Below are positions 1-64,000 of a stretch of 64,000 nt of DNA, piece after piece; within the stretch, counting starts at the first letter, position 1, and each line of letters opens with the position of its first letter. Origin of the DNA: Vibrio orientalis CIP 102891 = ATCC 33934. GTDB taxonomy: Bacteria; Pseudomonadota; Gammaproteobacteria; Enterobacterales; Vibrionaceae. The position numbers and the translations under genes are program-made. Where the stretch lies: positions 620,001 through 684,000 of the forward strand of contig NZ_ACZV01000005.1 of NCBI RefSeq assembly GCF_000176235.1, given 5' to 3'. The notes below the pieces were generated by a model. That model ran no database searches. It saw only the letters and a program-made list of their open reading frames with translations, and was not told where the DNA came from.

Positions 1-1259
1 ATATTAACCGTACCGACTAAACAGAACTGTTCATCGATAACGACAGACTTGGTGTGCAGAAGACCACCGTAGAATTCAAAGATTTTGACTCCTGCTAGCA
101 TCAGCTCACTATAAAAGGCACGAGAGGCCCATTGAACCATCATTGAGTCATTTTTATGTGGGATGATCAGCTCTACATTGATGCCCCTCTGGGCTGTCAT
201 CTTTAGAGTTTCCAGTAGGTCGGAACTAGGCACAAAGTAAGGGGTGGTGATGCGCACGGATTGATTCGCTTGGTTAATCGCCAGTGTCAGCACTTGAGAG
301 ATCAAATGTTCTGGCATACCGGGGCCAGAAGGCACCACTTGAACAGGGTGTTGTGGTTCATTTGGCTTGATCGAACATTCTGGTGATTGCGGGAATGCGC
401 GTGATCCGGTTTCGACTTCCCAGTCCCAACAGTGGATAGCGGAAAGGACATTCACTGTTGGCCCAGTAATACGCACCATAATATCAATCCATTGGCCGAC
501 ACCGGAATTTTGTTTGAAGTGAGCAGGGTCGACTAAGTTCATTGAACCTGTATAGGCAATCTTCTCATCGATAACAATTATTTTACGATGTTGTCGCAAA
601 TCGAGGCGTCTTAAAAAAATACGCCACGGGCTAACCTCAAGCGCTTGTACTACATGGATACCCGCATTTCGCATCATTTGCGCCCACTGACTGCGGAAAA
701 AGCGCGGGCTACCTGCTGAATCAAGCAATAATTTAACATCTACGCCTCTTTTTGCAGCGCGGATAAGTGCCGATGCAACCGAATCTGCCAATCCACCCGG
801 ATGCCAGATATAAAAGACCAGACGGATACTAGTTTCCGCACTCTCAATATCTTCAATAATCGAATGAAGGATTTTATCGGGTGAGCTTTGCAAAGAGAGT
901 GAGTTGCCTGAAAGAGCAGGCAGACCTAAGCGGTTGTTACAAAGTTCATCAATTCGGTAGATATGGCGGCCAAAGCTTTCTGGAGAGTGTGCGTGGCAGT
1001 TATTAAGGCTAGAGAACCACTTGGCAAAGGGAGCGAGCATCTCTTTCGCACGTTCAGCACGTTTTCGGCCCAAATTGAGCTCACCAAACATGAAGTAACA
1101 CGCAACTCCGACAATTGGGATGATATAGATGATCATCAACCAAGCTAAAGAAACACTGACAGCGCGTCGTTTAAGTACAACGCGAATCGTCACACCCGCG
1201 ACTAGAATCCAGTAAAAGGCAATCCCAGCAAGTGTAAGAAAGTGGTAAAACTTTTCCAT
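1..1259 (-). CDS. cls: Cardiolipin synthase, phospholipase D family (3' end outside window)
   Basis: Makes cardiolipin by condensing two phosphatidylglycerol molecules in the inner membrane. Read on the minus strand from ATG at 1259, the frame stays open to the window edge (about 419 codons of a family usually near 480). The N-terminus has two hydrophobic segments (about residues 5-25 and 38-58). The first HKD motif reads HRKIIVIDE and is followed by YTGSMN; a second one, starting LHTKSVVIDE, lies close to the window edge. Both PLD half-sites are therefore visible, and only the extreme C-terminus is missing. The neighbour on the right is divergent. The family is clear; the choice between ClsA and a paralogue rests on the N-terminal membrane anchors and is an inference. 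Confidence 0.93.
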   Translation of the reverse strand, partial: MEKFYHFLTLAGIAFYWILVAGVTIRVVLKRRAVSVSLAWLMIIYIIPIVGVACYFMFGELNLGRKRAERAKEMLAPFAKWFSSLNNCHAHSPESFGRHIYRIDELCNNRLGLPALSGNSLSLQSSPDKILHSIIEDIESAETSIRLVFYIWHPGGLADSVASALIRAAKRGVDVKLLLDSAGSPRFFRSQWAQMMRNAGIHVVQALEVSPWRIFLRRLDLRQHRKIIVIDEKIAYTGSMNLVDPAHFKQNSGVGQWIDIMVRITGPTVNVLSAIHCWDWEVETGSRAFPQSPECSIKPNEPQHPVQVVPSGPGMPEHLISQVLTLAINQANQSVRITTPYFVPSSDLLETLKMTAQRGINVELIIPHKNDSMMVQWASRAFYSELMLAGVKIFEFYGGLLHTKSVVIDEQFCLVGTVN

Positions 1260-1627
1260 TCAATAACCTAGAAGTGTATGGCACTCCCAATAGTAGAGCT
1301 CAACAGGAACGACGACAAGCAAGATTTTCTCAAATCAGCTAATCATGGCGATAGATTAATAGATAGGACAAATCTGTTAGGTGAATGTTAAAACTGGTGT
1401 GTAATACATGTTAAAGGCTAAAAAAACAGCATTTAAACATATTAATTACATTTGTGGTGGGAAAATATACTTTTTGGGCTTCCAATTTTATTCCTAAACT
1501 GGTTTACTTGCTACAACGTTAGCGTCACTTAAAATTCTAATAAGTGTAAAAAAAAATTTACAATCACTTTTCTAGACGCCTAACAGAAGCAAACACAACT
1601 TATAAAATGATTTTAATGGAGTAAATC
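1260..1627. other. Divergent intergenic region between cls and the sodium-dependent transporter
   Basis: A 368-bp AT-rich stretch between two divergent genes with no ORF of note. It must hold the promoters of both. I could not pick a promoter pair with confidence. The only clear signal is a GGAG ribosome-binding site about 7 nt before the GTG start at 1628. Confidence 0.5.
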
Positions 1628-3058
1628 GTGGCTACTAGTTCAAGTGCACAGCCCCGTGATACATGGGGGTCTAAATTAGGCTTCGTAATGGCTGCAGCAG
1701 GTTCAGCTGTAGGTCTTGGCAACATTTGGAAGTTTCCTTACACAGCGGGTGAAAGTGGTGGTGGTGCGTTCGTTGCTATCTACCTACTTTTTGTGATTTT
1801 TATCGGCTTTAGCGTAATGCTTACAGAATTCGCTATTGGTCGTAAGACAGGTCTATCAGCAGTAGGTGCGTTTAAAACGACTGACCGTCGTTGGACGTTT
1901 ACTGGTGTTATGGGTGTGCTTAGTGGCCTACTAATCATGGGTTTCTACCCAGTAGTAGGTGGTTGGGCGCTTGCTTATATCTTCAAAGTGGGTGGTGGTC
2001 TTCTAAACACGCCTGAAGCAATCGGTGATAGCTTCGGTGGATTTATTTCTGACCCAGTACAGCCACTAATGTGGATGGGTATTTACCTAGCGCTAAACAT
2101 CGCTATCGTAATGAAAGGTATTTCTGGCGGTATCGAGAAAGCAGGTAAGGTATTAATGCCGCTTCTATTCCTGATCCTTATCTTTGTATCTGTTAAAGGT
2201 CTAATGCTTCCAGGTGCAATGGCGGGTCTAGAATTCCTATTCATGCCAGACTTCTCGAAAGTAGACAGTAACGTCGTATTAGCCGCTCTTGGTCAGGCGT
2301 TCTTCTCTCTATCACTAGGTATGGGTTGTATGCTGACATACGGTTCTTACCTGAAGAAGAAAGAGAACCTTGTTCAAACAACAGGTATGGTTACTGCAAT
2401 GGATACAGGCGTTGCGATTCTAGCTGGTGTAGCTATGTTCCCAGCAATGTTCGCATTCGGTATGGAGCCAGCAGCAGGTCCAGGTCTAGTATTCGTCGTT
2501 GTGCCTCAGCTATTTGCTGAAATGGGCGGCGTAATTGGTCTGCTAATCGCTCTAATGTTCTTCCTTGGTCTAACGGTAGCTGCACTGACCTCTTCTGTAT
2601 CTCTACTTGAAGTTGTCGTCTCTTACCTAATCGATGAAAAAGGCATGAAGCGTTCAACAGCGGTTATTTCTGCAAGTTCAGTAATGGCAGCGCTATGTGT
2701 GTTCGCATCACTATCACTAGGTGGTGTTGGTCCAACACTATTCGGTACTGGCGCGTTCGATATCTTCGATCTACTAACAGATAAGATCTTCCTAGCGGTT
2801 GGCGGTATGTTGGTATGTATCTTCGCTGGCTGGCGTCTAAACCGCGCTGAGCTAGAGAAAGAGATCACTAACGACGGTGAAGTATCTTTCCCACTGTTCG
2901 GTCTATGGTACAACCTAGTTAAGTACGTAATTCCTGTAGCAATCGCAATCGTAGCATTTATGGGCATCAAGTCTGGCTTTGATAGCGGTAAAGGTGAAAT
3001 CATGCTGTTAGGCATTGGTATCATCGCGGTAGCGGGTATCTTCTCGAAGAAGCTATAA
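1628..3058 (+). CDS. Sodium-dependent transporter, NSS/SNF family
   Basis: Predicted Na+-coupled symporter of the neurotransmitter:sodium symporter family, which takes up amino acids or related amines across the inner membrane. The 476-aa product starts at GTG 1628 behind GGAG. The NSS signature is near the N-terminus (residues about 24-40, GSAVGLGNIWKFPY); its unwound TM1 segment carries the sodium and substrate ligands. Eleven or twelve hydrophobic helices follow, with charged loops such as YLKKKEN and RLNRAELEKE. Leucine codons are strongly biased to CTA/CTT as in pheST of this window, which suggests high expression. A terminator follows directly, so it is probably monocistronic. The substrate cannot be read from the sequence. 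Confidence 0.92.
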   Translation: MATSSSAQPRDTWGSKLGFVMAAAGSAVGLGNIWKFPYTAGESGGGAFVAIYLLFVIFIGFSVMLTEFAIGRKTGLSAVGAFKTTDRRWTFTGVMGVLSGLLIMGFYPVVGGWALAYIFKVGGGLLNTPEAIGDSFGGFISDPVQPLMWMGIYLALNIAIVMKGISGGIEKAGKVLMPLLFLILIFVSVKGLMLPGAMAGLEFLFMPDFSKVDSNVVLAALGQAFFSLSLGMGCMLTYGSYLKKKENLVQTTGMVTAMDTGVAILAGVAMFPAMFAFGMEPAAGPGLVFVVVPQLFAEMGGVIGLLIALMFFLGLTVAALTSSVSLLEVVVSYLIDEKGMKRSTAVISASSVMAALCVFASLSLGGVGPTLFGTGAFDIFDLLTDKIFLAVGGMLVCIFAGWRLNRAELEKEITNDGEVSFPLFGLWYNLVKYVIPVAIAIVAFMGIKSGFDSGKGEIMLLGIGIIAVAGIFSKKL

Positions 3059-3085
3059 CGCTACACAGGCAATCTGAAATAATTG

Positions 3086-3111
3086 AAACCTCCCAATAGG
3101 GAGGTTTTTTG
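3086..3111 (+). terminator. Rho-independent terminator after the NSS transporter
   Basis: Inverted repeat AAACCTCCC / GGGAGGTTT around an AATA loop, followed by a T run, 28 nt after the stop codon. Confidence 0.9.
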
Positions 3112-3163
3112 TTTTTGCTGAGATAACGGGTATACTCTCGCGTCCAAAGTGGAGCCAGTTTTA

Positions 3164-3859
3164 ATGTTCGATATCTTACACACTCACACTGATTTTATTG
3201 TCATCAGTAAGCACCCAAATGTCTCAGTACACAAGGATGATGGCGATACCATGCTACTGCAAGAAGTTGCCAAGCAAACCGGCGACACAAAGCTCTATCT
3301 TATCCATCGTCTAGATAAAATGACCTCAGGCATTTTGCTATTGGGTCGAAGTTCAACAGCAGCGAGTGAGCTCTCACAAATGTTTGCGCAGCGTAGTGTC
3401 GAAAAGTACTATCTTGCGATAGGCAGTAAGAAGCCGAAAAAGAAGCAAGGGCTTGTGAGTGGTGATATGGAGCGCTCACGCCGCGCTTCATGGAAGCTGC
3501 TTACTTCTCAAACTAACCCTGCAGTTACTCAGTTTTTCTCACTCGCAGCAGAGCCGGGAGAAAGGTTGTTTTTATGTAAGCCACATAGCGGAAAAACCCA
3601 CCAAATCCGAGTGGCGTTGAAGTCTGTCGGTTCAGGCATCGTCGGCGATCCTATTTACAATGCAGGTTCCGAGTCGGACCGCGGTTATCTGCACGCTTTT
3701 GCGCTGCGTTTCACTTATCAACAACAAGATTTTAAATTTATTTGTGACCCAAGAAACCAAAGTGTTTTGGGGAGTAAATGGAACACTGATATCACATGCC
3801 AAGGTATTGAAACTTGGCTGACACCATGGGAGTTATCATGGCCGAAGATCAACAAGTAA
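3164..3859 (+). CDS. RNA pseudouridine synthase, RluA family
   Basis: Isomerises uridine to pseudouridine in rRNA or tRNA. The catalytic motif is HRLDKMTSGILLLG near residue 53, with the nucleophilic Asp. Later family blocks are also present: KYYLAIG, the KTHQIRVALKS basic motif, and GDPIYN. At about 231 aa it has no S4 domain, so it belongs to the short RluA-like branch. I chose ATG 3164 because a GTG 15 nt upstream lies inside the AAGTGGAG ribosome-binding site. The 3' end overlaps the start of the next gene, a methyltransferase-like protein, which suggests a coupled RNA-modification pair. The target position is not predictable. Confidence 0.88.
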   Translation: MFDILHTHTDFIVISKHPNVSVHKDDGDTMLLQEVAKQTGDTKLYLIHRLDKMTSGILLLGRSSTAASELSQMFAQRSVEKYYLAIGSKKPKKKQGLVSGDMERSRRASWKLLTSQTNPAVTQFFSLAAEPGERLFLCKPHSGKTHQIRVALKSVGSGIVGDPIYNAGSESDRGYLHAFALRFTYQQQDFKFICDPRNQSVLGSKWNTDITCQGIETWLTPWELSWPKINK

Positions 3860-4803
3860 TTCCTGCGCCGATGCAGGCTGACAAACTAGCAACCTTCTTT
3901 GAGCAGTTAAACCTGCAGTTAACTGAGGCGCCAAACGAGGTTCGCCGACTTTTTCATGGTCGTGGACGTCGCTTTGAAGGTTTAGAGCAGTTAACGTGTG
4001 ATTGGATTCAAGGGCAGTTAATCGTCGCGATATTCAAACAAGTTGATGAGCTGTTCATTGAAACGCTAAAGCAGGGCTTAGCCGCACTGTCTGAGTCAGA
4101 TTTATGGCAACAAAAGCAGGGTAAATCTATGGTTGTTCAACATCGTTATGCAGAAGGTGCGCCTTCTGAAGTGGTGTTAGGTGAACTAGATAGCCAACCT
4201 GTCGTGCATGAATCGGGGTTGAAGTACCAACTGAATATTGGTCGTAACCAAAACTTCGGCTTATTCCTCGATATGCGTTACGGGCGAGATTGGGTAAAAG
4301 AGAACTCGAAGCATAAGAATGTGCTTAACCTGTTTGCGTACACGTGTGGATTCTCAGTTGCCGCAATCGCTGGTGGCGCTGACCAAGTCGTTAACGTCGA
4401 TATGTCGAAAGGGTCATTGGCGAAAGGGCGCGAGAACCATAAACTTAACGAGCACAATATCAACCAGGTTAAGTTCTTAGGCTATGATATTTTCCGCTCG
4501 TGGGGAAAAATCAAAAAGATGGGACGTTATGATCTTATCGTGATCGATCCGCCATCATTCCAAAAAGGCAGCTTTGCGTTAACCAAAGACTATAAGCGTA
4601 TCTTGAGAAAACTACCTGAGCTTTTAGCTGAGGGTGGGGAAGTGATCGCGTGTGTGAACTCACCCCAGGTAACTAGCCAGTTCTTGATCGATGGTATGAA
4701 GGAAGAAGCGCCAGAGTTAAGCTTTATTGAGCGATTAGATAACCCGCCAGAGTTCGAAGATACGGACCCTGAGGCTTCACTTAAAGTACTTAGATTCAGA
4801 TAA
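3838..4803 (+). CDS. Class I SAM-dependent methyltransferase, RlmI/RlmK-like
   Basis: Probable RNA methyltransferase. The Rossmann-fold blocks are FLDMRYGRDWV, then NLFAYTCGFSVAA (SAM motif I), VNVDMS, and the catalytic-type IDPPSFQKG near residue 240, which is typical of 23S rRNA m5C/m2G enzymes of the RlmI/RlmL type. The product is about 321 aa and lacks the N-terminal PUA domain of RlmI. I prefer ATG 3838, behind GGGAG with a 5-nt spacer and inside the 3' end of the pseudouridine synthase gene (22-bp overlap), over an upstream in-frame ATG at 3814. A strong terminator follows. Class and fold are clear; rRNA as substrate is inferred from relatives and from its partner gene. Confidence 0.87.
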   Translation: MAEDQQVIPAPMQADKLATFFEQLNLQLTEAPNEVRRLFHGRGRRFEGLEQLTCDWIQGQLIVAIFKQVDELFIETLKQGLAALSESDLWQQKQGKSMVVQHRYAEGAPSEVVLGELDSQPVVHESGLKYQLNIGRNQNFGLFLDMRYGRDWVKENSKHKNVLNLFAYTCGFSVAAIAGGADQVVNVDMSKGSLAKGRENHKLNEHNINQVKFLGYDIFRSWGKIKKMGRYDLIVIDPPSFQKGSFALTKDYKRILRKLPELLAEGGEVIACVNSPQVTSQFLIDGMKEEAPELSFIERLDNPPEFEDTDPEASLKVLRFR

Positions 4804-4814
4804 ACTTTTACGAC

Positions 4815-4840
4815 TAAAGCGCCAAATGGCGCTTTTTTTT
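4815..4840 (+). terminator. Rho-independent terminator after the methyltransferase gene
   Basis: AAAGCGCC / GGCGCTTT hairpin with an AAAT loop and a run of eight T, about 12 nt after the stop codon. Confidence 0.92.
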
Positions 4841-4914
4841 GTCATCGGCTCTTGATCTCAAGTTAACTTGAGGTTTTAAACTTGATTTAACAGTTAAGTC
4901 AGGAGGACAACATC

Positions 4915-5064
4915 ATGTACAACAATTACATCAAAGAGCTAAGCATTAAAACCTATCAAGAAGAGTTAGCTAAAGAGTATGTTCACGCTCGCCGCAGTCG
5001 ATTCCATACTCCAAGTTTTAGCGCCGGTGTGGTGGCGTCACTTTTACTCTTTATCGTGTTTTAG
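4915..5064 (+). CDS. Small single-pass membrane protein, 49 aa, unknown function
   Basis: A short gene that is easily missed. ATG 4915 follows an excellent AGGAGGA ribosome-binding site with a 7-nt spacer. The protein has a charged, tyrosine-rich amphipathic N-terminal half (MYNNYIKELSIKTYQEELA), a basic HARRSR patch, and a C-terminal hydrophobic segment ending LLLFIVF, which suggests a tail-anchored inner-membrane peptide. It lies alone between a terminator and the convergent ynjF-like gene, with which its last 21 bp overlap tail to tail. I do not recognise a family. The ribosome-binding site and the membrane-protein pattern make a real gene likely. Confidence 0.65.
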   Translation: MYNNYIKELSIKTYQEELAKEYVHARRSRFHTPSFSAGVVASLLLFIVF

Positions 5065-5676
5065 TGGATCGCTGTGAAGAGTGTGAAAGCCTGAATAAAT
5101 ACGAGTGAAAGTCGTAAACCAGCAAGCTGCACCGAAAACATAAGCGATGATGGCAAAGTGCTGAGGGAATAAGCAGAACGTAATGAAACAGGCAATGGTT
5201 TCAGTCCCTTCAGTTAAGCCACTCATGTAGTAGAGTGATTTATGTTTATAGACAGGGTTATCGATTCCTCGTTTACCCGCCATAGTGGCAAAAGCGAGAA
5301 AGCTTGAACCCGTGCCAATAAACGAAAAAATCAAAAATGCGCCGGCAATAGCGTTTTGCTCCGGATTGGCGAGTACAAAGCCAAAAGGGATCAGCGAGTA
5401 AAACAGAAAGTCGAGGCTAATATCTAAAAAGCCTCCCGCATCGGTGATGCCTTGTATCCGCGCTAGTGCGCCATCCAATCCGTCACAAACGCGATTGAGA
5501 ATAATAAATACCAAGGCCAGCGTGTATTGCTCAGCAATGAGTGCTGGAAAGGCCATACAACCAAGTGTAAAGCCGAATAGAGTCACTTGATTTGCGCTCA
5601 CGCCCGTTCTATCAATCAGGTTTGCACATTGGGCTAGAGGCCAACGAATAACCTTAATGCTAAATTTATCTAGCAT
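5044..5676 (-). CDS. ynjF: CDP-alcohol phosphatidyltransferase, YnjF-like
   Basis: Integral membrane enzyme of the PgsA/phosphatidylinositol synthase superfamily, which transfers a phosphatidyl group from CDP-diacylglycerol to an alcohol. The full catalytic motif is present: CDGLDGALARIQG followed by FLDISLD, that is DG-x2-AR-x8-G-x3-D-x3-D, with four to six membrane helices. ATG 5676 is chosen because it follows GGGAGGGA; the longer frame would begin inside the upstream ATPase gene. It is the last gene of a ynjB-C-D operon, and E. coli has the same set with ynjE in between, so the order here is ynjBCDF without ynjE. The acceptor alcohol is unknown. Confidence 0.88.
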   Translation of the reverse strand: MLDKFSIKVIRWPLAQCANLIDRTGVSANQVTLFGFTLGCMAFPALIAEQYTLALVFIILNRVCDGLDGALARIQGITDAGGFLDISLDFLFYSLIPFGFVLANPEQNAIAGAFLIFSFIGTGSSFLAFATMAGKRGIDNPVYKHKSLYYMSGLTEGTETIACFITFCLFPQHFAIIAYVFGAACWFTTFTRIYSGFHTLHSDPLKHDKE

Positions 5677-6317
5677 GTTTCTCCCTCCCAAGGCCAAGTG
5701 ATACAACGGCTGTTCGGTGGGATATCCTCTTCGTCATGGGTAACCATCAAGGTCGGAATGTTTGCGCTTGCAAGCTGCTCAATAACCCAATCACGAAACT
5801 GCTCTCTAAGAGCTTTGTCTAACTTGCTAAATGGTTCATCAAGAAGCACTGCTTGGGGCGTAGCGAGTAACATTCTTGTCAGGCTGATTCGCGCGCGTTG
5901 GCCCCCTGATACTTGATCTGGGAATACATTCGCCAATTTGCTGAGTGAGATGTTCTTTAACGCTTCAATCGCTTGTTGCTTTCGCTCTGAGCCTTTGACT
6001 GACTCAGGTAAAGCAAATGCAAGGTTTTCCGCAATAGTTAGGTGTGGGAACAGCAAGTCATCTTGAAAAAGAATGCCTACCTGCCTCTTATGGGCTGGCT
6101 GCAGGCCAATATTTTGGTGATTCAGATGTATCGCTCCAGTGAGTGTGAAATCTACTGGAAGGTGACCTGCGATTGCGCTAAGCAGAGTCGATTTACCACA
6201 GCCACTAGGACCCATAATGGTGACGATCTCTCCACTCTTTATTTCGAGTGAAAAACCGGTAAACAGGGGCTCTCCGTCATTTTTACAGACGGTGAGGTTT
6301 TCGAGACAAAGACTCAT
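5670..6317 (-). CDS. ynjD: ABC transporter ATP-binding protein, YnjD-like
   Basis: Energises import through the adjacent permease. All ABC blocks are visible: Walker A GPSGCGKST (about residue 36), Q-loop region FQDDLLFPH, signature VSGGQRARISL, Walker B AVLLDEPFSKLD, and the switch histidine in LMVTHDEED. It is short (215 aa) with no C-terminal regulatory extension, like ThiQ and YnjD. The start lies 35 nt inside the 3' end of the permease gene, and its own stop overlaps the start of ynjF by 7 nt, so the operon is tightly coupled. Confidence 0.92.
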   Translation of the reverse strand: MSLCLENLTVCKNDGEPLFTGFSLEIKSGEIVTIMGPSGCGKSTLLSAIAGHLPVDFTLTGAIHLNHQNIGLQPAHKRQVGILFQDDLLFPHLTIAENLAFALPESVKGSERKQQAIEALKNISLSKLANVFPDQVSGGQRARISLTRMLLATPQAVLLDEPFSKLDKALREQFRDWVIEQLASANIPTLMVTHDEEDIPPNSRCITWPWEGETC

Positions 6318-7995
6318 TGGGTAACAATCCCTTTATAGACAACCTACGATACTTAGCGTGGAAGTGGCCAAGTAAAATAGCAATAGAGAAAAATAGTAGT
6401 GGTAGCAGTGCTTGCCATAAGGCATAGATAGCGGTGACTCGTCGGTCGAAGCCGCTTGATAGTGCCACCGCCTCAGTGGTGATGGTACTAATTCGTCCCG
6501 CGCCCAATATCAAGGTTGGTAGATATTGTGCCAGGCTAACACTGACACCTATTGCCCAAGCGAACATCACCGCAGGAAGTAATATTGGTAGCTTTATCTT
6601 CAGCCATACGTGAATTGGAGACTTGCCCAAGCTTAATCCAACACGCGTCAGGCCTGAATCATAGCTTTTCCATGGACCATCCAGAGAAAGATAAACATAG
6701 GGAAAAACAAAGAATACATGAGCCCAACAGACCCACAGCAGATAAGCGCTGCTGTCGATATAAAGCGTTGCCACTTGGATGCCAAATAAAATCGATAACT
6801 GCGGAATCAGCATAGGGATCGCGATCAGATAATGAGGCAATGTCCATCGATGGCGTAAGCGATATTCGTGCGCGATCACGGCAAGTATCAGCGCTAATGA
6901 GGCACAGATAACCGCAATAGATAGACTTTGGCTCAAAGTATCTAAAATATTGGACCATTCATATTGCCAAAATCGACTACTGTATTGAGTCGGAAGCAGA
7001 TCAGGGAACCGCCAACGCTGGGCGAAGCTCCACAATACGGTTAGAGGGATCATCAGACCCGTTAATATCACTAAGCTGCCAAACAAGCCGCGCCCGGGGA
7101 GCTCTAATCCGAAACGACCAGACGTCTGCCAACTACGCCACCCGTGAAGCAGAATCCACTCAAATGCTCTTGCAAAGCCGATAAGCAGGGTAGCTATGAT
7201 AAACAGTACTACCGCGCCTGCCGATGCTCTCGGCAACAAGGCTAAGTCTGGGTCATTGAACCATTGCCAGACGAGAACTGCGAATGTAGGAGGGTTTGTT
7301 GGTCCAATAATCAGCGCGACATCGACCACTGATAGACTATAAGCAATCACTGCAAACATCGGAAAGCGTATTTTAGACAGCCATTGCGGCAACACACATT
7401 TCCACCATGTTTGAGCTCGGCTATAACCTAAAGAAGCACTCACTTTCTCAATCCGTTCTACTTTTAGCTGCTGGATAATTGGAATGCTCATTAACAGCAA
7501 AAAAGGGATCTCCTTGAAAGTGAGCATCACGATTAACCCAATGGCGTATGGGTCTTTGATAAGTAGAGCGAGATCAGTCACCGACTGGTCGTTAGGGTCG
7601 TAACCAAATAGGTGAAACAGCGCCCGAGCACCAATGCCTGTTGGAGAGAAAAGAAACGCAAAGCCAATAGCAAAAGCGACATGAGGCATGGCGAGCAAAG
7701 GAGAGAGTGTGGTCTCAATTACTCGCCAAAATCGTTTGTTCCAACAAGATTGCAGGATCATAAAGGTGATAAAGCAGGCGAGGTAGCTGCTAACAATTGT
7801 CGAGTATAGAGTTAGGCTAATTGAGGTGCTAACCCCACTCCAATTGAATACCTGCGTAAATCCATCTAAGCCAATGCTAGTTAACCCTACGGGAGGGATA
7901 TAACCCAATGCCGCCATGACCACCCCAAGCAATCCCGGGATGGTCGGCAAAATACATATGACAATAAGCAGTAGGTATAACGCAGGCAATATCAC
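6283..7995 (-). CDS. ynjC: ABC transporter permease, fused two-domain type, YnjC-like
   Basis: Membrane-spanning importer subunit of about 570 aa with two BPD_transp_1 halves in one chain, as in ThiP, FbpB and YnjC. Each half has about six helices and an EAA-type cytoplasmic loop: VERIEKVSASLGYS in the first, SGLTRVGLSLGKS in the second. It sits 3 nt after the binding-protein gene and overlaps the ATPase gene. Because the transporter halves are fused, one chain would pair with two copies of the YnjD-like ATPase. Substrate unknown. Confidence 0.9.
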   Translation of the reverse strand: MILPALYLLLIVICILPTIPGLLGVVMAALGYIPPVGLTSIGLDGFTQVFNWSGVSTSISLTLYSTIVSSYLACFITFMILQSCWNKRFWRVIETTLSPLLAMPHVAFAIGFAFLFSPTGIGARALFHLFGYDPNDQSVTDLALLIKDPYAIGLIVMLTFKEIPFLLLMSIPIIQQLKVERIEKVSASLGYSRAQTWWKCVLPQWLSKIRFPMFAVIAYSLSVVDVALIIGPTNPPTFAVLVWQWFNDPDLALLPRASAGAVVLFIIATLLIGFARAFEWILLHGWRSWQTSGRFGLELPGRGLFGSLVILTGLMIPLTVLWSFAQRWRFPDLLPTQYSSRFWQYEWSNILDTLSQSLSIAVICASLALILAVIAHEYRLRHRWTLPHYLIAIPMLIPQLSILFGIQVATLYIDSSAYLLWVCWAHVFFVFPYVYLSLDGPWKSYDSGLTRVGLSLGKSPIHVWLKIKLPILLPAVMFAWAIGVSVSLAQYLPTLILGAGRISTITTEAVALSSGFDRRVTAIYALWQALLPLLFFSIAILLGHFHAKYRRLSIKGLLPNESLSRKPHRL

Positions 7996-7998
7996 AGT

Positions 7999-9141
7999 TT
8001 AGTTTCCGTAACGCTTTAGCCACTCTTGCTCAAGGGCGCTTTGCCAGCTTGGGTGTGGCTCTGCAACTGATTTAAATTGCTGGGTGTTTTTTGCTGACCC
8101 TGTCAGGTACTGACTACTTAGCACGGATGGGTCACCCCAAATACTGGTATCACCCTTACGTGATTGTGCTTCTGGGCTTAGTAGGTAGTTAATGGCGACC
8201 TGAGCGCCGGCTGTCGCATTGGCATTCCAAGGAATCGCTAAGAAATGGATGTTAGATAGTGCGCCTTGATCCATTGCATAAGCTTGAGTTGATTGAGCCA
8301 ACTTGCCATTAGCCTGCGCTGAATACACCGCATTTGGATTGAAGGTAATCGCAAGATCGATCTGTCCATCGTCAAGTAATTGAATAGACTCGGCTGTGCC
8401 AGATAGGAACTGTTTTCCGCCACGCCATGCAACAGTATGGAACTCATCCAAATAGTTCCACAAAGGTGCAGTCACTAATTGGAAGCTCTCTTTCTCGACA
8501 GGCTTCATTAATGATGCATCATTGTTGGTGAGCTCAATTAACAGCGCTTTTAGGAAACTCGTGCCGTGAAACTCGGGTGGGCGAGGGTAGCTCAAACGAT
8601 TAGGAAATGCTTTGGCGTAGCTCAGAAACTCGCTAAACGAGCGTGGTGGGTTATTGAGCGATAATTTATCATGGATGAAAACCAATTGACCCACACCCCA
8701 AGGTGCTTCTAAACCTTCAGTGGGCTCAGAGAAATCAACGTCTACAGGAAGTGCCTGATCAACGTATTGCCAGTTTGGCAGTGCTTGCGTGAAAGGGCCA
8801 AATAAAAGCTGATTGTCCTTCATTGACTTAAAGTTTTCACCATTGATCCACACCATATCAACGCTACCGCCACTGTTTTTACCAGCGGCTTTTTCAGCGA
8901 TCAGTCGCGCTGTCGTTTCAGCAATGTCAGTGACTTTGACATGTTTAAGCGTGACATCATAATTGGCTTTTAGGTTGGCTCCTGCCCATTGAATATATTG
9001 ATTAATTTCTTGGCTGCCACCCCATGCATGAAAATAGACAGTTTGTCCTTTTGCTTCTTCTAGTGTTTGCTGCCACTTTTCGTTGGCGTAAGCGCTAATA
9101 GAAAAGAGTAAGATAGAGAGTAGCGTGATCAACCTTGTCAT
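7999..9141 (-). CDS. ynjB: Periplasmic substrate-binding protein, YnjB-like
   Basis: Extracytoplasmic solute receptor for the ynjCD-type importer. From ATG 9141 the first 19 residues form a clean signal peptide (MTRLITLLSILLFSISAYA, then NEKW). A longer reading would place 18 extra residues before it, so 9141 is preferred. The mature part (about 360 aa) resembles thiamine/iron-type class II binding proteins: YFHAWGGSQEINQYIQW, VDMVWINGENFKSMK, WGVGQLVFIHD and FLAIPWNANATAGAQVAINY. It is the first gene of the ynjBCDF operon. The E. coli ligand is not established, so none is proposed here. Confidence 0.9.
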   Translation of the reverse strand: MTRLITLLSILLFSISAYANEKWQQTLEEAKGQTVYFHAWGGSQEINQYIQWAGANLKANYDVTLKHVKVTDIAETTARLIAEKAAGKNSGGSVDMVWINGENFKSMKDNQLLFGPFTQALPNWQYVDQALPVDVDFSEPTEGLEAPWGVGQLVFIHDKLSLNNPPRSFSEFLSYAKAFPNRLSYPRPPEFHGTSFLKALLIELTNNDASLMKPVEKESFQLVTAPLWNYLDEFHTVAWRGGKQFLSGTAESIQLLDDGQIDLAITFNPNAVYSAQANGKLAQSTQAYAMDQGALSNIHFLAIPWNANATAGAQVAINYLLSPEAQSRKGDTSIWGDPSVLSSQYLTGSAKNTQQFKSVAEPHPSWQSALEQEWLKRYGN

Positions 9142-9288
9142 AATAGTCCCTGTTCGTTGAATAGTTGTGACGGTCAGTGTGATAGACCGGAGCAATCCAA
9201 ATATTCATTCATTATGACTGAAAAAAGTCTGATTTATTAACTATTTGATATGTTTGTTGACAGGTTGTATGAAAATTAGGCCTCAAAA

Positions 9289-9319
9289 ACAAAAAAAGCA
9301 GCTCGAAAGCTGCTTTTTT
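9289..9319. terminator. Bidirectional-looking terminator beyond the META lipoprotein gene
   Basis: AAAAAGCAGCT / AGCTGCTTTTTT hairpin with a CGAA loop and A/T tracts on both sides. It directly follows the minus-strand META gene and lies 5' of the ynjB operon. Confidence 0.85.
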
Positions 9320-9339
9320 CAAATCAAAGTGAGAACAGA

Positions 9340-9786
9340 TTAGTTCTTCCAGTCATTAAGCTTGAACGTCAGTGTATGAACGTCATTCTTAAGAACCATT
9401 GAATCTTTAGTTAGAGTCATATCACTCCAATCAGATAGAGTTTGAGAGAAAGCTTGTTCAACGTCCATTAGATCGCCGATACACATTTTCATCGTCATAC
9501 CCATTTTTTCAATGCGGAATTGGTTGTCTTGTAGCTCTGCTTGGCCAAAGAAGTTGTTACAGCCAGCGTTACCGTTTGCTGTCATTTTTTCACCAACTTC
9601 TAGACGAGGAGCAGTTTGGCGGCCTTCAAGAGTAATATCTTTACCGTCGATGCTCACAAGTTCCCAGTTGTGGTGCTGTAGATCTTGAGCTGTAATTTGT
9701 TTCACATCGTCACCATTGCTTGCACATGCTGTTACTACAAAAGGAAGGGCAATTGCTGCAAGTAACGTTTTTGGACTAAGCTTCAT
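9340..9786 (-). CDS. META-domain lipoprotein, HslJ-like
   Basis: Predicted lipoprotein of 148 aa. The signal sequence ends in a lipobox (VTAC, Cys at residue 21). A META domain follows, with the typical W-E-L-V-SIDGK opening and the AGCNNFFG core motif near residue 76; a second cysteine (KMCIGD) could pair with it. In E. coli, HslJ is linked to heat and novobiocin resistance, but the function of the family is not settled. The gene stands alone between a terminator and a long upstream region, so it is probably monocistronic. Domain assignment is firm; role unknown. Confidence 0.88.
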   Translation of the reverse strand: MKLSPKTLLAAIALPFVVTACASNGDDVKQITAQDLQHHNWELVSIDGKDITLEGRQTAPRLEVGEKMTANGNAGCNNFFGQAELQDNQFRIEKMGMTMKMCIGDLMDVEQAFSQTLSDWSDMTLTKDSMVLKNDVHTLTFKLNDWKN

Positions 9787-9967
9787 AATAAATCAACTCC
9801 AATAAGTAGATAGATAAGCCGTTGATAGGCCTGATGAGAGCAGTATAGATAATAAAACACTGTTTTTGTCAGCTCTAAGTCATAGTTTGGTCTAAATCAC
9901 ATATTGGAACTTATTGATAAACATCTACTTATAGTTCACATACAGTAGATGAGTGGCACATTAATAG

Positions 9968-10228
9968 GTGAGTCATCTTTTGGAGCAACTAGAGTTTTTC
10001 ATTGTCCCCAGCCCATGCGTGGGTGTCTGTACAGTAGACGAAAAAGGCTACTGTCAGGGGTGTATGCGTAAACGTGAAGAGCGCTTCAATTGGCTCAATA
10101 TGACACCTGCCCAACAACTACACGTCATTAAACTTTGTCGCCAGCGCTATATTCGTAAACACCGTAAAGCCCCTGGTGGCAGTAACGCTCATTTGTCCGA
10201 TTCTGACCCTCAACAAGACCTGTTCTAG
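9968..10228 (+). CDS. DUF1289 small cysteine-rich protein (first of two)
   Basis: An 86-aa protein with the DUF1289 core: SPCVGVCTVDEKGYCQGC, then RKREERFNW and an alpha-helical tail. The four cysteines (C-x3-C, C-x2-C) suggest a small metal or Fe-S site, but this has not been shown for the family to my knowledge. It starts with GTG behind a weak AATAGG; no better in-frame ATG exists upstream. The C-terminal 25 residues are basic, then acidic, and are not part of the domain. A shorter paralogue follows 72 nt later on the same strand. Confidence 0.8.
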   Translation: MSHLLEQLEFFIVPSPCVGVCTVDEKGYCQGCMRKREERFNWLNMTPAQQLHVIKLCRQRYIRKHRKAPGGSNAHLSDSDPQQDLF

Positions 10229-10300
10229 CTTTAACTTCTTGACATTTCAGAACTTATCTTCCATATGTTAATTATGTCGCATTGTATATTGAGGTGTAAT

Positions 10301-10492
10301 ATGGATGTGAGATGTCAGCCTGCGAATCCTTGCATTGGCCTATGCCAAGCCGACAACAATGGACGTTGTATTGGCTGTGGACGAACTCGCCAAGAAAGGT
10401 ATCGCTGGTATCAACTGTCTGAAGTAGAACAGAGAGAGATACTTATCAGGCTTGATAGTGAGTCTCTCTCAATCATTGTCGAGCCGCGCTAG
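10301..10492 (+). CDS. DUF1289 small cysteine-rich protein (second copy)
   Basis: A 63-aa paralogue of the preceding gene with the same core: NPCIGLCQADNNGRCIGC, then RTRQERYRW and QREIL. ATG 10301 follows GAGGTG and is preferred to a longer reading from 10265, whose extra residues are not part of the domain. Tandem DUF1289 genes suggest local duplication, yet they differ at many positions, so the duplication is old. The stop codon abuts the stop of a convergent gene. Confidence 0.78.
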   Translation: MDVRCQPANPCIGLCQADNNGRCIGCGRTRQERYRWYQLSEVEQREILIRLDSESLSIIVEPR

Positions 10493-10714
10493 CTATTTTG
10501 AGCCCCAGTGATCACTGACCCAACCACCTGCTTGCTCATCAAAGTGATTGCCGGAAAAGCGGTGGTTCAATTCATTTTTTGATTCATCGTGACCGTTATC
10601 ATCCAGCAAGTGCTGAATGTGACTTGCCATTGGGTCTCCACCTTTAAGCCGCTGCTGGCGAGTGGCGACTTCCTTAATTAACTGCAGACGATATGAATTG
10701 CTAGCACGTTTCAT
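10493..10714 (-). CDS. Conserved-looking hypothetical protein, 73 aa
   Basis: A small soluble protein of unknown function. The start is well supported by AAGGAGGT about 6 nt upstream of the ATG. The sequence is polar and mostly helical (KRASNSYRLQLIKEVATRQQ), with a His/Asp/Asn-rich middle and a GGWVSDHWGSK tail. It has no signal peptide, membrane helix or motif I know. It converges with the second DUF1289 gene without a gap. Confidence 0.6.
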   Translation of the reverse strand: MKRASNSYRLQLIKEVATRQQRLKGGDPMASHIQHLLDDNGHDESKNELNHRFSGNHFDEQAGGWVSDHWGSK

Positions 10715-11027
10715 TTGGTGGACCTCCTTGGCTATGACACTAATATGAAAAGTTAGAAGTCTATGTGAACTACGTCAATCGAATTTGGTTAAAAAATAGT
10801 CAAAAATTGGTCGAGTCTGAATTCATAGACAAGAGCGCCAAGCTGATAGGTTGGATAGATGCTTGATTCAACGGTTTTCTTTTCAATTTAGGTAAGAAAA
10901 CACTGAAATAAAAAATTCATCGATATTAGTTCGTGTTTTAAAAGTCGCGACACACCAAGGTTAGAGCACAGATACAAAAAAGGCCCCGCAATGCGGAGCC
11001 TCTTGGAGTCTTGACTTACACTAATGG
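10715..11027. other. Intergenic region with a terminator for the VC2662-like gene
   Basis: Near the right edge (10976-11001) an imperfect hairpin AGGCCCCGC / GCGGAGCCT with one mismatch has an A tract on its left side. On the minus strand this reads as a hairpin plus U tract and would terminate the gene ending at 11028. The rest is AT-rich and would carry the promoter of the 73-aa gene. I see no other gene. Confidence 0.7.
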
Positions 11028-11588
11028 CTATTTAGCAAAGTTTACAATAGGGAAGCATGGTAGGAAGCCATTGTCAGCACAGTTGATAAGACCGACCTGA
11101 ACACCTTCAATTTTGGCCGTTTTGTTGAAGATACCGACTTGAACCGTTGATTCACTTGACAGGTTAACCGCACCGACATCAACCATAGTGTTACCTTCTG
11201 AATAGTTCACAAAGCTGACGTTGGCACCTTTTACATCGTTAGTCACGTTAACAGCACCTAGGTTTACCCCAGTAGTTTGGCCTTCGTTCCAGTTAAATAG
11301 GCCTAGAGATGCCCCCGTCATTTCTTGATTGATTTTTGAAGCACCAAGTAACAGGCCAAAGTTAACACCCGTAGTGACGTCTGATTCCGACATGCCAACA
11401 ATGGCAAAATCGACACCTTTTAGTGTGTCGACCTTACCGTGCAGTGCCGCGAGACGAACACCACCAACTGCTGAATTGTCAGGTGCATTGAAATTATTGA
11501 TAGAAGAAAACATAACTGGCGTTGAAGCAACAGCGACTGAAGATGCGAAGGCAGTTACAATCGCCACTGCAGAAAGAATTTTTTTCAT
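11028..11588 (-). CDS. Exported GxNxG-repeat protein, VC2662-like
   Basis: Secreted or outer-membrane-associated protein of 186 aa with a signal peptide (MKKILSAVAIVTAFASSVAVA). The mature part is a string of short beta-type repeats such as GVNFGLLLGA, GASLGLFNW, GVNLGAVNV, GANVSFVNY and GVQVGLIN, about one per 20 residues, resembling the Leptospira LA_2272-type surface repeats. I believe a Vibrio family named for VC2662 has this pattern, but that is from memory. Two cysteines close the protein (INCADNGFLPCF). A terminator follows on its strand. Function unknown; a small beta-barrel or beta-solenoid is the best structural guess. Confidence 0.72.
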   Translation of the reverse strand: MKKILSAVAIVTAFASSVAVASTPVMFSSINNFNAPDNSAVGGVRLAALHGKVDTLKGVDFAIVGMSESDVTTGVNFGLLLGASKINQEMTGASLGLFNWNEGQTTGVNLGAVNVTNDVKGANVSFVNYSEGNTMVDVGAVNLSSESTVQVGIFNKTAKIEGVQVGLINCADNGFLPCFPIVNFAK

Positions 11589-11751
11589 AATTATAGCTCC
11601 GAGGATTATTCCGTTTACCCATTTGAGAGTAATTATTCACTCATCGGCCAAGACTTCTCAATTAAAGTCAGTGCATTATAGATGAGTGACGATTTTACTA
11701 TATGCCGACTTGTAAGCGAGAGCAAGTCATAGTATTGGGCTTAGAGACAAT

Positions 11752-11776
11752 AAAAAAACCTCGCGGAGCGAGGCTT
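11752..11776 (-). terminator. Terminator after the pilotin gene
   Basis: On the minus strand: CCTCGC / GCGAGG hairpin around a TCC loop, followed by seven T, 23 nt after the stop codon. Confidence 0.88.
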
Positions 11777-11798
11777 TGTATATCAGTACGGCAGATCA

Positions 11799-12203
11799 TT
11801 AGTTGGCTGAATTGGTGCAGCGATCATATGTGACAAGTTCATCTGCCATCAGTTGGCCGCGGCTATTACGCATTTTAATGCGGTAGCTCAGGCCAACTTC
11901 AAGATTATTCTTTGTGTCTGGGCTACTGCAATAAGTATGAATACTTTGCTTAAGAACTTGTGCCGTTGGCTTCGCTCCGGGCGCTTCTTGATTGTAAACC
12001 ATCATAATTTCAATGGTTGTGCCTTTTGAGCTTGCTCTCATGATGGAGAGCGGCCCATGCTCTAAAGGCAGTTCAGATGCTAATAGATTTGCACGACTGT
12101 CCGCGAGCATTTCAAGGTGCCTTTGTTTCTCCGCAGTTGCAGATGAACAGCCAGCCAAAATAGCAGCGAGAGTTAGCAAGAAGAGCGTTTTTACTCGTAC
12201 CAT
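11799..12203 (-). CDS. Type II secretion pilotin lipoprotein, AspS/GspS-beta type
   Basis: Outer-membrane lipoprotein of 134 aa with lipobox LAGC (Cys 19). Its layout follows E. coli GspS-beta (YghG) and Vibrio AspS: a short linker, a helix (LADSRANLLASELP), a strand with SKGTTIEIMMVY, a helix containing the first cysteine (IHTYCSSPD), then LSYRIKMRNSRGQLM and a second cysteine in VTYDRC, a likely disulfide. Pilotins of this type bind the secretin GspD and deliver it to the outer membrane. The gene is unlinked to any gsp operon here, as is usual for this protein. It begins 3 nt after yciI. The assignment rests on remembered family sequences. Confidence 0.77.
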   Translation of the reverse strand: MVRVKTLFLLTLAAILAGCSSATAEKQRHLEMLADSRANLLASELPLEHGPLSIMRASSKGTTIEIMMVYNQEAPGAKPTAQVLKQSIHTYCSSPDTKNNLEVGLSYRIKMRNSRGQLMADELVTYDRCTNSAN

Positions 12204-12206
12204 TGA

Positions 12207-12503
12207 TTAAAATACTTTCTTAAATGGTTTGACGATAACTTTTTCGTAAACACCCGCTTCAATATATGGGTCAGCATCAGCCCAAGTTTGCGCTTGCTCA
12301 AGGGAGTCGAACTCCGCAATTACTGTCGAGCCAGTAAAGCCAGCTTCACCTGGGTTGTCTGAGTCAATTGCAGGCATTGGTCCAGCCGTTAACAGACGAC
12401 CTTCATTTTGCAGTGCTTGTAGACGTTCTAAGTGTGCAGGGCGAACGCTTAGACGTTTTTCTAACGAGTTTTCAACGTCTTGTGAAAAGATGACATACCA
12501 CAT
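12207..12503 (-). CDS. yciI: YciI family protein
   Basis: Small soluble protein of 98 aa with the ferredoxin-like YciI/YCII fold: MWYVIFSQD start, [21 protein letters not shown], and the catalytic-type Asp/His region ending [20 protein letters not shown]. The biochemical role of stand-alone YciI is unclear; a related domain occurs in some dechlorinating enzymes. The start is supported by AAGGA 8 nt upstream. It sits with yciA and yciB as in many gammaproteobacteria. Confidence 0.9.
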
Positions 12504-12608
12504 GTTCAGATGTCCTTATATGAAGAATGTAACAGAGTTTGATTACTCTACCTTAATTCAGACTAATTTGAAGCCTTGAAGTCGAGATAATTCGATCCCT
12601 GCCAGTGC

Positions 12609-13001
12609 TTACTGAATTGGACGAGGTTTTCCATCAGCGTCGATGGCAACGTAATTGAAGGTCGCATCACAGACCATAAAGCGATCTTCTAAACCATGTT
12701 CTTTTACTGGTTTAACCCAAACTTCTAAATCAATACTCATCGATGTGCGGCCGATTCGAGTGCATTCGCCGTAACAGCATACGACATCACCCACGCGCAC
12801 GGGCTTTTTAAAGGTGATACTCGAAACAGAGACCGTGACGATACGACCTGAAGAGATCTCTTTAGCGAGAATCCCGCCAGCTAAATCGAGTTGTGACATT
12901 ATCCAACCCCCAAAGATATCGCCATTAGCGTTAGTATCAGCGGGCATTGCGAGAGTTCTTAGAAGAAGTTGGCCTTTAGGTGCATTCATTTCATGGCTCA
13001 T
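12609..13001 (-). CDS. yciA: Acyl-CoA thioester hydrolase YciA
   Basis: Hotdog-fold thioesterase that hydrolyses a broad range of acyl-CoAs. The typical motif ANGDIFGGWIMSQLDLAGG near residue 24 includes the catalytic Asp. From ATG 13001 the protein is 130 aa, the family's normal length. A longer frame reaching 13103 overlaps yciB and adds 34 unrelated residues, so I reject it. It lies downstream of yciB on the same strand. Confidence 0.93.
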   Translation of the reverse strand: MSHEMNAPKGQLLLRTLAMPADTNANGDIFGGWIMSQLDLAGGILAKEISSGRIVTVSVSSITFKKPVRVGDVVCCYGECTRIGRTSMSIDLEVWVKPVKEHGLEDRFMVCDATFNYVAIDADGKPRPIQ

Positions 13002-13074
13002 TGTGACATCCGGTACAAACAAAACAGCGACCAAAGGGGTCGCTGAAAAAGGGAATTGTAACAAAACAAACGTG

Positions 13075-13626
13075 CTATTCGCTAGAGTTTGCTTCGCGGT
13101 CATCTTTAGCCATGTGCTTATAAATATATATTCCAGTGCATAGCGTGAAAGCGAAAGTCGCGATCAATAGACCAAAGACTTTAAAATTGACCCAGACATC
13201 AAGCGGCAGCTTAAAGGCCACATAAACGTTTAGCGCCGCACAAAATGAAAAGAACGCCACCCATGCCCAAGTTATTTTGCTCCAAACTGGCTCTGGTAGG
13301 GTGATGTCTTTACCAAGCATTCCCTTGATCGCCGATTTCCCCATGAGATGGCTGATTGTAAGTCCAGCGGCGAATAGCGTGTAGATAATCGTTACTTTCC
13401 ATTTGATAAAGTTATCATCGTGGAAGAAGAGGGTCATACCGCCAAAGATAGCCACCATTAGAAAGGTGATAAGTTGCATCTTTTCGACTTTCTTATAGAT
13501 GAAGTAAGTGATGGCGATTTGAACTGCTGAAGCAATGATCAGTGCTCCTGTAGCGACATAGATGTCTTGCAGTTTGTAAAGGGCAAAAAAGATAATCAGT
13601 GGGATGAAGTCAAGCAGTTGTTTCAT
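13075..13626 (-). CDS. yciB: Inner membrane-spanning protein YciB (septation protein A family)
   Basis: Polytopic inner-membrane protein of 183 aa with five hydrophobic helices. The opening [18 protein letters not shown] and the middle [17 protein letters not shown] are family hallmarks. Homologues (ispZ in Shigella, yciB in E. coli) influence cell division and envelope synthesis by interacting with elongation and division proteins. It is probably the first gene of yciB-yciA-yciI-pilotin. Confidence 0.93.
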
Positions 13627-13716
13627 TGAGCTAATCTTTTTGAGACGAAATTGCGCTCAGTCTAACGAAATATGCCGTTTAGACAAAGCGCTTGACGTAA
13701 CCCTAACAATACACGT

Positions 13717-13938
13717 TCAGATGACGTGTTTTAAGTCTTCTAAGTATCCTTCGCTACGTAGACTATCGACGGTAAATCTTAGCTCGTCATCGCTCATGGC
13801 AAAACAACTGGATTTACCTGTCATGCCATTTAAGTATTCGTGATATTCCAACTCGGTAAAGTGGCCAATTCGGTCGACGAGTAGACTCTTAATTCCATGG
13901 TGAATGAGTCGGTAGTAAGTATGACGTTGAACTTCCAT
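13717..13938 (-). CDS. Small hypothetical protein with a GemA-like (DUF1018) C-terminal half
   Basis: A 73-aa soluble protein. The segment LEYHEYLNGMTGKSSCFAMS followed by DDELRFTVDSLRSEGYLED follows the pattern of the Mu GemA/DUF1018 domain (Y-x3-L-x2-x-TGK-S-x-S-x5-M-x2-EL-x3-L-x2-LGF). The N-terminal half (VQRHTYYRLIHHGIKSLL) would be the preceding helix. No phage genes flank it, so it would be a domesticated or free-standing version. The resemblance is by eye; the alternative is an unrelated helical protein. Confidence 0.55.
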   Translation of the reverse strand: MEVQRHTYYRLIHHGIKSLLVDRIGHFTELEYHEYLNGMTGKSSCFAMSDDELRFTVDSLRSEGYLEDLKHVI

Positions 13939-14546
13939 AATGTACCCCTTAACGTCTGGCAGTGTCGAAACTTTGCCGTTTTCCTTCTTACCTTGTTCAA
14001 AGCATATTCGATGCCATTTGTAGACAGCAGTGGTTAACCGGATGAATTTAAAAGTGTAATACTATTAAATAGAGAGTAAAGAAATTGACGAACTGCACCT
14101 TTTGGCCTTTAGTAAGAGGGTTAAATTTGGCTGAGAGGCAATTTGCGACTCAATTCGACACGCAATGACAATCGAAGCATTCTGCCTCTCAGGTGATAAT
14201 GACACATACTCAATAGGGGTAATTTGTTTCTCTTTTGACATCAACGGCTTAATTACAAAACTTATATCATTTAGTTTTTGATACTGAGTTAAGTGTTAAT
14301 AGTGGGCTAATATTCTGAAATTAAAGAGTTATTTACTAATAAATTTCAGATAATGCTGTTGTAATTAGCATCTATGTTATTGTTTTAAGTGGTTAAAGTG
14401 TGCTCTTTTGATAAAAAAGTTGGCGAAAATCATAAGCTTGGCATACACTTTCCAAAGTAAAGCCGATATGTTGTTGATTGGCTTGGCGAAATGTTTAGGC
14501 GCCGCCTATTGGTGGCAATGTTTAACGTAGCTTTGAGGAAAGTTTT
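13939..14546. other. Long 5' region of ihfA with a 10-bp perfect inverted repeat
   Basis: About 600 bp without a convincing gene. CTGAGAGGCA (14131-14140) and TGCCTCTCAG (14183-14192) form a perfect stem around 42 nt, so an RNA structure or a regulator site is possible. Rightwards the region becomes very AT-rich, as expected for promoters. GAGG about 10 nt before ATG 14547 is the ihfA ribosome-binding site. Confidence 0.5.
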
Positions 14547-14843
14547 ATGGCGCTCACAAAGGCCGATTTGGCTGAGAACCTGTTTGAAAAGCTTGGATAC
14601 AGTAAACGGGATGCCAAGGAAACGGTTGAGGCGTTTTTCGAAGAGATTCGTAAGGCACTTGAAAGTGGCGAACAGGTAAAACTGTCTGGTTTTGGGAATT
14701 TTGATCTGCGTGATAAAAATGAACGACCAGGTCGAAACCCGAAGACAGGTGAAGACATTCCAATCAGTGCACGTCGCGTAGTGACCTTCCGTCCTGGGCA
14801 AAAACTAAAAGCCCGTGTCGAAAACATTAAGATCGATGACTAA
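14547..14843 (+). CDS. ihfA: Integration host factor subunit alpha
   Basis: DNA-bending nucleoid protein that pairs with IhfB. At 98 aa, with [13 protein letters not shown], the HU/IHF dimer core, and the signature [20 protein letters not shown] carrying the beta-arm that enters the minor groove (intercalating Pro in RPGRNPKT), the assignment to the alpha subunit is safe. In E. coli, ihfA directly follows pheT and shares its transcription. Here it stands alone, about 20 kb from pheST, with its own long 5' region and terminator, so it must use its own promoter. Confidence 0.97.
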
Positions 14844-14918
14844 GTCTGGTTTCCGGTGTTGGTAAGTTGCTATGTTGCTCGCTAGCACATAAGTAATGAA
14901 CTCGGTGATACCCTGATA

Positions 14919-14950
14919 AAAAAACACCCCAGCTTAGGCTAGGGTGTTTT
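14919..14950. terminator. Bidirectional terminator between ihfA and yciU
   Basis: Nine-base stem AAAACACCC / GGGTGTTTT with A and T tracts on both sides, placed between two convergent genes. Confidence 0.92.
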
Positions 14951-14973
14951 AGTATTTAGCATTTGATAACGAA

Positions 14974-15294
14974 TTAATCGCGCTTCCACAATGCATGACA
15001 GAACTTATGTTCTGGGTCACGGCTGATCAGCAGTCTCGCAAATACGTCATCAAGGACGTCATTTTCTTCATTCACTAGGCCTACTCGTACTTCAGCGTAA
15101 ATCTCTTTGTCTACGTCGAAGCCAACATGTCCAGCCCAATCATCACCAGTTTCTACAAGCTCAGCAGCACCGCGCTCATCAAATTGTGCAGTGAACAAAA
15201 TTACATCAGCAGGCTCAAGATTGTCAGGAGCCATTTCTAGAAAGATATCGTAAGCGGTATCAATGGCGTCGTCGTAAGACATAAGCTCAGTCAT
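14974..15294 (-). CDS. yciU: dsDNA-mimic protein, YciU/HI1450 family (DUF440)
   Basis: Acidic 106-aa protein whose charge pattern imitates DNA. Family blocks: AYDIFLEMAPDNLEPADVIL, FDERGAAEL, DWAGHVGFDVD, DVFARLLISRDPEHKFCHALW, close to E. coli YciU throughout. HI1450 binds HU-alpha, which makes its placement tail to tail with ihfA, another HU-family gene, curious, though this may be chance. It starts 2 nt after yeiP ends, so the two form an operon. Confidence 0.92.
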   Translation of the reverse strand: MTELMSYDDAIDTAYDIFLEMAPDNLEPADVILFTAQFDERGAAELVETGDDWAGHVGFDVDKEIYAEVRVGLVNEENDVLDDVFARLLISRDPEHKFCHALWKRD

Positions 15295-15296
15295 AA

Positions 15297-15863
15297 TTAT
15301 GCGCGGCTCATGTACTTACGTTCAGTCGTGTTGATCACGATGCGATCGCCAGTTGCAATGTACTCAGGAACCTGCACTGTTAAACCTGTAGAGAATCGAG
15401 CAGGCTTAGTACGTGCTGACGCTGAAGCACCTTTGATCGATGGGTCTGTTTCTTCGATCACTAGTTCTACAGTTGCTGGTAGCTCGATACCTACTGCGCT
15501 GCCGTTAACAAGAATGATGTGAAGACCTTTGATCTCTTCAGTAATGAACTGAAGTTCATCTTCGATCTCGTCTTGCTTGAACGTGTACTGAGTGTAATCT
15601 TCATTGTCCATGAAGATGTACTCATCGCCATCAACATAAGAGAAAGACGATGCGCGCTTGAACATATCTACAGTTTCAAGCACATCGTCCGATTTGTAGC
15701 GTTCATCAACGCGAGCACCTGTATTTAGGTCAGTACAACGCAGTTTGTAAATTTTAGCGCCGCCACGACCACCAGGAGTGGTTACTTCGATGTCTTTGAT
15801 TAGTAGTGTTTTACCATTAGATTCGATAGCAAAACCTTTTTTAAGCTCACTTGCCTTTGGCAT
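15297..15863 (-). CDS. yeiP: Elongation factor P-like protein YeiP
   Basis: Paralogue of EF-P with a KOW-like N-terminal domain (MPKASELKKGFAIESNGKT), an OB domain and a C-terminal S1-like domain ending in the EF-P signature PEYIATGDRIVINTTERKY. The tip region TPGGRGGAKIYKLR carries Arg instead of the Lys modified in bona fide EF-P, as expected for YeiP (EfpL). I use ATG 15863, 8 nt after AAGGA, giving 189 aa; an upstream reading adds residues not seen in the family. Paired with yciU. Confidence 0.94.
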   Translation of the reverse strand: MPKASELKKGFAIESNGKTLLIKDIEVTTPGGRGGAKIYKLRCTDLNTGARVDERYKSDDVLETVDMFKRASSFSYVDGDEYIFMDNEDYTQYTFKQDEIEDELQFITEEIKGLHIILVNGSAVGIELPATVELVIEETDPSIKGASASARTKPARFSTGLTVQVPEYIATGDRIVINTTERKYMSRA

Positions 15864-15994
15864 GAACATTTTCCTTCGTGTGTTAGGTAGTAGCGGCATT
15901 ATATACCGAGCGAATTAAGGAAGGAATATCTTGATTCATCAATCGTGGTGAGCGAACATTAGAGACAGTCCGTCACTTTTTTGTTCATAATCAG

Positions 15995-16762
15995 ATGCAT
16001 CTTACCACTATCGATCCGAAACACGCTTTTCAGTCACATTACCAACCTGCAATTGATGATCTAGTGAGCTATCTGACCAATGGCTTAGGCGACAACCTGC
16101 ACAGCGTATATTTGTACGGCAGTGTTGCTCGTAAGAATGCCAAACCGGGACAGTCGAATATCGATGTGATTGTCGTAACGCATCGCAGTTTTAGCGACAT
16201 GAGAACCACGCTGTTTAATTCAATCAAATGGCGTTATCAAAAGGCGTACCCGTTTATCACTGAAGTGTCGTTCAAAACGGCGTTGGTCGAAGATGTCGCC
16301 AGTCTTGACGGAATCCTATCGTGGGGCTTTTTACTGCGTCATTGCTCGGTTTGTATTTACGGTGAGGATCTCTCCGAATGTTTTGGTGATTACGAACCGA
16401 GTTGGGAGATTGCTAAGCATTGGAATATGGACGTTGAGGATTGGGTGGCGGTTTATCGTAACCGTATCGCAAGGACTGACAAAGATGAAGACCAAGTGAA
16501 GGCGCAAAAGATCATCGCCAAAAAGCTTCTGAGGGCCAGCTACTCCTTAGTGATGTACAAAGATAAAAAATGGTTTGATGATCCAATAGAGTGCGGTCAG
16601 CACTTCTTAAACTACTATCCGGAAAAACAGGTAGAAATTGATCGCCTAGGGATCTTGTTGTCAGGCCGCGTAATCGCCAAGCGCTCAGTTATAGGCATCC
16701 TAGATAGCTTTGGCGATTGGTTGGTTAAGCAATACAAAAAAACCGAATTTCGTATAGGCTAA
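15995..16762 (+). CDS. Nucleotidyltransferase-domain protein (MNT superfamily)
   Basis: A 255-aa soluble protein with a pol-beta-type nucleotidyltransferase core: YLYGSVARKNAKPGQSNIDV (residues about 39-58). The first Asp of the usual SDID pair is Asn here (SNID). Further acidic residues, such as ITEVSFK in the third-strand region, are present. The C-terminal half is helical with KAQKIIAKKLLRASYSLVMY, like the helical domain of aminoglycoside adenylyltransferase-type proteins. It lies between yeiP and polB in opposite orientation to both. The substrate is unknown, and the Asn may weaken catalysis. Confidence 0.75.
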   Translation: MHLTTIDPKHAFQSHYQPAIDDLVSYLTNGLGDNLHSVYLYGSVARKNAKPGQSNIDVIVVTHRSFSDMRTTLFNSIKWRYQKAYPFITEVSFKTALVEDVASLDGILSWGFLLRHCSVCIYGEDLSECFGDYEPSWEIAKHWNMDVEDWVAVYRNRIARTDKDEDQVKAQKIIAKKLLRASYSLVMYKDKKWFDDPIECGQHFLNYYPEKQVEIDRLGILLSGRVIAKRSVIGILDSFGDWLVKQYKKTEFRIG

Positions 16763-16841
16763 GGTTGTGGTGACATTGCCAGCTTGGTTCAACTTTCTAT
16801 AGAACTGACTTAATAAAAGTAGCTTCCTTGCCAAGACAGCG

Positions 16842-19205
16842 TTAAAACAATCCAAGCTGAGGCTCACTGAGCGACGCAAAGTCAACGCCGATAAACGGCA
16901 AAATAGCTTCAGCTACTGGTTTAAGCTGTTTATCGATATAGTGCTGATAATCAATCGCGTTTTGCTGATACTCTTTTGGCTCAGGTCCACCTAGGGTGAT
17001 CACGTACTCAATACGACCTTTGTTTTGATATTGAAGTGGTCTACCAAGCTGTGAGTTTATTTCATCAGCCATTCGAGCAGCACGTACTTGAGGTGGCACA
17101 TTTTTCTGATATTCGCTCAGTTTACGACGTAGCCGTTTTTGATAGGTGAGCTTAGCATCATGCTCACCAGCTTTGGTCTGCTCAACAAAACTGCGCACAT
17201 ACTCGCTTGGGTTTTGGCCTTTAAAGACCATCGAGTAGAGTGATTGTTGGAACTCTTGCGCAAGGGGTGTCCAGTCGGTACGGGCACTTTCAAGTCCTTT
17301 GAAGATAATGCGTTCATTCGCGCCTTCACCAATCAAACCAGCATAACGCTTTTTCGAACCCGTCTCTTGACCGCGGATGGTCGGCATCAAAAATTTGCGG
17401 TAGTGGGTTTCGTATTCAAGCTCAAGGATCGAGTTGAGGTTATATTCTTCTCTGAGATGCTTGGTCCACCACGTATTGATGTAGGCAACCAGCTCATGAC
17501 CAATCTCGTCAGCTTGTTGCTGTGAGTACTCGCCATTTAACGACACAAAGGTCGAATCAGTATCACCATAAATGACCTGATAACCTTTATCTTCAATTAA
17601 TTTCTTAGTTTGCTTCATGATTTCATGGCCGCGCATCGTGATACTGGATGCGAGACGCGTATCGAAGAAGCGACAGCCAGATGAACCTAATACGCCATAG
17701 AAAGAGTTCATGATGATCTTGATCGCTTGAGAAAATGCCTGTTCATTGTTCTTTTTCGCTACATCACGAGCTGCCCAAAGATGTTCGATCATTTGTGGTA
17801 AAAAGTGGCGCGAACGGTGGAATTGGCCACCACGAAACCCCGCTACGGCTTGGTTATCGTCTTTACCAATATCGAGCTGTAACCCTTCAATTAACCCCAT
17901 TGGATCAATCAAAAAACTGCGGATGATAGAAGGATAAAGGCTTTTGAAATCGAGGACTAATACCGAGTCATAAAGGTCAGGGATAGAGTCCATCACATAA
18001 CCACCCGGGCTGGCAATCCAATTCTCTGGATACAGGTTCGGGGCGACATAGCCAGCGCGGTGAATTTGAGGCAGGTACAAGTTAGTGAAAGCAGCAACTG
18101 AACCTCCAACGCGATCAAGTTCGACGCCAGTTAACTTAGCCCGTTCAATGGCAAATTCTAACAGGTGGGTATGGGTGAATATCTTGTTGACTAGCACGCA
18201 GTCTTGCAAGTTGTATTTGGCTAGCGAAGGCTTATCAGAACGAAACATCTGATTGATTTCATCCATCCGGTCATGAACGTTGTGGATCTGTTTCCCTTCA
18301 CCAAGTAGCTCTTGCGAGACAGACTCTAACGACCAACTGCGGAAATGATAGGTGGCGGTTTTAAGGGTATCAATGCCGTCCATCACCACACGACCAGGAA
18401 TCGAGATAAATGCTTGTTGGGTCGTATTAGAAGTTCGGAAATAGCTATTTTGCTGACCGCGACCAATCGCCAACTTGACCTTATTCCAATCGGCGCGTTT
18501 GTGCAGCAACCTAAAGTCAAAGTCTATAACGTTCCACCCGATGATGACGTCAGGGTCAAAGTGTTGGAACCACTGGACCATCGCCTGCAGCAGAGCTTTT
18601 TCATCGGCTACCCATTCAATCTCCGTTTCAGACGCTTCGGGTGTTCCTATCATAATAACTCGGCTATCCATTGGGCTATCAAGCCCAATGGAGTAGAGGA
18701 TGCCCTTCTCGGAACATTCGATATCAAGCGAGACCACTTTCAAATCTGGCGTGTAGTCACCCTGACGGCATTTCACATCACTATAGCGTGTAAACTGAGT
18801 TCTATTTTGCTCGCGACCGGTAAACTCAAGGCTACCCTTGATAAAGCGCTCCATCAAATAACGGTCGGCGAGGCGAATATCATCCTCAAGTACCGTAATA
18901 TCATGTTGTTTAAGTATTTGACTCAGCTGTTGAGATTGTTTGCTCAGCTGGCAATAACAAGCCGCAAGAGGTTGCAAAGCAAAGCTTTTGAGTGGTAAAG
19001 GCTTCCATTGGACAGTAATCGCATGTTGTTTAGCAAGATTTTCCGCAGTGGGTAAGTCGGTTTGAGGGATAAAAAAGACCGGCTTTTCACCATAAATAAG
19101 TAGCTGTGCTGGGCCACTTGGCGTCGACAACCACAGATCAATTTGAGTTTGACCATTGATGTCACGAGCTTGGCGAGTAAGTAAAAAACCGTTTTGAATA
19201 ACCAT
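16842..19205 (-). CDS. polB: DNA polymerase II
   Basis: Family B repair polymerase used in translesion synthesis and replication restart, 787 aa. Exonuclease motif I is VVSLDIECSEKG; Exo II lies near IIGWNVIDFDFR. Polymerase motifs: VLDFKSLYPSIIRSF (motif A), KIIMNSFYGVLGSSGC (motif B) and YGDTDSTFVS (motif C). ATG 19205 gives MVIQNGFLLTRQARD, matching the E. coli N-terminus; a longer frame runs 41 residues upstream without family similarity. In E. coli it is LexA-regulated; I found no clear LexA box in the 120 bp upstream. Confidence 0.96.
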   Translation of the reverse strand: MVIQNGFLLTRQARDINGQTQIDLWLSTPSGPAQLLIYGEKPVFFIPQTDLPTAENLAKQHAITVQWKPLPLKSFALQPLAACYCQLSKQSQQLSQILKQHDITVLEDDIRLADRYLMERFIKGSLEFTGREQNRTQFTRYSDVKCRQGDYTPDLKVVSLDIECSEKGILYSIGLDSPMDSRVIMIGTPEASETEIEWVADEKALLQAMVQWFQHFDPDVIIGWNVIDFDFRLLHKRADWNKVKLAIGRGQQNSYFRTSNTTQQAFISIPGRVVMDGIDTLKTATYHFRSWSLESVSQELLGEGKQIHNVHDRMDEINQMFRSDKPSLAKYNLQDCVLVNKIFTHTHLLEFAIERAKLTGVELDRVGGSVAAFTNLYLPQIHRAGYVAPNLYPENWIASPGGYVMDSIPDLYDSVLVLDFKSLYPSIIRSFLIDPMGLIEGLQLDIGKDDNQAVAGFRGGQFHRSRHFLPQMIEHLWAARDVAKKNNEQAFSQAIKIIMNSFYGVLGSSGCRFFDTRLASSITMRGHEIMKQTKKLIEDKGYQVIYGDTDSTFVSLNGEYSQQQADEIGHELVAYINTWWTKHLREEYNLNSILELEYETHYRKFLMPTIRGQETGSKKRYAGLIGEGANERIIFKGLESARTDWTPLAQEFQQSLYSMVFKGQNPSEYVRSFVEQTKAGEHDAKLTYQKRLRRKLSEYQKNVPPQVRAARMADEINSQLGRPLQYQNKGRIEYVITLGGPEPKEYQQNAIDYQHYIDKQLKPVAEAILPFIGVDFASLSEPQLGLF

Positions 19206-19528
19206 GATACTGACGATAGTTGAGGTGATGCGGAACCTGACCCGCAGCGCTAGATTAACACATGCACAGCCATATAAATAGAATCCATATATCGTGCTGA
19301 GTGGTTGATGTATTGGTTGGATAAGCATCGTTAAACTATCGATAACTCATTGATTAATAGGTTAATTGCTACGTGAGTGGCAGATATGAAAATAAGTACT
19401 TGCTAATCTTTCCATTTCAGCACATATTCAGAGTAAGTAAATTCTGAGTTTTTAGGTTAAACTAAACAGCTATGATGTACCCCATAATTTTGGGTACATA
19501 GCGAATGTAAAAGTGTGGAGATACAAGT

Positions 19529-20173
19529 TTGATAAATGTTTTCCTTGTAGATGATCACGAGCTGGTTCGCACAGGGATACGACGTATTATTGAAGACGTC
19601 CGTGGAATGAACGTAGCAGGGGAAGCTGAAAGCGGTGAAGAAGCAGTAAAATGGTGTCGTAGTAATCATGCAGACGTCATTTTAATGGATATGAATATGC
19701 CGGGTATTGGTGGTCTTGAAGCAACCAAGAAGATCCTGCGTTTTAATCCTGATGTGAAAATCATCGTTTTAACTGTTCATACGGAAAATCCGTTTCCAAC
19801 TAAAGTGATGCAAGCAGGTGCCGCAGGCTACCTAACAAAAGGCGCTGGCCCAGATGAAATGGTCAATGCGATTCGTATGGTGAATAGTGGACAACGCTAT
19901 ATTTCACCTGAAATTGCTCAGCAAATGGCATTAAGTCAATTTTCTCCGGCATCGGAAAACCCGTTTGCTGATTTGTCTGAGCGTGAATTGCAAATCATGA
20001 TGATGATTACTAAGGGACAAAAAGTCACTGATATTTCAGAGCAATTAAATCTCAGCCCGAAAACAGTGAACAGTTACCGTTACCGCTTATTCAATAAACT
20101 GGATATCAGCGGAGATGTGGAATTGACTCACTTGGCTATTCGCCATGGCATGATTGATACTGAGACCTTATAA
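19529..20173 (+). CDS. uvrY: Response regulator UvrY/VarA (BarA-UvrY system)
   Basis: NarL-type transcription regulator activated by BarA; in Vibrio (as VarA) it drives the CsrB-family small RNAs and so controls CsrA. The receiver has [10 protein letters not shown], phospho-Asp in [10 protein letters not shown] (Asp 54) and the Lys of YLTKGAG; the LuxR-type helix-turn-helix is [20 protein letters not shown] to [13 protein letters not shown]. The start is TTG at 19529 behind GTGGAG (8-nt spacer), giving [11 protein letters not shown] exactly as in E. coli. It is followed by uvrC as in most gammaproteobacteria. Confidence 0.96.
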
Positions 20174-20220
20174 GGCATCATTACCATCGCAACTCTATAC
20201 AGCCAATTCACGGAGTTGGT

Positions 20221-22050
20221 ATGAGCCAATTTGATTCGGCTTCTTTTCTAAAAACCGTGACTAACCAGCCCGGCGTTTATCGTATGTATAACGCCGAGGC
20301 TGTCGTTATTTATGTCGGTAAAGCAAAAGATCTCAAAAAACGCCTTTCAAGCTATTTTCGCGTCAAAGTGGATAGTGAGAAAACGCGCGCGTTAGTCAGC
20401 AATATCGATAAGATTGATGTCACGGTGACTCATACCGAGACAGAAGCGCTCATTTTAGAGCACAACTACATCAAGCAGTATTTGCCTAAATACAATGTCT
20501 TGCTGCGTGATGATAAATCCTATCCTTTTATCTTCGTCAGTGGGCACAAACACCCGCGTCTTTCCATGCACCGCGGGGCAAAAAAGCGTAAAGGCGAGTA
20601 TTTTGGTCCTTATCCAGACTCTGGTGCGGTAAGAGAAACGCTTCATCTGCTGCAAAAAATCTTCCCCGTTAGACAATGTGAAGACACGGTCTACAGCAAT
20701 CGAACTCGTCCATGTTTGATGTATCAAATTGGTCGTTGTGCGGCCCCTTGTGTCAGTAGTGTCATTTCCGATGAAGAGTATGCAGAATTGGTCGATTTGG
20801 TACGACTCTTCTTACAAGGTAAGGATCAGCAAGTACTCAGTTCTTTGGTTGAGAAAATGGAACAAGCGAGTCAATCGCTGCGCTTTGAACAAGCCGCTAA
20901 GTTTCGCGACCAAATTCAGGCCATTCGCCGAGTTCAAGAGCAGCAATTTGTCTCGGAAGATTCGATGGATGATATGGACGTGTTAGGCTTCGCTCAAGAA
21001 AACGGCATTGCTTGCATCCATATCCTGATGATTCGCCAGGGTAAAGTGCTTGGTAGCCGTAGTCACTTTCCTAAAATCCCAAACAGTACTACGTCGCAAG
21101 AAGTGTTCTACTCTTTCTTGAGCCAGTATTATCTCAGTCATAATGAGGCGCGTACGGTTCCGACCAAAATCATTTTGAATCATGGCTTGGTGGAAGAGAC
21201 GAAGTCACTGGAAGAAGCGTTATCTGACATTGCAGGACGTCGAGTGCAGTTTCATGTCAACCCAACTGGAACTCGCGGTCGATACCTTAAACTGTCGAAT
21301 ACTAATGCTCTTACGGCGATCACAACCAAGATCAACCATAAGATGACGATTTCTCAGCGTTTCAAAGAGCTGAGAGAACTTTTGGAGATGGAAAGCATTA
21401 CCCGCATGGAATGTTTTGATATTTCTCATACCATGGGTGAGAGCACTATTGCTTCTTGTGTGGTGTTTAATCACGAAGGGCCCGTGAAGCAAGAGTATCG
21501 CCGCTACAATATCTCTGGGATTACCGGCGGTGACGATTATGCGGCGATGGGGCAGGCGTTAGAGCGACGTTACTCTAAACAACTTGAAGTAGAAAAAATA
21601 CCAGATATCGTTTTCATTGATGGTGGTAAAGGGCAGCTAAACAGGGCTCATGAAATCATATCCCAATACTGGGGAGATTGGCCGAAACGCCCGCATTTGA
21701 TCGGTATTGCCAAAGGTGTCACCCGTAAACCGGGTTTGGAAACTTTGATTACCGTCGAAGGAGACGAATTTAATTTGCCGAGTGACGCGCCAGCGCTCCA
21801 CCTTATGCAGCATATTCGTGATGAGAGCCATAACCATGCGATTGCAGGGCATAGAGCTAAACGCGGAAAAACGAGAAGAACCAGTGCCTTAGAAGGTATT
21901 GAAGGAGTAGGGCCAAAGCGCAGGCAAGCACTCCTAAAATACATGGGTGGCTTGCAAGAGTTAAAGCGAGCAAGTGTAGAAGAAATCGCCAAAGTGCCCG
22001 GTATTAGCTTTTCTTTAGCAGAAAACATCTATCAAGCATTGAAACAATAA
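20221..22050 (+). CDS. uvrC: Excinuclease ABC subunit C
   Basis: Makes both incisions in UvrABC nucleotide excision repair. It has 609 aa: an N-terminal GIY-YIG nuclease ([20 protein letters not shown]), a cysteine region, the UVR/UvrB-binding motif near residue 210 ([14 protein letters not shown]), the RNase H-like C-terminal nuclease ([25 protein letters not shown]), and a final helix-hairpin-helix pair ([36 protein letters not shown]). It lies 47 nt after uvrY and is followed by pgsA. Confidence 0.97.
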
Positions 22051-22128
22051 CAAAAATCCCGCACCATAAGGACCCTGTTTGAAGCACCAAATAGAGCAAT
22101 ACGCAAACAAAAAGAGCCTTAATAAAAT

Positions 22129-22686
22129 ATGCGTTTAAATATCCCCAATATACTGTCTTTATTACGACTATTCTTGATACCAGTCTTTGTCGTGGTTTTT
22201 TATCTTCCTTATAGCTGGTCTCCTTTTGCCGCAGCAATGGTGTTCTGGGTCGCAGGTTTTACTGATTGGCTCGATGGCATGTTGGCTCGTAAGTTAGGTC
22301 AAACCTCCCGTTTTGGCGCATTTATTGATCCGGTTGCAGATAAGGTATTGGTGGCCACAGCGCTTATTCTTATTACTGAGCATTACCACAGCATTTGGGT
22401 AACGATTCCAGCAGTAACCATGATTGCCCGTGAAATTATTATTTCAGCTCTCAGAGAGTGGATGGCAGAGATCGGCAAACGTGCAAGTGTTGCGGTATCT
22501 TGGGTCGGTAAAGTTAAGACGGTCAGCCAAATGTTTGCGCTTTGGGTGCTTATCTGGCGCTATGATGACTGGATGATTTGGGTAGGTTATGCCGCCCTAT
22601 ATATCGCGACGATATTGACCTACTGGTCTATGGCGCAATATTTGATGGCAGCCAAAGACGATTTGCTCGACGAAGAACATCATTAA
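22129..22686 (+). CDS. pgsA: CDP-diacylglycerol--glycerol-3-phosphate 3-phosphatidyltransferase
   Basis: Committed step of phosphatidylglycerol synthesis at the inner membrane. The CDP-alcohol motif is complete: [20 protein letters not shown] followed by IDPVADK. It has 185 aa, several membrane helices and the family's [17 protein letters not shown] opening. It is the last gene of uvrY-uvrC-pgsA; a terminator follows at once. It is a distant relative of the ynjF-type enzyme encoded at the left of the window. Confidence 0.97.
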
Positions 22687-22692
22687 ATAAAA

Positions 22693-22718
22693 AAGCGGAC
22701 GACAGTCCGCTTTTTTAT
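22693..22718 (+). terminator. Terminator after pgsA
   Basis: AAGCGGAC / GTCCGCTT hairpin with a GACA loop followed by T6, just after the pgsA stop. Confidence 0.93.
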
Positions 22719-22842
22719 TTCTACTTTTTCAAATTCCTCACTTAAGTCAGTAGTTTTACACAGTTATTTGCTAGAAAACTCATCTATTTGGGCTATTTTG
22801 AACGTTAAATAGACAAACGATTCAAAAAACAAGAAAATAGTG

Positions 22843-22870
22843 TTGACTCATTAGTTCGAATCCGTAGAAT
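22843..22870 (+). promoter_or_regulatory. Promoter of the tRNA operon
   Basis: TTGACT (-35) and TAGAAT (-10) with a 16-bp spacer, about 50 bp before the mature tRNA-Cys. An AT-rich stretch sits upstream, as expected for a strong stable-RNA promoter. Confidence 0.75.
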
Positions 22871-22925
22871 GCATTCCGTACCCAAGAGGAACAGAGCGTA
22901 AAGCGGTTTCAATTGGTGTTGTGAA

Positions 22926-22999
22926 GGCGTGTTGGCAGAGTGGCTATGCAGCGGATTGCAAATCCGTGGACCTCGGTTCGACTCCGGGACGCGCCTCCA
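22926..22999 (+). tRNA. tRNA-Cys (GCA)
   Basis: Cloverleaf with acceptor GGCGTGT/ACGCGCC, anticodon loop containing GCA (GGATTGCAAATCC), T-loop GGTTCGACTCC, discriminator T and encoded CCA. Confidence 0.96.
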
Positions 23000-23002
23000 T
23001 TT

Positions 23003-23078
23003 GCGACACTAGCTCAGTTGGTAGAGCGCAACCTTGCCAAGGTTGAGGTCACGAGTTCGAACCTCGTGTGTCGCTCCA
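23003..23078 (+). tRNA. tRNA-Gly (GCC), copy 1
   Basis: Acceptor GCGACAC, D-arm AGCTCAGTTGGTAGAGC, anticodon GCC in CCTTGCCAAGG, T-loop GAGTTCGAACCTC, encoded CCA. Identical to the second copy 200 bp downstream. Confidence 0.96.
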
Positions 23079-23162
23079 AATTTTTGGATAGCGAATTTAA
23101 GTTCGATATCAAGATGGTGTTTTACTTACTTCAGTAAAGGCATCGCAAATTTAGATTTGTGT

Positions 23163-23249
23163 GCCCTGGTGGTGGAATTGGTAGACACAAGGGATTTAAA
23201 ATCCCTCGACGTTCGCGTTGTGCCGGTTCAAGTCCGGCCCGGGGCACCA
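23163..23249 (+). tRNA. tRNA-Leu (TAA)
   Basis: 87-nt class II tRNA with a long variable arm; anticodon TAA in GGGATTTAAAATCCC, T-loop GGTTCAAGTCC, encoded CCA. Confidence 0.95.
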
Positions 23250-23278
23250 TCTAACGCTAAACTATTAGCAAACAACAT

Positions 23279-23354
23279 GCGACACTAGCTCAGTTGGTAG
23301 AGCGCAACCTTGCCAAGGTTGAGGTCACGAGTTCGAACCTCGTGTGTCGCTCCA
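23279..23354 (+). tRNA. tRNA-Gly (GCC), copy 2
   Basis: Sequence-identical repeat of the first tRNA-Gly, closing the Cys-Gly-Leu-Gly operon. Confidence 0.96.
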
Positions 23355-23358
23355 AATT

Positions 23359-23388
23359 AAAAACCCTAGCAGAAATGCTGGGGTTTTT
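23359..23388 (+). terminator. Terminator of the tRNA operon
   Basis: AAACCCTAGCA / TGCTGGGGTTT hairpin with a GAAA tetraloop and T run, directly after the last tRNA. Confidence 0.92.
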
Positions 23389-23567
23389 GCGTTTTTACCC
23401 ATCTAACGTCTAATCAACTTCATCCATATCCCGCCTTTAAGCCAATGTTGTTTTAATACGCATTTAGCCTGATTTTTGCGCATACTTTTAGTGCTTTTAT
23501 TTTAAAATCAAATAAAATACCCATGAATGATAAATGACTATCACACGAATTAATGAGGTAAATGCAT

Positions 23568-24086
23568 ATGAATAGAGCAAAAGGGTTACTGACAATGTTT
23601 CTATTCGTCGCTGCTTTTATCGCTGTACCGGCAAAAGCAGAGTCTATTGCCTCGTTTCCTAAAGACTTCTTAGACTGGCCGGTAGTAAAAGAGTCCGTCA
23701 ATTTGCCTGCCGACGCTGTACTCCCTCCAGATACATCACTTTTTATTCAAGAGTCTGTTAGAGCTTATAGCTGGATCAATAATGGTCTAGGCTCACCGTT
23801 AACGATTCGGGTTCACCCAAATAAGCTGGCAGAGTACCGCACGCATGGCCCCTATAGTGATGGGCCGACCGCCGTTGCGGTATCAGAGGCACAAGGTATT
23901 GTGTGGGTAACGGAACATATTGGTGGGGAAGCGGTGTATGGCAGCTATAATCGTCAAGGTAAAGACATTAGTCACCAGCACCCTTCGTTACAGCCGACAT
24001 TTTGCCAAAGCTGCCACACAACCTATAAAGATATCTGTATCAATGGGACATGCGCAGAGCCTGTTCTAGATGTATACAGCGAGTGA
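23568..24086 (+). CDS. Periplasmic c-type heme protein, cytochrome P460-like
   Basis: Exported protein of about 172 aa. The signal peptide runs to about AVPAKA. The body resembles cytochrome P460-type domains (WPVVKESVNLP, RTHGPYSDGPTAVAV, VWVTEHIGGEAVYGSY). One heme-attachment motif, CQSCH, sits near the C-terminus, followed by further cysteines (DICINGTCAEP). ATG 23568 is at a better distance from GAGG than the ATG two codons earlier. Its stop overlaps the start of a membrane diguanylate cyclase, so it is likely a heme subunit that reports redox state or a gas ligand to that enzyme. Heme binding is strongly suggested; the pairing is inferred from overlap only. Confidence 0.68.
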   Translation: MNRAKGLLTMFLFVAAFIAVPAKAESIASFPKDFLDWPVVKESVNLPADAVLPPDTSLFIQESVRAYSWINNGLGSPLTIRVHPNKLAEYRTHGPYSDGPTAVAVSEAQGIVWVTEHIGGEAVYGSYNRQGKDISHQHPSLQPTFCQSCHTTYKDICINGTCAEPVLDVYSE

Positions 24087-25600
24087 CCCGTTCCTTGAAG
24101 TTAAGAAAGCTACCTAAAAGGTTTGTAACCAAGCTATCGATCAACCAAATGTTAGTTGTATCGCATATGTTGTTGGTGTTGATACTCATATCGGGTTTCA
24201 GCTATACCCGATACCAGAGTGAGTGGAACAGACACATAGAGTATTCTGCCAGTCTAGCTAAGCTTACCCTTGCCCCACATATTTCATTTATTTCCACGTC
24301 TGTTGCTGGTCTCAATTATGCCAATCTGACTATGCCCGCGACGAAGGATTTGTTTGGAGCCATTGATGATCTCGAGTTTCTTGATATTACAGGGCAGTCC
24401 GATTATTCCTCTCAGACGATCCATGTCAGTTACTTTAAGCGTTTGGAATATTTGTGGCGTGCAGATGTTAGTCAGGAAGAACTGAAAGAATTGGAAAATA
24501 AGCTTTCACAGCTAAAAGATCAGATTGAGGCGACTGCCCCTGAGAACGTCATCCGACATAAGAAGCTCCAATTCATCCAAAATCGGGTGAAGCGTGAATA
24601 TGATGCGGTAACTGAGAGTATCTTTGCCTCCGAGAACATCTATATTCCTTGGCAAAAGTCACCAGTGAATAGTGAAAGTTACTATTTAGACGAAGAGCTC
24701 TGTACGCTCAATATTGTGTTGCCACTTAGGAATAAAAATGGCGGTGAAGTCTGGGCAGTATTTGATGCCAGTGACCTGACAGACCTACAGCATTCGCTGC
24801 TTGAAGAGATCATTGCGGAGGCGATCGTTGCGTTGGCGATTTCACTCGTGCTTATTGGCTGGGTTTCTCACTGGATCGTTTCCCCGCTCAAGTCATTGGC
24901 CAATCATATGCGCTCTGACAACACCAGTGAAAATCTAAACACACTGAGAGAGTTAGAGCGAAGTGATGAAATCGGTCAGTTGGCTCGCGCCTACCAAGGA
25001 CTATTGACTAAGCTGGATCATCAGCTCAATATTCTCCGCACTCGCTCAGATACCGATCCGCTAACGGGACTAGGCTCTCGATATAAGTATTCACGTACCG
25101 CGATTCCATTTCTCAAGCGACATCTTGCCAATGGCCAATATGTTGGCTTGATTATCTGTGATGTGGATAATTTTAAAGCGTTCAATGATATTTATGGTCA
25201 TACAGAAGGGGACAACGCGTTGTCGCTCGTCGGCTCAAAGATGAGTGAAATAGCGAGAGATAGTGATTTGGCATTCCGTTACGGTGGTGAAGAGTTCGTT
25301 CTGCTTTGCGCTCGACCTGAAATGAATCAGTTGATCAGCTTTACACAACGCTTGAGAACCGAAATTGAAGGTTTAAACGTCATTCATGCAGGGAACCAGC
25401 CCTATGGAGCCCTGACAATCTCAGTGGGGGGCTCTGCCGCTTCCTTGAAGGACATCAACGAGCACTTTGTTACTCACCAAGAACTGCAAGAGTCGATGTT
25501 TAATGTCGCTGACAAAGCCCTCTATGTGGGTAAGCAGAATGGGCGCAATCAAGTGACGTGGTCAGGGTGTAAACAAGACCACATCAAAGAATCGGCTTAA
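24083..25600 (+). CDS. Membrane diguanylate cyclase with periplasmic sensor, HAMP and GGDEF domains
   Basis: Makes c-di-GMP. Domains in order: a membrane helix near residues 25-42, a periplasmic sensor region of about 200 residues with a coiled-coil stretch (LKELENKLSQLKDQ), a second helix near 250-270, HAMP (IVSPLKSLANHM), and a GGDEF domain with active-site RYGGEEF. The product-inhibition I-site RDSD lies five residues upstream. I favour GTG 24083, which gives a GTGA overlap with the heme-protein stop; an ATG 33 nt upstream in the same frame is the alternative. The overlap implies translational coupling with the heme protein. The sensor domain is not one I recognise. Confidence 0.88.
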   Translation: MTRSLKLRKLPKRFVTKLSINQMLVVSHMLLVLILISGFSYTRYQSEWNRHIEYSASLAKLTLAPHISFISTSVAGLNYANLTMPATKDLFGAIDDLEFLDITGQSDYSSQTIHVSYFKRLEYLWRADVSQEELKELENKLSQLKDQIEATAPENVIRHKKLQFIQNRVKREYDAVTESIFASENIYIPWQKSPVNSESYYLDEELCTLNIVLPLRNKNGGEVWAVFDASDLTDLQHSLLEEIIAEAIVALAISLVLIGWVSHWIVSPLKSLANHMRSDNTSENLNTLRELERSDEIGQLARAYQGLLTKLDHQLNILRTRSDTDPLTGLGSRYKYSRTAIPFLKRHLANGQYVGLIICDVDNFKAFNDIYGHTEGDNALSLVGSKMSEIARDSDLAFRYGGEEFVLLCARPEMNQLISFTQRLRTEIEGLNVIHAGNQPYGALTISVGGSAASLKDINEHFVTHQELQESMFNVADKALYVGKQNGRNQVTWSGCKQDHIKESA

Positions 25601-25619
25601 AGCTTAACTTGAGTCGATT

Positions 25620-26699
25620 TTACTCAGTCATCGTTAAGCGGTAGATCTTGCCGCTGTCGGTGCTGAATATGATCTCACCATTTGGTAGTGCTTCGATATC
25701 TCTGATCCGTTCACCTAAGTGCTTTAAGATGCGTTGCTCGGAGATCACCTCACTGCCTTGTAAGGTAAGCACATTAATATGGGTGAGTTTCAAAGCTCCA
25801 GCGAGCAGCTTACCGCTTAGTTGACGATGCTTCTCTCCACGATAAAGGATCAAAGATCCTGGCGCAATTGACGGAACATACACCTTCTTAGGCGAGTTAA
25901 CCCCTTCTTTTTCTTGAGCCTCACCAACCTTTATTGGTCCCCAGTACTCCTTACCATGTGATGTGATAGGCCAGCCGTAATTTGCACCTTTCTCAATTAA
26001 GTTGATTTCATCGCCGCCTCTTGGACCGTGTTCAATCGACCAAAGTTGATTTGTCGTGTTATCAAAAAATAGCCCTTGAGGATTACGGTGGCCATAACTC
26101 CATATCTCAGGTTTGGCAGTGCTATTAGCGGCAAAGGGGTTATCTGTGACGGCTTGGCCCTTTGGGGTTACGCGTAAAACACTTCCTGCATGGGTTGTTA
26201 AATCTTGTCCGTTACTGCGCTCGCCACGATCTCCGACGCTAAAATAGAGTGATTGATTATCGAAGGTAATGCGACTGCCAAAATGGCGTCCACCGTCTGA
26301 ACCTGAATGAGTGCTCAGTAAATCTTGCCAATCTGATAACTGACCTTGATTGAATGTCGCGGTACTCAAGGTCGTTTCAATTGCCTTACCGACTTGTTTG
26401 GCGTAGGTAAAATAGATCTGTTGATGATTAAAAGGGGATTGGGCGATATCGAGCAGTCCCCCTTGCCCAGAAACACGCACGTTTGGATGTGAGCCAAGTG
26501 ATGAGTAGCTGTTGTCGTTTAGGCTCAGAAGGCCAACCATTCCATTTTTCTCACTGACAAGCACTTGGTTTTCGCCAACGTAGCTTAGTCCCCAAGGCAC
26601 ATTAAGCCCTTCAACTAATAGCTCAGCATCCCAGTCGTTTGCTTGTACATTGAAAGAGACGATGAACTGTACCGCCACAACGTAAATCAAATGTTTCAT
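25620..26699 (-). CDS. PQQ-dependent soluble sugar dehydrogenase, YliI-like
   Basis: Periplasmic six-bladed beta-propeller enzyme that oxidises aldose sugars with PQQ and Ca2+. A signal peptide ends near VQANDW. Family blocks: LNVPWGLSYVGENQVLVSEK, GQGGLLDIAQSP, GSDGGRHFGSRI with the catalytic-type His, YFSVGDRGERSNGQ, YGHRNPQGLFFD, and EHGPRGGDEINLI followed by NYGWP. At 359 aa it matches E. coli YliI (371 aa). I see no pqq biosynthesis genes here, so the cofactor would come from elsewhere. Transcribed towards the diguanylate cyclase, with 19 bp between stops. Confidence 0.92.
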   Translation of the reverse strand: MKHLIYVVAVQFIVSFNVQANDWDAELLVEGLNVPWGLSYVGENQVLVSEKNGMVGLLSLNDNSYSSLGSHPNVRVSGQGGLLDIAQSPFNHQQIYFTYAKQVGKAIETTLSTATFNQGQLSDWQDLLSTHSGSDGGRHFGSRITFDNQSLYFSVGDRGERSNGQDLTTHAGSVLRVTPKGQAVTDNPFAANSTAKPEIWSYGHRNPQGLFFDNTTNQLWSIEHGPRGGDEINLIEKGANYGWPITSHGKEYWGPIKVGEAQEKEGVNSPKKVYVPSIAPGSLILYRGEKHRQLSGKLLAGALKLTHINVLTLQGSEVISEQRILKHLGERIRDIEALPNGEIIFSTDSGKIYRLTMTE

Positions 26700-26812
26700 C
26701 TGCGACTCCTTTAAACCGTGTTAATGCACAAAGAGTAGCATTAGTGAGAATCTATAGCTGTCACAAATGTTTTTTATAAATTCACTTGAATTGATCAATA
26801 TGTGCGCTATTA

Positions 26813-26842
26813 TGACGACGTGTCAAAAATGACGATGCGTCA
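26813..26842. promoter_or_regulatory. Tandem TetR-type operators upstream of the TetR gene
   Basis: Two 13-bp palindromes of the form TGACG-N3-CGTCA: TGACGACGTGTCA (26813-26825, one mismatch) and TGACGATGCGTCA (26830-26842, perfect), with centres 17 bp apart. A -10-like TATTAT (26808-26813) with TTGAAT 16 bp upstream runs into the first palindrome, so bound repressor would block this promoter. Two more copies precede the RND gene. Confidence 0.8.
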
Positions 26843-26924
26843 TAAAAGTGATTTATCACGCTGTCGTTATTCGTGTTACAATTAGCATGTTAAGGAGTAA
26901 TGGACTGATACGGATTAATTGATC

Positions 26925-27713
26925 ATGTTTGGCTTTGGCTGTAAAAAAAGTGATAAGAGTGAGCGCTCTGGGTGCAGTTTTGGTAAATCCAAAAAGCAGC
27001 AGGCGATCGCAGATAGAGAAGTAGAACTTACCCTGTTAGCTAAATCATTAGTGCAAGAGCAGGGCTGGAGTAACTTGTCCATGGATAAGTTGACCGCTGC
27101 GAGTGCCTATTCAAAAGGGACGATCTATAATCATTTTTGTAGCAAAGAAGATGTGATCCTCGCTTTGTGTATTCACTCACTAAAAAGTGAGGCGATATTG
27201 TTCGCTAGAGCTGCCGAATTTGAAGGTAGCACTCGTGAGAAAATCGTGGCGATGCACGTAGGTTATCGAATCTATGCGCGTATGGAGCCAGTGCTTTCAA
27301 CCTGTGCCATCATGGCTAAGAGCCCATGGGTGCTAGAGAAAGCCTCACCAGAGCGAGTAAAAGAACTCAATGAGTTAGAGGAGCAGGTGATTAGCAGCGC
27401 TGATCAACTGGTCAATTTTGCAGTCGAGCAAGGTGACTTAAAGTATTCACCGGGGATAGGCTCAGATGCGATAGTATTTGCTAACTGGTCGATCGCATTT
27501 GGCTCGAATGCTTTAACGCAAAATGCTTCTAATAGTCATTGTATTCACCGTCTTCAAGATCCGTTTTCTGTTCTACATAATGCGAATATGTTGCTTGATG
27601 GTCTTAGCTGGAAACCTCTCTCAACCGAGTGGGATTACCGTAAGACTTGGCAAAGAGTAGAGCAAGAGTTGTTTGCTCAAGAGGTCGAATACCTACAGTC
27701 TGTCGGCCGCTAA
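26925..27713 (+). CDS. TetR/AcrR family repressor of the adjacent RND operon
   Basis: DNA-binding regulator of about 262 aa. After a Cys/Lys-rich N-terminal extension of about 28 residues (FGFGCKKS, SGCSFGK), the helix-turn-helix is MDKLTAASAYSKGTIYNHFC and continues KEDVILAL. The remainder is the helical ligand-binding domain. The start is uncertain: ATG 26925 has only a weak GGATT upstream, while a good AAGGAG lies 35 nt before it next to a tiny ATG-GAC-TGA frame. TGACG-N3-CGTCA palindromes lie upstream of both this gene and the RND gene, which supports autoregulation plus control of the pump. The cysteine-rich tail is unusual for TetR proteins. Confidence 0.85.
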   Translation: MFGFGCKKSDKSERSGCSFGKSKKQQAIADREVELTLLAKSLVQEQGWSNLSMDKLTAASAYSKGTIYNHFCSKEDVILALCIHSLKSEAILFARAAEFEGSTREKIVAMHVGYRIYARMEPVLSTCAIMAKSPWVLEKASPERVKELNELEEQVISSADQLVNFAVEQGDLKYSPGIGSDAIVFANWSIAFGSNALTQNASNSHCIHRLQDPFSVLHNANMLLDGLSWKPLSTEWDYRKTWQRVEQELFAQEVEYLQSVGR

Positions 27714-27724
27714 TCACTCTGAAT

Positions 27725-27745
27725 AAAAGCCCGCTTGGGCTTTTT
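27725..27745 (+). terminator. Terminator after the TetR gene
   Basis: AAAGCCC / GGGCTTT hairpin with a GCTT loop and T run, 12 nt after the stop. Confidence 0.85.
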
Positions 27746-27758
27746 AAAGCAGCGTTTG

Positions 27759-27771
27759 TGACGAATCGTCA
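27759..27771. promoter_or_regulatory. TetR-type operator, distal copy upstream of the RND gene
   Basis: TGACGAATCGTCA, a perfect match to the palindrome found upstream of the TetR gene, about 117 bp before the RND start. Confidence 0.78.
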
Positions 27772-27816
27772 ATAAATGACACTCGAACTTTGGTTCGGTC
27801 TTTCATTTGAGTTTTG

Positions 27817-27852
27817 TTACTTAAATACCAGCACTTGCTGGTTTTTAAGTAA
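27817..27852. repeat. 36-bp near-perfect palindrome between the two RND operators
   Basis: Arms TTACTTAAATACCAGCA and TGCTGGTTTTTAAGTAA pair with one mismatch around a 2-nt centre. It could be a second regulator's site or an RNA hairpin in the leader; it is not followed by a T tract, so it is not an ordinary terminator. Confidence 0.7.
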
Positions 27853-27859
27853 TAGATTT

Positions 27860-27872
27860 TGACGAAACGTCA
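27860..27872. promoter_or_regulatory. TetR-type operator, proximal copy upstream of the RND gene
   Basis: TGACGAAACGTCA, ending 15 bp before the RND start codon and just before its GGAGAG ribosome-binding site. It is the fourth copy of the same palindrome. Confidence 0.8.
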
Positions 27873-27887
27873 CAAACGGAGAGTGTG

Positions 27888-30275
27888 ATGAATACTAAAC
27901 AAGCAACCCCAAAACAGCCACCCAACTGGTTAATGATGCCGACTCGCTTTAGTTGGTGGGTGCTCCTAATCACCATATCTATTGTCATTGCCGCGACTAT
28001 AGGAGGCAAAAACCTCTATTTCAGAGGCGATTACAACATTTTCTTTGATGGAGAGAATAAACAGCTCAGAGCCTTTGATGAAATTCAAACCACGTTCGCC
28101 AAATCAGATAACCTCGCGATCGTCATTGCGCCTAAAAGTGGCAATGTATTCGAACCTGAAACCCTCTCGCTTATCCAGCGCCTAACTCAAGACGCTTGGC
28201 AAGTCCCATACTCTAGCCGTGTTGACTCGTTAGCCAACTATCAACATACCGAAGCGACTGAAGACGATCTGATTGTCGAAGATCTATTACTCGAAGAATA
28301 TCGTCTGACACCTGAACGCATCGCCAAAGTGAAACAAATCGCGCTTTCTGAACCGGTCATCAAGCATTCGATGATTTCAGAAAAAGGCGACGTGTCGGTT
28401 GTTAACATTACCATGCAGTTGCCTGAGGTTGATGCAACCGCGGAAGTCCTCGAAGTGGTCGCTGCGGTGAATCAAATGATTGCCAAATACCAAGCTGAGT
28501 ACCCTGATGTGGAATTCCATAAAGCCGGGATCATTGCGATGAACCACGCGTTTATGGTTGCCGCACAAGATGACAGCTCGACCTTGGTTCCGACTATGTT
28601 ATTGGTCATCTTGTTGTTCTTAACCTTGATGTTGCGTTCTGTGCTCAGCGTGGTGGCGACACTTGTCGTTATTATCGGCTCTGTTGCTGCGACCATGGGG
28701 CTTTCTGGTTGGGCAGGGATGTTTCTTAGTACCGCAACGGTCAACATTCCAACCTTGGTGATGACGCTTGCAGTTGCTGACTGTGTCCATGTTATTGCGA
28801 CCATGCGTCAAAACATGAAGCTTGGCCATAGTAAACGTTATGCGATTGATCAGAGTGTTAGCGTTAACTTTATGCCCATCGTCATTACCTCTATCACGAC
28901 GGCGATCGGCTTTCTGATGATGAATATGTCTGACTCTCCGGTATTGCGAGATTTCGGTAATTTAGCCGCTCTTGGTGTGATGATCGCCTGCCTACTTTCA
29001 TTATCTATGCTACCGGCGATGCTTAAAGTTTTGCCGATTAAGGTCAAAGCGGTTGATGCTCATAACCCAGAGCCAAGTGATGTTATGGACAAGCTAGGTG
29101 ATTGGGTAGTGCGAAACAGAAGAGTGTTGCTGCCGGTCTCAGCGGTGGTGATCGCTGTCTCTGCAAGCTTGTTACCACTTAACAAAATAAACGATGAATC
29201 GGTTAAATATTTTGATTCTCGTAGCGAGTTTCGCCGCGCGGCTGACTTTATGGAGCAGCGCATCAGTGGCATGAGTAACATCAATATCGTGGTCAAAAGC
29301 AATGAGTCTCAAGGTATCGCGGATCCTACTTATTTGCAGACCATTGGTGACTTTTCTACATGGCTGCGTCAGCAACCAGAAACTGACCACGTTGCTACGT
29401 TATCGGATGTGTATAAGCGCTTGAACAAAAACATGCATGGTGATGAGAACAGCTATTACACCTTGCCATTGGACCGAGAATTAGCCGCACAATACCTGCT
29501 GCTGTATGAAATGTCTCTGCCTTATGGGCTTGATCTCAACAATCAGATCAATGTTGATAAGTCTTCGATCAAAATGGTGGCGACCGTGGCCAATCTTGGC
29601 AGCGTGGAGATGGTCGATTTAGAAAATCGTATCTACGCTTGGTTCAATCAACATGCACCTCAGTATGAAGTTGTCGCGTCTAGCCCAACCTTGATGTTTG
29701 CCCACATTGGTGAAACCAACATGGCAAGTATGCTCGCGACTTTACCTATCACGCTGATTTTAATTTCCGCTTTGATGATTTTCTCTCTACGTTCGCTGAG
29801 GCTCGGCATCATCAGTGTGGTACCTAACATGGCGCCGGCAATTATCGGCTTTGGTCTATGGGCGCTGTTCTCCGGTGAAATAAACCTAGGTTTGTCGGTA
29901 GTGGTGACCCTAACCCTAGGGATCGTCGTCGATGATTCGGTGCACTTCCTCTCTAAATATCAGCGAGCGCGTAAGCAAGGGCAAAACGCAGAAGAAGCAG
30001 TTCGTTACGCCTTCCATACAGTAGGCCGCGCATTGTGGATTACCACGGTCGTCCTAGTGGCAGGTTTCTCTGTGTTGGCGATGTCGAGCTTTAGGCTTAA
30101 CGCCGATATGGGCCAGCTCAGTGCGATCGTTATCTTTATTGCTCTTGTGGTTGACTTCGTTTTCCTACCAGCGTTGCTAATGAAATTCGATACCGCGAGC
30201 TACACCCAAGATGAGCCGCAGACCGCTAACGCAACAAACAATCCAGCAACAACTACTCCAGCAACAACTCAATGA
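27888..30275 (+). CDS. RND/MMPL superfamily exporter
   Basis: Inner-membrane transporter of about 795 aa with the 'one helix, large periplasmic loop, five or six helices' plan repeated twice. Helical blocks after the first loop include LVPTMLLVILLFLTLMLRSV and the conserved VADCVHVIATMRQ; the equivalent in the second half is GIVVDDSVHFLSKYQRARKQ. Intramembrane acidic residues in these two segments are the likely proton path. ATG 27888 is preferred over GTG 27885 because GGAGAG ends 4 nt before it. No membrane-fusion protein is encoded; the next two genes give a LolA-like periplasmic protein and an outer-membrane barrel, so lipid or hydrophobic cargo export is plausible but unproven. Confidence 0.9.
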   Translation: MNTKQATPKQPPNWLMMPTRFSWWVLLITISIVIAATIGGKNLYFRGDYNIFFDGENKQLRAFDEIQTTFAKSDNLAIVIAPKSGNVFEPETLSLIQRLTQDAWQVPYSSRVDSLANYQHTEATEDDLIVEDLLLEEYRLTPERIAKVKQIALSEPVIKHSMISEKGDVSVVNITMQLPEVDATAEVLEVVAAVNQMIAKYQAEYPDVEFHKAGIIAMNHAFMVAAQDDSSTLVPTMLLVILLFLTLMLRSVLSVVATLVVIIGSVAATMGLSGWAGMFLSTATVNIPTLVMTLAVADCVHVIATMRQNMKLGHSKRYAIDQSVSVNFMPIVITSITTAIGFLMMNMSDSPVLRDFGNLAALGVMIACLLSLSMLPAMLKVLPIKVKAVDAHNPEPSDVMDKLGDWVVRNRRVLLPVSAVVIAVSASLLPLNKINDESVKYFDSRSEFRRAADFMEQRISGMSNINIVVKSNESQGIADPTYLQTIGDFSTWLRQQPETDHVATLSDVYKRLNKNMHGDENSYYTLPLDRELAAQYLLLYEMSLPYGLDLNNQINVDKSSIKMVATVANLGSVEMVDLENRIYAWFNQHAPQYEVVASSPTLMFAHIGETNMASMLATLPITLILISALMIFSLRSLRLGIISVVPNMAPAIIGFGLWALFSGEINLGLSVVVTLTLGIVVDDSVHFLSKYQRARKQGQNAEEAVRYAFHTVGRALWITTVVLVAGFSVLAMSSFRLNADMGQLSAIVIFIALVVDFVFLPALLMKFDTASYTQDEPQTANATNNPATTTPATTQ

Positions 30276-30296
30276 CAACGTTAAAAGGATGTCACG

Positions 30297-31091
30297 ATGA
30301 ACGTTAAACAGAACTCAATAATCAAAACCATCGCGTTAACGGCTTTGTTAGCGCTTAGTAGCCCAAGTTTTGCATCACCAGAAAAAGGGCTGGAGATTGC
30401 CAAGGAGCGTAAAGCGCGTGACGAAGGATGGGGGGATTCAGTTGCCACTATGCGGATGATCTTAAAGAACGCTCAAGGTGAAAGCAGTACTCGAGAAATG
30501 CGTTTGAAGTCGTTTGAGGTCGCTAATGATGGCGATAAGGGGCTAACTATTTTCGATCAGCCACGCGATGTCAAAGGAACGGCGTTTCTCAACCACTCGC
30601 ACAGTGTTGAAGCAGATGACCAATGGCTTTATTTACCGGCGCTAAAACGCGTTAAACGTATCTCATCACGTAATAAGTCCGGTCCGTTTATGGGCAGTGA
30701 ATTCGCCTATGAAGATCTCAGCTCGTTTGAGCTGGAAAAATACACCTTTAACCACTTAGGCAATCAAGACATTAATGGCATTTCAACTTATCTATTAGAG
30801 CAAACGCCAACGGACAAAAACTCTGGCTACACCAAGCAGCTAGTCTGGTTAGACACCGAGCATTATCGCCCGCTGCAGGTCGAGTTTTATGATCGCAAAG
30901 GCACGTTACTAAAGACGCTTAAGTTTGATGATTACAAACAGTACCTAGACAAGTATTGGCGTGCTCATACCATGGCAATGGTCAACCACCAAACGGGCAA
31001 GAGTACCTTACTGACGACTAGCCTGTTGGACTTCCAAACCGGTCTGCGTGAGAAAGATTTCGAGAAAAACGTCCTTAAGCGTGTGAAGTAG
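30297..31091 (+). CDS. Outer membrane lipoprotein-sorting-type protein (LolA-like fold)
   Basis: Periplasmic protein of 264 aa with a signal peptide ending SSPSFA. The body follows the LolA-like family found beside RND exporters: SVATMRMILKNAQGESSTRE, MRLKSFE, DQPRDVKGTAFLNHSH, DDQWLYLPALKRVKRISSRN, KSGPFMGSEFAYEDLSSFEL, YTKQLVWLDTEHYRPLQVEF. These proteins have an unclosed beta-barrel that can hold acyl chains. AAGGA lies 9 nt before the ATG, 21 nt after the RND stop. It probably shuttles a lipid-like cargo between the exporter and the outer membrane, an inference from fold and neighbours. Confidence 0.82.
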   Translation: MNVKQNSIIKTIALTALLALSSPSFASPEKGLEIAKERKARDEGWGDSVATMRMILKNAQGESSTREMRLKSFEVANDGDKGLTIFDQPRDVKGTAFLNHSHSVEADDQWLYLPALKRVKRISSRNKSGPFMGSEFAYEDLSSFELEKYTFNHLGNQDINGISTYLLEQTPTDKNSGYTKQLVWLDTEHYRPLQVEFYDRKGTLLKTLKFDDYKQYLDKYWRAHTMAMVNHQTGKSTLLTTSLLDFQTGLREKDFEKNVLKRVK

Positions 31092-31098
31092 AGGTGGT

Positions 31099-32280
31099 AT
31101 GAACACAGTCATCAATTTAGCTGGTCGGTTAGCGGCCAGCGCATTATTAACTGGTCTGGCGTTACAGTGTCACTCTGTTGAGTTGTCAGGGCAAATTAAT
31201 GCAGAGCACCGCCAATTTGCTAGTCACGGTTTGCAGGGGCAAGACAAAGGGCAAAGTTCATTGGTGTTTCAGCCTGAATTGTATTGGCAGTTGGGCGAAT
31301 CGTCCGATTTTACCTTTACGCCGTTTTATCGCTTAGATAGCTTGGATACAGAGCGCAGCCACGGTGATATTCGTGAGGCGCTATACCTTACCTATTGGGA
31401 CGACTACGAACTGCGGGCAGGCATCGGTAAGGTCTTTTGGGGCGTGACTGAGTCAGCGCATCTTGTCGATGTCGTTAACCAAACTGACGCCATTGAGTCG
31501 GTCGATGGCGAAGATAAACTCGGTCAGCCGATGGTCCATTTCTCCTCAATCAAAGAGTGGGGCACTGTTGATGCGATGATCTTGCCTTATTTTCGAGAGC
31601 GTATGTTTGCTGGTGTTGATGGTCGATTGAGGCCAACAGTCCCGGTATCGGACAATGCGCTTTATGAATCCTCAAGTGAAGAAAAACACATCGACTATGC
31701 CGTTCGGTACTCACAAATGTTAGGAGATTGGGATTTAGGATTAAGTTATTTCCAAGGCACCAGTCGAGACCCTTATTATCAAATCCATGGTAATGAGCTA
31801 AAACCTTACTACGCGCAAGCCAAGCAAGTTGGGGTTGATATTCAAGGTATCGTCGGTGACTGGTTGTGGAAAATAGAAAGCATCTATCGCGACAGCTTTG
31901 ACAATCATACGGGTGTCGTTGGCGGCTTTGAATACACCATAGTCGGGGCGTTCGACACGGTATGGGATATCGGACTGATAGCGGAATATTTGTATGACAG
32001 TCGTGGCAACAACGCCCAATCTGTTGGTCAGAATGATCTTTTTGCTGGCACTCGATTGGCTTTAAATGATGAAGATAGCACTGAGATTTTGTTCGGCATC
32101 AGTCAAGACCTAGATAACAGTGATGTTTATAGCGCAAAACTGGAGGCATCAAGTCGATTAACCAATCATTTCTCTTGGACCGTGAATGGATGGTTGTTTG
32201 AGAATGAAACGCCCGATGATCTACTCTATTTCGCGCGTAAAGATGACTTTATCGAGTTTTCGTTGCAGTACTACTTTTGA
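31099..32280 (+). CDS. Outer-membrane beta-barrel protein of an RND export module
   Basis: Exported protein of 393 aa. The N-terminal signal is MNTVINLAGRLAASALLTGL with cleavage near LQCHSVELSG. The mature part is rich in alternating aromatic strands (YELRAGIGKVFWG, DYAVRYSQMLGDWDLGLSYF, TVWDIGLIAEYLYDSRG) and ends in FSLQYYF, the C-terminal Phe signal for BAM assembly. It starts 7 nt after the LolA-like gene behind GAGGTGG. A barrel is clear; whether it is a channel for the RND cargo is inferred from the operon. Confidence 0.78.
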   Translation: MNTVINLAGRLAASALLTGLALQCHSVELSGQINAEHRQFASHGLQGQDKGQSSLVFQPELYWQLGESSDFTFTPFYRLDSLDTERSHGDIREALYLTYWDDYELRAGIGKVFWGVTESAHLVDVVNQTDAIESVDGEDKLGQPMVHFSSIKEWGTVDAMILPYFRERMFAGVDGRLRPTVPVSDNALYESSSEEKHIDYAVRYSQMLGDWDLGLSYFQGTSRDPYYQIHGNELKPYYAQAKQVGVDIQGIVGDWLWKIESIYRDSFDNHTGVVGGFEYTIVGAFDTVWDIGLIAEYLYDSRGNNAQSVGQNDLFAGTRLALNDEDSTEILFGISQDLDNSDVYSAKLEASSRLTNHFSWTVNGWLFENETPDDLLYFARKDDFIEFSLQYYF

Positions 32281-32325
32281 TGAATTTTCGATAAAACGTG
32301 ACGTGTGACATCGATTCCAAATGTA

Positions 32326-32351
32326 AGGGGGCTGATCTAGCTCCCTTTTTT
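32326..32351 (+). terminator. Terminator of the TetR-controlled RND operon
   Basis: AGGGGGCT / AGCTCCCT hairpin with a GATCT loop (one G-T pair) followed by T6. Confidence 0.85.
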
Positions 32352-32469
32352 GATTCTTGACCCTTAGATTTATCTGCTAAATATGTAAAATCCACCTAAT
32401 GATAAAGGTTATTATAAACTGCTAGGCTCAATGAAGAGCGAGAGTAGAAAAGTCTAAAGGTATTGGCCA

Positions 32470-33576
32470 ATGAAGTCATTTGAATGGGATAGCTGCTACG
32501 AAACAGGTATTCACGACGTGGATGAACAGCATCAGTATCTTGTTGAAATCATCAATCGTTACGGGGCGCTAATCGCAGAGAACAATATTTCCCTGCATGA
32601 TATTCGCATGGCTCTGTTTGAGTTGTCTCGTTACGCGGAATTCCACTTTAAGGAAGAAGAAACGCTCATGCGCGATGTTGGCTTATTTGAAAAGCACATC
32701 GAAGAACACATTAAGATCCATCGCGCCTTTATGGCCGACATCATCAGTATGCAAGCCTTCATTAGTGAAGAAAATAAGAAGGCCTCGGAGCACTTACTCA
32801 ATTTTCTGATCCATTGGTTGGCTTATCATATCTTAGGTGTTGACCAGAATATGTCACGCCAAGTAGCGCAAATTGAGGCTGGCGTTGACCCTCAAACTGC
32901 TTGGGAAACAGAAGAAAAGCAACTCGATAGCTCGACAGAGCCACTTCTCAAGGCGTTAAATGGTTTGTTTGAGCAGGTATCTGAACGCAATAAAGAGTTA
33001 CTAGAGTTAAACCAAAGCTTAGAAGATAAAGTCATTGAAAGAACCAAGCAGTTATCGCGAGTGAATAAACAGCTCGAAGAACTGACGTTGACGGATTCAC
33101 TCACTCAATTGCCTAATCGCCGCTGTGCTATTCGTAAACTCAAAGCGTATTGGCAGGAATCAGCAGAAAATGACGAACCTTTGGTGTGTATCATGATTGA
33201 TGTTGATTACTTTAAGCAGGTTAACGACACCGCAGGCCATGACGCCGGTGACAGGTTATTGGTGGAGTTAGCGCAAACTCTTGCCGATTCATTCCGCAGT
33301 GATGATTTGGTGTGTCGACTAGGTGGTGATGAGTTCTTTGTGATATGCCCCAATACGGAATCAGAAGGTGGGGTACATATTGCAGAGCGTGTCCGACACA
33401 AAGTGAATCAAATGCTGGTGCCTGTTGGCGATAGCGTTTGGCGTGGAAGCATCAGTGTTGGAGTCGGGGAGCGTACGCCTGAGATGATCGACTTTAACAA
33501 TCTGATTAAAGCTGCTGATAATGCGGTATATAAAGCAAAATCAGCAGGCCGAAATCGAGTCGAACGAGAAGGTTAA
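32470..33576 (+). CDS. Bacteriohemerythrin-diguanylate cyclase
   Basis: Soluble oxygen-responsive c-di-GMP synthase of 368 aa. The N-terminal hemerythrin domain (residues about 1-135) has the di-iron ligand pattern: HDVDEQH, FHFKEEETLM, HIEEHIKIH, HWLAYHILGVD. A coiled coil (ERNKELLELNQSLEDKVIER) links to a GGDEF domain with CRLGGDEFF and an intact I-site RSDD five residues upstream. V. cholerae VC1216, a known hemerythrin-DGC encoded beside pgsA, has this architecture. Here it lies about 10 kb from pgsA. Iron oxidation state or O2 would set activity. Monocistronic by context. Confidence 0.94.
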   Translation: MKSFEWDSCYETGIHDVDEQHQYLVEIINRYGALIAENNISLHDIRMALFELSRYAEFHFKEEETLMRDVGLFEKHIEEHIKIHRAFMADIISMQAFISEENKKASEHLLNFLIHWLAYHILGVDQNMSRQVAQIEAGVDPQTAWETEEKQLDSSTEPLLKALNGLFEQVSERNKELLELNQSLEDKVIERTKQLSRVNKQLEELTLTDSLTQLPNRRCAIRKLKAYWQESAENDEPLVCIMIDVDYFKQVNDTAGHDAGDRLLVELAQTLADSFRSDDLVCRLGGDEFFVICPNTESEGGVHIAERVRHKVNQMLVPVGDSVWRGSISVGVGERTPEMIDFNNLIKAADNAVYKAKSAGRNRVEREG

Positions 33577-34055
33577 AGCTGTTTTAACATCCATACATCG
33601 CATTTGCCATGCTCTGTGCCATCGAGCGCTTTATCGAGGTGCTCGAAGCCAAGCTTTTCATATAATTTGATTGCTGACGCCATGGAAGAGAGCGTGTCTA
33701 GGTAACAAGAACTAAATCCTTGTGTCCGCGCAAACGCGAGGCACTGCTCACTTAGTGTTTTGCCAAGTCCTAGCCCTCGGCTTTCTTCAAGTAAGAACAG
33801 CTTTTTGAGTTCGCACACCGTTGATGAACCGTTGAAAGGAGCCAGTCCGCATCCGCCAACAATTTTGCCATTTAACGTGGCGACCAAGTACAAACTATTC
33901 TTGCCAGCTGTATAGTACTGGCTCATAGCATCCACTTCTGGGTCTGACGGTCCAAACCCCTCTCCAACCGCGCCAAATTCTGCCCCTACAGCTTTGATGA
34001 TGGCGCGGATCTCTGTGTCATGCTCTTGGAGAATGGGCTCAATCAAAATTGTCAT
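33573..34055 (-). CDS. GNAT family N-acetyltransferase
   Basis: Acetyl-CoA-dependent transferase of 160 aa. The central strands are LYLVATLNGKIVGGCGLAPF, the acetyl-CoA motif A is ELKKLFLLEESRGLGLGKTL (R-x2-G-x-G pattern) and motif B is SSMASAIKLYEKLGFEHLD. It overlaps the end of the hemerythrin-DGC gene by 4 bp, tail to tail. The substrate is unknown. Confidence 0.88.
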   Translation of the reverse strand: MTILIEPILQEHDTEIRAIIKAVGAEFGAVGEGFGPSDPEVDAMSQYYTAGKNSLYLVATLNGKIVGGCGLAPFNGSSTVCELKKLFLLEESRGLGLGKTLSEQCLAFARTQGFSSCYLDTLSSMASAIKLYEKLGFEHLDKALDGTEHGKCDVWMLKQL

Positions 34056-35299
<1,244 letters not shown>

Positions 35300-35317
35300 T
35301 CCAGGGGATACATCACT

Positions 35318-37723
35318 ATGAAATTTAGCGAATCTTGGCTTCGTGAGTGGGTAAACCCTGCGGTATCGACTGACGAACTTACACACCAAATCACAATGGC
35401 GGGTCTAGAAGTAGACGACGTACTACCTGTTGCTGGTTCTTTCACTGGCGTTAAAGTAGGTAAAGTGGTTGAGTGTGGTCAACACCCAGACGCTGACAAA
35501 CTACGTGTAACTAAAGTAGATGTTGGCGCTGAAGAACTTCTAGACATCGTTTGTGGCGCATCGAACTGTCGCCTAGGTATCAAAGTTGCTGTAGCGACTG
35601 TTGGTGCTGTTCTACCAGGCGATTTCAAAATCAAAAAAGCAAAACTACGTGGTCAACCATCACACGGCATGCTGTGTTCATTCTCTGAACTAGGTATCGA
35701 CGTTGAATCTGACGGCATCATGGAGCTAGCAGAAGACGCAGCAATCGGTACTGATTTCCGCGAATTCCTAGGTCTTGACGACGTAACAGTAGACGTAGAC
35801 CTAACGGCTAACCGCGCGGACTGTTTCAGCATCCGTGGTATGGCGCGTGAAGTTGGCGTTCTAAACCGTGCTGACGTTACTGAGCCTGCGGTAAACGCAG
35901 TAGCACCAGCTATCGACGACACAGTTTCTATCGAAGTGAAAGCGACTGCAGCATGTCCACGTTACCTTGGCCGCGTGGTTAAGAACGTAAACGTTCAAGC
36001 TGAAACACCACTTTGGATGCAAGAGAAACTGCGCCGCTGTGGTATTCGCTCTATCGACCCAGTTGTTGATATCACTAACTTTGTTCTTCTAGAGCAAGGC
36101 CAGCCAATGCACGCATTCGATCTTGCTAAGATTGAAGGTGGCATCGTCGTTCGTATGGCAGAGCAGGGCGAGAAGCTAACTCTTCTAGACGGCAATGAAG
36201 CTGAGCTAAATGCTGATACTCTAGTGGTAGCAGACCACAACAAAGCACTTGCTATCGCAGGTATTTTTGGTGGTGAAGAGTCTGGTGTAACGACTGAAAC
36301 TAAAGACGTACTACTTGAGTGTGCATTCTTCGCACCAGACCACATCCGCGGTCGCGCTCGTAGCTACGGTCTACACACTGATTCTTCAATGCGTTTTGAG
36401 CGTGGTGTCGATTTCGCACTACAAACCAGCGCAATGGAGCGTGCAACAGAACTTCTCGTTGAGATCTGTGGTGGTGAAGTAGCACCAGTTGTTGCTGTAG
36501 AGTCAGAAGCTGACCTACCAAAAGCAAACACAGTATCGCTACGTCGCACTAAGCTAGACAGCCTACTAGGCCACCACATTGCAGATAGCGATGTTGTTGA
36601 AATTCTAGAGCGTCTTGGCCTAACTGTAGAAACTACAGATGCAGGTTGGACAGCGACAGCACCGACATGGCGTTTTGATATCGCAATCGAGCAAGACCTA
36701 ATTGAAGAAGTAGGTCGTATCTACGGTTACGATAACATCCCTAACCAAAACCCAGCGGCAGCACTTAAGATGCACGACCACGTTGAAGCGAACATTCCGC
36801 TAAAACGCGTTCGTAACCTACTTGTTGACCGTGGTTACCAAGAAGCAATCACTTACAGCTTCGTTGAGCCAGAGCAGCAAAAGCTTATTGTTCCAGGTGT
36901 TGAGCCGCTAATCCTGCCATTCCCAATCTCTGCGGATATGTCAGCAATGCGTCTAGGCCTAATCCAAGGTCTACTAAACACTGTGGTTCACAATCAGAAG
37001 CGTCAACAGCCGCGTGTTCGTCTGTTCGAATACGGCCTACGTTTCATCCCATGTGAGTCTGCTGAAAACGGTATGCGCCAAGAGCCTATGCTTGCAGGTG
37101 TTATCGCAGGTACTCGCAGCGAAGAGCACTGGGACATCGAAACTAACACAGTTGATTTCTTTGACCTTAAAGGCGATCTAGAAGCGGTTCTTGAGCTAAC
37201 AGCTAACGAAGCCGCTTACTCTTTCGCAGCACTTTCTGCAGAAGATAAAGCAGCGAACCCTGCGCTTCACCCAGGTCAATCTGCAGCTATCATCGTTGAT
37301 GGTAAGCAGGTAGGTGTGATTGGTACGGTTCACCCAGAACTAGAGCGTAAGTTTGGTCTAAACGGCCGTACTATCGTATTCGAAGTGGAATGGTCTGCAA
37401 TCAACACTAAAGTGATTCCAGAAGCAGTACAGCTTTCTAAGTTCCCATCAAACCGTCGTGACATCGCGGTAGTTGTTGACGAAGCAGTCGCTTCTGGCGA
37501 CATCGTTGCAGCGTGCCTAGAGCAAGGTGGTGAGTTCCTGAAAGACGCGAAACTGTTCGATGTTTACGTTGGTAAAGGCGTTGAAGAAGGTAAGAAGAGC
37601 TTAGCAATCGCGCTAACACTACAATCTGTAGAGCGCACGCTAGAAGATGCAGACATCGCTGGTGCGGTTGACGCTATCGTTGCTCACGTATCTGAGAAGT
37701 TTGGCGCGTCACTACGTGACTAA
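35318..37723 (+). CDS. pheT: Phenylalanine--tRNA ligase subunit beta
   Basis: Editing and tRNA-binding subunit, 801 aa. Domains: N-terminal tRNA-binding OB fold ([20 protein letters not shown]), the B3/B4 editing domain ([16 protein letters not shown]), B5 ([13 protein letters not shown]), a class II-like core, and the C-terminal ferredoxin-fold anticodon-binding domain ([17 protein letters not shown]). Its last 42 codons recur at 46734-46862, so the 9 kb downstream is bracketed by direct repeats. The usual downstream ihfA is absent. Confidence 0.98.
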
Positions 37724-37747
37724 TCACTGCTGACTAGATAGAAAATC

Positions 37748-37776
37748 AAAGGCCTCGCATTGCGAGGCCTTTTTGT
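37748..37776 (+). terminator. Terminator after pheT
   Basis: AAAGGCCTCGCA / TGCGAGGCCTTT hairpin with T run, 25 nt after the stop. Confidence 0.93.
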
Positions 37777-37851
37777 TAGATCAGGAAACGGATGCTAATT
37801 CATTATTGGACAAAATTGTATCAGTGATCTTACCAATTTAGCGACTCATGA

Positions 37852-37998
37852 ATTAACTTGGGTATCGCAAAGTAGCTTAATGGCTTGTTCAGTATGACTG
37901 GTGCAGTTCGGTATGCCGGCAGACAATTAATGCCGAAACGTAAGAAGGTATTTATCGATTATCTACTCACAGCATTTTCGAGTGAGAAGCGTAAGTAG
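37852..37998 (+). pseudogene. Remnant of a LysR-type regulator C-terminus
   Basis: The frame ending at TAG 37996 reads RYAGRQLMPKRKKVFIDYLL and continues TAFSSEKRK. This is the typical end of LysR-family regulators (basic residue, KVxxFIDYL, AF). Upstream the same frame has LGIAK then an in-frame TAG, and no DNA-binding domain remains. It lies right after the pheT terminator, at the left edge of the block bounded by the pheT repeats. The match is by pattern, so moderate confidence. Confidence 0.5.
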
Positions 37999-38058
37999 GC
38001 GTCAAAAGCTCAATCCCTTAGCTTTCTGCTAACAGCTAAGGGACTAAATTAATCATAT

Positions 38059-40380
38059 TCAGTTAAGTTCAGCTTTCCACTTTATGACTTCTCCGTTGCT
38101 TAATATCGCTTTGATCGAAGCCGAAGCCACATCGATGTCGCCTTTATCAAACGCTTGGTCAGAGAAGTTGGCGATGATCTTACTGCCATCGCTGAACGTG
38201 GTTTGTTGGACGGTACCGTGGTTATTTAACCATGAGAAATCAGTCAACGTTTTATCCCAAAGCTGTTCATGTATCGGCTCAAACCCATCCTGATAGTGTT
38301 TTAAGGCTTTGAGCCTCGGACTTGTTCTTTTGAGAGCTTCGTCTCTGGTTAAGTGAACCATCGCGGGTGTGTTATATAGCATGGCTGTTAAGTCACGGTT
38401 GGCTTTCACATTGGTAAACTTGAGACTGTCTGAGTGCCAATGGTGCGTATTAATCACTTCATCATGGAACACAGCTTGGTATAGAGGAACACGATATTGA
38501 GGCAAAAATAGTAGCGACTTGTACGGCTCTTTAACCTTTGCTGGCTTGAAGAAAAAATCGGGCTTATGATCAGGATACCAACGACCTAAAAAGTAGGGAG
38601 ACTGACGGTCTTGTTTCATCTCTTTATCTGTCCACCCGAATCCAACCGTTTCTAAGCCGTGCGCAAACGCAATGCCTTTGGTGGTTAAGCTGTTACCGTC
38701 TTCGGAGCCCAATACGAGAGATGGTTGCTCGCTTAGCCACTGCATTCGGTTGTTAAAAGCGGAAAGCATCTGCGATTCACTGGTATTGTCACTGTAGTCC
38801 TCACGCGCCATTGCGGTTGCATCGACATCTAAGAACAAACTATTGAAGTGACCAAAGTTCATGATGTCTTTTGCGCGCTGATTTACGTAATCCAAATGGC
38901 AATTGGGATTTAAGTAGAAGCCGTTACCACGAAATCCTTTTTTCAAAGATCCATCAGCTTGTTCAATTGCGCATGTTTTTCGTATTGGATCTGGTAGCTG
39001 AGCGGTTAACCAGCTGTCATTTAACCGAGTCGGTATTGCGGTGTTATAGGAGTCGTAAGTGCCAACCAAGTAACCAGATTGCTTGGCTAGCTCTACTGCG
39101 TTTGGTTGATAAAACGCGGGCATCCAGTTATCAAAGCCTAACCAAAGCTTGTTCAATCCAGCTTTATTTAGATTATCAACCATGCCGGATGATAAGGCTT
39201 GTCCCCAAGTGTCTGATGAATTAAAAAACGAAGAGGCATGTTCAGACAACCAGCTTTTTCTGCTTTGCGCTGCGATGTATTGTGCTTCAATCGTGTTATC
39301 AGCCAGTGTCGGGGGTAAGATGGGGTATAAGCTTTGTAGTGACTGGCTAATAGAATCCAACAGCAACTGTTTGTGGTATTGGCTTAACCAGTCCTTACCC
39401 TTAGACAAAGGTGATAGCTCGCGCTTAGCTACATCGGATATGTTGAGCTTTGAGCGTTCAAAGTACCACTCTTTTAGTCCCCACCAGTCTTTCACATCTT
39501 GGATACTCAAAGGATCTTTACCAAACAGGTAGACATGACTTGCACCAATCAACCTGCTGACATCTGGATTACGTGTTTGCTTTGAAGCTAGTGATTCTGA
39601 CAATCCATTGGTGAAGCGCCAGTCTCGGTACTGCTTGGCACCGTCGAGCATTGAATCGCCAAGCGTTATGCGGACAGCAAAAGGTTGTGATTGATTTAGC
39701 GCGGTAAATTGATGCGATGCGCTCATATCAATAATAGACTTGTTTTTTGAGCTCGATTCAGAAGTTACATCATAAAAAAACAGTTGGTTATTGGTTGGGT
39801 TGATCAACTGGTAGCTGATGAATTGATCGCTCTGCTGCGTGGTCCAAAACGGCATCTTTAAGTCTTGAGTGGTGTTACTTCCAGAGTGGTTATTGGCGAG
39901 ATAGCTGGCCCATAGCTTATTGTCGGTAGGTACGCGCATACCTTCACTAAAGGGCAGTAGCAGTGTTTGTGTTTCTTGTTCTGCAAGGTCAAACCAAGCC
40001 AGTTCGATTGGTTGGTTGCGCTTTACTTTGATATCGGAAGGTAGGGTGAATTGCAGGACTAGCTCACCTCGGTTTAACTCCGCTTTTACTGCGATTTGGC
40101 TTGGCATTAACGTCCAAGAGGCGCTGGTTGAATCCCGGGTTATCTCGGCTACTGTTTGAGGGATACCGTCAACGGTTAGCGCGTCACTGTTAACGCTCAA
40201 GCCATTCCAATTAATCGTGAGTGTCGACGGGTTTATTAGAACAGTATTGTTGGTGACGTCGCCACTGTGGTCTTGAAGTGTAAATCCACTCGCCTGTGTT
40301 TCTGTTGAAAAAGTACAAGCGGTGAATAGAGCTAACATAGCACAAGATGAAGCATTTAATTTATGGTGGATATTCAGCAT
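38059..40380 (-). CDS. Secreted glycoside-hydrolase-like protein (GH101/GH129-like barrel, tentative)
   Basis: Exported protein of 773 aa. The signal region contains LFTACTF, a possible lipobox, or cleavage by signal peptidase I near TQASG. The first ~270 residues form a beta-sandwich-like domain. The middle holds TIM-barrel-type strands with acidic ends: KLWLGFDNWMPAFY, GYLVGTYDSYN, FNSLFLDVDATAMAREDY (candidate nucleophile Asp), LVLGSEDGNSLTTKGIAFAH (candidate acid Glu/Asp). A small beta domain (TTFSDGSKIIANFSDQ) closes it. The arrangement recalls endo-alpha-N-acetylgalactosaminidase-type enzymes, but I assign only the general class. It lies 129 nt downstream of vxrC on the same strand and could be part of that operon. 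Confidence 0.6.
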   Translation of the reverse strand: MLNIHHKLNASSCAMLALFTACTFSTETQASGFTLQDHSGDVTNNTVLINPSTLTINWNGLSVNSDALTVDGIPQTVAEITRDSTSASWTLMPSQIAVKAELNRGELVLQFTLPSDIKVKRNQPIELAWFDLAEQETQTLLLPFSEGMRVPTDNKLWASYLANNHSGSNTTQDLKMPFWTTQQSDQFISYQLINPTNNQLFFYDVTSESSSKNKSIIDMSASHQFTALNQSQPFAVRITLGDSMLDGAKQYRDWRFTNGLSESLASKQTRNPDVSRLIGASHVYLFGKDPLSIQDVKDWWGLKEWYFERSKLNISDVAKRELSPLSKGKDWLSQYHKQLLLDSISQSLQSLYPILPPTLADNTIEAQYIAAQSRKSWLSEHASSFFNSSDTWGQALSSGMVDNLNKAGLNKLWLGFDNWMPAFYQPNAVELAKQSGYLVGTYDSYNTAIPTRLNDSWLTAQLPDPIRKTCAIEQADGSLKKGFRGNGFYLNPNCHLDYVNQRAKDIMNFGHFNSLFLDVDATAMAREDYSDNTSESQMLSAFNNRMQWLSEQPSLVLGSEDGNSLTTKGIAFAHGLETVGFGWTDKEMKQDRQSPYFLGRWYPDHKPDFFFKPAKVKEPYKSLLFLPQYRVPLYQAVFHDEVINTHHWHSDSLKFTNVKANRDLTAMLYNTPAMVHLTRDEALKRTSPRLKALKHYQDGFEPIHEQLWDKTLTDFSWLNNHGTVQQTTFSDGSKIIANFSDQAFDKGDIDVASASIKAILSNGEVIKWKAELN

Positions 40381-40509
40381 GTTTAGATTCCGTGGTGGTA
40401 ATTCCGGCCATTACATCTAATATGCGTTAGTGTTTTGTCACCTATATGTCTCTATTTCTACTTCATAGAACCAACAAAGCTATCCACCAAAGTTATCCAA
40501 AAATGCTTA

Positions 40510-41328
40510 CTAGAAAGGTACAGCGACGCGTTGCACGTATTGGACCTCAATCGCTCCTTGGTACTCGAACATTTCCACTGATGCGCTTAGGTGCTTGGCT
40601 TTTTCTCCCGTTGGGCTTTGTGCAGGAACCGCAACTTGCTTTGCCTTGATTGGCACTTTGAAACCTAACATGTTGTAGTTTTCATCAAACCATTGCCAAC
40701 TTACGTGGGTACTAGGGCAGTTATCGATAACCTCTGGTGGTGTGACCACAACGTGTGCGTTCTCAAGTTTATTCTCCAGTGTTAGCCAGCGCTTGCTGTC
40801 ATCTATAGCAACAACAATAGGGTAGCTGTTCACCCCAACGGTTAATTGATAAACACCAGATTCAGGCTTAATGAACATCTCATTAGTCTCAATCTCTTGG
40901 TAATCAACGCCAGAGTCGAGCTGCCCTTCAATGATCGAAAGACCATCTGGAGCGATAAGTGTGACTGGGTGTGCCTGTTCATTTAGATCACTGCTGCGTG
41001 GTTCGGCTGAGATTTTAATCTGATAGCCTTGTGATGAAAGACCGTAGCGTTTAATAAAGCTCACTTGGATATGGTGGGCAGTTACATGACTTTGTTTGAG
41101 TGTTCTTCCACATTGAGTTCTAGTGAGTATTTCTTGTTTTACGGGCAACCAAAGCTGACTATCAAGAGTTTCATGATTGAGTGCGATCTGTAGTTCTTGC
41201 CATGCAAGCTGTGGTTGCTCATCAAGTAGGGATTGATAGGATCGTTGTAAAGGTGTCTCTGCAAACCAAGTCGCATGACTCGCAAACGGTAGCGCGCACA
41301 GCAAAGCGGTTAACGATGCTACTTTCAT
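40510..41328 (-). CDS. vxrC: DUF2861 periplasmic protein, VxrC-like
   Basis: Exported protein of 272 aa with signal peptide MKVASLTALLCALPFASHA. The mature protein contains a TPR-like opening (LQRSYQSLLDEQPQLAWQEL) and a beta-rich body with two cysteines (RTQCGRT, VIDNCPST). It begins with an ATGA overlap on the vxrB stop, so ATG 41328 is certain in context. In V. cholerae, the gene after vxrB encodes a protein of this family; its function is poorly known, and VxrAB with its partners controls type VI secretion, biofilm and cell-wall stress. Confidence 0.78.
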   Translation of the reverse strand: MKVASLTALLCALPFASHATWFAETPLQRSYQSLLDEQPQLAWQELQIALNHETLDSQLWLPVKQEILTRTQCGRTLKQSHVTAHHIQVSFIKRYGLSSQGYQIKISAEPRSSDLNEQAHPVTLIAPDGLSIIEGQLDSGVDYQEIETNEMFIKPESGVYQLTVGVNSYPIVVAIDDSKRWLTLENKLENAHVVVTPPEVIDNCPSTHVSWQWFDENYNMLGFKVPIKAKQVAVPAQSPTGEKAKHLSASVEMFEYQGAIEVQYVQRVAVPF

Positions 41329-41975
41329 TGCGAATCTCCAACTAAACGATAGCCAACACCACGGTGAGTTTCTAAGTGGAGTGTCGGCAGTTTCTGACGC
41401 AAACGTAGTATGTGATTGTCTACTGTTCGGGTGCTTGGAAAGGCTTGATAGCCCCAAATCTTGTTGAGCAGTTCGTCTCGATGAAACACTCGCCCTTGGT
41501 TTTGGATAAACAGAACCAGCAGTTGAAACTCCTTTGGTTTCAGAGCGATTGGGCTTTCTTCCAGATAAGCAATTCTTTCTGATAGATTGATCTGTATGTT
41601 GGCGTAATTTAGATGACTTACACCCAGTGGACGCAGTTGAGTGATGACCCGCGCCAGCAACTCTTCATTTGAAAATGGCTTAGTCACATAATCTTTGGCG
41701 CCCGCCATTAAGCCTTCTACGCGCTGTTGAACTTCTACTTTCGCGGTTAATACAATCACGGGTAGCGCTTTAAGGAGCAACCAGTTTGGAAGGTGTTGTA
41801 AACTGTCACCGTCTTCTAGTTGTCTATCGAGTACGACAAGATCGGCGCGTAACCACAGTTTATTGGCGTTACTTGAATCTTGCGCCCAAAGGCATTGATA
41901 ACCGTTAGACTCAAAGAAACTGACGAGGCCTTGCCCAAGTAACGGGTCATCTTCAATCAGTAGTAGGGTGTTCAT
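41325..41975 (-). CDS. vxrB: OmpR-family response regulator, VxrB (WigR)-like
   Basis: DNA-binding regulator of 216 aa. Receiver: LLIEDDPLLGQGLV, phospho-Asp in LVVLDRQLEDG, Thr in VIVLTAK, Lys in DYVTKPFSNEELLAR. C-terminal winged helix: LKPKEFQLLVLFIQNQGRVF, then LNKIWGYQAF, STRTVDNHILRLRQKL and the RGVGYRL ending. The start overlaps the kinase gene by 23 bp, so the two are coupled. Its V. cholerae counterpart acts on T6SS, biofilm and peptidoglycan-synthesis genes. The assignment depends on the DUF3404-type kinase next to it. Confidence 0.85.
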   Translation of the reverse strand: MNTLLLIEDDPLLGQGLVSFFESNGYQCLWAQDSSNANKLWLRADLVVLDRQLEDGDSLQHLPNWLLLKALPVIVLTAKVEVQQRVEGLMAGAKDYVTKPFSNEELLARVITQLRPLGVSHLNYANIQINLSERIAYLEESPIALKPKEFQLLVLFIQNQGRVFHRDELLNKIWGYQAFPSTRTVDNHILRLRQKLPTLHLETHRGVGYRLVGDSQ

Positions 41976-43362
41976 AAGCTATTTCCAAAATACATCGTGT
42001 CGGATTACGAAGAATAATGAGGCGACCATTTGCCTGTTTCACTAAATGTTCCACAATGGTGAGGCCAATACCCATGTTATCGTGTTTATGTGGGTCGTTT
42101 GGAGTGACTCGGGACAAAGTACGTTGTAATAACGAAGGGAAATGTCCTTGATCTTGCACTTCGATCCTCAGTTTATCCGCGAGCGTTACATTAACCAATA
42201 CCTCACCTTGACCGTGTTGCTTAGCGTTCTTGATCAAGTTATCTAAGCAAATCGTCAGCCAGTAATAGGGCAGGTTAAGCTCTACTTCTCCAGACTCACA
42301 TTGATAGCCTATGTTGTGCTTTTCGCATACATGTTCAAGCCACTCTTCAAGAGAAGCGTTTTGCTTCAATAAAGGTTCGGACTGTTCAGTGCTTAGGTAG
42401 ACCTTACTGTTTTCAGTTAGCTGAGACAGCCTTTGATAGTCAGATATTAAACGCCAAACCGCACCTTGAGTTTCATCTGGGAACTCATCGTAGCGATTTC
42501 TGAACATTTCGACTGTTAATCCCAAACTGGTGATCGGTGTACGCAATTCATGAGTCAGAATTTGCAACACAAACTGTCTCTCTTTCCGTTGCTTGGTTTT
42601 TAAATACAGTGAGCGCCCTAGTATAGAACACAGAACAATCAGCAATGAAAAGATCATCACTTTCATCAAGAGTGTGTCATTGCTTGTTTCACTAAGACAC
42701 AGGTTACTGTAACGAAAAGAACAGTTCTCTCCAGATAAACTTACGCCTTGTTGTCGTGCAATGGGTTCCCAAATTTCTTCCGGGACGGCCTTCCAGCCTT
42801 GTTCCCCACTTAACCAAAGTACATCACCTTGTTGCCAGGCTCGGTATCCATCAAGCAGCGCTTCTCTTCCTTCTGCTGTTAAGGGCTGTAGTTTGGTGTA
42901 CAGCGGGTGCAGTGGATTGGTAATCGTTAAAAATGGGTGAATCTGTGCGCTTGTCTCTGAATAATGCGCCACATAACGGTCTGCAAAGCTTCCACCAGCA
43001 GGGTGTTGTTTAGAATGAGCGGCAAACCAGATTGAATCTAAGGTTTGTTGCTGACACAAAGCAAGCTCAAACTCGATGGCATCGTTTAACGCTGAATTAG
43101 AAGGTTCAATCGCTTGGCATGTTTGCTGTATCGCGGCTAACGACGAAATATCTTGCCAACTGAATTTGCTGAAATTGGGGTAACGACTACTGTCTTTAAG
43201 CAGAACCTTCGGGTAATGAGATAACTCTTGTTGAGAAACAAAGATCGGGGATGCTTGCCAGCTCAATTGATAGAGTGCTTGCCACTTGTCTTGCAAGCTT
43301 TGGGCATTGGCTAACGTAGGGAGCCAAAAGAAAAAACAGAGGGCTAATGTCAGCCTGTGCAT
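41953..43362 (-). CDS. vxrA: Sensor histidine kinase with DUF3404 periplasmic domain, VxrA (WigK)-like
   Basis: Inner-membrane kinase of 469 aa. From ATG 43362 (AAGGAG 9 nt upstream) a signal/anchor MHRLTLALCFFFWLPTLANA leads to a 220-residue periplasmic domain of DUF3404 type with two cysteine pairs (QQTCQAI/ALCQQQ, ENCSFRYSNLCL). One membrane helix follows (VMIFSLLIVLCSILG), then the H-box HELRTPITSLGL, N-box NLIKNAKQHG and G-box MGIGLTIVEHL. A frame reaching 43488 exists but would add 42 residues before the signal. In V. cholerae, VxrA/WigK senses cell-wall damage. There the genes are on chromosome II. Confidence 0.87.
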   Translation of the reverse strand: MHRLTLALCFFFWLPTLANAQSLQDKWQALYQLSWQASPIFVSQQELSHYPKVLLKDSSRYPNFSKFSWQDISSLAAIQQTCQAIEPSNSALNDAIEFELALCQQQTLDSIWFAAHSKQHPAGGSFADRYVAHYSETSAQIHPFLTITNPLHPLYTKLQPLTAEGREALLDGYRAWQQGDVLWLSGEQGWKAVPEEIWEPIARQQGVSLSGENCSFRYSNLCLSETSNDTLLMKVMIFSLLIVLCSILGRSLYLKTKQRKERQFVLQILTHELRTPITSLGLTVEMFRNRYDEFPDETQGAVWRLISDYQRLSQLTENSKVYLSTEQSEPLLKQNASLEEWLEHVCEKHNIGYQCESGEVELNLPYYWLTICLDNLIKNAKQHGQGEVLVNVTLADKLRIEVQDQGHFPSLLQRTLSRVTPNDPHKHDNMGIGLTIVEHLVKQANGRLIILRNPTRCILEIAYEHPTTD

Positions 43363-43634
43363 CCAGTTATTCTCCTTAAAAGTCATAAGCGAGTCTAAAG
43401 AGTTTTGCTCGAGATTTGTAACCTTAATGTCAACAAGTTTCCCTGCTTTATCAAATTGTGACCGAGAGGCATGAAACGCGTATTGCATTTCAACTGACTA
43501 TTCACTGTATGACTAATTATAACGACGGCGTTCCTGTTTTAGGAAAGAGTCTGATTGTTACTATCGATAAGATACACAGAAAATACGGTCCTGTCCCATT
43601 AGACCAGTACATCTTCATTAGACAGCAGGCTTGG

Positions 43635-44639
43635 TTAAAAATCGAATAGCATGTCGGAAAAGAGCTGTCTCGATTCTGAACTATTGTCACGGTGTGTCAC
43701 GTATTCAACATGGTCGTCCGCACTCGCTGATAGTGACAGCTTGACACTCCATAGTGCATTGAACTGATTTGGTACCATCGAATATCGAACATCTATGATA
43801 TGTAGTTCGTCTTCGGGGGCTCTTGCTAGAAAGCCGCTTGAAAACTGTCTGAAACGTTCAATGTCTTTGCTTTGTTGTGAATTAAGGTCGAGCCAAGGAA
43901 AATCCCGGCTTAGATTTAGCTTTGCGATGGTCTCTCCGGGATAGGTTTTAATTGAACCAGCCACTCGAATGGCATCAACATGGTACTCCTCCTCTGTTTC
44001 GTAAATGACCTTCCAAACCAAAATATTCGCGAAAGTCGGCTTGGCTTCTAATCGAATCGGTATGTGTTGTCGTTCTTTCGCGAGTTGCCATCCTACCGCT
44101 TCAGCTCTGTCTCTTTGAATCATGCCTAGCGTGGGATAAGCTAACGCCCAAACAACGGCAATACGTGCTAGCCAAGCGTTTCGTTTTAGCATTGCTAAGA
44201 CGAGCAATATCAATATGGGAACGGTGAAAGCTGGATCAATCACAGACACAAGATTCCAGGCGTAACGTTCAGTGGTTAAGGGCCAAAACAGCTGAGTACC
44301 ATAAGAGGTACAAGCATCTAACAATGCGTGAGTGCTATAACCAAGTGCGCTATAAAGCCAGCTCTGTTGAAATGATAGCTGGAGTTTTTTGCCAAATAGC
44401 GGGTATAAAACCAGAGCACATAAGAAACTGCCAAAAGGGATAATAAAGAGTGAATGGGTAAACTGTCGGTGGAACTCTAAGAAGAGTAAAGGATCGCTTT
44501 CAGACCGAATTAATACATCCAGATCGGGTGCCATTCCAGCGACTAGCCCGAAGAGGCCTGCGGCGAGTAAGTGCTGTTTTTTGCTCGCCGATAGAGAGAG
44601 GGAGGCGCCCAGTACACCTTGCGTTAGTGGGTCCATCAT
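43635..44639 (-). CDS. Membrane-bound metal-dependent hydrolase, YdjM family
   Basis: Polytopic inner-membrane protein of 334 aa. Metal-ligand-type motifs cluster in the first half: DPLTQGVLGA, GMAPDLDVLIRS, FHRQFTHSLFI, HALLDACTSYGTQLFWP, typical of the YdjM/LexA-regulated hydrolase family (PF04307 type). The C-terminal third is soluble. E. coli ydjM is SOS-controlled; I saw no LexA box here. Enzymatic activity is not established for the family. A 29-codon ORF with a good ribosome-binding site lies just upstream. Confidence 0.82.
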   Translation of the reverse strand: MMDPLTQGVLGASLSLSASKKQHLLAAGLFGLVAGMAPDLDVLIRSESDPLLFLEFHRQFTHSLFIIPFGSFLCALVLYPLFGKKLQLSFQQSWLYSALGYSTHALLDACTSYGTQLFWPLTTERYAWNLVSVIDPAFTVPILILLVLAMLKRNAWLARIAVVWALAYPTLGMIQRDRAEAVGWQLAKERQHIPIRLEAKPTFANILVWKVIYETEEEYHVDAIRVAGSIKTYPGETIAKLNLSRDFPWLDLNSQQSKDIERFRQFSSGFLARAPEDELHIIDVRYSMVPNQFNALWSVKLSLSASADDHVEYVTHRDNSSESRQLFSDMLFDF

Positions 44640-44657
44640 TAACTCTTTGATTATGAA

Positions 44658-44747
44658 TTAATTAATAGTAGCTGATTCGATGAGCTTCACCACCCCAAAT
44701 GCCAGTAATGCTAGTGAACACCGCACATTGCCAACGACTTTAGTCAT
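44658..44747 (-). CDS. Candidate 29-aa small protein upstream of the YdjM-like gene
   Basis: ATG 44747 follows AGGAG with a 7-nt spacer. The peptide is MTKVVGNVRCSLALLAFGVV followed by KLIESATIN: basic start, one short hydrophobic helix, polar tail. It ends 18 nt before the YdjM-like start, so it may be a leader or a small membrane peptide. The case rests on the ribosome-binding site and composition only. Confidence 0.4.
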   Translation of the reverse strand: MTKVVGNVRCSLALLAFGVVKLIESATIN

Positions 44748-44849
44748 TCAATTTCTCCTACGTTCCAATACTGATACCGGCAAGCTGTATTGTTAGTGGA
44801 GAATAGAAAAAGCGGTTTAGCAACACAGCACTAAACCGTTTTAATCTGG

Positions 44850-46358
44850 TTAACGAAAGCTTGGAATAATTGCTGGAATACCAGGAAGAAGACCAACCAA
44901 CGCCATCACACTGGTTAGCACCACAAACATAATGCCCGGCAACACCCAACGGCTCATTTTACTCAATTCACCGCTACGTTCTTTACAGCCGACTAAGCCT
45001 AAGTTGTCTAACAGCATAGTGAGCGACCAACCAAATGCTGGGTTTACTAGCGCTGATGAAAATACAACGATAGCTGCAGATTGTGTGGTTTTCCCCTCAC
45101 GCGTCATCTCCATGCCAGCTTCTAGCAATGGGACGAATACGCCAACAATCAGCGCCACACAAAGTACCGGTTGCCAGATAGCCAAATCCATCGGGTAACC
45201 CCAAATTGCGGCGATGATGCAAAACAGAGCCGTTAGCAACGCACCCGCAGGAATAGGGCGTTTAGCTATAGCCGCTGGCACGATATAAGTACCCCATGAA
45301 GAGGTAAAGTTAGTACCACCGAGCAAAGAACCAAACGTCTGACGAATAGAAGCCGTGGTCATGGTATCGTCAATGTTCATATGTACTTTTTCGGTACGTT
45401 CTGGGTAGCTGATTTTCTGAAAGACTTGATGGCCTAAAAAATCTGGTGACCACATCGCGACGGCTAAAATAGCAAACGGCAATACCACCATGAAGTGTTC
45501 AATTGTCGGAAGGCCTAGCATCCAACCGGTATCTTCTCCCCACCAATACATAGGGTTCATATGAGGCAAACCAGGCTCGGTTTGGAAAGAAAACGGTGCG
45601 CCCATAGCAAAAGCTAACGTGCCACCCAGCAAGCAACTAAGAGGTACTGCTAGCCAACGCTTACGGAAATGCTCCAATAGCGCATACAAAATAATGGTAC
45701 AAAAGATCACGACGAAAGCGATGTGACTCATACCAATTCCTTCTGCCCAAGCGAATAGCTTTTTGACTTGAGAAACGGTCCCGACGAAGCCTAGGTAGAG
45801 CAATAAGCCACCACACACGCCTTTACTGGTGAGATTTGCCAACATGCTGCCACCTTTACTGATGGCCAGCAGTAAGCCAAAAGCGCCAATCAGCAAGCCA
45901 AAGGCCATCGGGTGTCCGCCGGCAGCAACAACAATAGGAATTAGAGGGATAAGTGGGCCGTGTGTGCCTGCGAGGTTAGCGGTCGGCAATAGAAAGCCAG
46001 AGAAAAGAATGATGAAAACTGACGCTATCAGTAATTCATAACGAACATTTTCTAGAATAAATCCTTCATTTAGCCCCAGAGCCCCGGCAAAGGTTGCTGC
46101 AATAGCGCCCACCATAACCACTTTACCAATGGTCGCCGCCATTGCTGGGATGGTGTCTTCAATCTCAAATCGATAATCTTTAAACGGCAAATTTGGACGC
46201 CAGCGTTTCGGCGACATGATTTGCAATTCGTGCTCTAGATACTGTTCTCGGGACTCAAATTCAGAGCTTGGTTTGTGTTGTTGTTCATAACTGAGTTCAT
46301 CCTCATTGGCTTGAGGCTTATCTGTTCTTATCTGTGCGGACTCTAAAGTACTGCTCAT
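44850..46358 (-). CDS. DUF3360 inner-membrane protein, predicted transporter
   Basis: A 502-aa polytopic protein with a 70-residue hydrophilic N-terminus rich in Glu/Gln and about 11-12 helices. Blocks such as TANLAGTHGPLIPLIPIVVA, GGHPMAFGLLIGAFG, SPDFLGHQVFQ and GTNFTSSWGTY recall the NCS2/SulP-type fold with its substrate-site segments. I assign the DUF3360 family from its characteristic opening (SPKRWRPNLPFKDYRFEIED). The substrate is unknown. It is the last gene of the block bounded by the pheT repeats. Confidence 0.78.
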   Translation of the reverse strand: MSSTLESAQIRTDKPQANEDELSYEQQHKPSSEFESREQYLEHELQIMSPKRWRPNLPFKDYRFEIEDTIPAMAATIGKVVMVGAIAATFAGALGLNEGFILENVRYELLIASVFIILFSGFLLPTANLAGTHGPLIPLIPIVVAAGGHPMAFGLLIGAFGLLLAISKGGSMLANLTSKGVCGGLLLYLGFVGTVSQVKKLFAWAEGIGMSHIAFVVIFCTIILYALLEHFRKRWLAVPLSCLLGGTLAFAMGAPFSFQTEPGLPHMNPMYWWGEDTGWMLGLPTIEHFMVVLPFAILAVAMWSPDFLGHQVFQKISYPERTEKVHMNIDDTMTTASIRQTFGSLLGGTNFTSSWGTYIVPAAIAKRPIPAGALLTALFCIIAAIWGYPMDLAIWQPVLCVALIVGVFVPLLEAGMEMTREGKTTQSAAIVVFSSALVNPAFGWSLTMLLDNLGLVGCKERSGELSKMSRWVLPGIMFVVLTSVMALVGLLPGIPAIIPSFR

Positions 46359-46730
46359 TTTGATTCCTTTCGTTCACACTCTGAGGTGTGTTGTTCCAAC
46401 AAACGTAATGTACTCGCGGTATGATGATGTCGCGGAGTAGTGAGTTATATTCGTTTTTCTACAAAGAATTCGATAAATCTCTATTAGGGGTGACTTGAGT
46501 TATTGTTTAAAAGTGAAGACGACTGACTAAGAATAGGGTCGGAAACAAGCAAGAATATCGTTGGTATTGTTATAAAAGCTTGAGGTTCACAGTTAAATAT
46601 AAAGAACAAATTGCCCTATCAATAAACGAATCATTGAAGTCGCTAGTACCTTAAACCAAACTCAAAAAAACAAATAGTCTCAGTGAGTTAGACATTAGTC
46701 GTAGAGTTAGGCTGTAAGTATGAAGATGTT

Positions 46731-46862
46731 AAGAGAAGCCTAGCTATCGCACTGATACAACAGTCAGTTGAGCGTACGCTAGAAGATGCAGACATCGCTG
46801 GTGCGGTTGACGCTATCGTTGCTCACGTATCTGAGAAGTTTGGTGCGTCACTTCGTGACTAA
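46731..46862 (+). pseudogene. pheT: Duplicated 3' end of pheT
   Basis: The frame from 46734 to TAA 46860 encodes 42 residues ending EKFGASLRD. They are nearly identical to the PheT C-terminus, with changes near the left end ([14 protein letters not shown] against [14 protein letters not shown]). The last 89 bp (46776-46864) match 37637-37725 with two substitutions; left of that point identity falls off while the reading frame stays related for some 14 codons. There is no start codon and no upstream pheT sequence, so this is a fragment. It marks the right end of the ~9-kb block that begins after pheT. Confidence 0.93.
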
Positions 46863-46889
46863 TCGGTAACAGACTAAGCCTATTTTAAA

Positions 46890-46921
46890 ATGCCATTCGT
46901 GAAAGCGAGTGGCATTTTTTT
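46890..46921 (+). terminator. Terminator after the pheT fragment
   Basis: ATGCCATTCG / CGAGTGGCAT hairpin (one wobble pair), then T7. It differs from the terminator of the intact pheT. Confidence 0.88.
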
Positions 46922-47380
46922 GCGTCGATAGCTTGTTAAGCTCTAAACCTGACACATATCTTTTGTCACTCCGCACGATGGATAAGGACAAAAGCTCTAA
47001 ACTAAAGTGCTAATTATGTGTATCTAGTATCAAACTTAGTAGCTGGTTTTTAAAGGAAAGTTGTTGAGAATTTACTCGTCAGTCCAGAAGTCTCTTGTAT
47101 ATGCAATGGCTATAATTTTGAAACTGATCACAAATTAAATAGTTAAACGAAATCGTCATCATTTACTTTAACATTCTATAAATTACTAATATTTAACATA
47201 TAGGTTCAATGAATGCGTGGTTGTTAATTAATTATTCATCTTAATAAGTGTTTGAGTTGGTTAAATATTCAACTTGTCAACAACCAAAACGTGGAAGAAA
47301 GTCTCACTATTGTAAATAAGTTCTTCTGATATTAATGTCTGTGCGACGTTGGTTCTGTGCAACAATATGGATAATTATAG

Positions 47381-49066
47381 ATGAGACTTAACGCTATTTC
47401 GCTGGCGCTTGGGCTAGCAAGTGCTGTCATTCTTTCGGGATGTAATGACGATAGTTCTACTTCAAGTACAGGTACTCCCTCTACTCCTTCGACACCTTCT
47501 GCAACCACTAGTTATAGTGTTACCGCGATAGATGGTTATTTACGTAATGCTCGTGTTTGGCTAGACCTCAATGGCAATTATGTCCTTGATGAAGGAGAGC
47601 CAAACGCTATTTCTGGCACTGGTGGTGTCGCTGATCTTGATGTAAGCAATATTGATAACCCTGCACAATATCCTGTTGTGGTACAAGCAATCGCTGGTCA
47701 AACAGAAGATGAAGACGAACCTGGTGTGCTGATCTCAGAAGACTACATGATGTCCGCGCCTCCGGGTGAGCAAGATGTGACGCCCTTAACGACGCTCGTT
47801 CATGTGCTTATTGAGCAAAACACTACAGACTCAGACGACGCAGCCACGATTGAAGCGGCTAAACAAGCTGCAATCCAACAAGTTGCTGACCAACTAGGTC
47901 TAGATGAAAATCAAGTTCTGGGTGACTTCGTTGAGTCCGGTGTGGAAGAGGCAGCTTATGCTGCGGAAAATATTGTCGACTCAAGCGTGTTGCCTTCGAC
48001 ACCAGAGGAACTGGAACAAGTAGCCGAAAATGATGCAACAGGCACTAAATTTCTTACCGTAACGGCTTCAGTTAACAATGTCATCAAGCAAAAAATTGCT
48101 GAAGTCTCGAATGACAGCAGTAAGACGTTTGATAATGTGGGTGGTGCTACTGATGGCGTAAACTTCTCAGTTGATGACGATAGTGACGGCGTGCCTAACG
48201 ATCTTGATGCTTTTCCTAATGATCCAACTGAAAGCCTAGATTCAGACGGTGATGGAACGGGAAATAATACCGACCCAAACGATGATACTGTCAACGGTGA
48301 AGATGACATTTATCCTGACACCATTGACGCATTTCCTACCGATCGTTCGCGCGCTGGTGACCATGATTCAGATGGTGTTGACAGTGTGAATGATGCATTC
48401 CCTCAAGATAAAACTGAATGGAACGATGCTGACCGTGATGGATACGGTGATAACGTCGACCTATTCGATAATGACCCTACTGAGTGGGCAGATACAGACG
48501 CTGATGGTGTCGGTGATAATGCGGATCCATTTGATGATGACCCGACTGAGTGGGCTGATGCTGATTCGGACGGCTATGGTGATAACCAAGATGCGTTTGA
48601 TGATGACCCAACAGAGTGGGCTGATGGCGATAACGATGGTTTGGGTGATAACCAAGATGATCCATACCTGAACGATACTGACAATGATGGTTACACCAAC
48701 GATGTTGATGAGTTCCCCAATGATTCTACAGAGTGGGTCGATGCCGATAACGATAGTGTTGGCGATAATGCAGACCCCTATCCAAATGACACTGACAACG
48801 ATGGCTACAGCAATGATATTGATGTTTTCCCTAATGACCCGACCGAATGGGCTGATGCAGACAACGACGGGCTAGGGGATAATGAGGACGATCAGTACCC
48901 AAATGATGGGGACAATGATGGCGTTCTTGATGTAGACGATAACTGTCCAACCACACCAAATACTAGCCAAGACGATGCTGATAAAGACGGTCTTGGTGAT
49001 GCTTGTGATTTAAATTCAGCTTTAACTTGGGACAACACCAATTGGGATGACGCGACTTGGCAATAG
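47381..49066 (+). CDS. Calcium-binding thrombospondin type 3 repeat lipoprotein
   Basis: Surface-type lipoprotein of 561 aa. Lipobox LSGC (Cys 21), a Ser/Thr/Pro linker, then a domain with IDGYLRNARVWLDLNGNYVL (carboxypeptidase-regulatory or prealbumin-like) and a helical segment to about residue 260. The second half is a chain of acidic DxDxDG repeats; at least seven have the cap TEW or TES, as in DPTEWADADSDGYGDNQDAF. Two cysteines close the last units (DDNCPTTPN, GDACDLNS). The tail ends LTWDNTNWDDATWQ. Such repeats bind Ca2+ and form rigid rods. An exported beta-helix-like protein gene follows 35 nt later, which suggests a joint cell-surface role. Confidence 0.88.
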   Translation: MRLNAISLALGLASAVILSGCNDDSSTSSTGTPSTPSTPSATTSYSVTAIDGYLRNARVWLDLNGNYVLDEGEPNAISGTGGVADLDVSNIDNPAQYPVVVQAIAGQTEDEDEPGVLISEDYMMSAPPGEQDVTPLTTLVHVLIEQNTTDSDDAATIEAAKQAAIQQVADQLGLDENQVLGDFVESGVEEAAYAAENIVDSSVLPSTPEELEQVAENDATGTKFLTVTASVNNVIKQKIAEVSNDSSKTFDNVGGATDGVNFSVDDDSDGVPNDLDAFPNDPTESLDSDGDGTGNNTDPNDDTVNGEDDIYPDTIDAFPTDRSRAGDHDSDGVDSVNDAFPQDKTEWNDADRDGYGDNVDLFDNDPTEWADTDADGVGDNADPFDDDPTEWADADSDGYGDNQDAFDDDPTEWADGDNDGLGDNQDDPYLNDTDNDGYTNDVDEFPNDSTEWVDADNDSVGDNADPYPNDTDNDGYSNDIDVFPNDPTEWADADNDGLGDNEDDQYPNDGDNDGVLDVDDNCPTTPNTSQDDADKDGLGDACDLNSALTWDNTNWDDATWQ

Positions 49067-49101
49067 CCAACTCGACGATATGGAATTGAAAGGATATTAA
49101 A

Positions 49102-50295
49102 ATGAAACATACAACAACAACTCTATTGGCAACGAGCATCGGTCTATTGTTTGCTTCATCAGCCTCTGCTGCCGTACCTCATACATTTAGCTCAGGCTCA
49201 CCCGCTTTGGCAAGTGAAGTAAACGCCAATTTTTCTGATTTGGATACACGTCTGTCAACGGCAGAGGGTAAGGTGGCAACGCTTGAAACTGATGTGGATT
49301 CGGTTGAGGGTCAAGTGGGAACCTTAGCTGGTGATATTACTGCACTGACTACCCGTGTCGCGACTCTTGAAAGTGCAAGTCCAACTTCTGGTGCCTATAC
49401 CACTGTTGCTATTGATTGTTCTTCTGATGCCTCAGCATTAGCGACTGCACTTGAAGACTCAAGAAACGCGACAACACGCACGACGTATAATGTGACTGGT
49501 GATTGTGATGCTGTTGTGATTGATAGGAATGACGTGAAAATCGTTGGAACGGGCAGCAATTCGATTGCTGGTGATGCTGATTATAATGAGTCTATGTTTA
49601 TAAGCAGCCAATCCAATGTGCGTCTAGAAAGCATTAATGTGCTTGGCAATATTGTCGTTAAGAATAGCTCCGTGCTAAGAATGGATGATGTCGGCTTTTC
49701 ATCGCCACAAAATGACGACAGCAACTTAGACGTTAGGAACGCTTACGTTCGAATTAATAGTGGTTCAGTGGATAACATTACTGTTCGGGTGAACCGAAAT
49801 TCAACTATGGATATTAAGAGTAGCGTGACGGGAACAGCCAATGAGGTAGTGGTTGATGCGAACTCAACGCTTGTAAGTGAATCTGCGAATATTTCAATGG
49901 GTATGGTTGAAGCGGTAGCGAGTTCATTCATTTATGCGAATCATATTGCTGCGGATCAGCTATTAGCGGAAGTTGGTTCGGTTATTGAGGCGGACTCAAT
50001 TAATATCACCAATGAGGTGGGTATATCGAAAAACAGTACTCTCTTGGTTGAAGGTAATGCTATCGCTGGCTATATGGGGTGTGATTTTGCCTCTTCGTTC
50101 CGTGTACGTGGCGACTTAACCTTAAATAGCGTGTTTGATTGGGGGAGCGATGACGAGCCTTCATTAAATATTAACTATGGCTGTAATGGGCAAATCGAAG
50201 GGGCACGTACGATTTTTGGTGATATTGATATCTTCGGTTACTCAACATTAATCGATGGTCAATGGGCAGACATCGCAGCTACTCCTGCTCCATAA
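49102..50295 (+). CDS. Exported coiled-coil and beta-helix-like protein
   Basis: A 397-aa secreted protein with a signal peptide (MKHTTTTLLATSIGLLFASS, cleavage after ASA). Next comes the widespread module VPHTFSSGSPALASEVNANF, then a coiled coil (LSTAEGKVATLETDVDSVEG), then about 270 residues of short strand repeats (VVIDRNDVKIVG, VRLESINVLGN, VVVDANSTLVSES) typical of a right-handed beta-solenoid. Four cysteines are spread through it. The layout resembles bacteriophage tail-spike or adhesin stalks. It is probably in an operon with the TSP3 lipoprotein. Function unknown; adhesin or matrix protein is a guess. Confidence 0.72.
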   Translation: MKHTTTTLLATSIGLLFASSASAAVPHTFSSGSPALASEVNANFSDLDTRLSTAEGKVATLETDVDSVEGQVGTLAGDITALTTRVATLESASPTSGAYTTVAIDCSSDASALATALEDSRNATTRTTYNVTGDCDAVVIDRNDVKIVGTGSNSIAGDADYNESMFISSQSNVRLESINVLGNIVVKNSSVLRMDDVGFSSPQNDDSNLDVRNAYVRINSGSVDNITVRVNRNSTMDIKSSVTGTANEVVVDANSTLVSESANISMGMVEAVASSFIYANHIAADQLLAEVGSVIEADSINITNEVGISKNSTLLVEGNAIAGYMGCDFASSFRVRGDLTLNSVFDWGSDDEPSLNINYGCNGQIEGARTIFGDIDIFGYSTLIDGQWADIAATPAP

Positions 50296-50737
50296 TTAAC
50301 TCAATACCAACGGATTGAAACCTTAAATAAATTGAATCGGTTCGTTGTTGATACCAATAAGCTGGCATTGCGTTCTGCAGGCCAGCTTTTTTTAATGCTT
50401 GTAGCTCGGCTTTAGATATCAAGACATAGTCAATTAGGCCATCGAGCAGGCGGCGTAAGTTGCTCGGCGTTAGTTCTCCATCTCGCCAGTAGCGCTTTAT
50501 CTCTCCTATAACGACGCTAAGTGGTACAACAGGCTCAAGAGCTGACTCTTTTAGGCTTTTACAGCGGGTAGAGCGAGCAACGCTTTGACGAGCCAGTTCC
50601 CAATCCGGCTTGCCTTGCTTACTGACGTAATCGTGTTTGTAGCAGTAGTAGCTAAATAGAAAACGCTCGATTTGATGCCATCGCTCAGCTTTCACTTCTA
50701 AATAGATATGTTCAAATTCGAGTTCTAGATTGGTCAT
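50279..50737 (-). CDS. Hypothetical soluble protein, 152 aa
   Basis: A helical, aromatic-rich soluble protein: EFEHIYLEVKAERWHQIERF, YYCYKHDYVSKQGKPDW, a basic middle, and LRRLLDGLIDYVLISKAELQ. It has no signal peptide or membrane helix, and I know no family for it. Its 3' end overlaps the beta-helix gene by 17 bp, tail to tail. It follows the MATE gene on the same strand after 37 nt and may share its transcript. Confidence 0.65.
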   Translation of the reverse strand: MTNLELEFEHIYLEVKAERWHQIERFLFSYYCYKHDYVSKQGKPDWELARQSVARSTRCKSLKESALEPVVPLSVVIGEIKRYWRDGELTPSNLRRLLDGLIDYVLISKAELQALKKAGLQNAMPAYWYQQRTDSIYLRFQSVGIELIMEQE

Positions 50738-50774
50738 AGCATGGCTCTTGTGTAATGAGCGGCGAGTGTATCGC

Positions 50775-52115
50775 TTAGCTCATCGCCATCGCAAGTGAAT
50801 CCGTGTTGCGCTGTTTTCTGATAGCAAAGATCAGCTGAATAAGAAGCAACACGCCAGTCACACCTAAGCCAATACCAATACCGCCCCAGATGCCCGCTAA
50901 CTCGAACTCTGGCATGAGCAGCCATGCTGCTGGTAGACCAAATGCCCAATAGCCAATCGCAGTCATAATGGTCGGGCCCATAACAATCTTCATTCCTCGA
51001 AGAAGGTTAATCGCCAGCAGTTGCCATGCATCAACAACAAATGACAGCGCGACAACCCAAAGAACCATAGTCAGTAAGTGGGTTAGGTCAGCGTCTAGAT
51101 TAAAGATCCCAGCGATAAGCTCTGGCCATAACATAAAGCCTCCAGCTAAAACGACGCTTAATAGCGTGGTGATAGCAAAACTGCGCAGCGCAGTACGCTT
51201 GATACCGTCGTAGTTCTCAGCACCGAAGTCTTGCCCAACGAGAATGGCAGCGGCTTGTGAGAAACCAAAGTTGATGTTCCAAGTGAAGCTTAAGCACTGC
51301 AATAGAATTTGGTGTAGTGCCAACGCAGCAATGCTGATGGTACCGGCCATTAATGTGCCGCCATAGATTAAACCGTGTTCCAGCAAGGCAGCCATAGCGA
51401 TAGGCAAACCCATGGCCAGTAGCGGAGTGAGCAGAGAAAGCGAGTACTCATCGCGATTTAGCCACGGTGCAAACGGGGCGTATTCAGGGCGCTTAAATAC
51501 CCAAAGCGTGTAACCAATCATCACAATAAAGGCTGCGAGCGCTGTACCGGCACCTAAACCTGCAAGACCTAAGTTGAAGCTGAAGGCCAATACATAGCTA
51601 ATTGGAACGTTCAGGGTGACTGTTAGCAGTGACATGACCATGATTGAACGGACATTACCAAACGCACTGGTTAAACCGCGCAGTACAAGCAGCAGCAGTG
51701 ATGGCAGCATCGCCCACTTTAAGGCATCAACATATTGCATAGCAGGTGCAGCTAGCTCACTTGGTTGGTTGGCAAGGGCTAGTAGCTGTGGCACAAAGGT
51801 AAAGCTAATGGTTAAGATGACGGTCAATACAAATGACAGCAGTACAGCGCCTTTAACTGCCAATCTAATTTGTTGGTTGCCATGCTCAGGTCTTGCGACA
51901 CGCTGCCCATAAGCAATCGCAATCAAGTTGGCGACACAACCGACTGTGCTACCTGCGACAATAAATACGAATGAATAGACAGACGCACCTAATCCCCCCG
52001 CCGCAATGGCAGACACACTTAATCGCGACATCATCCATACGTCGGTGAGCACCAACGCCATAGAGATCATTTGCGAGATAATAAGTGGAATAGCCAAGGA
52101 GAGAATTTTTTTCAT
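50775..52115 (-). CDS. MATE family efflux transporter
   Basis: Cation-coupled multidrug exporter of 446 aa with 12 helices in two halves. From ATG 52115 (GAGG 7 nt upstream) the opening is MKKILSLAIPLIISQMISMA followed by LVLTDVWMMSRLSVSAIAAG, as in the DinF/VmrA-type branch; the second half has ALALHQILLQCLSFTWNINF and GFSQAAAILVGQDFGAENYD. It does not match NorM's N-terminus. A frame reaching 52187 would add 24 non-family residues. A LysR regulator is divergent, 104 bp away. Substrates unknown. Confidence 0.9.
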   Translation of the reverse strand: MKKILSLAIPLIISQMISMALVLTDVWMMSRLSVSAIAAGGLGASVYSFVFIVAGSTVGCVANLIAIAYGQRVARPEHGNQQIRLAVKGAVLLSFVLTVILTISFTFVPQLLALANQPSELAAPAMQYVDALKWAMLPSLLLLVLRGLTSAFGNVRSIMVMSLLTVTLNVPISYVLAFSFNLGLAGLGAGTALAAFIVMIGYTLWVFKRPEYAPFAPWLNRDEYSLSLLTPLLAMGLPIAMAALLEHGLIYGGTLMAGTISIAALALHQILLQCLSFTWNINFGFSQAAAILVGQDFGAENYDGIKRTALRSFAITTLLSVVLAGGFMLWPELIAGIFNLDADLTHLLTMVLWVVALSFVVDAWQLLAINLLRGMKIVMGPTIMTAIGYWAFGLPAAWLLMPEFELAGIWGGIGIGLGVTGVLLLIQLIFAIRKQRNTDSLAMAMS

Positions 52116-52219
52116 GATGTGCCTCGTGATCGTTATCACATAAAGGTACGAGTTATCGACTTGGCATTCAAATGACATTTGTGCCACTCTTACATGACTT
52201 CAGATCATGCGAGCAGCTT

Positions 52220-53173
52220 ATGAGCCCTTATAGCCATCTTCCTTATTCACACAATGCATTAAAAGTCTTTGAGGCGGTAGCAAGGCTGATGAGTTTTACC
52301 AAAGCGGCGGATGAGCTCAATGTCACCCAAAGCGCAGTGAGCCGACAAATTAAGCAGCTTGAAGACGAGTTAACTTCGCCGCTCTTAATACGTAAACATC
52401 GAGCGATTGAATTGACGCAAAGTGGCAAGGATCTTTATGAGGTTTTACGCCAAAATTACCATAACCTTGATGCATTAATCGGACAGTGGAAGGTGCCAGC
52501 GAAGAAGCGTATTGTGATCAAAAGTGCGCTTAGCTTTGCGACTCGCGTATTGATGCCCAATGTCGCGTTACTTAATGAAAAATACCCAGAGCATGAAATC
52601 GTCATCATTCCTGCTATCGATGAGGACCCACAGCTTGAATCGGAAGATTGTGATTTGCTGATCATTAATTCTCGCAAGCGTTTACGCTATCAAAATCGAC
52701 CTGGCATTACTTTGTTACGGGAAGAGTATATGGCGCCGGTTTACGCGGAATCAGTGTCAGACAAGAGCATTCAGATTGAAGATGTACTGACGCTACCGCA
52801 CTTGCATGCGACGCTTGATCATCAAGATTGGAAGTTATGGATCAGCAACGCCAAACTTAAAGGCAAAAAGCAGGGCAGAGACACCGTATTTTATAGTTTA
52901 GATTTGGCCCTGAGTGCGTGTTTGTCTGGACAAGGTGTGACAGTGACCGATTTGCTACTCGTATTACCTGAACTCAAGCGGAAGTTTCTTAAGTGCCCAG
53001 AAAAAATCACCCTGCAGCACAGTGAATGGCAGTACTTTTGCTATCAAAGAAACCCTAATCCAATTGCCAACGAAATATTGGCTTGGCTGGTGGCACAAAC
53101 ACAGTCTGACGTCACACAACTTAAGGCATTGTGTGACAAATTTGGTTGGTCTACTGAAGACGTTAAGTTCTAA
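52220..53173 (+). CDS. LysR-family regulator, GcvA-like
   Basis: Transcription factor of 317 aa. The winged helix is HNALKVFEAVARLMSFTKAA, then DELNVTQSAVSRQIKQLEDE, typical of the GcvA/AmpR branch. The effector domain begins about residue 90. ATG 52220 starts MSPYSHLPYSH; longer in-frame reading back to 52172 has no support. The divergent layout with the MATE gene makes that pump its likely target, possibly with autorepression. The 104-bp gap is where its sites should lie. Confidence 0.9.
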   Translation: MSPYSHLPYSHNALKVFEAVARLMSFTKAADELNVTQSAVSRQIKQLEDELTSPLLIRKHRAIELTQSGKDLYEVLRQNYHNLDALIGQWKVPAKKRIVIKSALSFATRVLMPNVALLNEKYPEHEIVIIPAIDEDPQLESEDCDLLIINSRKRLRYQNRPGITLLREEYMAPVYAESVSDKSIQIEDVLTLPHLHATLDHQDWKLWISNAKLKGKKQGRDTVFYSLDLALSACLSGQGVTVTDLLLVLPELKRKFLKCPEKITLQHSEWQYFCYQRNPNPIANEILAWLVAQTQSDVTQLKALCDKFGWSTEDVKF

Positions 53174-54402
53174 GCCTGTTGAGACAAGAGTCCAAAGCTT
53201 TGCTTTAAAGAGGCAAGAAACAGAAGGTCTTCGCACATGGCCTTTTCTGGCTCATCGCTGATCTTTGCGACTGGTAGACCGTTACACTCTGCCATTTTGA
53301 CGACGATAGACAGCGGTTGGTATTCGATACCGTCTGATACGTAACCGCCCATATCATTGGCAAGGAAAGTACCGATACCAAAACTGATGTTCGCTCTGCC
53401 CGCGAAGTATTCACATATTTCAATCGCGCGAGCAAAGTTTAGACCATCGGTAAAAATGAGCACTTTTGACATCGGGTCTATGCCCAGAGACTCGTAGTGG
53501 GTAATCATCTTATCGCCCCACTCAAATGGATTGCCTGAGTCATGCCTAACGCCAGCATAAGCGTTAGCGCGTTCCAAGTTAAAGTCTTTCAGGAATGCAT
53601 CAATGCCGATGGTATCCGTCAAGGCAATACCAAGCTTGCCGCTAAATGTCGATTGCCATAGATCCAACGCTACTTGCTGAGACTTTGCGGGAGCGACAAG
53701 CGCTTGATGGGCCATAAACCACTCATGTGCCACGGTACCAATGGGTGTTAGCCCAAACTTTTTAGCAAGGTGATAGTTGCTGGTCCCGGTCATCAGCTCC
53801 GGAACGTGTTGATTCAGGTAAGCAACGACATCATGTTGAACCTGCGCACTAAAACGGCGGCGGCTACCCATCTCAGAAAAATTGAAATTAGTCAGCGAGC
53901 GCTTCGAAAGCTCTGACTTCAACGCTGATACTTTTTGCTCGAGTACGTTCGAGAACTGCGTAGGGGGGATCTTGTTCCAGCGCTGACGACTGCGTACTTC
54001 AGAGATAATGCTCATCACCAGCGTTTCATACAAGATGGTCTCATGCCACACCCCTTTGATTGAGACACTAAGCTGCCCACCGCTTTGTGACATCGTGACT
54101 TGCTGCTTCGCTAAAAATCTAAAGTCAGCCAAGTAGGAGAGAAAGTCACTGCTTAGATAACGGGCATTCTGCTCTAGGTATGCTATATCATCAGTGGTGA
54201 AGTAGCACTCTGAAAGTTGGTTGATTTCTTGTTTAATCAAGCCATGAAGGTCAGATAAGTCTTCGCTCGAACGCACAATAAGCTCATAACGCACCTCAGT
54301 TTGCGGGTAGTGCGTGAAAGCAGCAAACATCATATTGATTTTGTAGACATCTAAGTCGAGTGCGCTTTGGATAATGTTGTCGTTGAAAAGTGAGGCTGAC
54401 AT
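53170..54402 (-). CDS. pncB: Nicotinate phosphoribosyltransferase
   Basis: NAD salvage enzyme joining nicotinate and PRPP to nicotinate mononucleotide. It has 410 aa with the family blocks SALDLDVYKINMMFAAF, FNFSEMGSRRRFS, MTGTSNYHLAKKFGL, the catalytic His segment GTVAHEWFMAHQA, and AYAGVRHDSGNPFEWGDK for PRPP binding. It overlaps the LysR gene by 4 bp tail to tail and is divergent from pncA, which supplies its substrate. Confidence 0.96.
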   Translation of the reverse strand: MSASLFNDNIIQSALDLDVYKINMMFAAFTHYPQTEVRYELIVRSSEDLSDLHGLIKQEINQLSECYFTTDDIAYLEQNARYLSSDFLSYLADFRFLAKQQVTMSQSGGQLSVSIKGVWHETILYETLVMSIISEVRSRQRWNKIPPTQFSNVLEQKVSALKSELSKRSLTNFNFSEMGSRRRFSAQVQHDVVAYLNQHVPELMTGTSNYHLAKKFGLTPIGTVAHEWFMAHQALVAPAKSQQVALDLWQSTFSGKLGIALTDTIGIDAFLKDFNLERANAYAGVRHDSGNPFEWGDKMITHYESLGIDPMSKVLIFTDGLNFARAIEICEYFAGRANISFGIGTFLANDMGGYVSDGIEYQPLSIVVKMAECNGLPVAKISDEPEKAMCEDLLFLASLKQSFGLLSQQA

Positions 54403-54585
54403 CCGGCCTTCCTATTATCTTACTAGGCTTGGTGAAGAGTCGCACTCTAGTTAACGCGATGAAAATTGTCAAATTCTACGAACTAAACGCTATCTTGGCT
54501 TAAAGCAGGTGTTTTATCCGCTAACTTGAGTATCATAGAGAATGAAATCGCCTAATACGTTTGATAATTCGCTAAAGGAACCTCC

Positions 54586-55242
54586 ATGTCTTTGAAAACT
54601 ATTCAGTTACTACGATCTAAAACTGCGGCCGTCGATGTAGATCCACAAAAAGGATTCAGTGAACTGTGTCCTAATGAGTTACCTGTGCAAGGTGCACTTG
54701 AAATCGTTGAGGAACTGAAATGTAATCATTCAAAGGCGTCGATTAAAATAGTGTCACGCGATATGCATCCACCGGGCGCAGCATGGGAGGCAGAAACGCC
54801 TGAGCAGATGTTAGAGCCAGTTGGCATGCCAGAGGTCGACATTAAGTGGAACCCGCATTGCGTCGTAGGCACAACAGGCGTTGAACTACTGCCGGGACTG
54901 CCTGCAATTCGAGAGTACGATTTTCAAATCAATAAAGGCATAGATCCCGATGCGCATCCTTACGGCGCATTTTATCACGACCAGGCAGATACTCTTTCTA
55001 CGGGTGGTATTGAGTTCTTGATATCTCATCAGATAAGCCATGTGATCGTCGGTGGGTTGGCATTAGATTTCTGTGTGAAAAAGTCAGTAGAGCAGTTAGT
55101 TGATGCAGGATTCAGTGTGATACTAAACCTAGCGTCGACTCGTGCGGTCTTTCCTGATAACACTAGTGATGTTGTCGAGAAGTTGAGAACACTTGGGGTT
55201 GAGATTGTCGAGAGTTCTGAGTCGATAGTATTGGTCGACTAA
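54586..55242 (+). CDS. pncA: Nicotinamidase
   Basis: Isochorismatase-fold hydrolase converting nicotinamide to nicotinate. The Cys-Asp-Lys triad is visible: Asp in AAVDVDPQKGF (about residue 18), Lys in QINKGIDPD, Cys in LALDFCVKKS. Metal-ligand region SRDMHPPGAAWE. Size 218 aa. It is divergent from pncB across 183 bp, forming a two-gene nicotinamide salvage unit. Confidence 0.93.
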   Translation: MSLKTIQLLRSKTAAVDVDPQKGFSELCPNELPVQGALEIVEELKCNHSKASIKIVSRDMHPPGAAWEAETPEQMLEPVGMPEVDIKWNPHCVVGTTGVELLPGLPAIREYDFQINKGIDPDAHPYGAFYHDQADTLSTGGIEFLISHQISHVIVGGLALDFCVKKSVEQLVDAGFSVILNLASTRAVFPDNTSDVVEKLRTLGVEIVESSESIVLVD

Positions 55243-55312
55243 ATCGATAGGAATAACTTGATATGTTTCGAGAGAGTTCAAGCCATCCTTGGCTATGAGC
55301 TCTCGCGTAAAA

Positions 55313-55684
55313 CTAGATGCACAGAGCGATAGTGCCCGCGATCATCAGTACGATTGTTGCGTACCAGAAATATTGTGTTTTGTTGTCTGCTACGTGGACT
55401 TTGATGAAGTTAATCTCTTCGTTTGCCATTGTAGAAAAATCAGCGTAGTTAATCGCTAATTCGCGCTTTGCTTCCTTAAGATCTTGCTGCATCTTATCGA
55501 ATGCATTATCCACATAAGTTTTGGCTTCTAGAGCCGTCGCGCCCGCTAGGGTTAAACCGTTCCAAACCGCCATTCGTGATTCATACTCGCCTTCACTAAC
55601 GCAGTTGAGCACGCGTAGGTCGTATTCACGCTTGATACGCTCTTTGCTCATTTTTGCAGGACAAATATCTTTTAAGTCGTTCAC
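55313..55684 (-). CDS. Hypothetical tail-anchored protein, 123 aa
   Basis: A helical, charged cytoplasmic part (ALEAKTYVDNAFDKMQQDLK, EAKRELAINYADFSTMANEE) ends in a single C-terminal membrane helix (YFWYATIVLMIAGTIALCI). There are three cysteines in all (ICPAK, LNCVSE and near the end). I do not recognise a family. It is the last ordinary gene before the cassette array and reads away from it. No resemblance to an integron integrase. Confidence 0.6.
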   Translation of the reverse strand: MNDLKDICPAKMSKERIKREYDLRVLNCVSEGEYESRMAVWNGLTLAGATALEAKTYVDNAFDKMQQDLKEAKRELAINYADFSTMANEEINFIKVHVADNKTQYFWYATIVLMIAGTIALCI

Positions 55685-56197
55685 GAAAATTACTCCAATA
55701 GAGATTTTTATAGATGTAAGCTGAGCCGAAATTGGCTCAAAACGGTGAAGTTGAATTCACATTCAAAGGTCGATCTATAACAACCGCTATTTATCTTCGG
55801 TAATCAATAATAGAAGGCATGGTAGAGAGATGACAAAATTGCAGCAACTTAAGGATTTTGTTTAGACGATAAATATATTTTTCTAGCTGTCTCAGCATGT
55901 ACCTTGACGATGTTTCTTAGCGTTTACCGCACAACCTTAACTTTGTCGTTATGAAGTTTAGCGTATAGGTTCGTATAGTGATGAAATGTAAGCCTAGCTA
56001 TAGTGACGCTTGGTTTAATTCTACTCAAGTCGAGAATTAAGCGACACTTTGTAACCTAACTCCAAAGCAAGTGATATGATTCAGCAATGTAAAGTGTTAC
56101 TTATCATTAAGTTGCCGGTGAACTAACGTACTGAAGCATTAATGAAAGGCTACAGTTGAACTAGTGGTTAGAGCAACTTAATGTGGGTTAATTAGCG
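55685..56197. other. Left boundary region of the cassette array, no convincing gene
   Basis: About 510 bp without a supported ORF. It carries two degraded attC-like segments (separate entries). I looked for an integrase fragment on both strands and saw none. Confidence 0.55.
55915..55957 (+). repeat. Degenerate, internally deleted attC-like site
   Basis: AGCGTTTACCGCACAA matches the attC interior AGTGTTTACGGCACAA. It is followed at once by CCTTAACTTTGTCGTTATGA, which matches the attC right end CCTTAATTTGGCGTTATG. The roughly 30 nt that separate these blocks in intact sites are missing. Confidence 0.6.
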
Positions 56198-56204
56198 TTA
56201 TGGC
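56051..56204 (+). repeat. Divergent attC-like or boundary site of the first cassette
   Basis: GTAACCTAAC on the left and TTAGCGTTATGG on the right have the core-site forms RYYYAAC and GTTATG. The interior does not match the other attC sites. It marks the left edge (G^TT at 56197/56198) of the first well-formed cassette. Confidence 0.4.
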
Positions 56205-56233
56205 GCTGGGCAAAATTCAGCTAAGGGGACTAG

Positions 56234-56701
56234 ATGAGTGATAAAGTGAAAGTGGCCCTGAAATGGCTCAAAGATCTCTTGGAGGCTGAGGGTGTTGAGT
56301 ATCAAATTGTTGGTGGGTTAGCGGCAACTATTCATGGTGGAAGTCGTGAAATTGCTGATATCGATCTTTATATTTGCAATTCTGACGCAAACAAGGTCTT
56401 GGCTCGCGTATCGCAGTTCATATCTAAACCGTTAACTCATTACACTGAGTACGGTTGGGATCTAGAGTATTTCCAGCTGGTTTACCAAAATCAAAAAATT
56501 GAAATTGGTTTAGATCTAAACACGAAGATACAATCAGCGATCGATGGTTCTTGGCATGAGCTTGAAATCCACTTTTCAGAGTCAGTGGTAAAACACTATC
56601 AAGGTATCGAATTACCAGTTATTCCAGTACATCGTCTCGTTGAGTACAAGCGAATATTGGGTAGGGAAGTCGACCTAATAGACATACAAGAACTAACGTG
56701 A
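56234..56701 (+). CDS. Cassette 1: nucleotidyltransferase-fold protein
   Basis: A 155-aa soluble protein. EYQIVGGLAATIHGGSREIA followed by DIDLYI (about residues 24-49) is the GG-x-AA-x-HG-x-R-x3-DID pattern of MNT/AbiEii-type nucleotidyltransferases; a third acidic residue lies in KIEIGLDL. The ATG follows AAGGGG. Proteins of this type often act in toxin-antitoxin or phage defence pairs, but no HEPN or AbiEi-like partner is present, so the role is open. Its attC begins 8 nt after the stop. Confidence 0.75.
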   Translation: MSDKVKVALKWLKDLLEAEGVEYQIVGGLAATIHGGSREIADIDLYICNSDANKVLARVSQFISKPLTHYTEYGWDLEYFQLVYQNQKIEIGLDLNTKIQSAIDGSWHELEIHFSESVVKHYQGIELPVIPVHRLVEYKRILGREVDLIDIQELT

Positions 56702-56709
56702 GTTCAGCG

Positions 56710-56834
56710 CCATAACAATAAATTTAAGCAGATTCGCAACGCTTGGCACTTTTGGTTTGAATCGGCTTTAGTGTTTACGGCACAATGGTTTAGGTAAGTG
56801 GTAGCGTTACTCACTACTTAATTTGGCGTTATGT
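56710..56834 (+). repeat. attC of cassette 1
   Basis: CCATAAC left core and GTTATGT right core. Main attC type (AGCAGATTCGCAACGC, GTGTTTACGGCACAAT). Confidence 0.92.
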
Positions 56835-56858
56835 AGCTAGGTAAGAAATGGAGTATAA

Positions 56859-57212
56859 ATGCTTGGTTTAGTTCGATTTGTAGTGGTTGCGAATGTAATA
56901 GCAGCCGTAATAGTTGTTGGCCTTGAGATGTCTACAGGCTTCTTTGGGCTTAAGTTTGTATCGGACTACGCATTTTTCATCGTTCTACTTTTATGGGGAA
57001 CGACAGCCTTATTTTTCATGTATCCGCCTTTGGGTGGTATAGGGCAGTTTGACGACAAAGTTGATAGGGTTACAGACTCAATGGTTGACCGTAGCGTAAC
57101 GGACGAAATCGATGATGAGCGGTTCTCAGAAAATACAGCTTTTTGTATCAAACTACTTATAGCTGGGGTGCCTGCATTCTTGGTTTGTGTCCTTGCGAGC
57201 ATCGCTACATAA
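56859..57212 (+). CDS. Cassette 2: small membrane protein, 117 aa
   Basis: Three hydrophobic helices: FVVVANVIAAVIVVGLEM, YAFFIVLLLWGTTALFF and LLIAGVPAFLVCVLASIA, with an acidic loop DKVDRVTDSMVDRSVTDEID between the second and third. No family recognised. The TAA stop is contributed by the left core of the attC (CATAAC), so gene end and recombination site overlap. Confidence 0.7.
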   Translation: MLGLVRFVVVANVIAAVIVVGLEMSTGFFGLKFVSDYAFFIVLLLWGTTALFFMYPPLGGIGQFDDKVDRVTDSMVDRSVTDEIDDERFSENTAFCIKLLIAGVPAFLVCVLASIAT

Positions 57213-57331
57213 CAATAAATTCAAGCAGATTCGTAACGCTCGGCATTTTTGCTTTGAATCAGCTTAAGTGTTTACGGCACAATGCTTTAGATGGGTGGTA
57301 GCGTTACTCACTACTTAATTTGGCGTTATGT
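57206..57331 (+). repeat. attC of cassette 2
   Basis: Main type with small changes (ATTCAAGCAGATTCGTAACGC). It contains the stop codon of cassette 2 and the ATG of the longest cassette 3 reading. Confidence 0.92.
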
Positions 57332-58191
57332 GTCTGTCAGAGATAGCAGAAATGGAAGAATCAAAAACAATTAGAGCCTTCAAAAGTGAGCTTATAAAAA
57401 TAATGCCTTACTTTCCAAACACAAAGGAAGTTCAGACAGAGTTACTAGAACAGCATTTAAGCTCGGTTATGTTCCATTACCTGCATTGGGCGTCTAGGCT
57501 AATTCCCGTTAGGCCAAGGGTGGTTAGTATAGAGCCTTATTTGTTACAGGACTCTCGCTGGAGTGAATACGAAAACGATGTAAGGGAATTACTTAGAAAA
57601 GTCGAGTTAGGAGAAGACTTAACTGAACATCTCTCCAATAAGGTGCTTACGAAAGGCTACACTCCTAAGGACTACATCCTTACTAAGGGTGACGCATGGA
57701 CAGATAAAGATCAGTTGTTAAATACTAAAGGTTTTCATCATCTGCATTTACATGCGGGTAAGTCGAAAAAGGGAAGTGTTGTACTGTTTGCGCAAGTTAG
57801 CAGAGATAAATTTACGGCGGTAGCTTTGTTTGACCACTCTGTTTTTGATTATGACAAACATGAAATGTCCGAAGAAAGGCGGCGAATGTGGGCTATATCT
57901 GATCATATAGCAGCTAGAGAGCTTCCACCGAATTCAGTTTACATGTCATACCCTATAACTACGTCAGGGCATCCAATCCATATCAATTCTATGACTCATG
58001 AATACTGGCATGTAATTAGTCAAATTGATCACAAGGTAGATAGCCGAGAATTTGCAGAAGAAATGTTTACAGGTTGCAGTACACAAATGCCTAAGAAACC
58101 CAAATTTAAATGGTTGCTGTATGGCCTTGATTTGGGGCTATTAGAAACTAAGACCAGTAATTTCTTCGTGTTTAGAAGGGGATATCTATAA
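57328..58191 (+). CDS. Cassette 3: hypothetical protein, 279-287 aa
   Basis: The largest cassette gene. The frame opens at the ATG inside the attC right core (GTTATGTGTCTG); an alternative ATG at 57352 starts MEESKTIRAF. Neither has a strong ribosome-binding site. The N-terminal third is helical; the centre has LNTKGFHHLHLHAGKSKKGS with clustered His, then strands VVLFAQVSRDKFTAVALFDH; the end is GLLETKTSNFFVFRRGYL. The His cluster could bind metal. No family recognised; enzyme or toxin activity cannot be judged. Confidence 0.65.
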   Translation: MCLSEIAEMEESKTIRAFKSELIKIMPYFPNTKEVQTELLEQHLSSVMFHYLHWASRLIPVRPRVVSIEPYLLQDSRWSEYENDVRELLRKVELGEDLTEHLSNKVLTKGYTPKDYILTKGDAWTDKDQLLNTKGFHHLHLHAGKSKKGSVVLFAQVSRDKFTAVALFDHSVFDYDKHEMSEERRRMWAISDHIAARELPPNSVYMSYPITTSGHPIHINSMTHEYWHVISQIDHKVDSREFAEEMFTGCSTQMPKKPKFKWLLYGLDLGLLETKTSNFFVFRRGYL

Positions 58192-58196
58192 AGACA

Positions 58197-58324
58197 CATA
58201 ACAAGCAATTTAAGAGTGATTCACAACGCTTGGCATTTTTGCTTCTACTTCAAATTTAGTGTTTATGGCACAATGCTTTAGGTTTGGGTGGTGGCGTTGT
58301 TCACACCTTAATTGGGCGTTATGT
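58197..58324 (+). repeat. attC of cassette 3
   Basis: Second type (TTTAAGAGTGATTCACAACGC, GTGTTTATGGCACAAT, right end TTGGGCGTTATGT). Confidence 0.92.
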
Positions 58325-58358
58325 CGCAATTCATAAGTTTTACGTAAGGTGAAATAAT

Positions 58359-58736
58359 ATGGCAAGTCAAAAACCGACAATGATTCTGTTGTCGAAAACG
58401 GATTTAACTGAAGAAGAAATTAGCCAATTATCTGATGCAGAAGCATGGCAGATTATTTACTCGACCAGAGCCAAAAAAGTCGTCGATAGTCGTTTGCAGG
58501 TTTGTTTTACGGGCTTTGGAACTACCGAAAAAAATGAACTAACAGAAATGGCGTCAGCGAATAACTTTAATGTAGTTAAATCAGTAACTAAGAAATTAGA
58601 CTTCCTAGTTGGTGGTGTAAATGCGGGACCCAAAAAGCTTGAGAAAGCTGAAATGCAAGGTGTTCAAGTCCTAACTGCAGACCAGTTTAAATCATTGGCA
58701 GAAACAGGAGAAATACCTGAAGTGCAAGTAGGGTAG
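58359..58736 (+). CDS. Cassette 4: BRCT-domain protein
   Basis: A 125-aa protein. Residues about 47-117 form one BRCT domain: LQVCFTGFGTTEKNELTEMA, SVTKKLDFLVGG, GPKKLEKAEMQGVQVLTADQ, the same pattern as in NAD-dependent DNA ligase and RFC-like proteins. The first ~45 residues are a helical lead (DLTEEEISQLSDAEAWQIIY). There is no ligase or nuclease domain, so it is a stand-alone BRCT that may bind DNA ends or phosphoproteins. The ATG is preceded by AAGGTG. Confidence 0.85.
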   Translation: MASQKPTMILLSKTDLTEEEISQLSDAEAWQIIYSTRAKKVVDSRLQVCFTGFGTTEKNELTEMASANNFNVVKSVTKKLDFLVGGVNAGPKKLEKAEMQGVQVLTADQFKSLAETGEIPEVQVG

Positions 58737-58742
58737 TTAGCG

Positions 58743-58867
58743 ACATAACAATAAATTTAAGCAGATTCGCAACGCTTGGCATTTTCGGTTTGAATCAACT
58801 TTAGTGTTTACGGCACAATGGGTTAGGTTAGTGAGGGCGTTGCTCACTACTTAATTTGGCGTTATGT
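58743..58867 (+). repeat. attC of cassette 4
   Basis: Main type; right core GTTATGT. Confidence 0.92.
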
Positions 58868-59319
58868 TTACTTGTATTTCAATGGCTTAAATATCTTAGG
58901 CTCAAGTTCTTTGTCCCTATGGAAATTCGTCCCTAGTAGACTCAGCAAATCCACATTGTCGGTCTAAGTTCTTGAATCTCTCAGCCCGTAAAACATGCCA
59001 ATGTTCGTGGGTTGCTTCATTGTCAGATCGAGTTGGCTAGCTTTTAGCTTCTCTGGCTCAAAGTCGCTTTCAGGTTCATTACCAAGCAGCATTTCAGCTT
59101 GGCAGTTGCCTCGGCAATTCACCATTGTTTTGCGCTTTGGTTGGAAAGACAGGGCGTTTGTTGAAGCTTAGTCGGATTGCCTCATTGGGCAGGGAAGTGG
59201 AATTACTGGTTTTGGGTTAGTCGCTTTTGGCGGCCAAGTTGGTTCTTGCCTTGTGGTTTGGTTCAGAAAACTGGCTTGAAATAGCAGTTCTTTCTCAATT
59301 AAGTCAGTCACTTGTGGTA
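58868..59319. other. Cassette 5: no convincing gene (ORF-less cassette)
   Basis: About 450 bp between two attC sites without a well-supported gene. The best frame is 58 codons from ATG 58995 to TAG 59171 (MPMFVGCFIVRSSWLAFSFS at its start), but it lacks a ribosome-binding site and has low-complexity Ser/Phe content. The segment may carry an RNA, a promoter, or a decayed gene. Confidence 0.6.
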
Positions 59320-59445
59320 AAACATAACAAACAATTCAAGCTGATTCGCAACGCTCGGCGCTTTCGGTTTCAATTAGTTTGGTGATTACGGTACAGTGTT
59401 TTAGTAAGGTGGAAGCGTTGCTCACAACTTAATTGGGCGTTATGT
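59320..59445 (+). repeat. attC of cassette 5
   Basis: Variant of the main type (AAGCTGATTCGCAACGCTCGGCGC, GTGATTACGGTACAGTG), right end TTGGGCGTTATGT; the most divergent intact site in the array. Confidence 0.88.
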
Positions 59446-59522
59446 GCCTAGTGTGATTTGTCTGACATTATGTGCAATTAGACGTCTATATTATGTGCGG
59501 TGGTCATTCATAAGGAGTGGTT

Positions 59523-59786
59523 ATGGCACTTACAAGTAAAGTCAAAGTTGTTGTTTCCTTTGCCGCTATGGCGATATCTTCGGTTTTTCTAGCTCTAGAC
59601 TTATTTGGCGTAATTCCTTTTTTGGTTTTAGTTATTTCCTTTTTCACAGCAGTTATTCAAGGAACTCTTTGTTTCCTAGGGTATAAAGATGGAGACATGT
59701 TTGAAGCATATCAGGACTTGGAGCGCACAGAGGCTACAGCCTTTACAAATTTGCTCAAGGATAAAAAGGAATGTGACAAACTTTGA
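59523..59786 (+). CDS. Cassette 6: small two-helix membrane protein
   Basis: An 87-aa protein from ATG 59523, which follows AAGGAG by 5 nt; an upstream GTG lies inside that ribosome-binding site. Two helices: VVSFAAMAISSVFLALDLFG and IPFLVLVISFFTAVIQGTLC, then a charged cytoplasmic tail (AYQDLERTEATAFTNLLKDK). No family recognised. Confidence 0.7.
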   Translation: MALTSKVKVVVSFAAMAISSVFLALDLFGVIPFLVLVISFFTAVIQGTLCFLGYKDGDMFEAYQDLERTEATAFTNLLKDKKECDKL

Positions 59787-59793
59787 AGGCGGA

Positions 59794-59918
59794 ACATAAC
59801 AATAAATTTAAGCAGATTCGCAACGCTTGGCACTTTTGGTTTGAATCAGCTTAAGTGTTTACGGCACAATGCTTTAGGTAAGTGGTAGCGTTGCTCACTA
59901 CTTAATTTGGCGTTAGGT
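59794..59918 (+). repeat. attC of cassette 6
   Basis: Main type; right core GTTAGGT. Confidence 0.92.
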
Positions 59919-59937
59919 GAATACAGGGAATTATCGA

Positions 59938-60276
59938 ATGGAATTAAAGTGTCACTGTGGAAACGTTAGCTTGGTATTGAGTTCGCTGCCTAAAGAGGTT
60001 GGCGAGTGTAATTGTTCTATTTGTCGTCGTTATGCTCCGGCTTGGGCATACTTTTCTCCAGAGCAAGTTCAAATCAACATGAATGAGAAAACGGTTTTCT
60101 ATTGTTGGGGTGACAAAGAAGTGGAATTTCATCGCTGCAATTCATGTGGTTGTTTAACGCACTACATAACCACACAGAAATGTTCCGAAGATATCTTGGC
60201 TGTAAATATGAGAATGGCCGAAAATGAAGTGCTTTCGAGTATTCCTGTTCGTAAGATCAATGGTGCATCGTACTAA
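59938..60276 (+). CDS. Cassette 7: GFA/CENP-V family zinc protein
   Basis: A 112-aa protein of the glutathione-dependent formaldehyde-activating family. Zinc-binding cysteines: KCHCGNVSL, GECNCSICRRYAPAWAYF and HRCNSCGCLTHYI, the standard C-x-C...C-x2-C...C-x2-C arrangement. ATG 59938 is behind AGGGAA; a longer GTG reading starts inside the attC. Known members bind or trap formaldehyde-glutathione adducts, though most have no proven substrate. Confidence 0.9.
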   Translation: MELKCHCGNVSLVLSSLPKEVGECNCSICRRYAPAWAYFSPEQVQINMNEKTVFYCWGDKEVEFHRCNSCGCLTHYITTQKCSEDILAVNMRMAENEVLSSIPVRKINGASY

Positions 60277-60278
60277 TC

Positions 60279-60403
60279 ACCTAACAATAAATTTAAGCAG
60301 ATTCGCAACGCTTGGCATTTTTGGTTTGAATCGGCTTTAGTGTTTACGGCACAATGGTTTAGGTAGATCGTAGCGTTACTCACTACTTAATTTGGCGTTA
60401 TAT
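60279..60403 (+). repeat. attC of cassette 7
   Basis: Main type; ACCTAAC left core, GTTATAT right core. Confidence 0.92.
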
Positions 60404-60438
60404 TGCCCCGATAAAATCGGGCTATCTAGAGCTTTAAA

Positions 60439-60864
60439 ATGATAAGAAAATACAACGAAAATGACATGGATTCAGTTCTTGAAATTTGGCTTAATGCATC
60501 AGTTAAAGCTCACGATTTCATCTCAGCTGAGTTCTGGAAATCTCAAGTAGAGAACATGCGTAATATCTACATTCCGGCTTCAGAAACTTACGTTTACGAA
60601 GCTGAGTCGAAGGTGGTAGGTTTTTACGCACTATATGAAAATAACTTAGCTGCTATATTCGTTTCTCCTGAGTTTCAAGGTAAAGGTATTGGTAAGCAAC
60701 TATTGATTCATGCTAAAGCTCAAAGGGCGGTATTAAGTCTTTCCGTATACAAGGAAAATCAGGCTAGTTATCAGTTCTATTTGTCTCAAGGGTTCCAAGT
60801 AGTTAGTGAACAATTGGATGAGCATACTGGACATCCAGAATACACAATGAGTTCGGGCATATAA
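60439..60864 (+). CDS. Cassette 8: GNAT N-acetyltransferase
   Basis: A 141-aa acetyltransferase close to the YiaC/YjaB type: MIRKYNENDMDSVLEIWLNA opening, LAAIFVSPEFQGKGIGKQLL (acetyl-CoA loop Q-x-G-x-G), SVYKENQASYQFYLSQGF motif B. Short cassettes of this family often modify small molecules or protein N-termini. The TAA stop is provided by the attC left core. Confidence 0.9.
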   Translation: MIRKYNENDMDSVLEIWLNASVKAHDFISAEFWKSQVENMRNIYIPASETYVYEAESKVVGFYALYENNLAAIFVSPEFQGKGIGKQLLIHAKAQRAVLSLSVYKENQASYQFYLSQGFQVVSEQLDEHTGHPEYTMSSGI

Positions 60865-60984
60865 CAAAAAATTTAAGAGTGATTCACAACGCTTGGCGCT
60901 CTCACTTCAAGCCAGTTTAGTGTTTATGGCACAATGCGTTAGGTAAGGTGTCAGCGTTGTTCACACCTTAATTTGGCGTTAGGT
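60858..60984 (+). repeat. attC of cassette 8
   Basis: Second group (TTTAAGAGTGATTCACAACGCTTGGCGC with CTCACTTCAAGCC interior); right core GTTAGGT. It contains the cassette 8 stop codon. Confidence 0.9.
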
Positions 60985-61014
60985 GTGCATAGAAAATTAA
61001 CAGATTGAGGTAGT

Positions 61015-61443
61015 ATGACAAAAGAGCTTGAAATGTTTAACCAGCATCAACAAGACGTTAGATCTAGAGCCGATTCATTGGCAAAAGCGATTTTTGTACT
61101 TTCGGGTGGCTCTCTAACTGTATCCATTGGCCTGTTTCTAAAAACAGAACGCTTACCTTTGTCAGACTGTGCATTAGTCATTTTAAAGTACTCATGGTGG
61201 CTTTTGTTTGCAACTATCGCCCTTGGTGTGTTTATGCTTTCAACTATCATCGTTAGAGATTTTCTGTTTGGCGAACAGTGGCGAAAATCGTTCCACGACA
61301 AGAATATCGATGTGTCGGGCTTTCCTGGCTTCTTTGAGTTTTTGATAGTGGCATTAGGGCTTTTAGGAATTACCACTTTTGTCGCAGGAATGTTTGGTTT
61401 AGCGTATGTAGCTACTGAAGCTGTTGCGGGAATCCACACCTAA
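61015..61443 (+). CDS. Cassette 9: membrane protein, 142 aa
   Basis: Three hydrophobic helices: LAKAIFVLSGGSLTVSIGLF, WWLLFATIALGVFMLSTIIV and FLIVALGLLGITTFVAGMFG, with a polar N-terminus (MTKELEMFNQHQQDVRSRAD). The ATG has GAGG upstream (TTGAGGTAGTATG). No family recognised. Stop codon TAA lies in the attC left core. Confidence 0.7.
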   Translation: MTKELEMFNQHQQDVRSRADSLAKAIFVLSGGSLTVSIGLFLKTERLPLSDCALVILKYSWWLLFATIALGVFMLSTIIVRDFLFGEQWRKSFHDKNIDVSGFPGFFEFLIVALGLLGITTFVAGMFGLAYVATEAVAGIHT

Positions 61444-61562
61444 CAATAAATTTAAGCAGATTCGCAACGCTTGGCATTTTCGGTTTGAATCGGCTTTAGT
61501 GTTTACGGCACAATGGGTTAGGTTAGTGGGGGCGTTGCTCACTACTTAATTTGGCGTTAGGT
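61438..61562 (+). repeat. attC of cassette 9
   Basis: Main type; ACCTAAC to GTTAGGT; contains the stop codon of cassette 9. Confidence 0.92.
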
Positions 61563-61574
61563 TTTCGGAGTAAT

Positions 61575-62054
61575 ATGAAGCACATTTTATTTATCTTGTG
61601 TACTTTGATGTCAGGAGTAGTCATGTCTGAGGGTTTGTTTTTAAGCTCATATAATAAAGTGTCTGATCGTTATGCAATTCTCGATGAGTCTGACCAGTCT
61701 GGAGTGCTTTACTTAACTAAGCCAGAGACTCAAGAGCCAGAGCGAGACGCTGTCGCATACATACATTACGCTCCTGTTTCTAAGGATACTTGGAAACAGA
61801 AAATGAGAGCAGGAGAACCACCACAATTACATGAAGGTGTAGCTTCTGAAGTAGCCGTTATTGCAAAAACAGCAGAGCAAGATTTTAGCTTCTTATGGTC
61901 GGCTGATGGTAACTCAGTAGCCTTATTATATAAAAATGCTCCAATAGCGTTCGTTACTCAAAGTGAAAAGTATGGCTTTAGTAAAGCGGTTGTATCAGAC
62001 TCACCAATTGTTTCTGCGTGGGATGCAGAGAAGTTTAACGAACTATTTGAGTAA
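61575..62054 (+). CDS. Cassette 10: exported hypothetical protein
   Basis: From ATG 61575 (GGAG 5 nt upstream) the 159-aa product has a signal peptide MKHILFILCTLMSGVVMSEG. The mature part is a beta-rich protein with SGVLYLTKPE, YIHYAPVSKDTWKQKMRAGE, FSFLWSADGNSVALLYKNAP and SDSPIVSAWD. The pattern (SADGNSVAL) recalls WD/beta-propeller-like strands but the protein is too short for a propeller. Function unknown, periplasmic. Confidence 0.7.
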   Translation: MKHILFILCTLMSGVVMSEGLFLSSYNKVSDRYAILDESDQSGVLYLTKPETQEPERDAVAYIHYAPVSKDTWKQKMRAGEPPQLHEGVASEVAVIAKTAEQDFSFLWSADGNSVALLYKNAPIAFVTQSEKYGFSKAVVSDSPIVSAWDAEKFNELFE

Positions 62055-62056
62055 AA

Positions 62057-62181
62057 ACCTAACAATAAATTTAAGCAGATTCGCAACGCTTGGCACTTTT
62101 GGTTTGAGTCAGCTTTAGTGTTTACGGCACAATGGTTTAGGTAGATGGCAGCGTTGCTCACTACTTAATTTGGCGTTATGT
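62057..62181 (+). repeat. attC of cassette 10
   Basis: Main type; ACCTAAC to GTTATGT. Confidence 0.92.
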
Positions 62182-62205
62182 GCCCGAATAGGATTAGTGG
62201 AATAT

Positions 62206-62805
62206 ATGGATAATAGTAAAGAAGTCCCTGAACAGATTAAAGGTTGGAATTGGGGCGCGTTTGCGTTCAATTGGATATGGGGTATTCGCTTTCGTACCTA
62301 TCGAGCTTTGTTGGTTTTTGTGCCGCTCGTTAACATTGCGATGCCATTTATTCTTGGTTTCAAAGGCAATGAGTGGGCTTGGAAGCATAACCAATGGAGT
62401 AGTGTTGAAGAGTTTAAGAACTCTCAAAGGAAGTGGTCTGTTGCAGCTGCGATAATGCTGGCCTGTGGTGTTATCTTGGCATTCATCTTCACTATAAGCA
62501 TGAATAGCTCATTTGAAGAGTCTGGTTCAACTAAGCTAGCGCTTAACACTCTAGAGAGCTCGGACAAGTTTCACGCAAATATTGGTACGCCTTACGACAT
62601 TGACTTAATTCAAGGAATCATTCGAGGGTATGAAGTTTCTGGTTCTGCTGATATGCAGTACGAGATCGAAGGTCCTAAAGGTGATGGTCTATTTGAATTC
62701 AAAGCCGAATTAAGTGAAAGTACATGGCGGTTAACCTGCTTGGAAATTACATATTTACCTAGCCAAGAACTCGAAATTTTAGCGCCTTGTGAAAAAGGCA
62801 CATAA
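62206..62805 (+). CDS. Cassette 11: DUF2628-like plus Coa1-like membrane protein
   Basis: A 199-aa protein in two parts. Residues 1-75 have IKGWNWGAFAFNWIWGIRFR, a helix, and GFKGNEWAWKHNQWSSVEEF, the pattern of small DUF2628-like membrane domains. After a second helix (AAAIMLACGVILAFIFTISM) comes a periplasmic-type domain with IIRGYEVSGSADMQYEIEGP and WRLTCLEITYLPSQ that resembles the Coa1 (cytochrome oxidase assembly protein 1) fold. ATG 62206 is chosen over starts inside the attC. Stop codon from the attC left core. Role unknown; Coa1-like domains may chaperone membrane proteins. Confidence 0.7.
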   Translation: MDNSKEVPEQIKGWNWGAFAFNWIWGIRFRTYRALLVFVPLVNIAMPFILGFKGNEWAWKHNQWSSVEEFKNSQRKWSVAAAIMLACGVILAFIFTISMNSSFEESGSTKLALNTLESSDKFHANIGTPYDIDLIQGIIRGYEVSGSADMQYEIEGPKGDGLFEFKAELSESTWRLTCLEITYLPSQELEILAPCEKGT

Positions 62806-62928
62806 CAAGCAATTTAAGAGGGATTCACAACGCTTGGCATTTTTGCTTCTACTTCAGTTTTAGTGTTTATGGCACAATGCTTTAGGTTTGGGTGGAGGCG
62901 TTGTTCACCCCTTAATTGGGCGTTATGT
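62800..62928 (+). repeat. attC of cassette 11
   Basis: Second type, nearly the same as the attC of cassette 3 (TTTAAGAGGGATTCACAACGC, TTGGGCGTTATGT). Confidence 0.92.
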
Positions 62929-62989
62929 GCTTTCTCGAAAATTTGAAAACTAGTGTAGCATTGGCGTTTTGAAAGAAGTGGAAATCAGC

Positions 62990-63403
62990 ATGTCTAAATC
63001 AGTTCAGCAGCAAATCGGCAATATCGCACTAGTCGTTGAAAGCTACGATGATGCTATAGAGTTTTATACTCAAAAGCTTCAATTTACACTCGTTGAAGAC
63101 ACTGACTTAGGTGGCGGAAAGCGCTGGGTTCAGGTTTCTCCTCCGAACTCAAATGGTACAAACCTGCTTCTAGCTCAGGCAAGCACTGAAGAACAGAGTC
63201 TTGCTGTCGGTAACCAAACTGGTGGTCGTGTGTTCTTGTTTCTACAGACTAACGACTTCTGGAGAGACTACGAGTCAATGAAGGAAAATGGTGTTGTATT
63301 TAATGAAGAACCACGAGTAGAAGAGTACGGCACAGTAGTGGTGTTCCAAGACCTATATGGAAATAAGTGGGACTTACTGCAACTAAACAGCGCAACCAAA
63401 TAG
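62990..63403 (+). CDS. Cassette 12: VOC/glyoxalase-fold protein
   Basis: A 137-aa protein of the vicinal oxygen chelate superfamily: IGNIALVVESYDDAIEFYTQ, then KLQFTLVEDTDLGGGKRWVQ, VFLFLQTNDFWRDYESMKEN, EYGTVVVFQDLYGNKWDLLQ. It has the betaalphabetabetabeta repeats and the FQDLYGNKWDL ending of bleomycin-resistance/glyoxalase-like proteins. The usual first metal His is replaced by Asn in IGNIALVV, so metal binding is uncertain. ATG 62990 with GTGGA upstream. Confidence 0.88.
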   Translation: MSKSVQQQIGNIALVVESYDDAIEFYTQKLQFTLVEDTDLGGGKRWVQVSPPNSNGTNLLLAQASTEEQSLAVGNQTGGRVFLFLQTNDFWRDYESMKENGVVFNEEPRVEEYGTVVVFQDLYGNKWDLLQLNSATK

Positions 63404-63408
63404 TACGC

Positions 63409-63534
63409 ACATAACAATAAATTTAAGAGTGATTCACAACGCACGGCGCTTTCACTTCAAGCAAGTTTAGTGTTTATAGCACAATGCGTTAGGTAAGATG
63501 TCAGCGTTGTTCACACCTTAATTTGGCGTTATGC
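63409..63534 (+). repeat. attC of cassette 12
   Basis: Second group, similar to the attC of cassette 8 (CACTTCAAGCAAG interior); right core GTTATGC. Confidence 0.9.
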
Positions 63535-63554
63535 AATTGGAGGAAGTTACAGCG

Positions 63555-63962
63555 ATGGAAGTAATCTTTTGGCTAGCTGTTGGTGTAATAGCTAGTGCTG
63601 TATTACTCAAGTGTGTACACCATAAATCCTCAGAGTTTCGTCTTAAGATTCTCGGTTATGCGTTGATAATTGCTGCGCTTATCTATGTACTGTTTGCTAT
63701 TTTAGCTTCGAATCTGGCTTGGATTGGAATCGAATCTTTAGGCGTACTGTTATACGGTGCATTCTATATTCTTTCCAAAAGTCGTAGCTCATATTTATTA
63801 GCAGTAGGTTGGTTACTTCATCCCATTTGGGACGTTGGTCTTCATTTAGTCGGTCCAGGCAGTTCTGTTGCTCCGGAATGGTACGTGATAATGTGCATTT
63901 CTTTCGATATTACAGTAGCTTGGTACTTGTTGGCTCAAGCGCGTGTTGGAAAAATTGCATAA
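63555..63962 (+). CDS. Cassette 13: DUF6010-like membrane protein
   Basis: A 135-aa protein with about four helices: MEVIFWLAVGVIASAVLLKC, LGYALIIAALIYVLFAILAS, a central GVLLYGAFYILS, and a last helix. The segment LLAVGWLLHPIWDVGLHLVG, continuing in SSVAPEWYVIMC and FDITVAWYLLAQAR, matches the W-L-x-H-x2-W-D-x3-H...AP pattern I associate with DUF6010. ATG 63555 follows GGAGGAAG; a longer reading starts at the attC ATG 63531. TAA comes from the attC left core. Confidence 0.7.
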   Translation: MEVIFWLAVGVIASAVLLKCVHHKSSEFRLKILGYALIIAALIYVLFAILASNLAWIGIESLGVLLYGAFYILSKSRSSYLLAVGWLLHPIWDVGLHLVGPGSSVAPEWYVIMCISFDITVAWYLLAQARVGKIA

Positions 63963-64000
63963 CAATAAATTTAAGAGTGATTCACAACGCTTGGCGCTTT
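63957..64000 (+). repeat. attC of cassette 13 (cut by the window end)
   Basis: Left arm of the second group (CATAACAATAAATTTAAGAG, then TGATTCACAACGC); the array continues beyond the window. Confidence 0.88.

Follow-up and report, generated by a model that had tools for sequence, protein, structure and literature searches.

Pairs of a separate periplasmic protein and a diguanylate cyclase include YfiR-YfiN (TpbB), which is the best known of them, and NspS-MbaA. The closest described system to the one reported here is that of the 2026 sCache_heme work (PMC12889525), which concerns heme-containing Cache domains (DUF3365/Tll0287, sCache_heme) whose fused forms show NO-sensor properties. As for the cytochrome P460 / cytochrome c'-beta superfamily, passages of a 2025 review discuss enzyme and gas-binding roles, namely the oxidation of hydroxylamine by cytochromes P460 and the protective binding of NO by c'-beta proteins (PMC11928373). 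Here we describe a gene pair of Vibrio orientalis within the window, i.e., the whole stretch of 64,000 nucleotides that was analyzed. Judging from sequence comparisons, its first product (P1) probably serves a Cache-like sensor domain, whose output is either c-di-GMP or chemotaxis, as a detachable co-receptor with a c-type heme.

P1 (23568..24086, plus strand; 172 amino acids) was classified as an exported, c-type cytochrome-like protein of the P460 superfamily on the basis of its open reading frame, homologs and profile relation. Its ATG start is preceded by a ribosome site of the GAGG type at a distance of about 9 nt and followed by a predicted signal peptide read from the sequence, MNRAKGLLTMFLFVAAFIAVPAKA (23568..23639, plus strand), that terminates in ...VPAKA. 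Among the homologs the position and hydrophobicity of this peptide are kept and its sequence is variable. Near the C-terminus lies the CXXCH heme-c motif CQSCH (C146-H150; 24003..24017, plus strand), invariant in sets of 27 and 28 homologs. An exported CXXCH protein had been proposed in the preliminary description, and both the signal peptide and the invariance of the motif bear this out. P1 is also the most conserved part of the pair, with a mean difference of 26% versus 62% for the sensor domain and 60% for GGDEF. The host genome encodes CcmE (a ccm gene). H117 and H138, the two conserved histidines outside CXXCH, are missing from one copy (L169), and H117 was for this reason dropped as an obligatory axial heme ligand.

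The second gene (P2; 24083..25600, plus strand) encodes a predicted membrane diguanylate cyclase of 505 amino acids, as indicated by its open reading frame and domain matches. Its GTG start overlaps the stop of P1 by 4 bases, with GTGA lying across the TGA. This overlap had been pointed out beforehand and is present in the window, being shared by 3 of the 37 pair copies examined; elsewhere the spacing ranges from -29 to +36 nt. On the plus strand, P2 is arranged as a predicted first transmembrane helix (24140..24205; a hydrophobic stretch aligned with relatives), a periplasmic sensor domain that has a G-x-N-Y-A-N motif and is shared with chemoreceptors (24212..24796; from alignments and an AF2 model), a predicted second transmembrane helix (24821..24886; a hydrophobic stretch), a HAMP domain (24860..25015; PF00672, 1.9e-6) and a GGDEF domain (25049..25552; PF00990, 6.2e-32). 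The GGDEF domain and its GG[D/E]EF active site predict diguanylate cyclase activity for P2. The active-site GGEEF (25283..25297, plus strand) and the inhibitory I-site RDSD (RxxD; 25256..25267, plus strand) were both read in the window sequence, as initially claimed, although the I-site is present in about half of the P2 relatives and is not a family trait. Since the overlap is rare and the I-site occurs in about half of the relatives, the conserved traits are limited to adjacency, CXXCH and GGEEF/GGDEF.

The description of P2 as a HAMP-GGDEF protein with an unrecognized periplasmic domain also held, as its periplasmic part had no match in Pfam. When 27 members of the sensor domain were queried against Pfam, no Cache family was among the matches, and a PDB sequence search with the sensor profile returned nothing. 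The AF2 model of the domain (pLDDT 92.6) has a long N-terminal helix and six strands, with a helical hairpin inserted between the third and fourth strands; the predicted topology agrees with the long helix and PAS-like sheet of Cache sensors. The closest neighbors of this model in the PDB were Cache domains, at insignificant values (E 0.14-0.6, TM 0.3-0.4), and the modeled domain may accordingly be called Cache-like in topology only.

Near relatives of the pair for which a name is given belong to Vibrio. A P1-only scan of GTDB genome contigs retrieved 28 loci from Vibrio, Enterovibrio, Grimontia, Veronia and Psychromonas, and in these together with the loci of the relatives search a P2-like protein was found just downstream in 37/37 cases (at L024 the downstream frame is interrupted and reads as two open reading frames). 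All surveys before the order survey gave 52 distinct P1 loci after the removal of duplicates, and at 50 of them a homologous sensor was encoded on the same strand no more than 500 nt away. One more (L168/L169) had a more divergent methyl-accepting chemotaxis protein (MCP) directly downstream, and another was a fragment at a contig end, outside the testable set. The order survey contributed five further P1-receptor pairs. In total, a membrane receptor was directly downstream on the same strand at 56 of the 56 testable distinct P1 loci (51 HAMP-GGDEF proteins or broken copies of them, and 5 distant MCPs), which shows that the arrangement is not due to chance, even if the counts are non-independent events because many loci come from one family. 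The fragment at the contig end (G375, L043:456-1712) adjoins a divergent PAS-sigma54 activator gene, which may be a third kind of P1 partner.

Independent searches with P1 and with the sensor were run on one set of 399 genomes of the phylum. Each matched five genomes, identical for both searches, so that the pair is infrequent overall (3 of 212 genera). The pair was also detected in another class of the phylum, and its presence in several unrelated genomic settings indicates that it moves as a unit. No relatives were found in viral contigs, and PLSDB yielded a single record, a V. campbellii replicon with a broken pair. In V. campbellii LJC015 (NZ_CP050465.1; L170:6001-6830) the coding sequence of P1 is divided between two frames and that of the cyclase breaks off about 130 residues in, so that both genes appear to be broken together. 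In the second pair of genome G798 (L146:1471-3458) P1 is intact and the cyclase is interrupted by a frameshift or stop.

From the sensor side the linkage was less strict. The periplasmic-only profile A3, which replaced an alignment of sensor plus HAMP (A2) that had matched nearly every genome via HAMP, detected the sensor in 28 of the 148 Vibrio genomes. P1 was located upstream at 50 of the 56 distinct sensor loci from the surveys before the order survey, leaving six without it. Among the latter, L121, L122 and L142 belong to genomes that carry a P1-receptor pair elsewhere; L121 and L142 occupy the same pgsA-tRNA locus as the window, as probably does L122, judging by its GSDH neighbor. The sensor-only genomes G708, G757 and G804 had no P1 anywhere in the genome, and the sensor is truncated in G757 and shortened in G804. 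These six loci and the P1-free genomes G708 and G804 imply that some receptors work, or have decayed, without P1. Co-occurrence across genomes, put forward as a check in the preliminary description, was thus complete for the testable P1 loci and incomplete for the sensor, and the proposed refutation, genomes with the two genes regularly separated, was sought and did not appear on the P1 side. The dependence of P1 on the receptor seems stronger than that of the receptor on P1.

Next to P1 the output of the receptor can change. An MCP follows P1 in genomes G094, G271 and G371 and twice in G437; MCPsignal was detected in the two MCPs scanned (1e-47 and 1e-45), and the others were read by eye. The periplasmic domain of MCPs from all four genomes aligns with the P2 sensor, G-x-N-Y-A-N included, and the second P1-MCP pair of G437 is much more divergent and has a shorter sensor. 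The sensor domain is thus the same in 4 of 5 MCP partners, and short and divergent in the fifth. This pairing of P1 with MCPs that bear a P2-type sensor identifies the sensor domain, not the output, as the constant partner. Consequently, c-di-GMP is one of two outputs. The proposed coupling of a heme protein to c-di-GMP is supported in part, by the conservation of the two genes as a pair. P1 distances correlate with those of the sensor (r 0.73, Mantel p 0.0005), and the partial correlation is 0.54 for P1 and sensor given GGDEF and 0.05 for P1 and GGDEF given the sensor; that is, P1 distances follow the sensor domain and not GGDEF. In G437 a P1-MCP pair was observed inside a chemotaxis cluster that also encodes a CheW-like protein and a response regulator resembling CheB (L109:1439-6888).

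The superfamily with which P1 was compared is represented by PF16694 and structures 2je2, 6hiu and 6hih. By itself, the window P1 had no Pfam match (its P460 score was below threshold), and the Cytochrome_P460 model matched 19 of 27 P1 relatives weakly, with one MCP-linked relative (L045) scoring 27.1 bits versus a cut-off of 27. A profile-profile comparison by hhalign between the P1-family alignment (A4) and a profile of 29 P460-family proteins (A5) gave an E-value of 9.7e-9 over 100 columns, with the alignment running through CXXCH. The P460-like character first suggested for P1 is therefore supported, and by sequence profiles it belongs, as a divergent member, to the cytochrome P460 / cytochrome c'-beta superfamily. 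Foldseek was tried as another route to its identity, and the heme-free AF2 model of P1 had no structural match in the PDB, cytochrome P460 included; this route was replaced by the profile-profile comparison, and it is on sequence profiles that the assignment rests.

Passages of the P460 review give Lys70 as the heme-linking residue of the Nitrosomonas europaea cytochrome P460 (PMC11928373). In the alignment to 2je2 this residue faces Ala104 of P1, within V103-A104-V105 (23874..23882, plus strand), and the register is fixed by the Arg44Ala mutant 8gar, as its substitution can be seen in this alignment. The corresponding position is Ala, Gly or Leu in the P1 copies read (L146 by eye), so that the lysine that marks cytochromes P460 in the strict sense, as hydroxylamine oxidases, is missing from every one of them. 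According to passages of the same review, lysine-free members of the superfamily are cytochromes c'-beta, for which NO/CO binding has been proposed (PMC11928373). We counted the agreement of the lysine-free pocket with this gas-binding pattern in favor of the two-protein sensor proposed below.

In the window, pgsA and a series of tRNA genes lie upstream of the pair, and a putative terminator-like hairpin after tRNA-Gly (23358..23389, plus strand; consensus scan) parts the pair from the tRNA operon. The pair adjoins a convergent GSDH-family gene. A promoter scan gave sites that were no more numerous than in shuffles. A fusion of a nucleoside hydrolase-like and a glyoxalase/VOC domain, about 490 amino acids long, directly follows the pair at 12 of 34 loci (e.g., L004:2937-4418 and L048:8158-9621) and is not beside it in the window. 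In the V. harveyi clade, the P1-cyclase pair is followed by a nirB-type nitrite reductase gene (L003:2929-5493; nirB was found in three loci) and also, at L003, by a Rieske-type nirD-like gene. Hemerythrin-domain genes occur within about 4 kb of MCP-linked P1 in two related genomes (L044:9291-9734 and L045:1693-2283). Near the same two MCP loci lies a 431-aa membrane protein, for which an NnrS-like identity was dropped for want of a Pfam match. Our leading guess for the P1 ligand is NO, a tentative choice given less than even odds and favored by the absence of lysine as in c'-beta proteins, nirB at three loci and hemerythrin near two MCP loci, the genomic context being an anecdotal hint. Redox state, as the main alternative, or another small ligand shares the remaining probability.

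We consider it likely from these sequence relationships that P1 and P2 together constitute a transmembrane sensor of two proteins, in which the heme state of P1 would alter docking on the Cache-like domain and hence c-di-GMP output. P1 would be exported and receive a covalent c-type heme at CQSCH from the Ccm system. Its heme state (a bound gas, most likely NO, or redox) would then change how it docks on P2, and this change would be relayed via the second transmembrane helix and HAMP to the GGDEF dimer, altering c-di-GMP synthesis. In other bacteria the module of P1 and sensor domain would drive a chemoreceptor instead. The linkage, the common sensor, the output swap, the P460 ancestry, the loss of lysine and the intact cyclase motifs support this reading, and the joint breakage of both genes in V. 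campbellii LJC015 and the CcmE of the host genome were also counted for it. The empty Foldseek search, the six sensor loci without P1 and the loss of H117 and H138 in L169 were counted against it. Heme loading of P1, its contact with the sensor, the ligand and the direction of control are inferred, and P1 may either activate or inhibit P2.

Alternatively, P1 could be an enzyme or a scavenger of NO or peroxide that is merely co-regulated with a receptor sensing another input, or the product of P1, without contact. Hydroxylamine oxidation by P460 and protective NO binding by c'-beta proteins, as covered in passages of the review (PMC11928373), would suit such a role, as would the six sensor loci with no adjacent P1. 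However, P1 keeps the sensor domain across the change from GGDEF to MCP output, its distances track the sensor and not GGDEF, the P460 catalytic lysine is missing from every copy read, and P1 was never found apart from such a receptor. We therefore regard such an enzyme or scavenger as unlikely.

It is also distinctly improbable that P1, instead of being a heme protein, is a periplasmic regulator of the thiol/disulfide or metal-binding kind that acts on P2 as YfiR does on YfiN. On the one hand, YfiR/YfiN is a precedent for a periplasmic-protein/cyclase pair, and P1 has four invariant cysteines. The second pair (C157 and C162; 24036..24053, plus strand), probably a disulfide, was defined from the homolog alignment, and the full pattern, C-x2-CH-x6-C-x4-C, was present in 28/28 homologs and also in L169, the copy that diverges most. 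Single P1 members match small Cys-rich Pfam families weakly, and confidence is low around the cysteines in the AF2 model (pLDDT 85.5; heme-free, built on 27 sequences). On the other hand, the full-length profile alignment pairs CXXCH with the heme motif found in the P460 superfamily, and the histidine after the second cysteine of CXXCH is invariant. Finally, a merely historical linkage of co-inherited, functionally uncoupled genes is highly improbable: most copies are from Vibrionaceae and close relatives and so are non-independent, but the differing genomic settings, the other class, the two outputs and the occurrence in 3 of 212 genera make passive linkage unlikely.

Having weighed these, we put somewhat better than even chances on a P460 / c'-beta cytochrome turned into an exchangeable subunit that docks on a Cache-like receptor, serving c-di-GMP or chemotaxis and possibly reporting NO or redox. 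If this is true, the superfamily would gain a function in signaling, and both c-di-GMP and chemotaxis would receive an additional input from periplasmic heme. Marine Vibrio and their relatives would then have a testable means of reading, from outside the cytoplasm, NO, stress derived from nitrite or the state of respiration. The G-x-N-Y-A-N sensor in turn constitutes a family of receptor domains that has no name yet, and gene linkage reveals its partner protein.

P1 is probably an undescribed plug-in sensor subunit, in keeping with the earlier statement that no described system of this exact form was known, as none was found in the open-licence papers searched. There, P460 combined with a diguanylate cyclase or chemoreceptor gave no relevant paper, and, for c-type heme or a cytochrome together with a diguanylate cyclase, the titles and abstracts listed concerned solely single-chain or unrelated systems. 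A review of c-di-GMP sensing had no cytochrome or P460 entry, and the P460 review named no signaling or receptor partner in its section on occurrence and roles or under the terms searched (PMC11928373).

Like P460 and c'-beta proteins, P1 is exported, has a C-terminal CXXCH and aligns over the block P-x-x-[WYF]-x-x-[WFL]...N-P...[YFW]-x-D-G. Unlike them, it has an insert of about 26 residues after the first strand, a shortened loop after the second, no cross-linking lysine, an invariant second cysteine pair and a linked receptor. As in YfiR-YfiN, a separate periplasmic protein is encoded beside a TM-HAMP-GGDEF cyclase, and P2 residues 210-483 match the DgcN/YfiN model far below its cut-off (99.4 vs 325 bits). 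P1 had no YfiR-type match in Pfam or NCBIfam and no solute-binding-protein match in Pfam; it differs from YfiR-YfiN in bearing a heme-c motif and in that its partner sensor domain is also found on chemoreceptors. With sCache_heme the pair has in common periplasmic c-type heme signaling, the heme of P1 being predicted. Neither P1 nor the sensor matched DUF3365, and the sensor is devoid of CXXCH. Proteins with sCache_heme carry the heme motif within the Cache domain itself, in a single chain, whereas in P1 and P2 the motif and the Cache-like domain are on two proteins.
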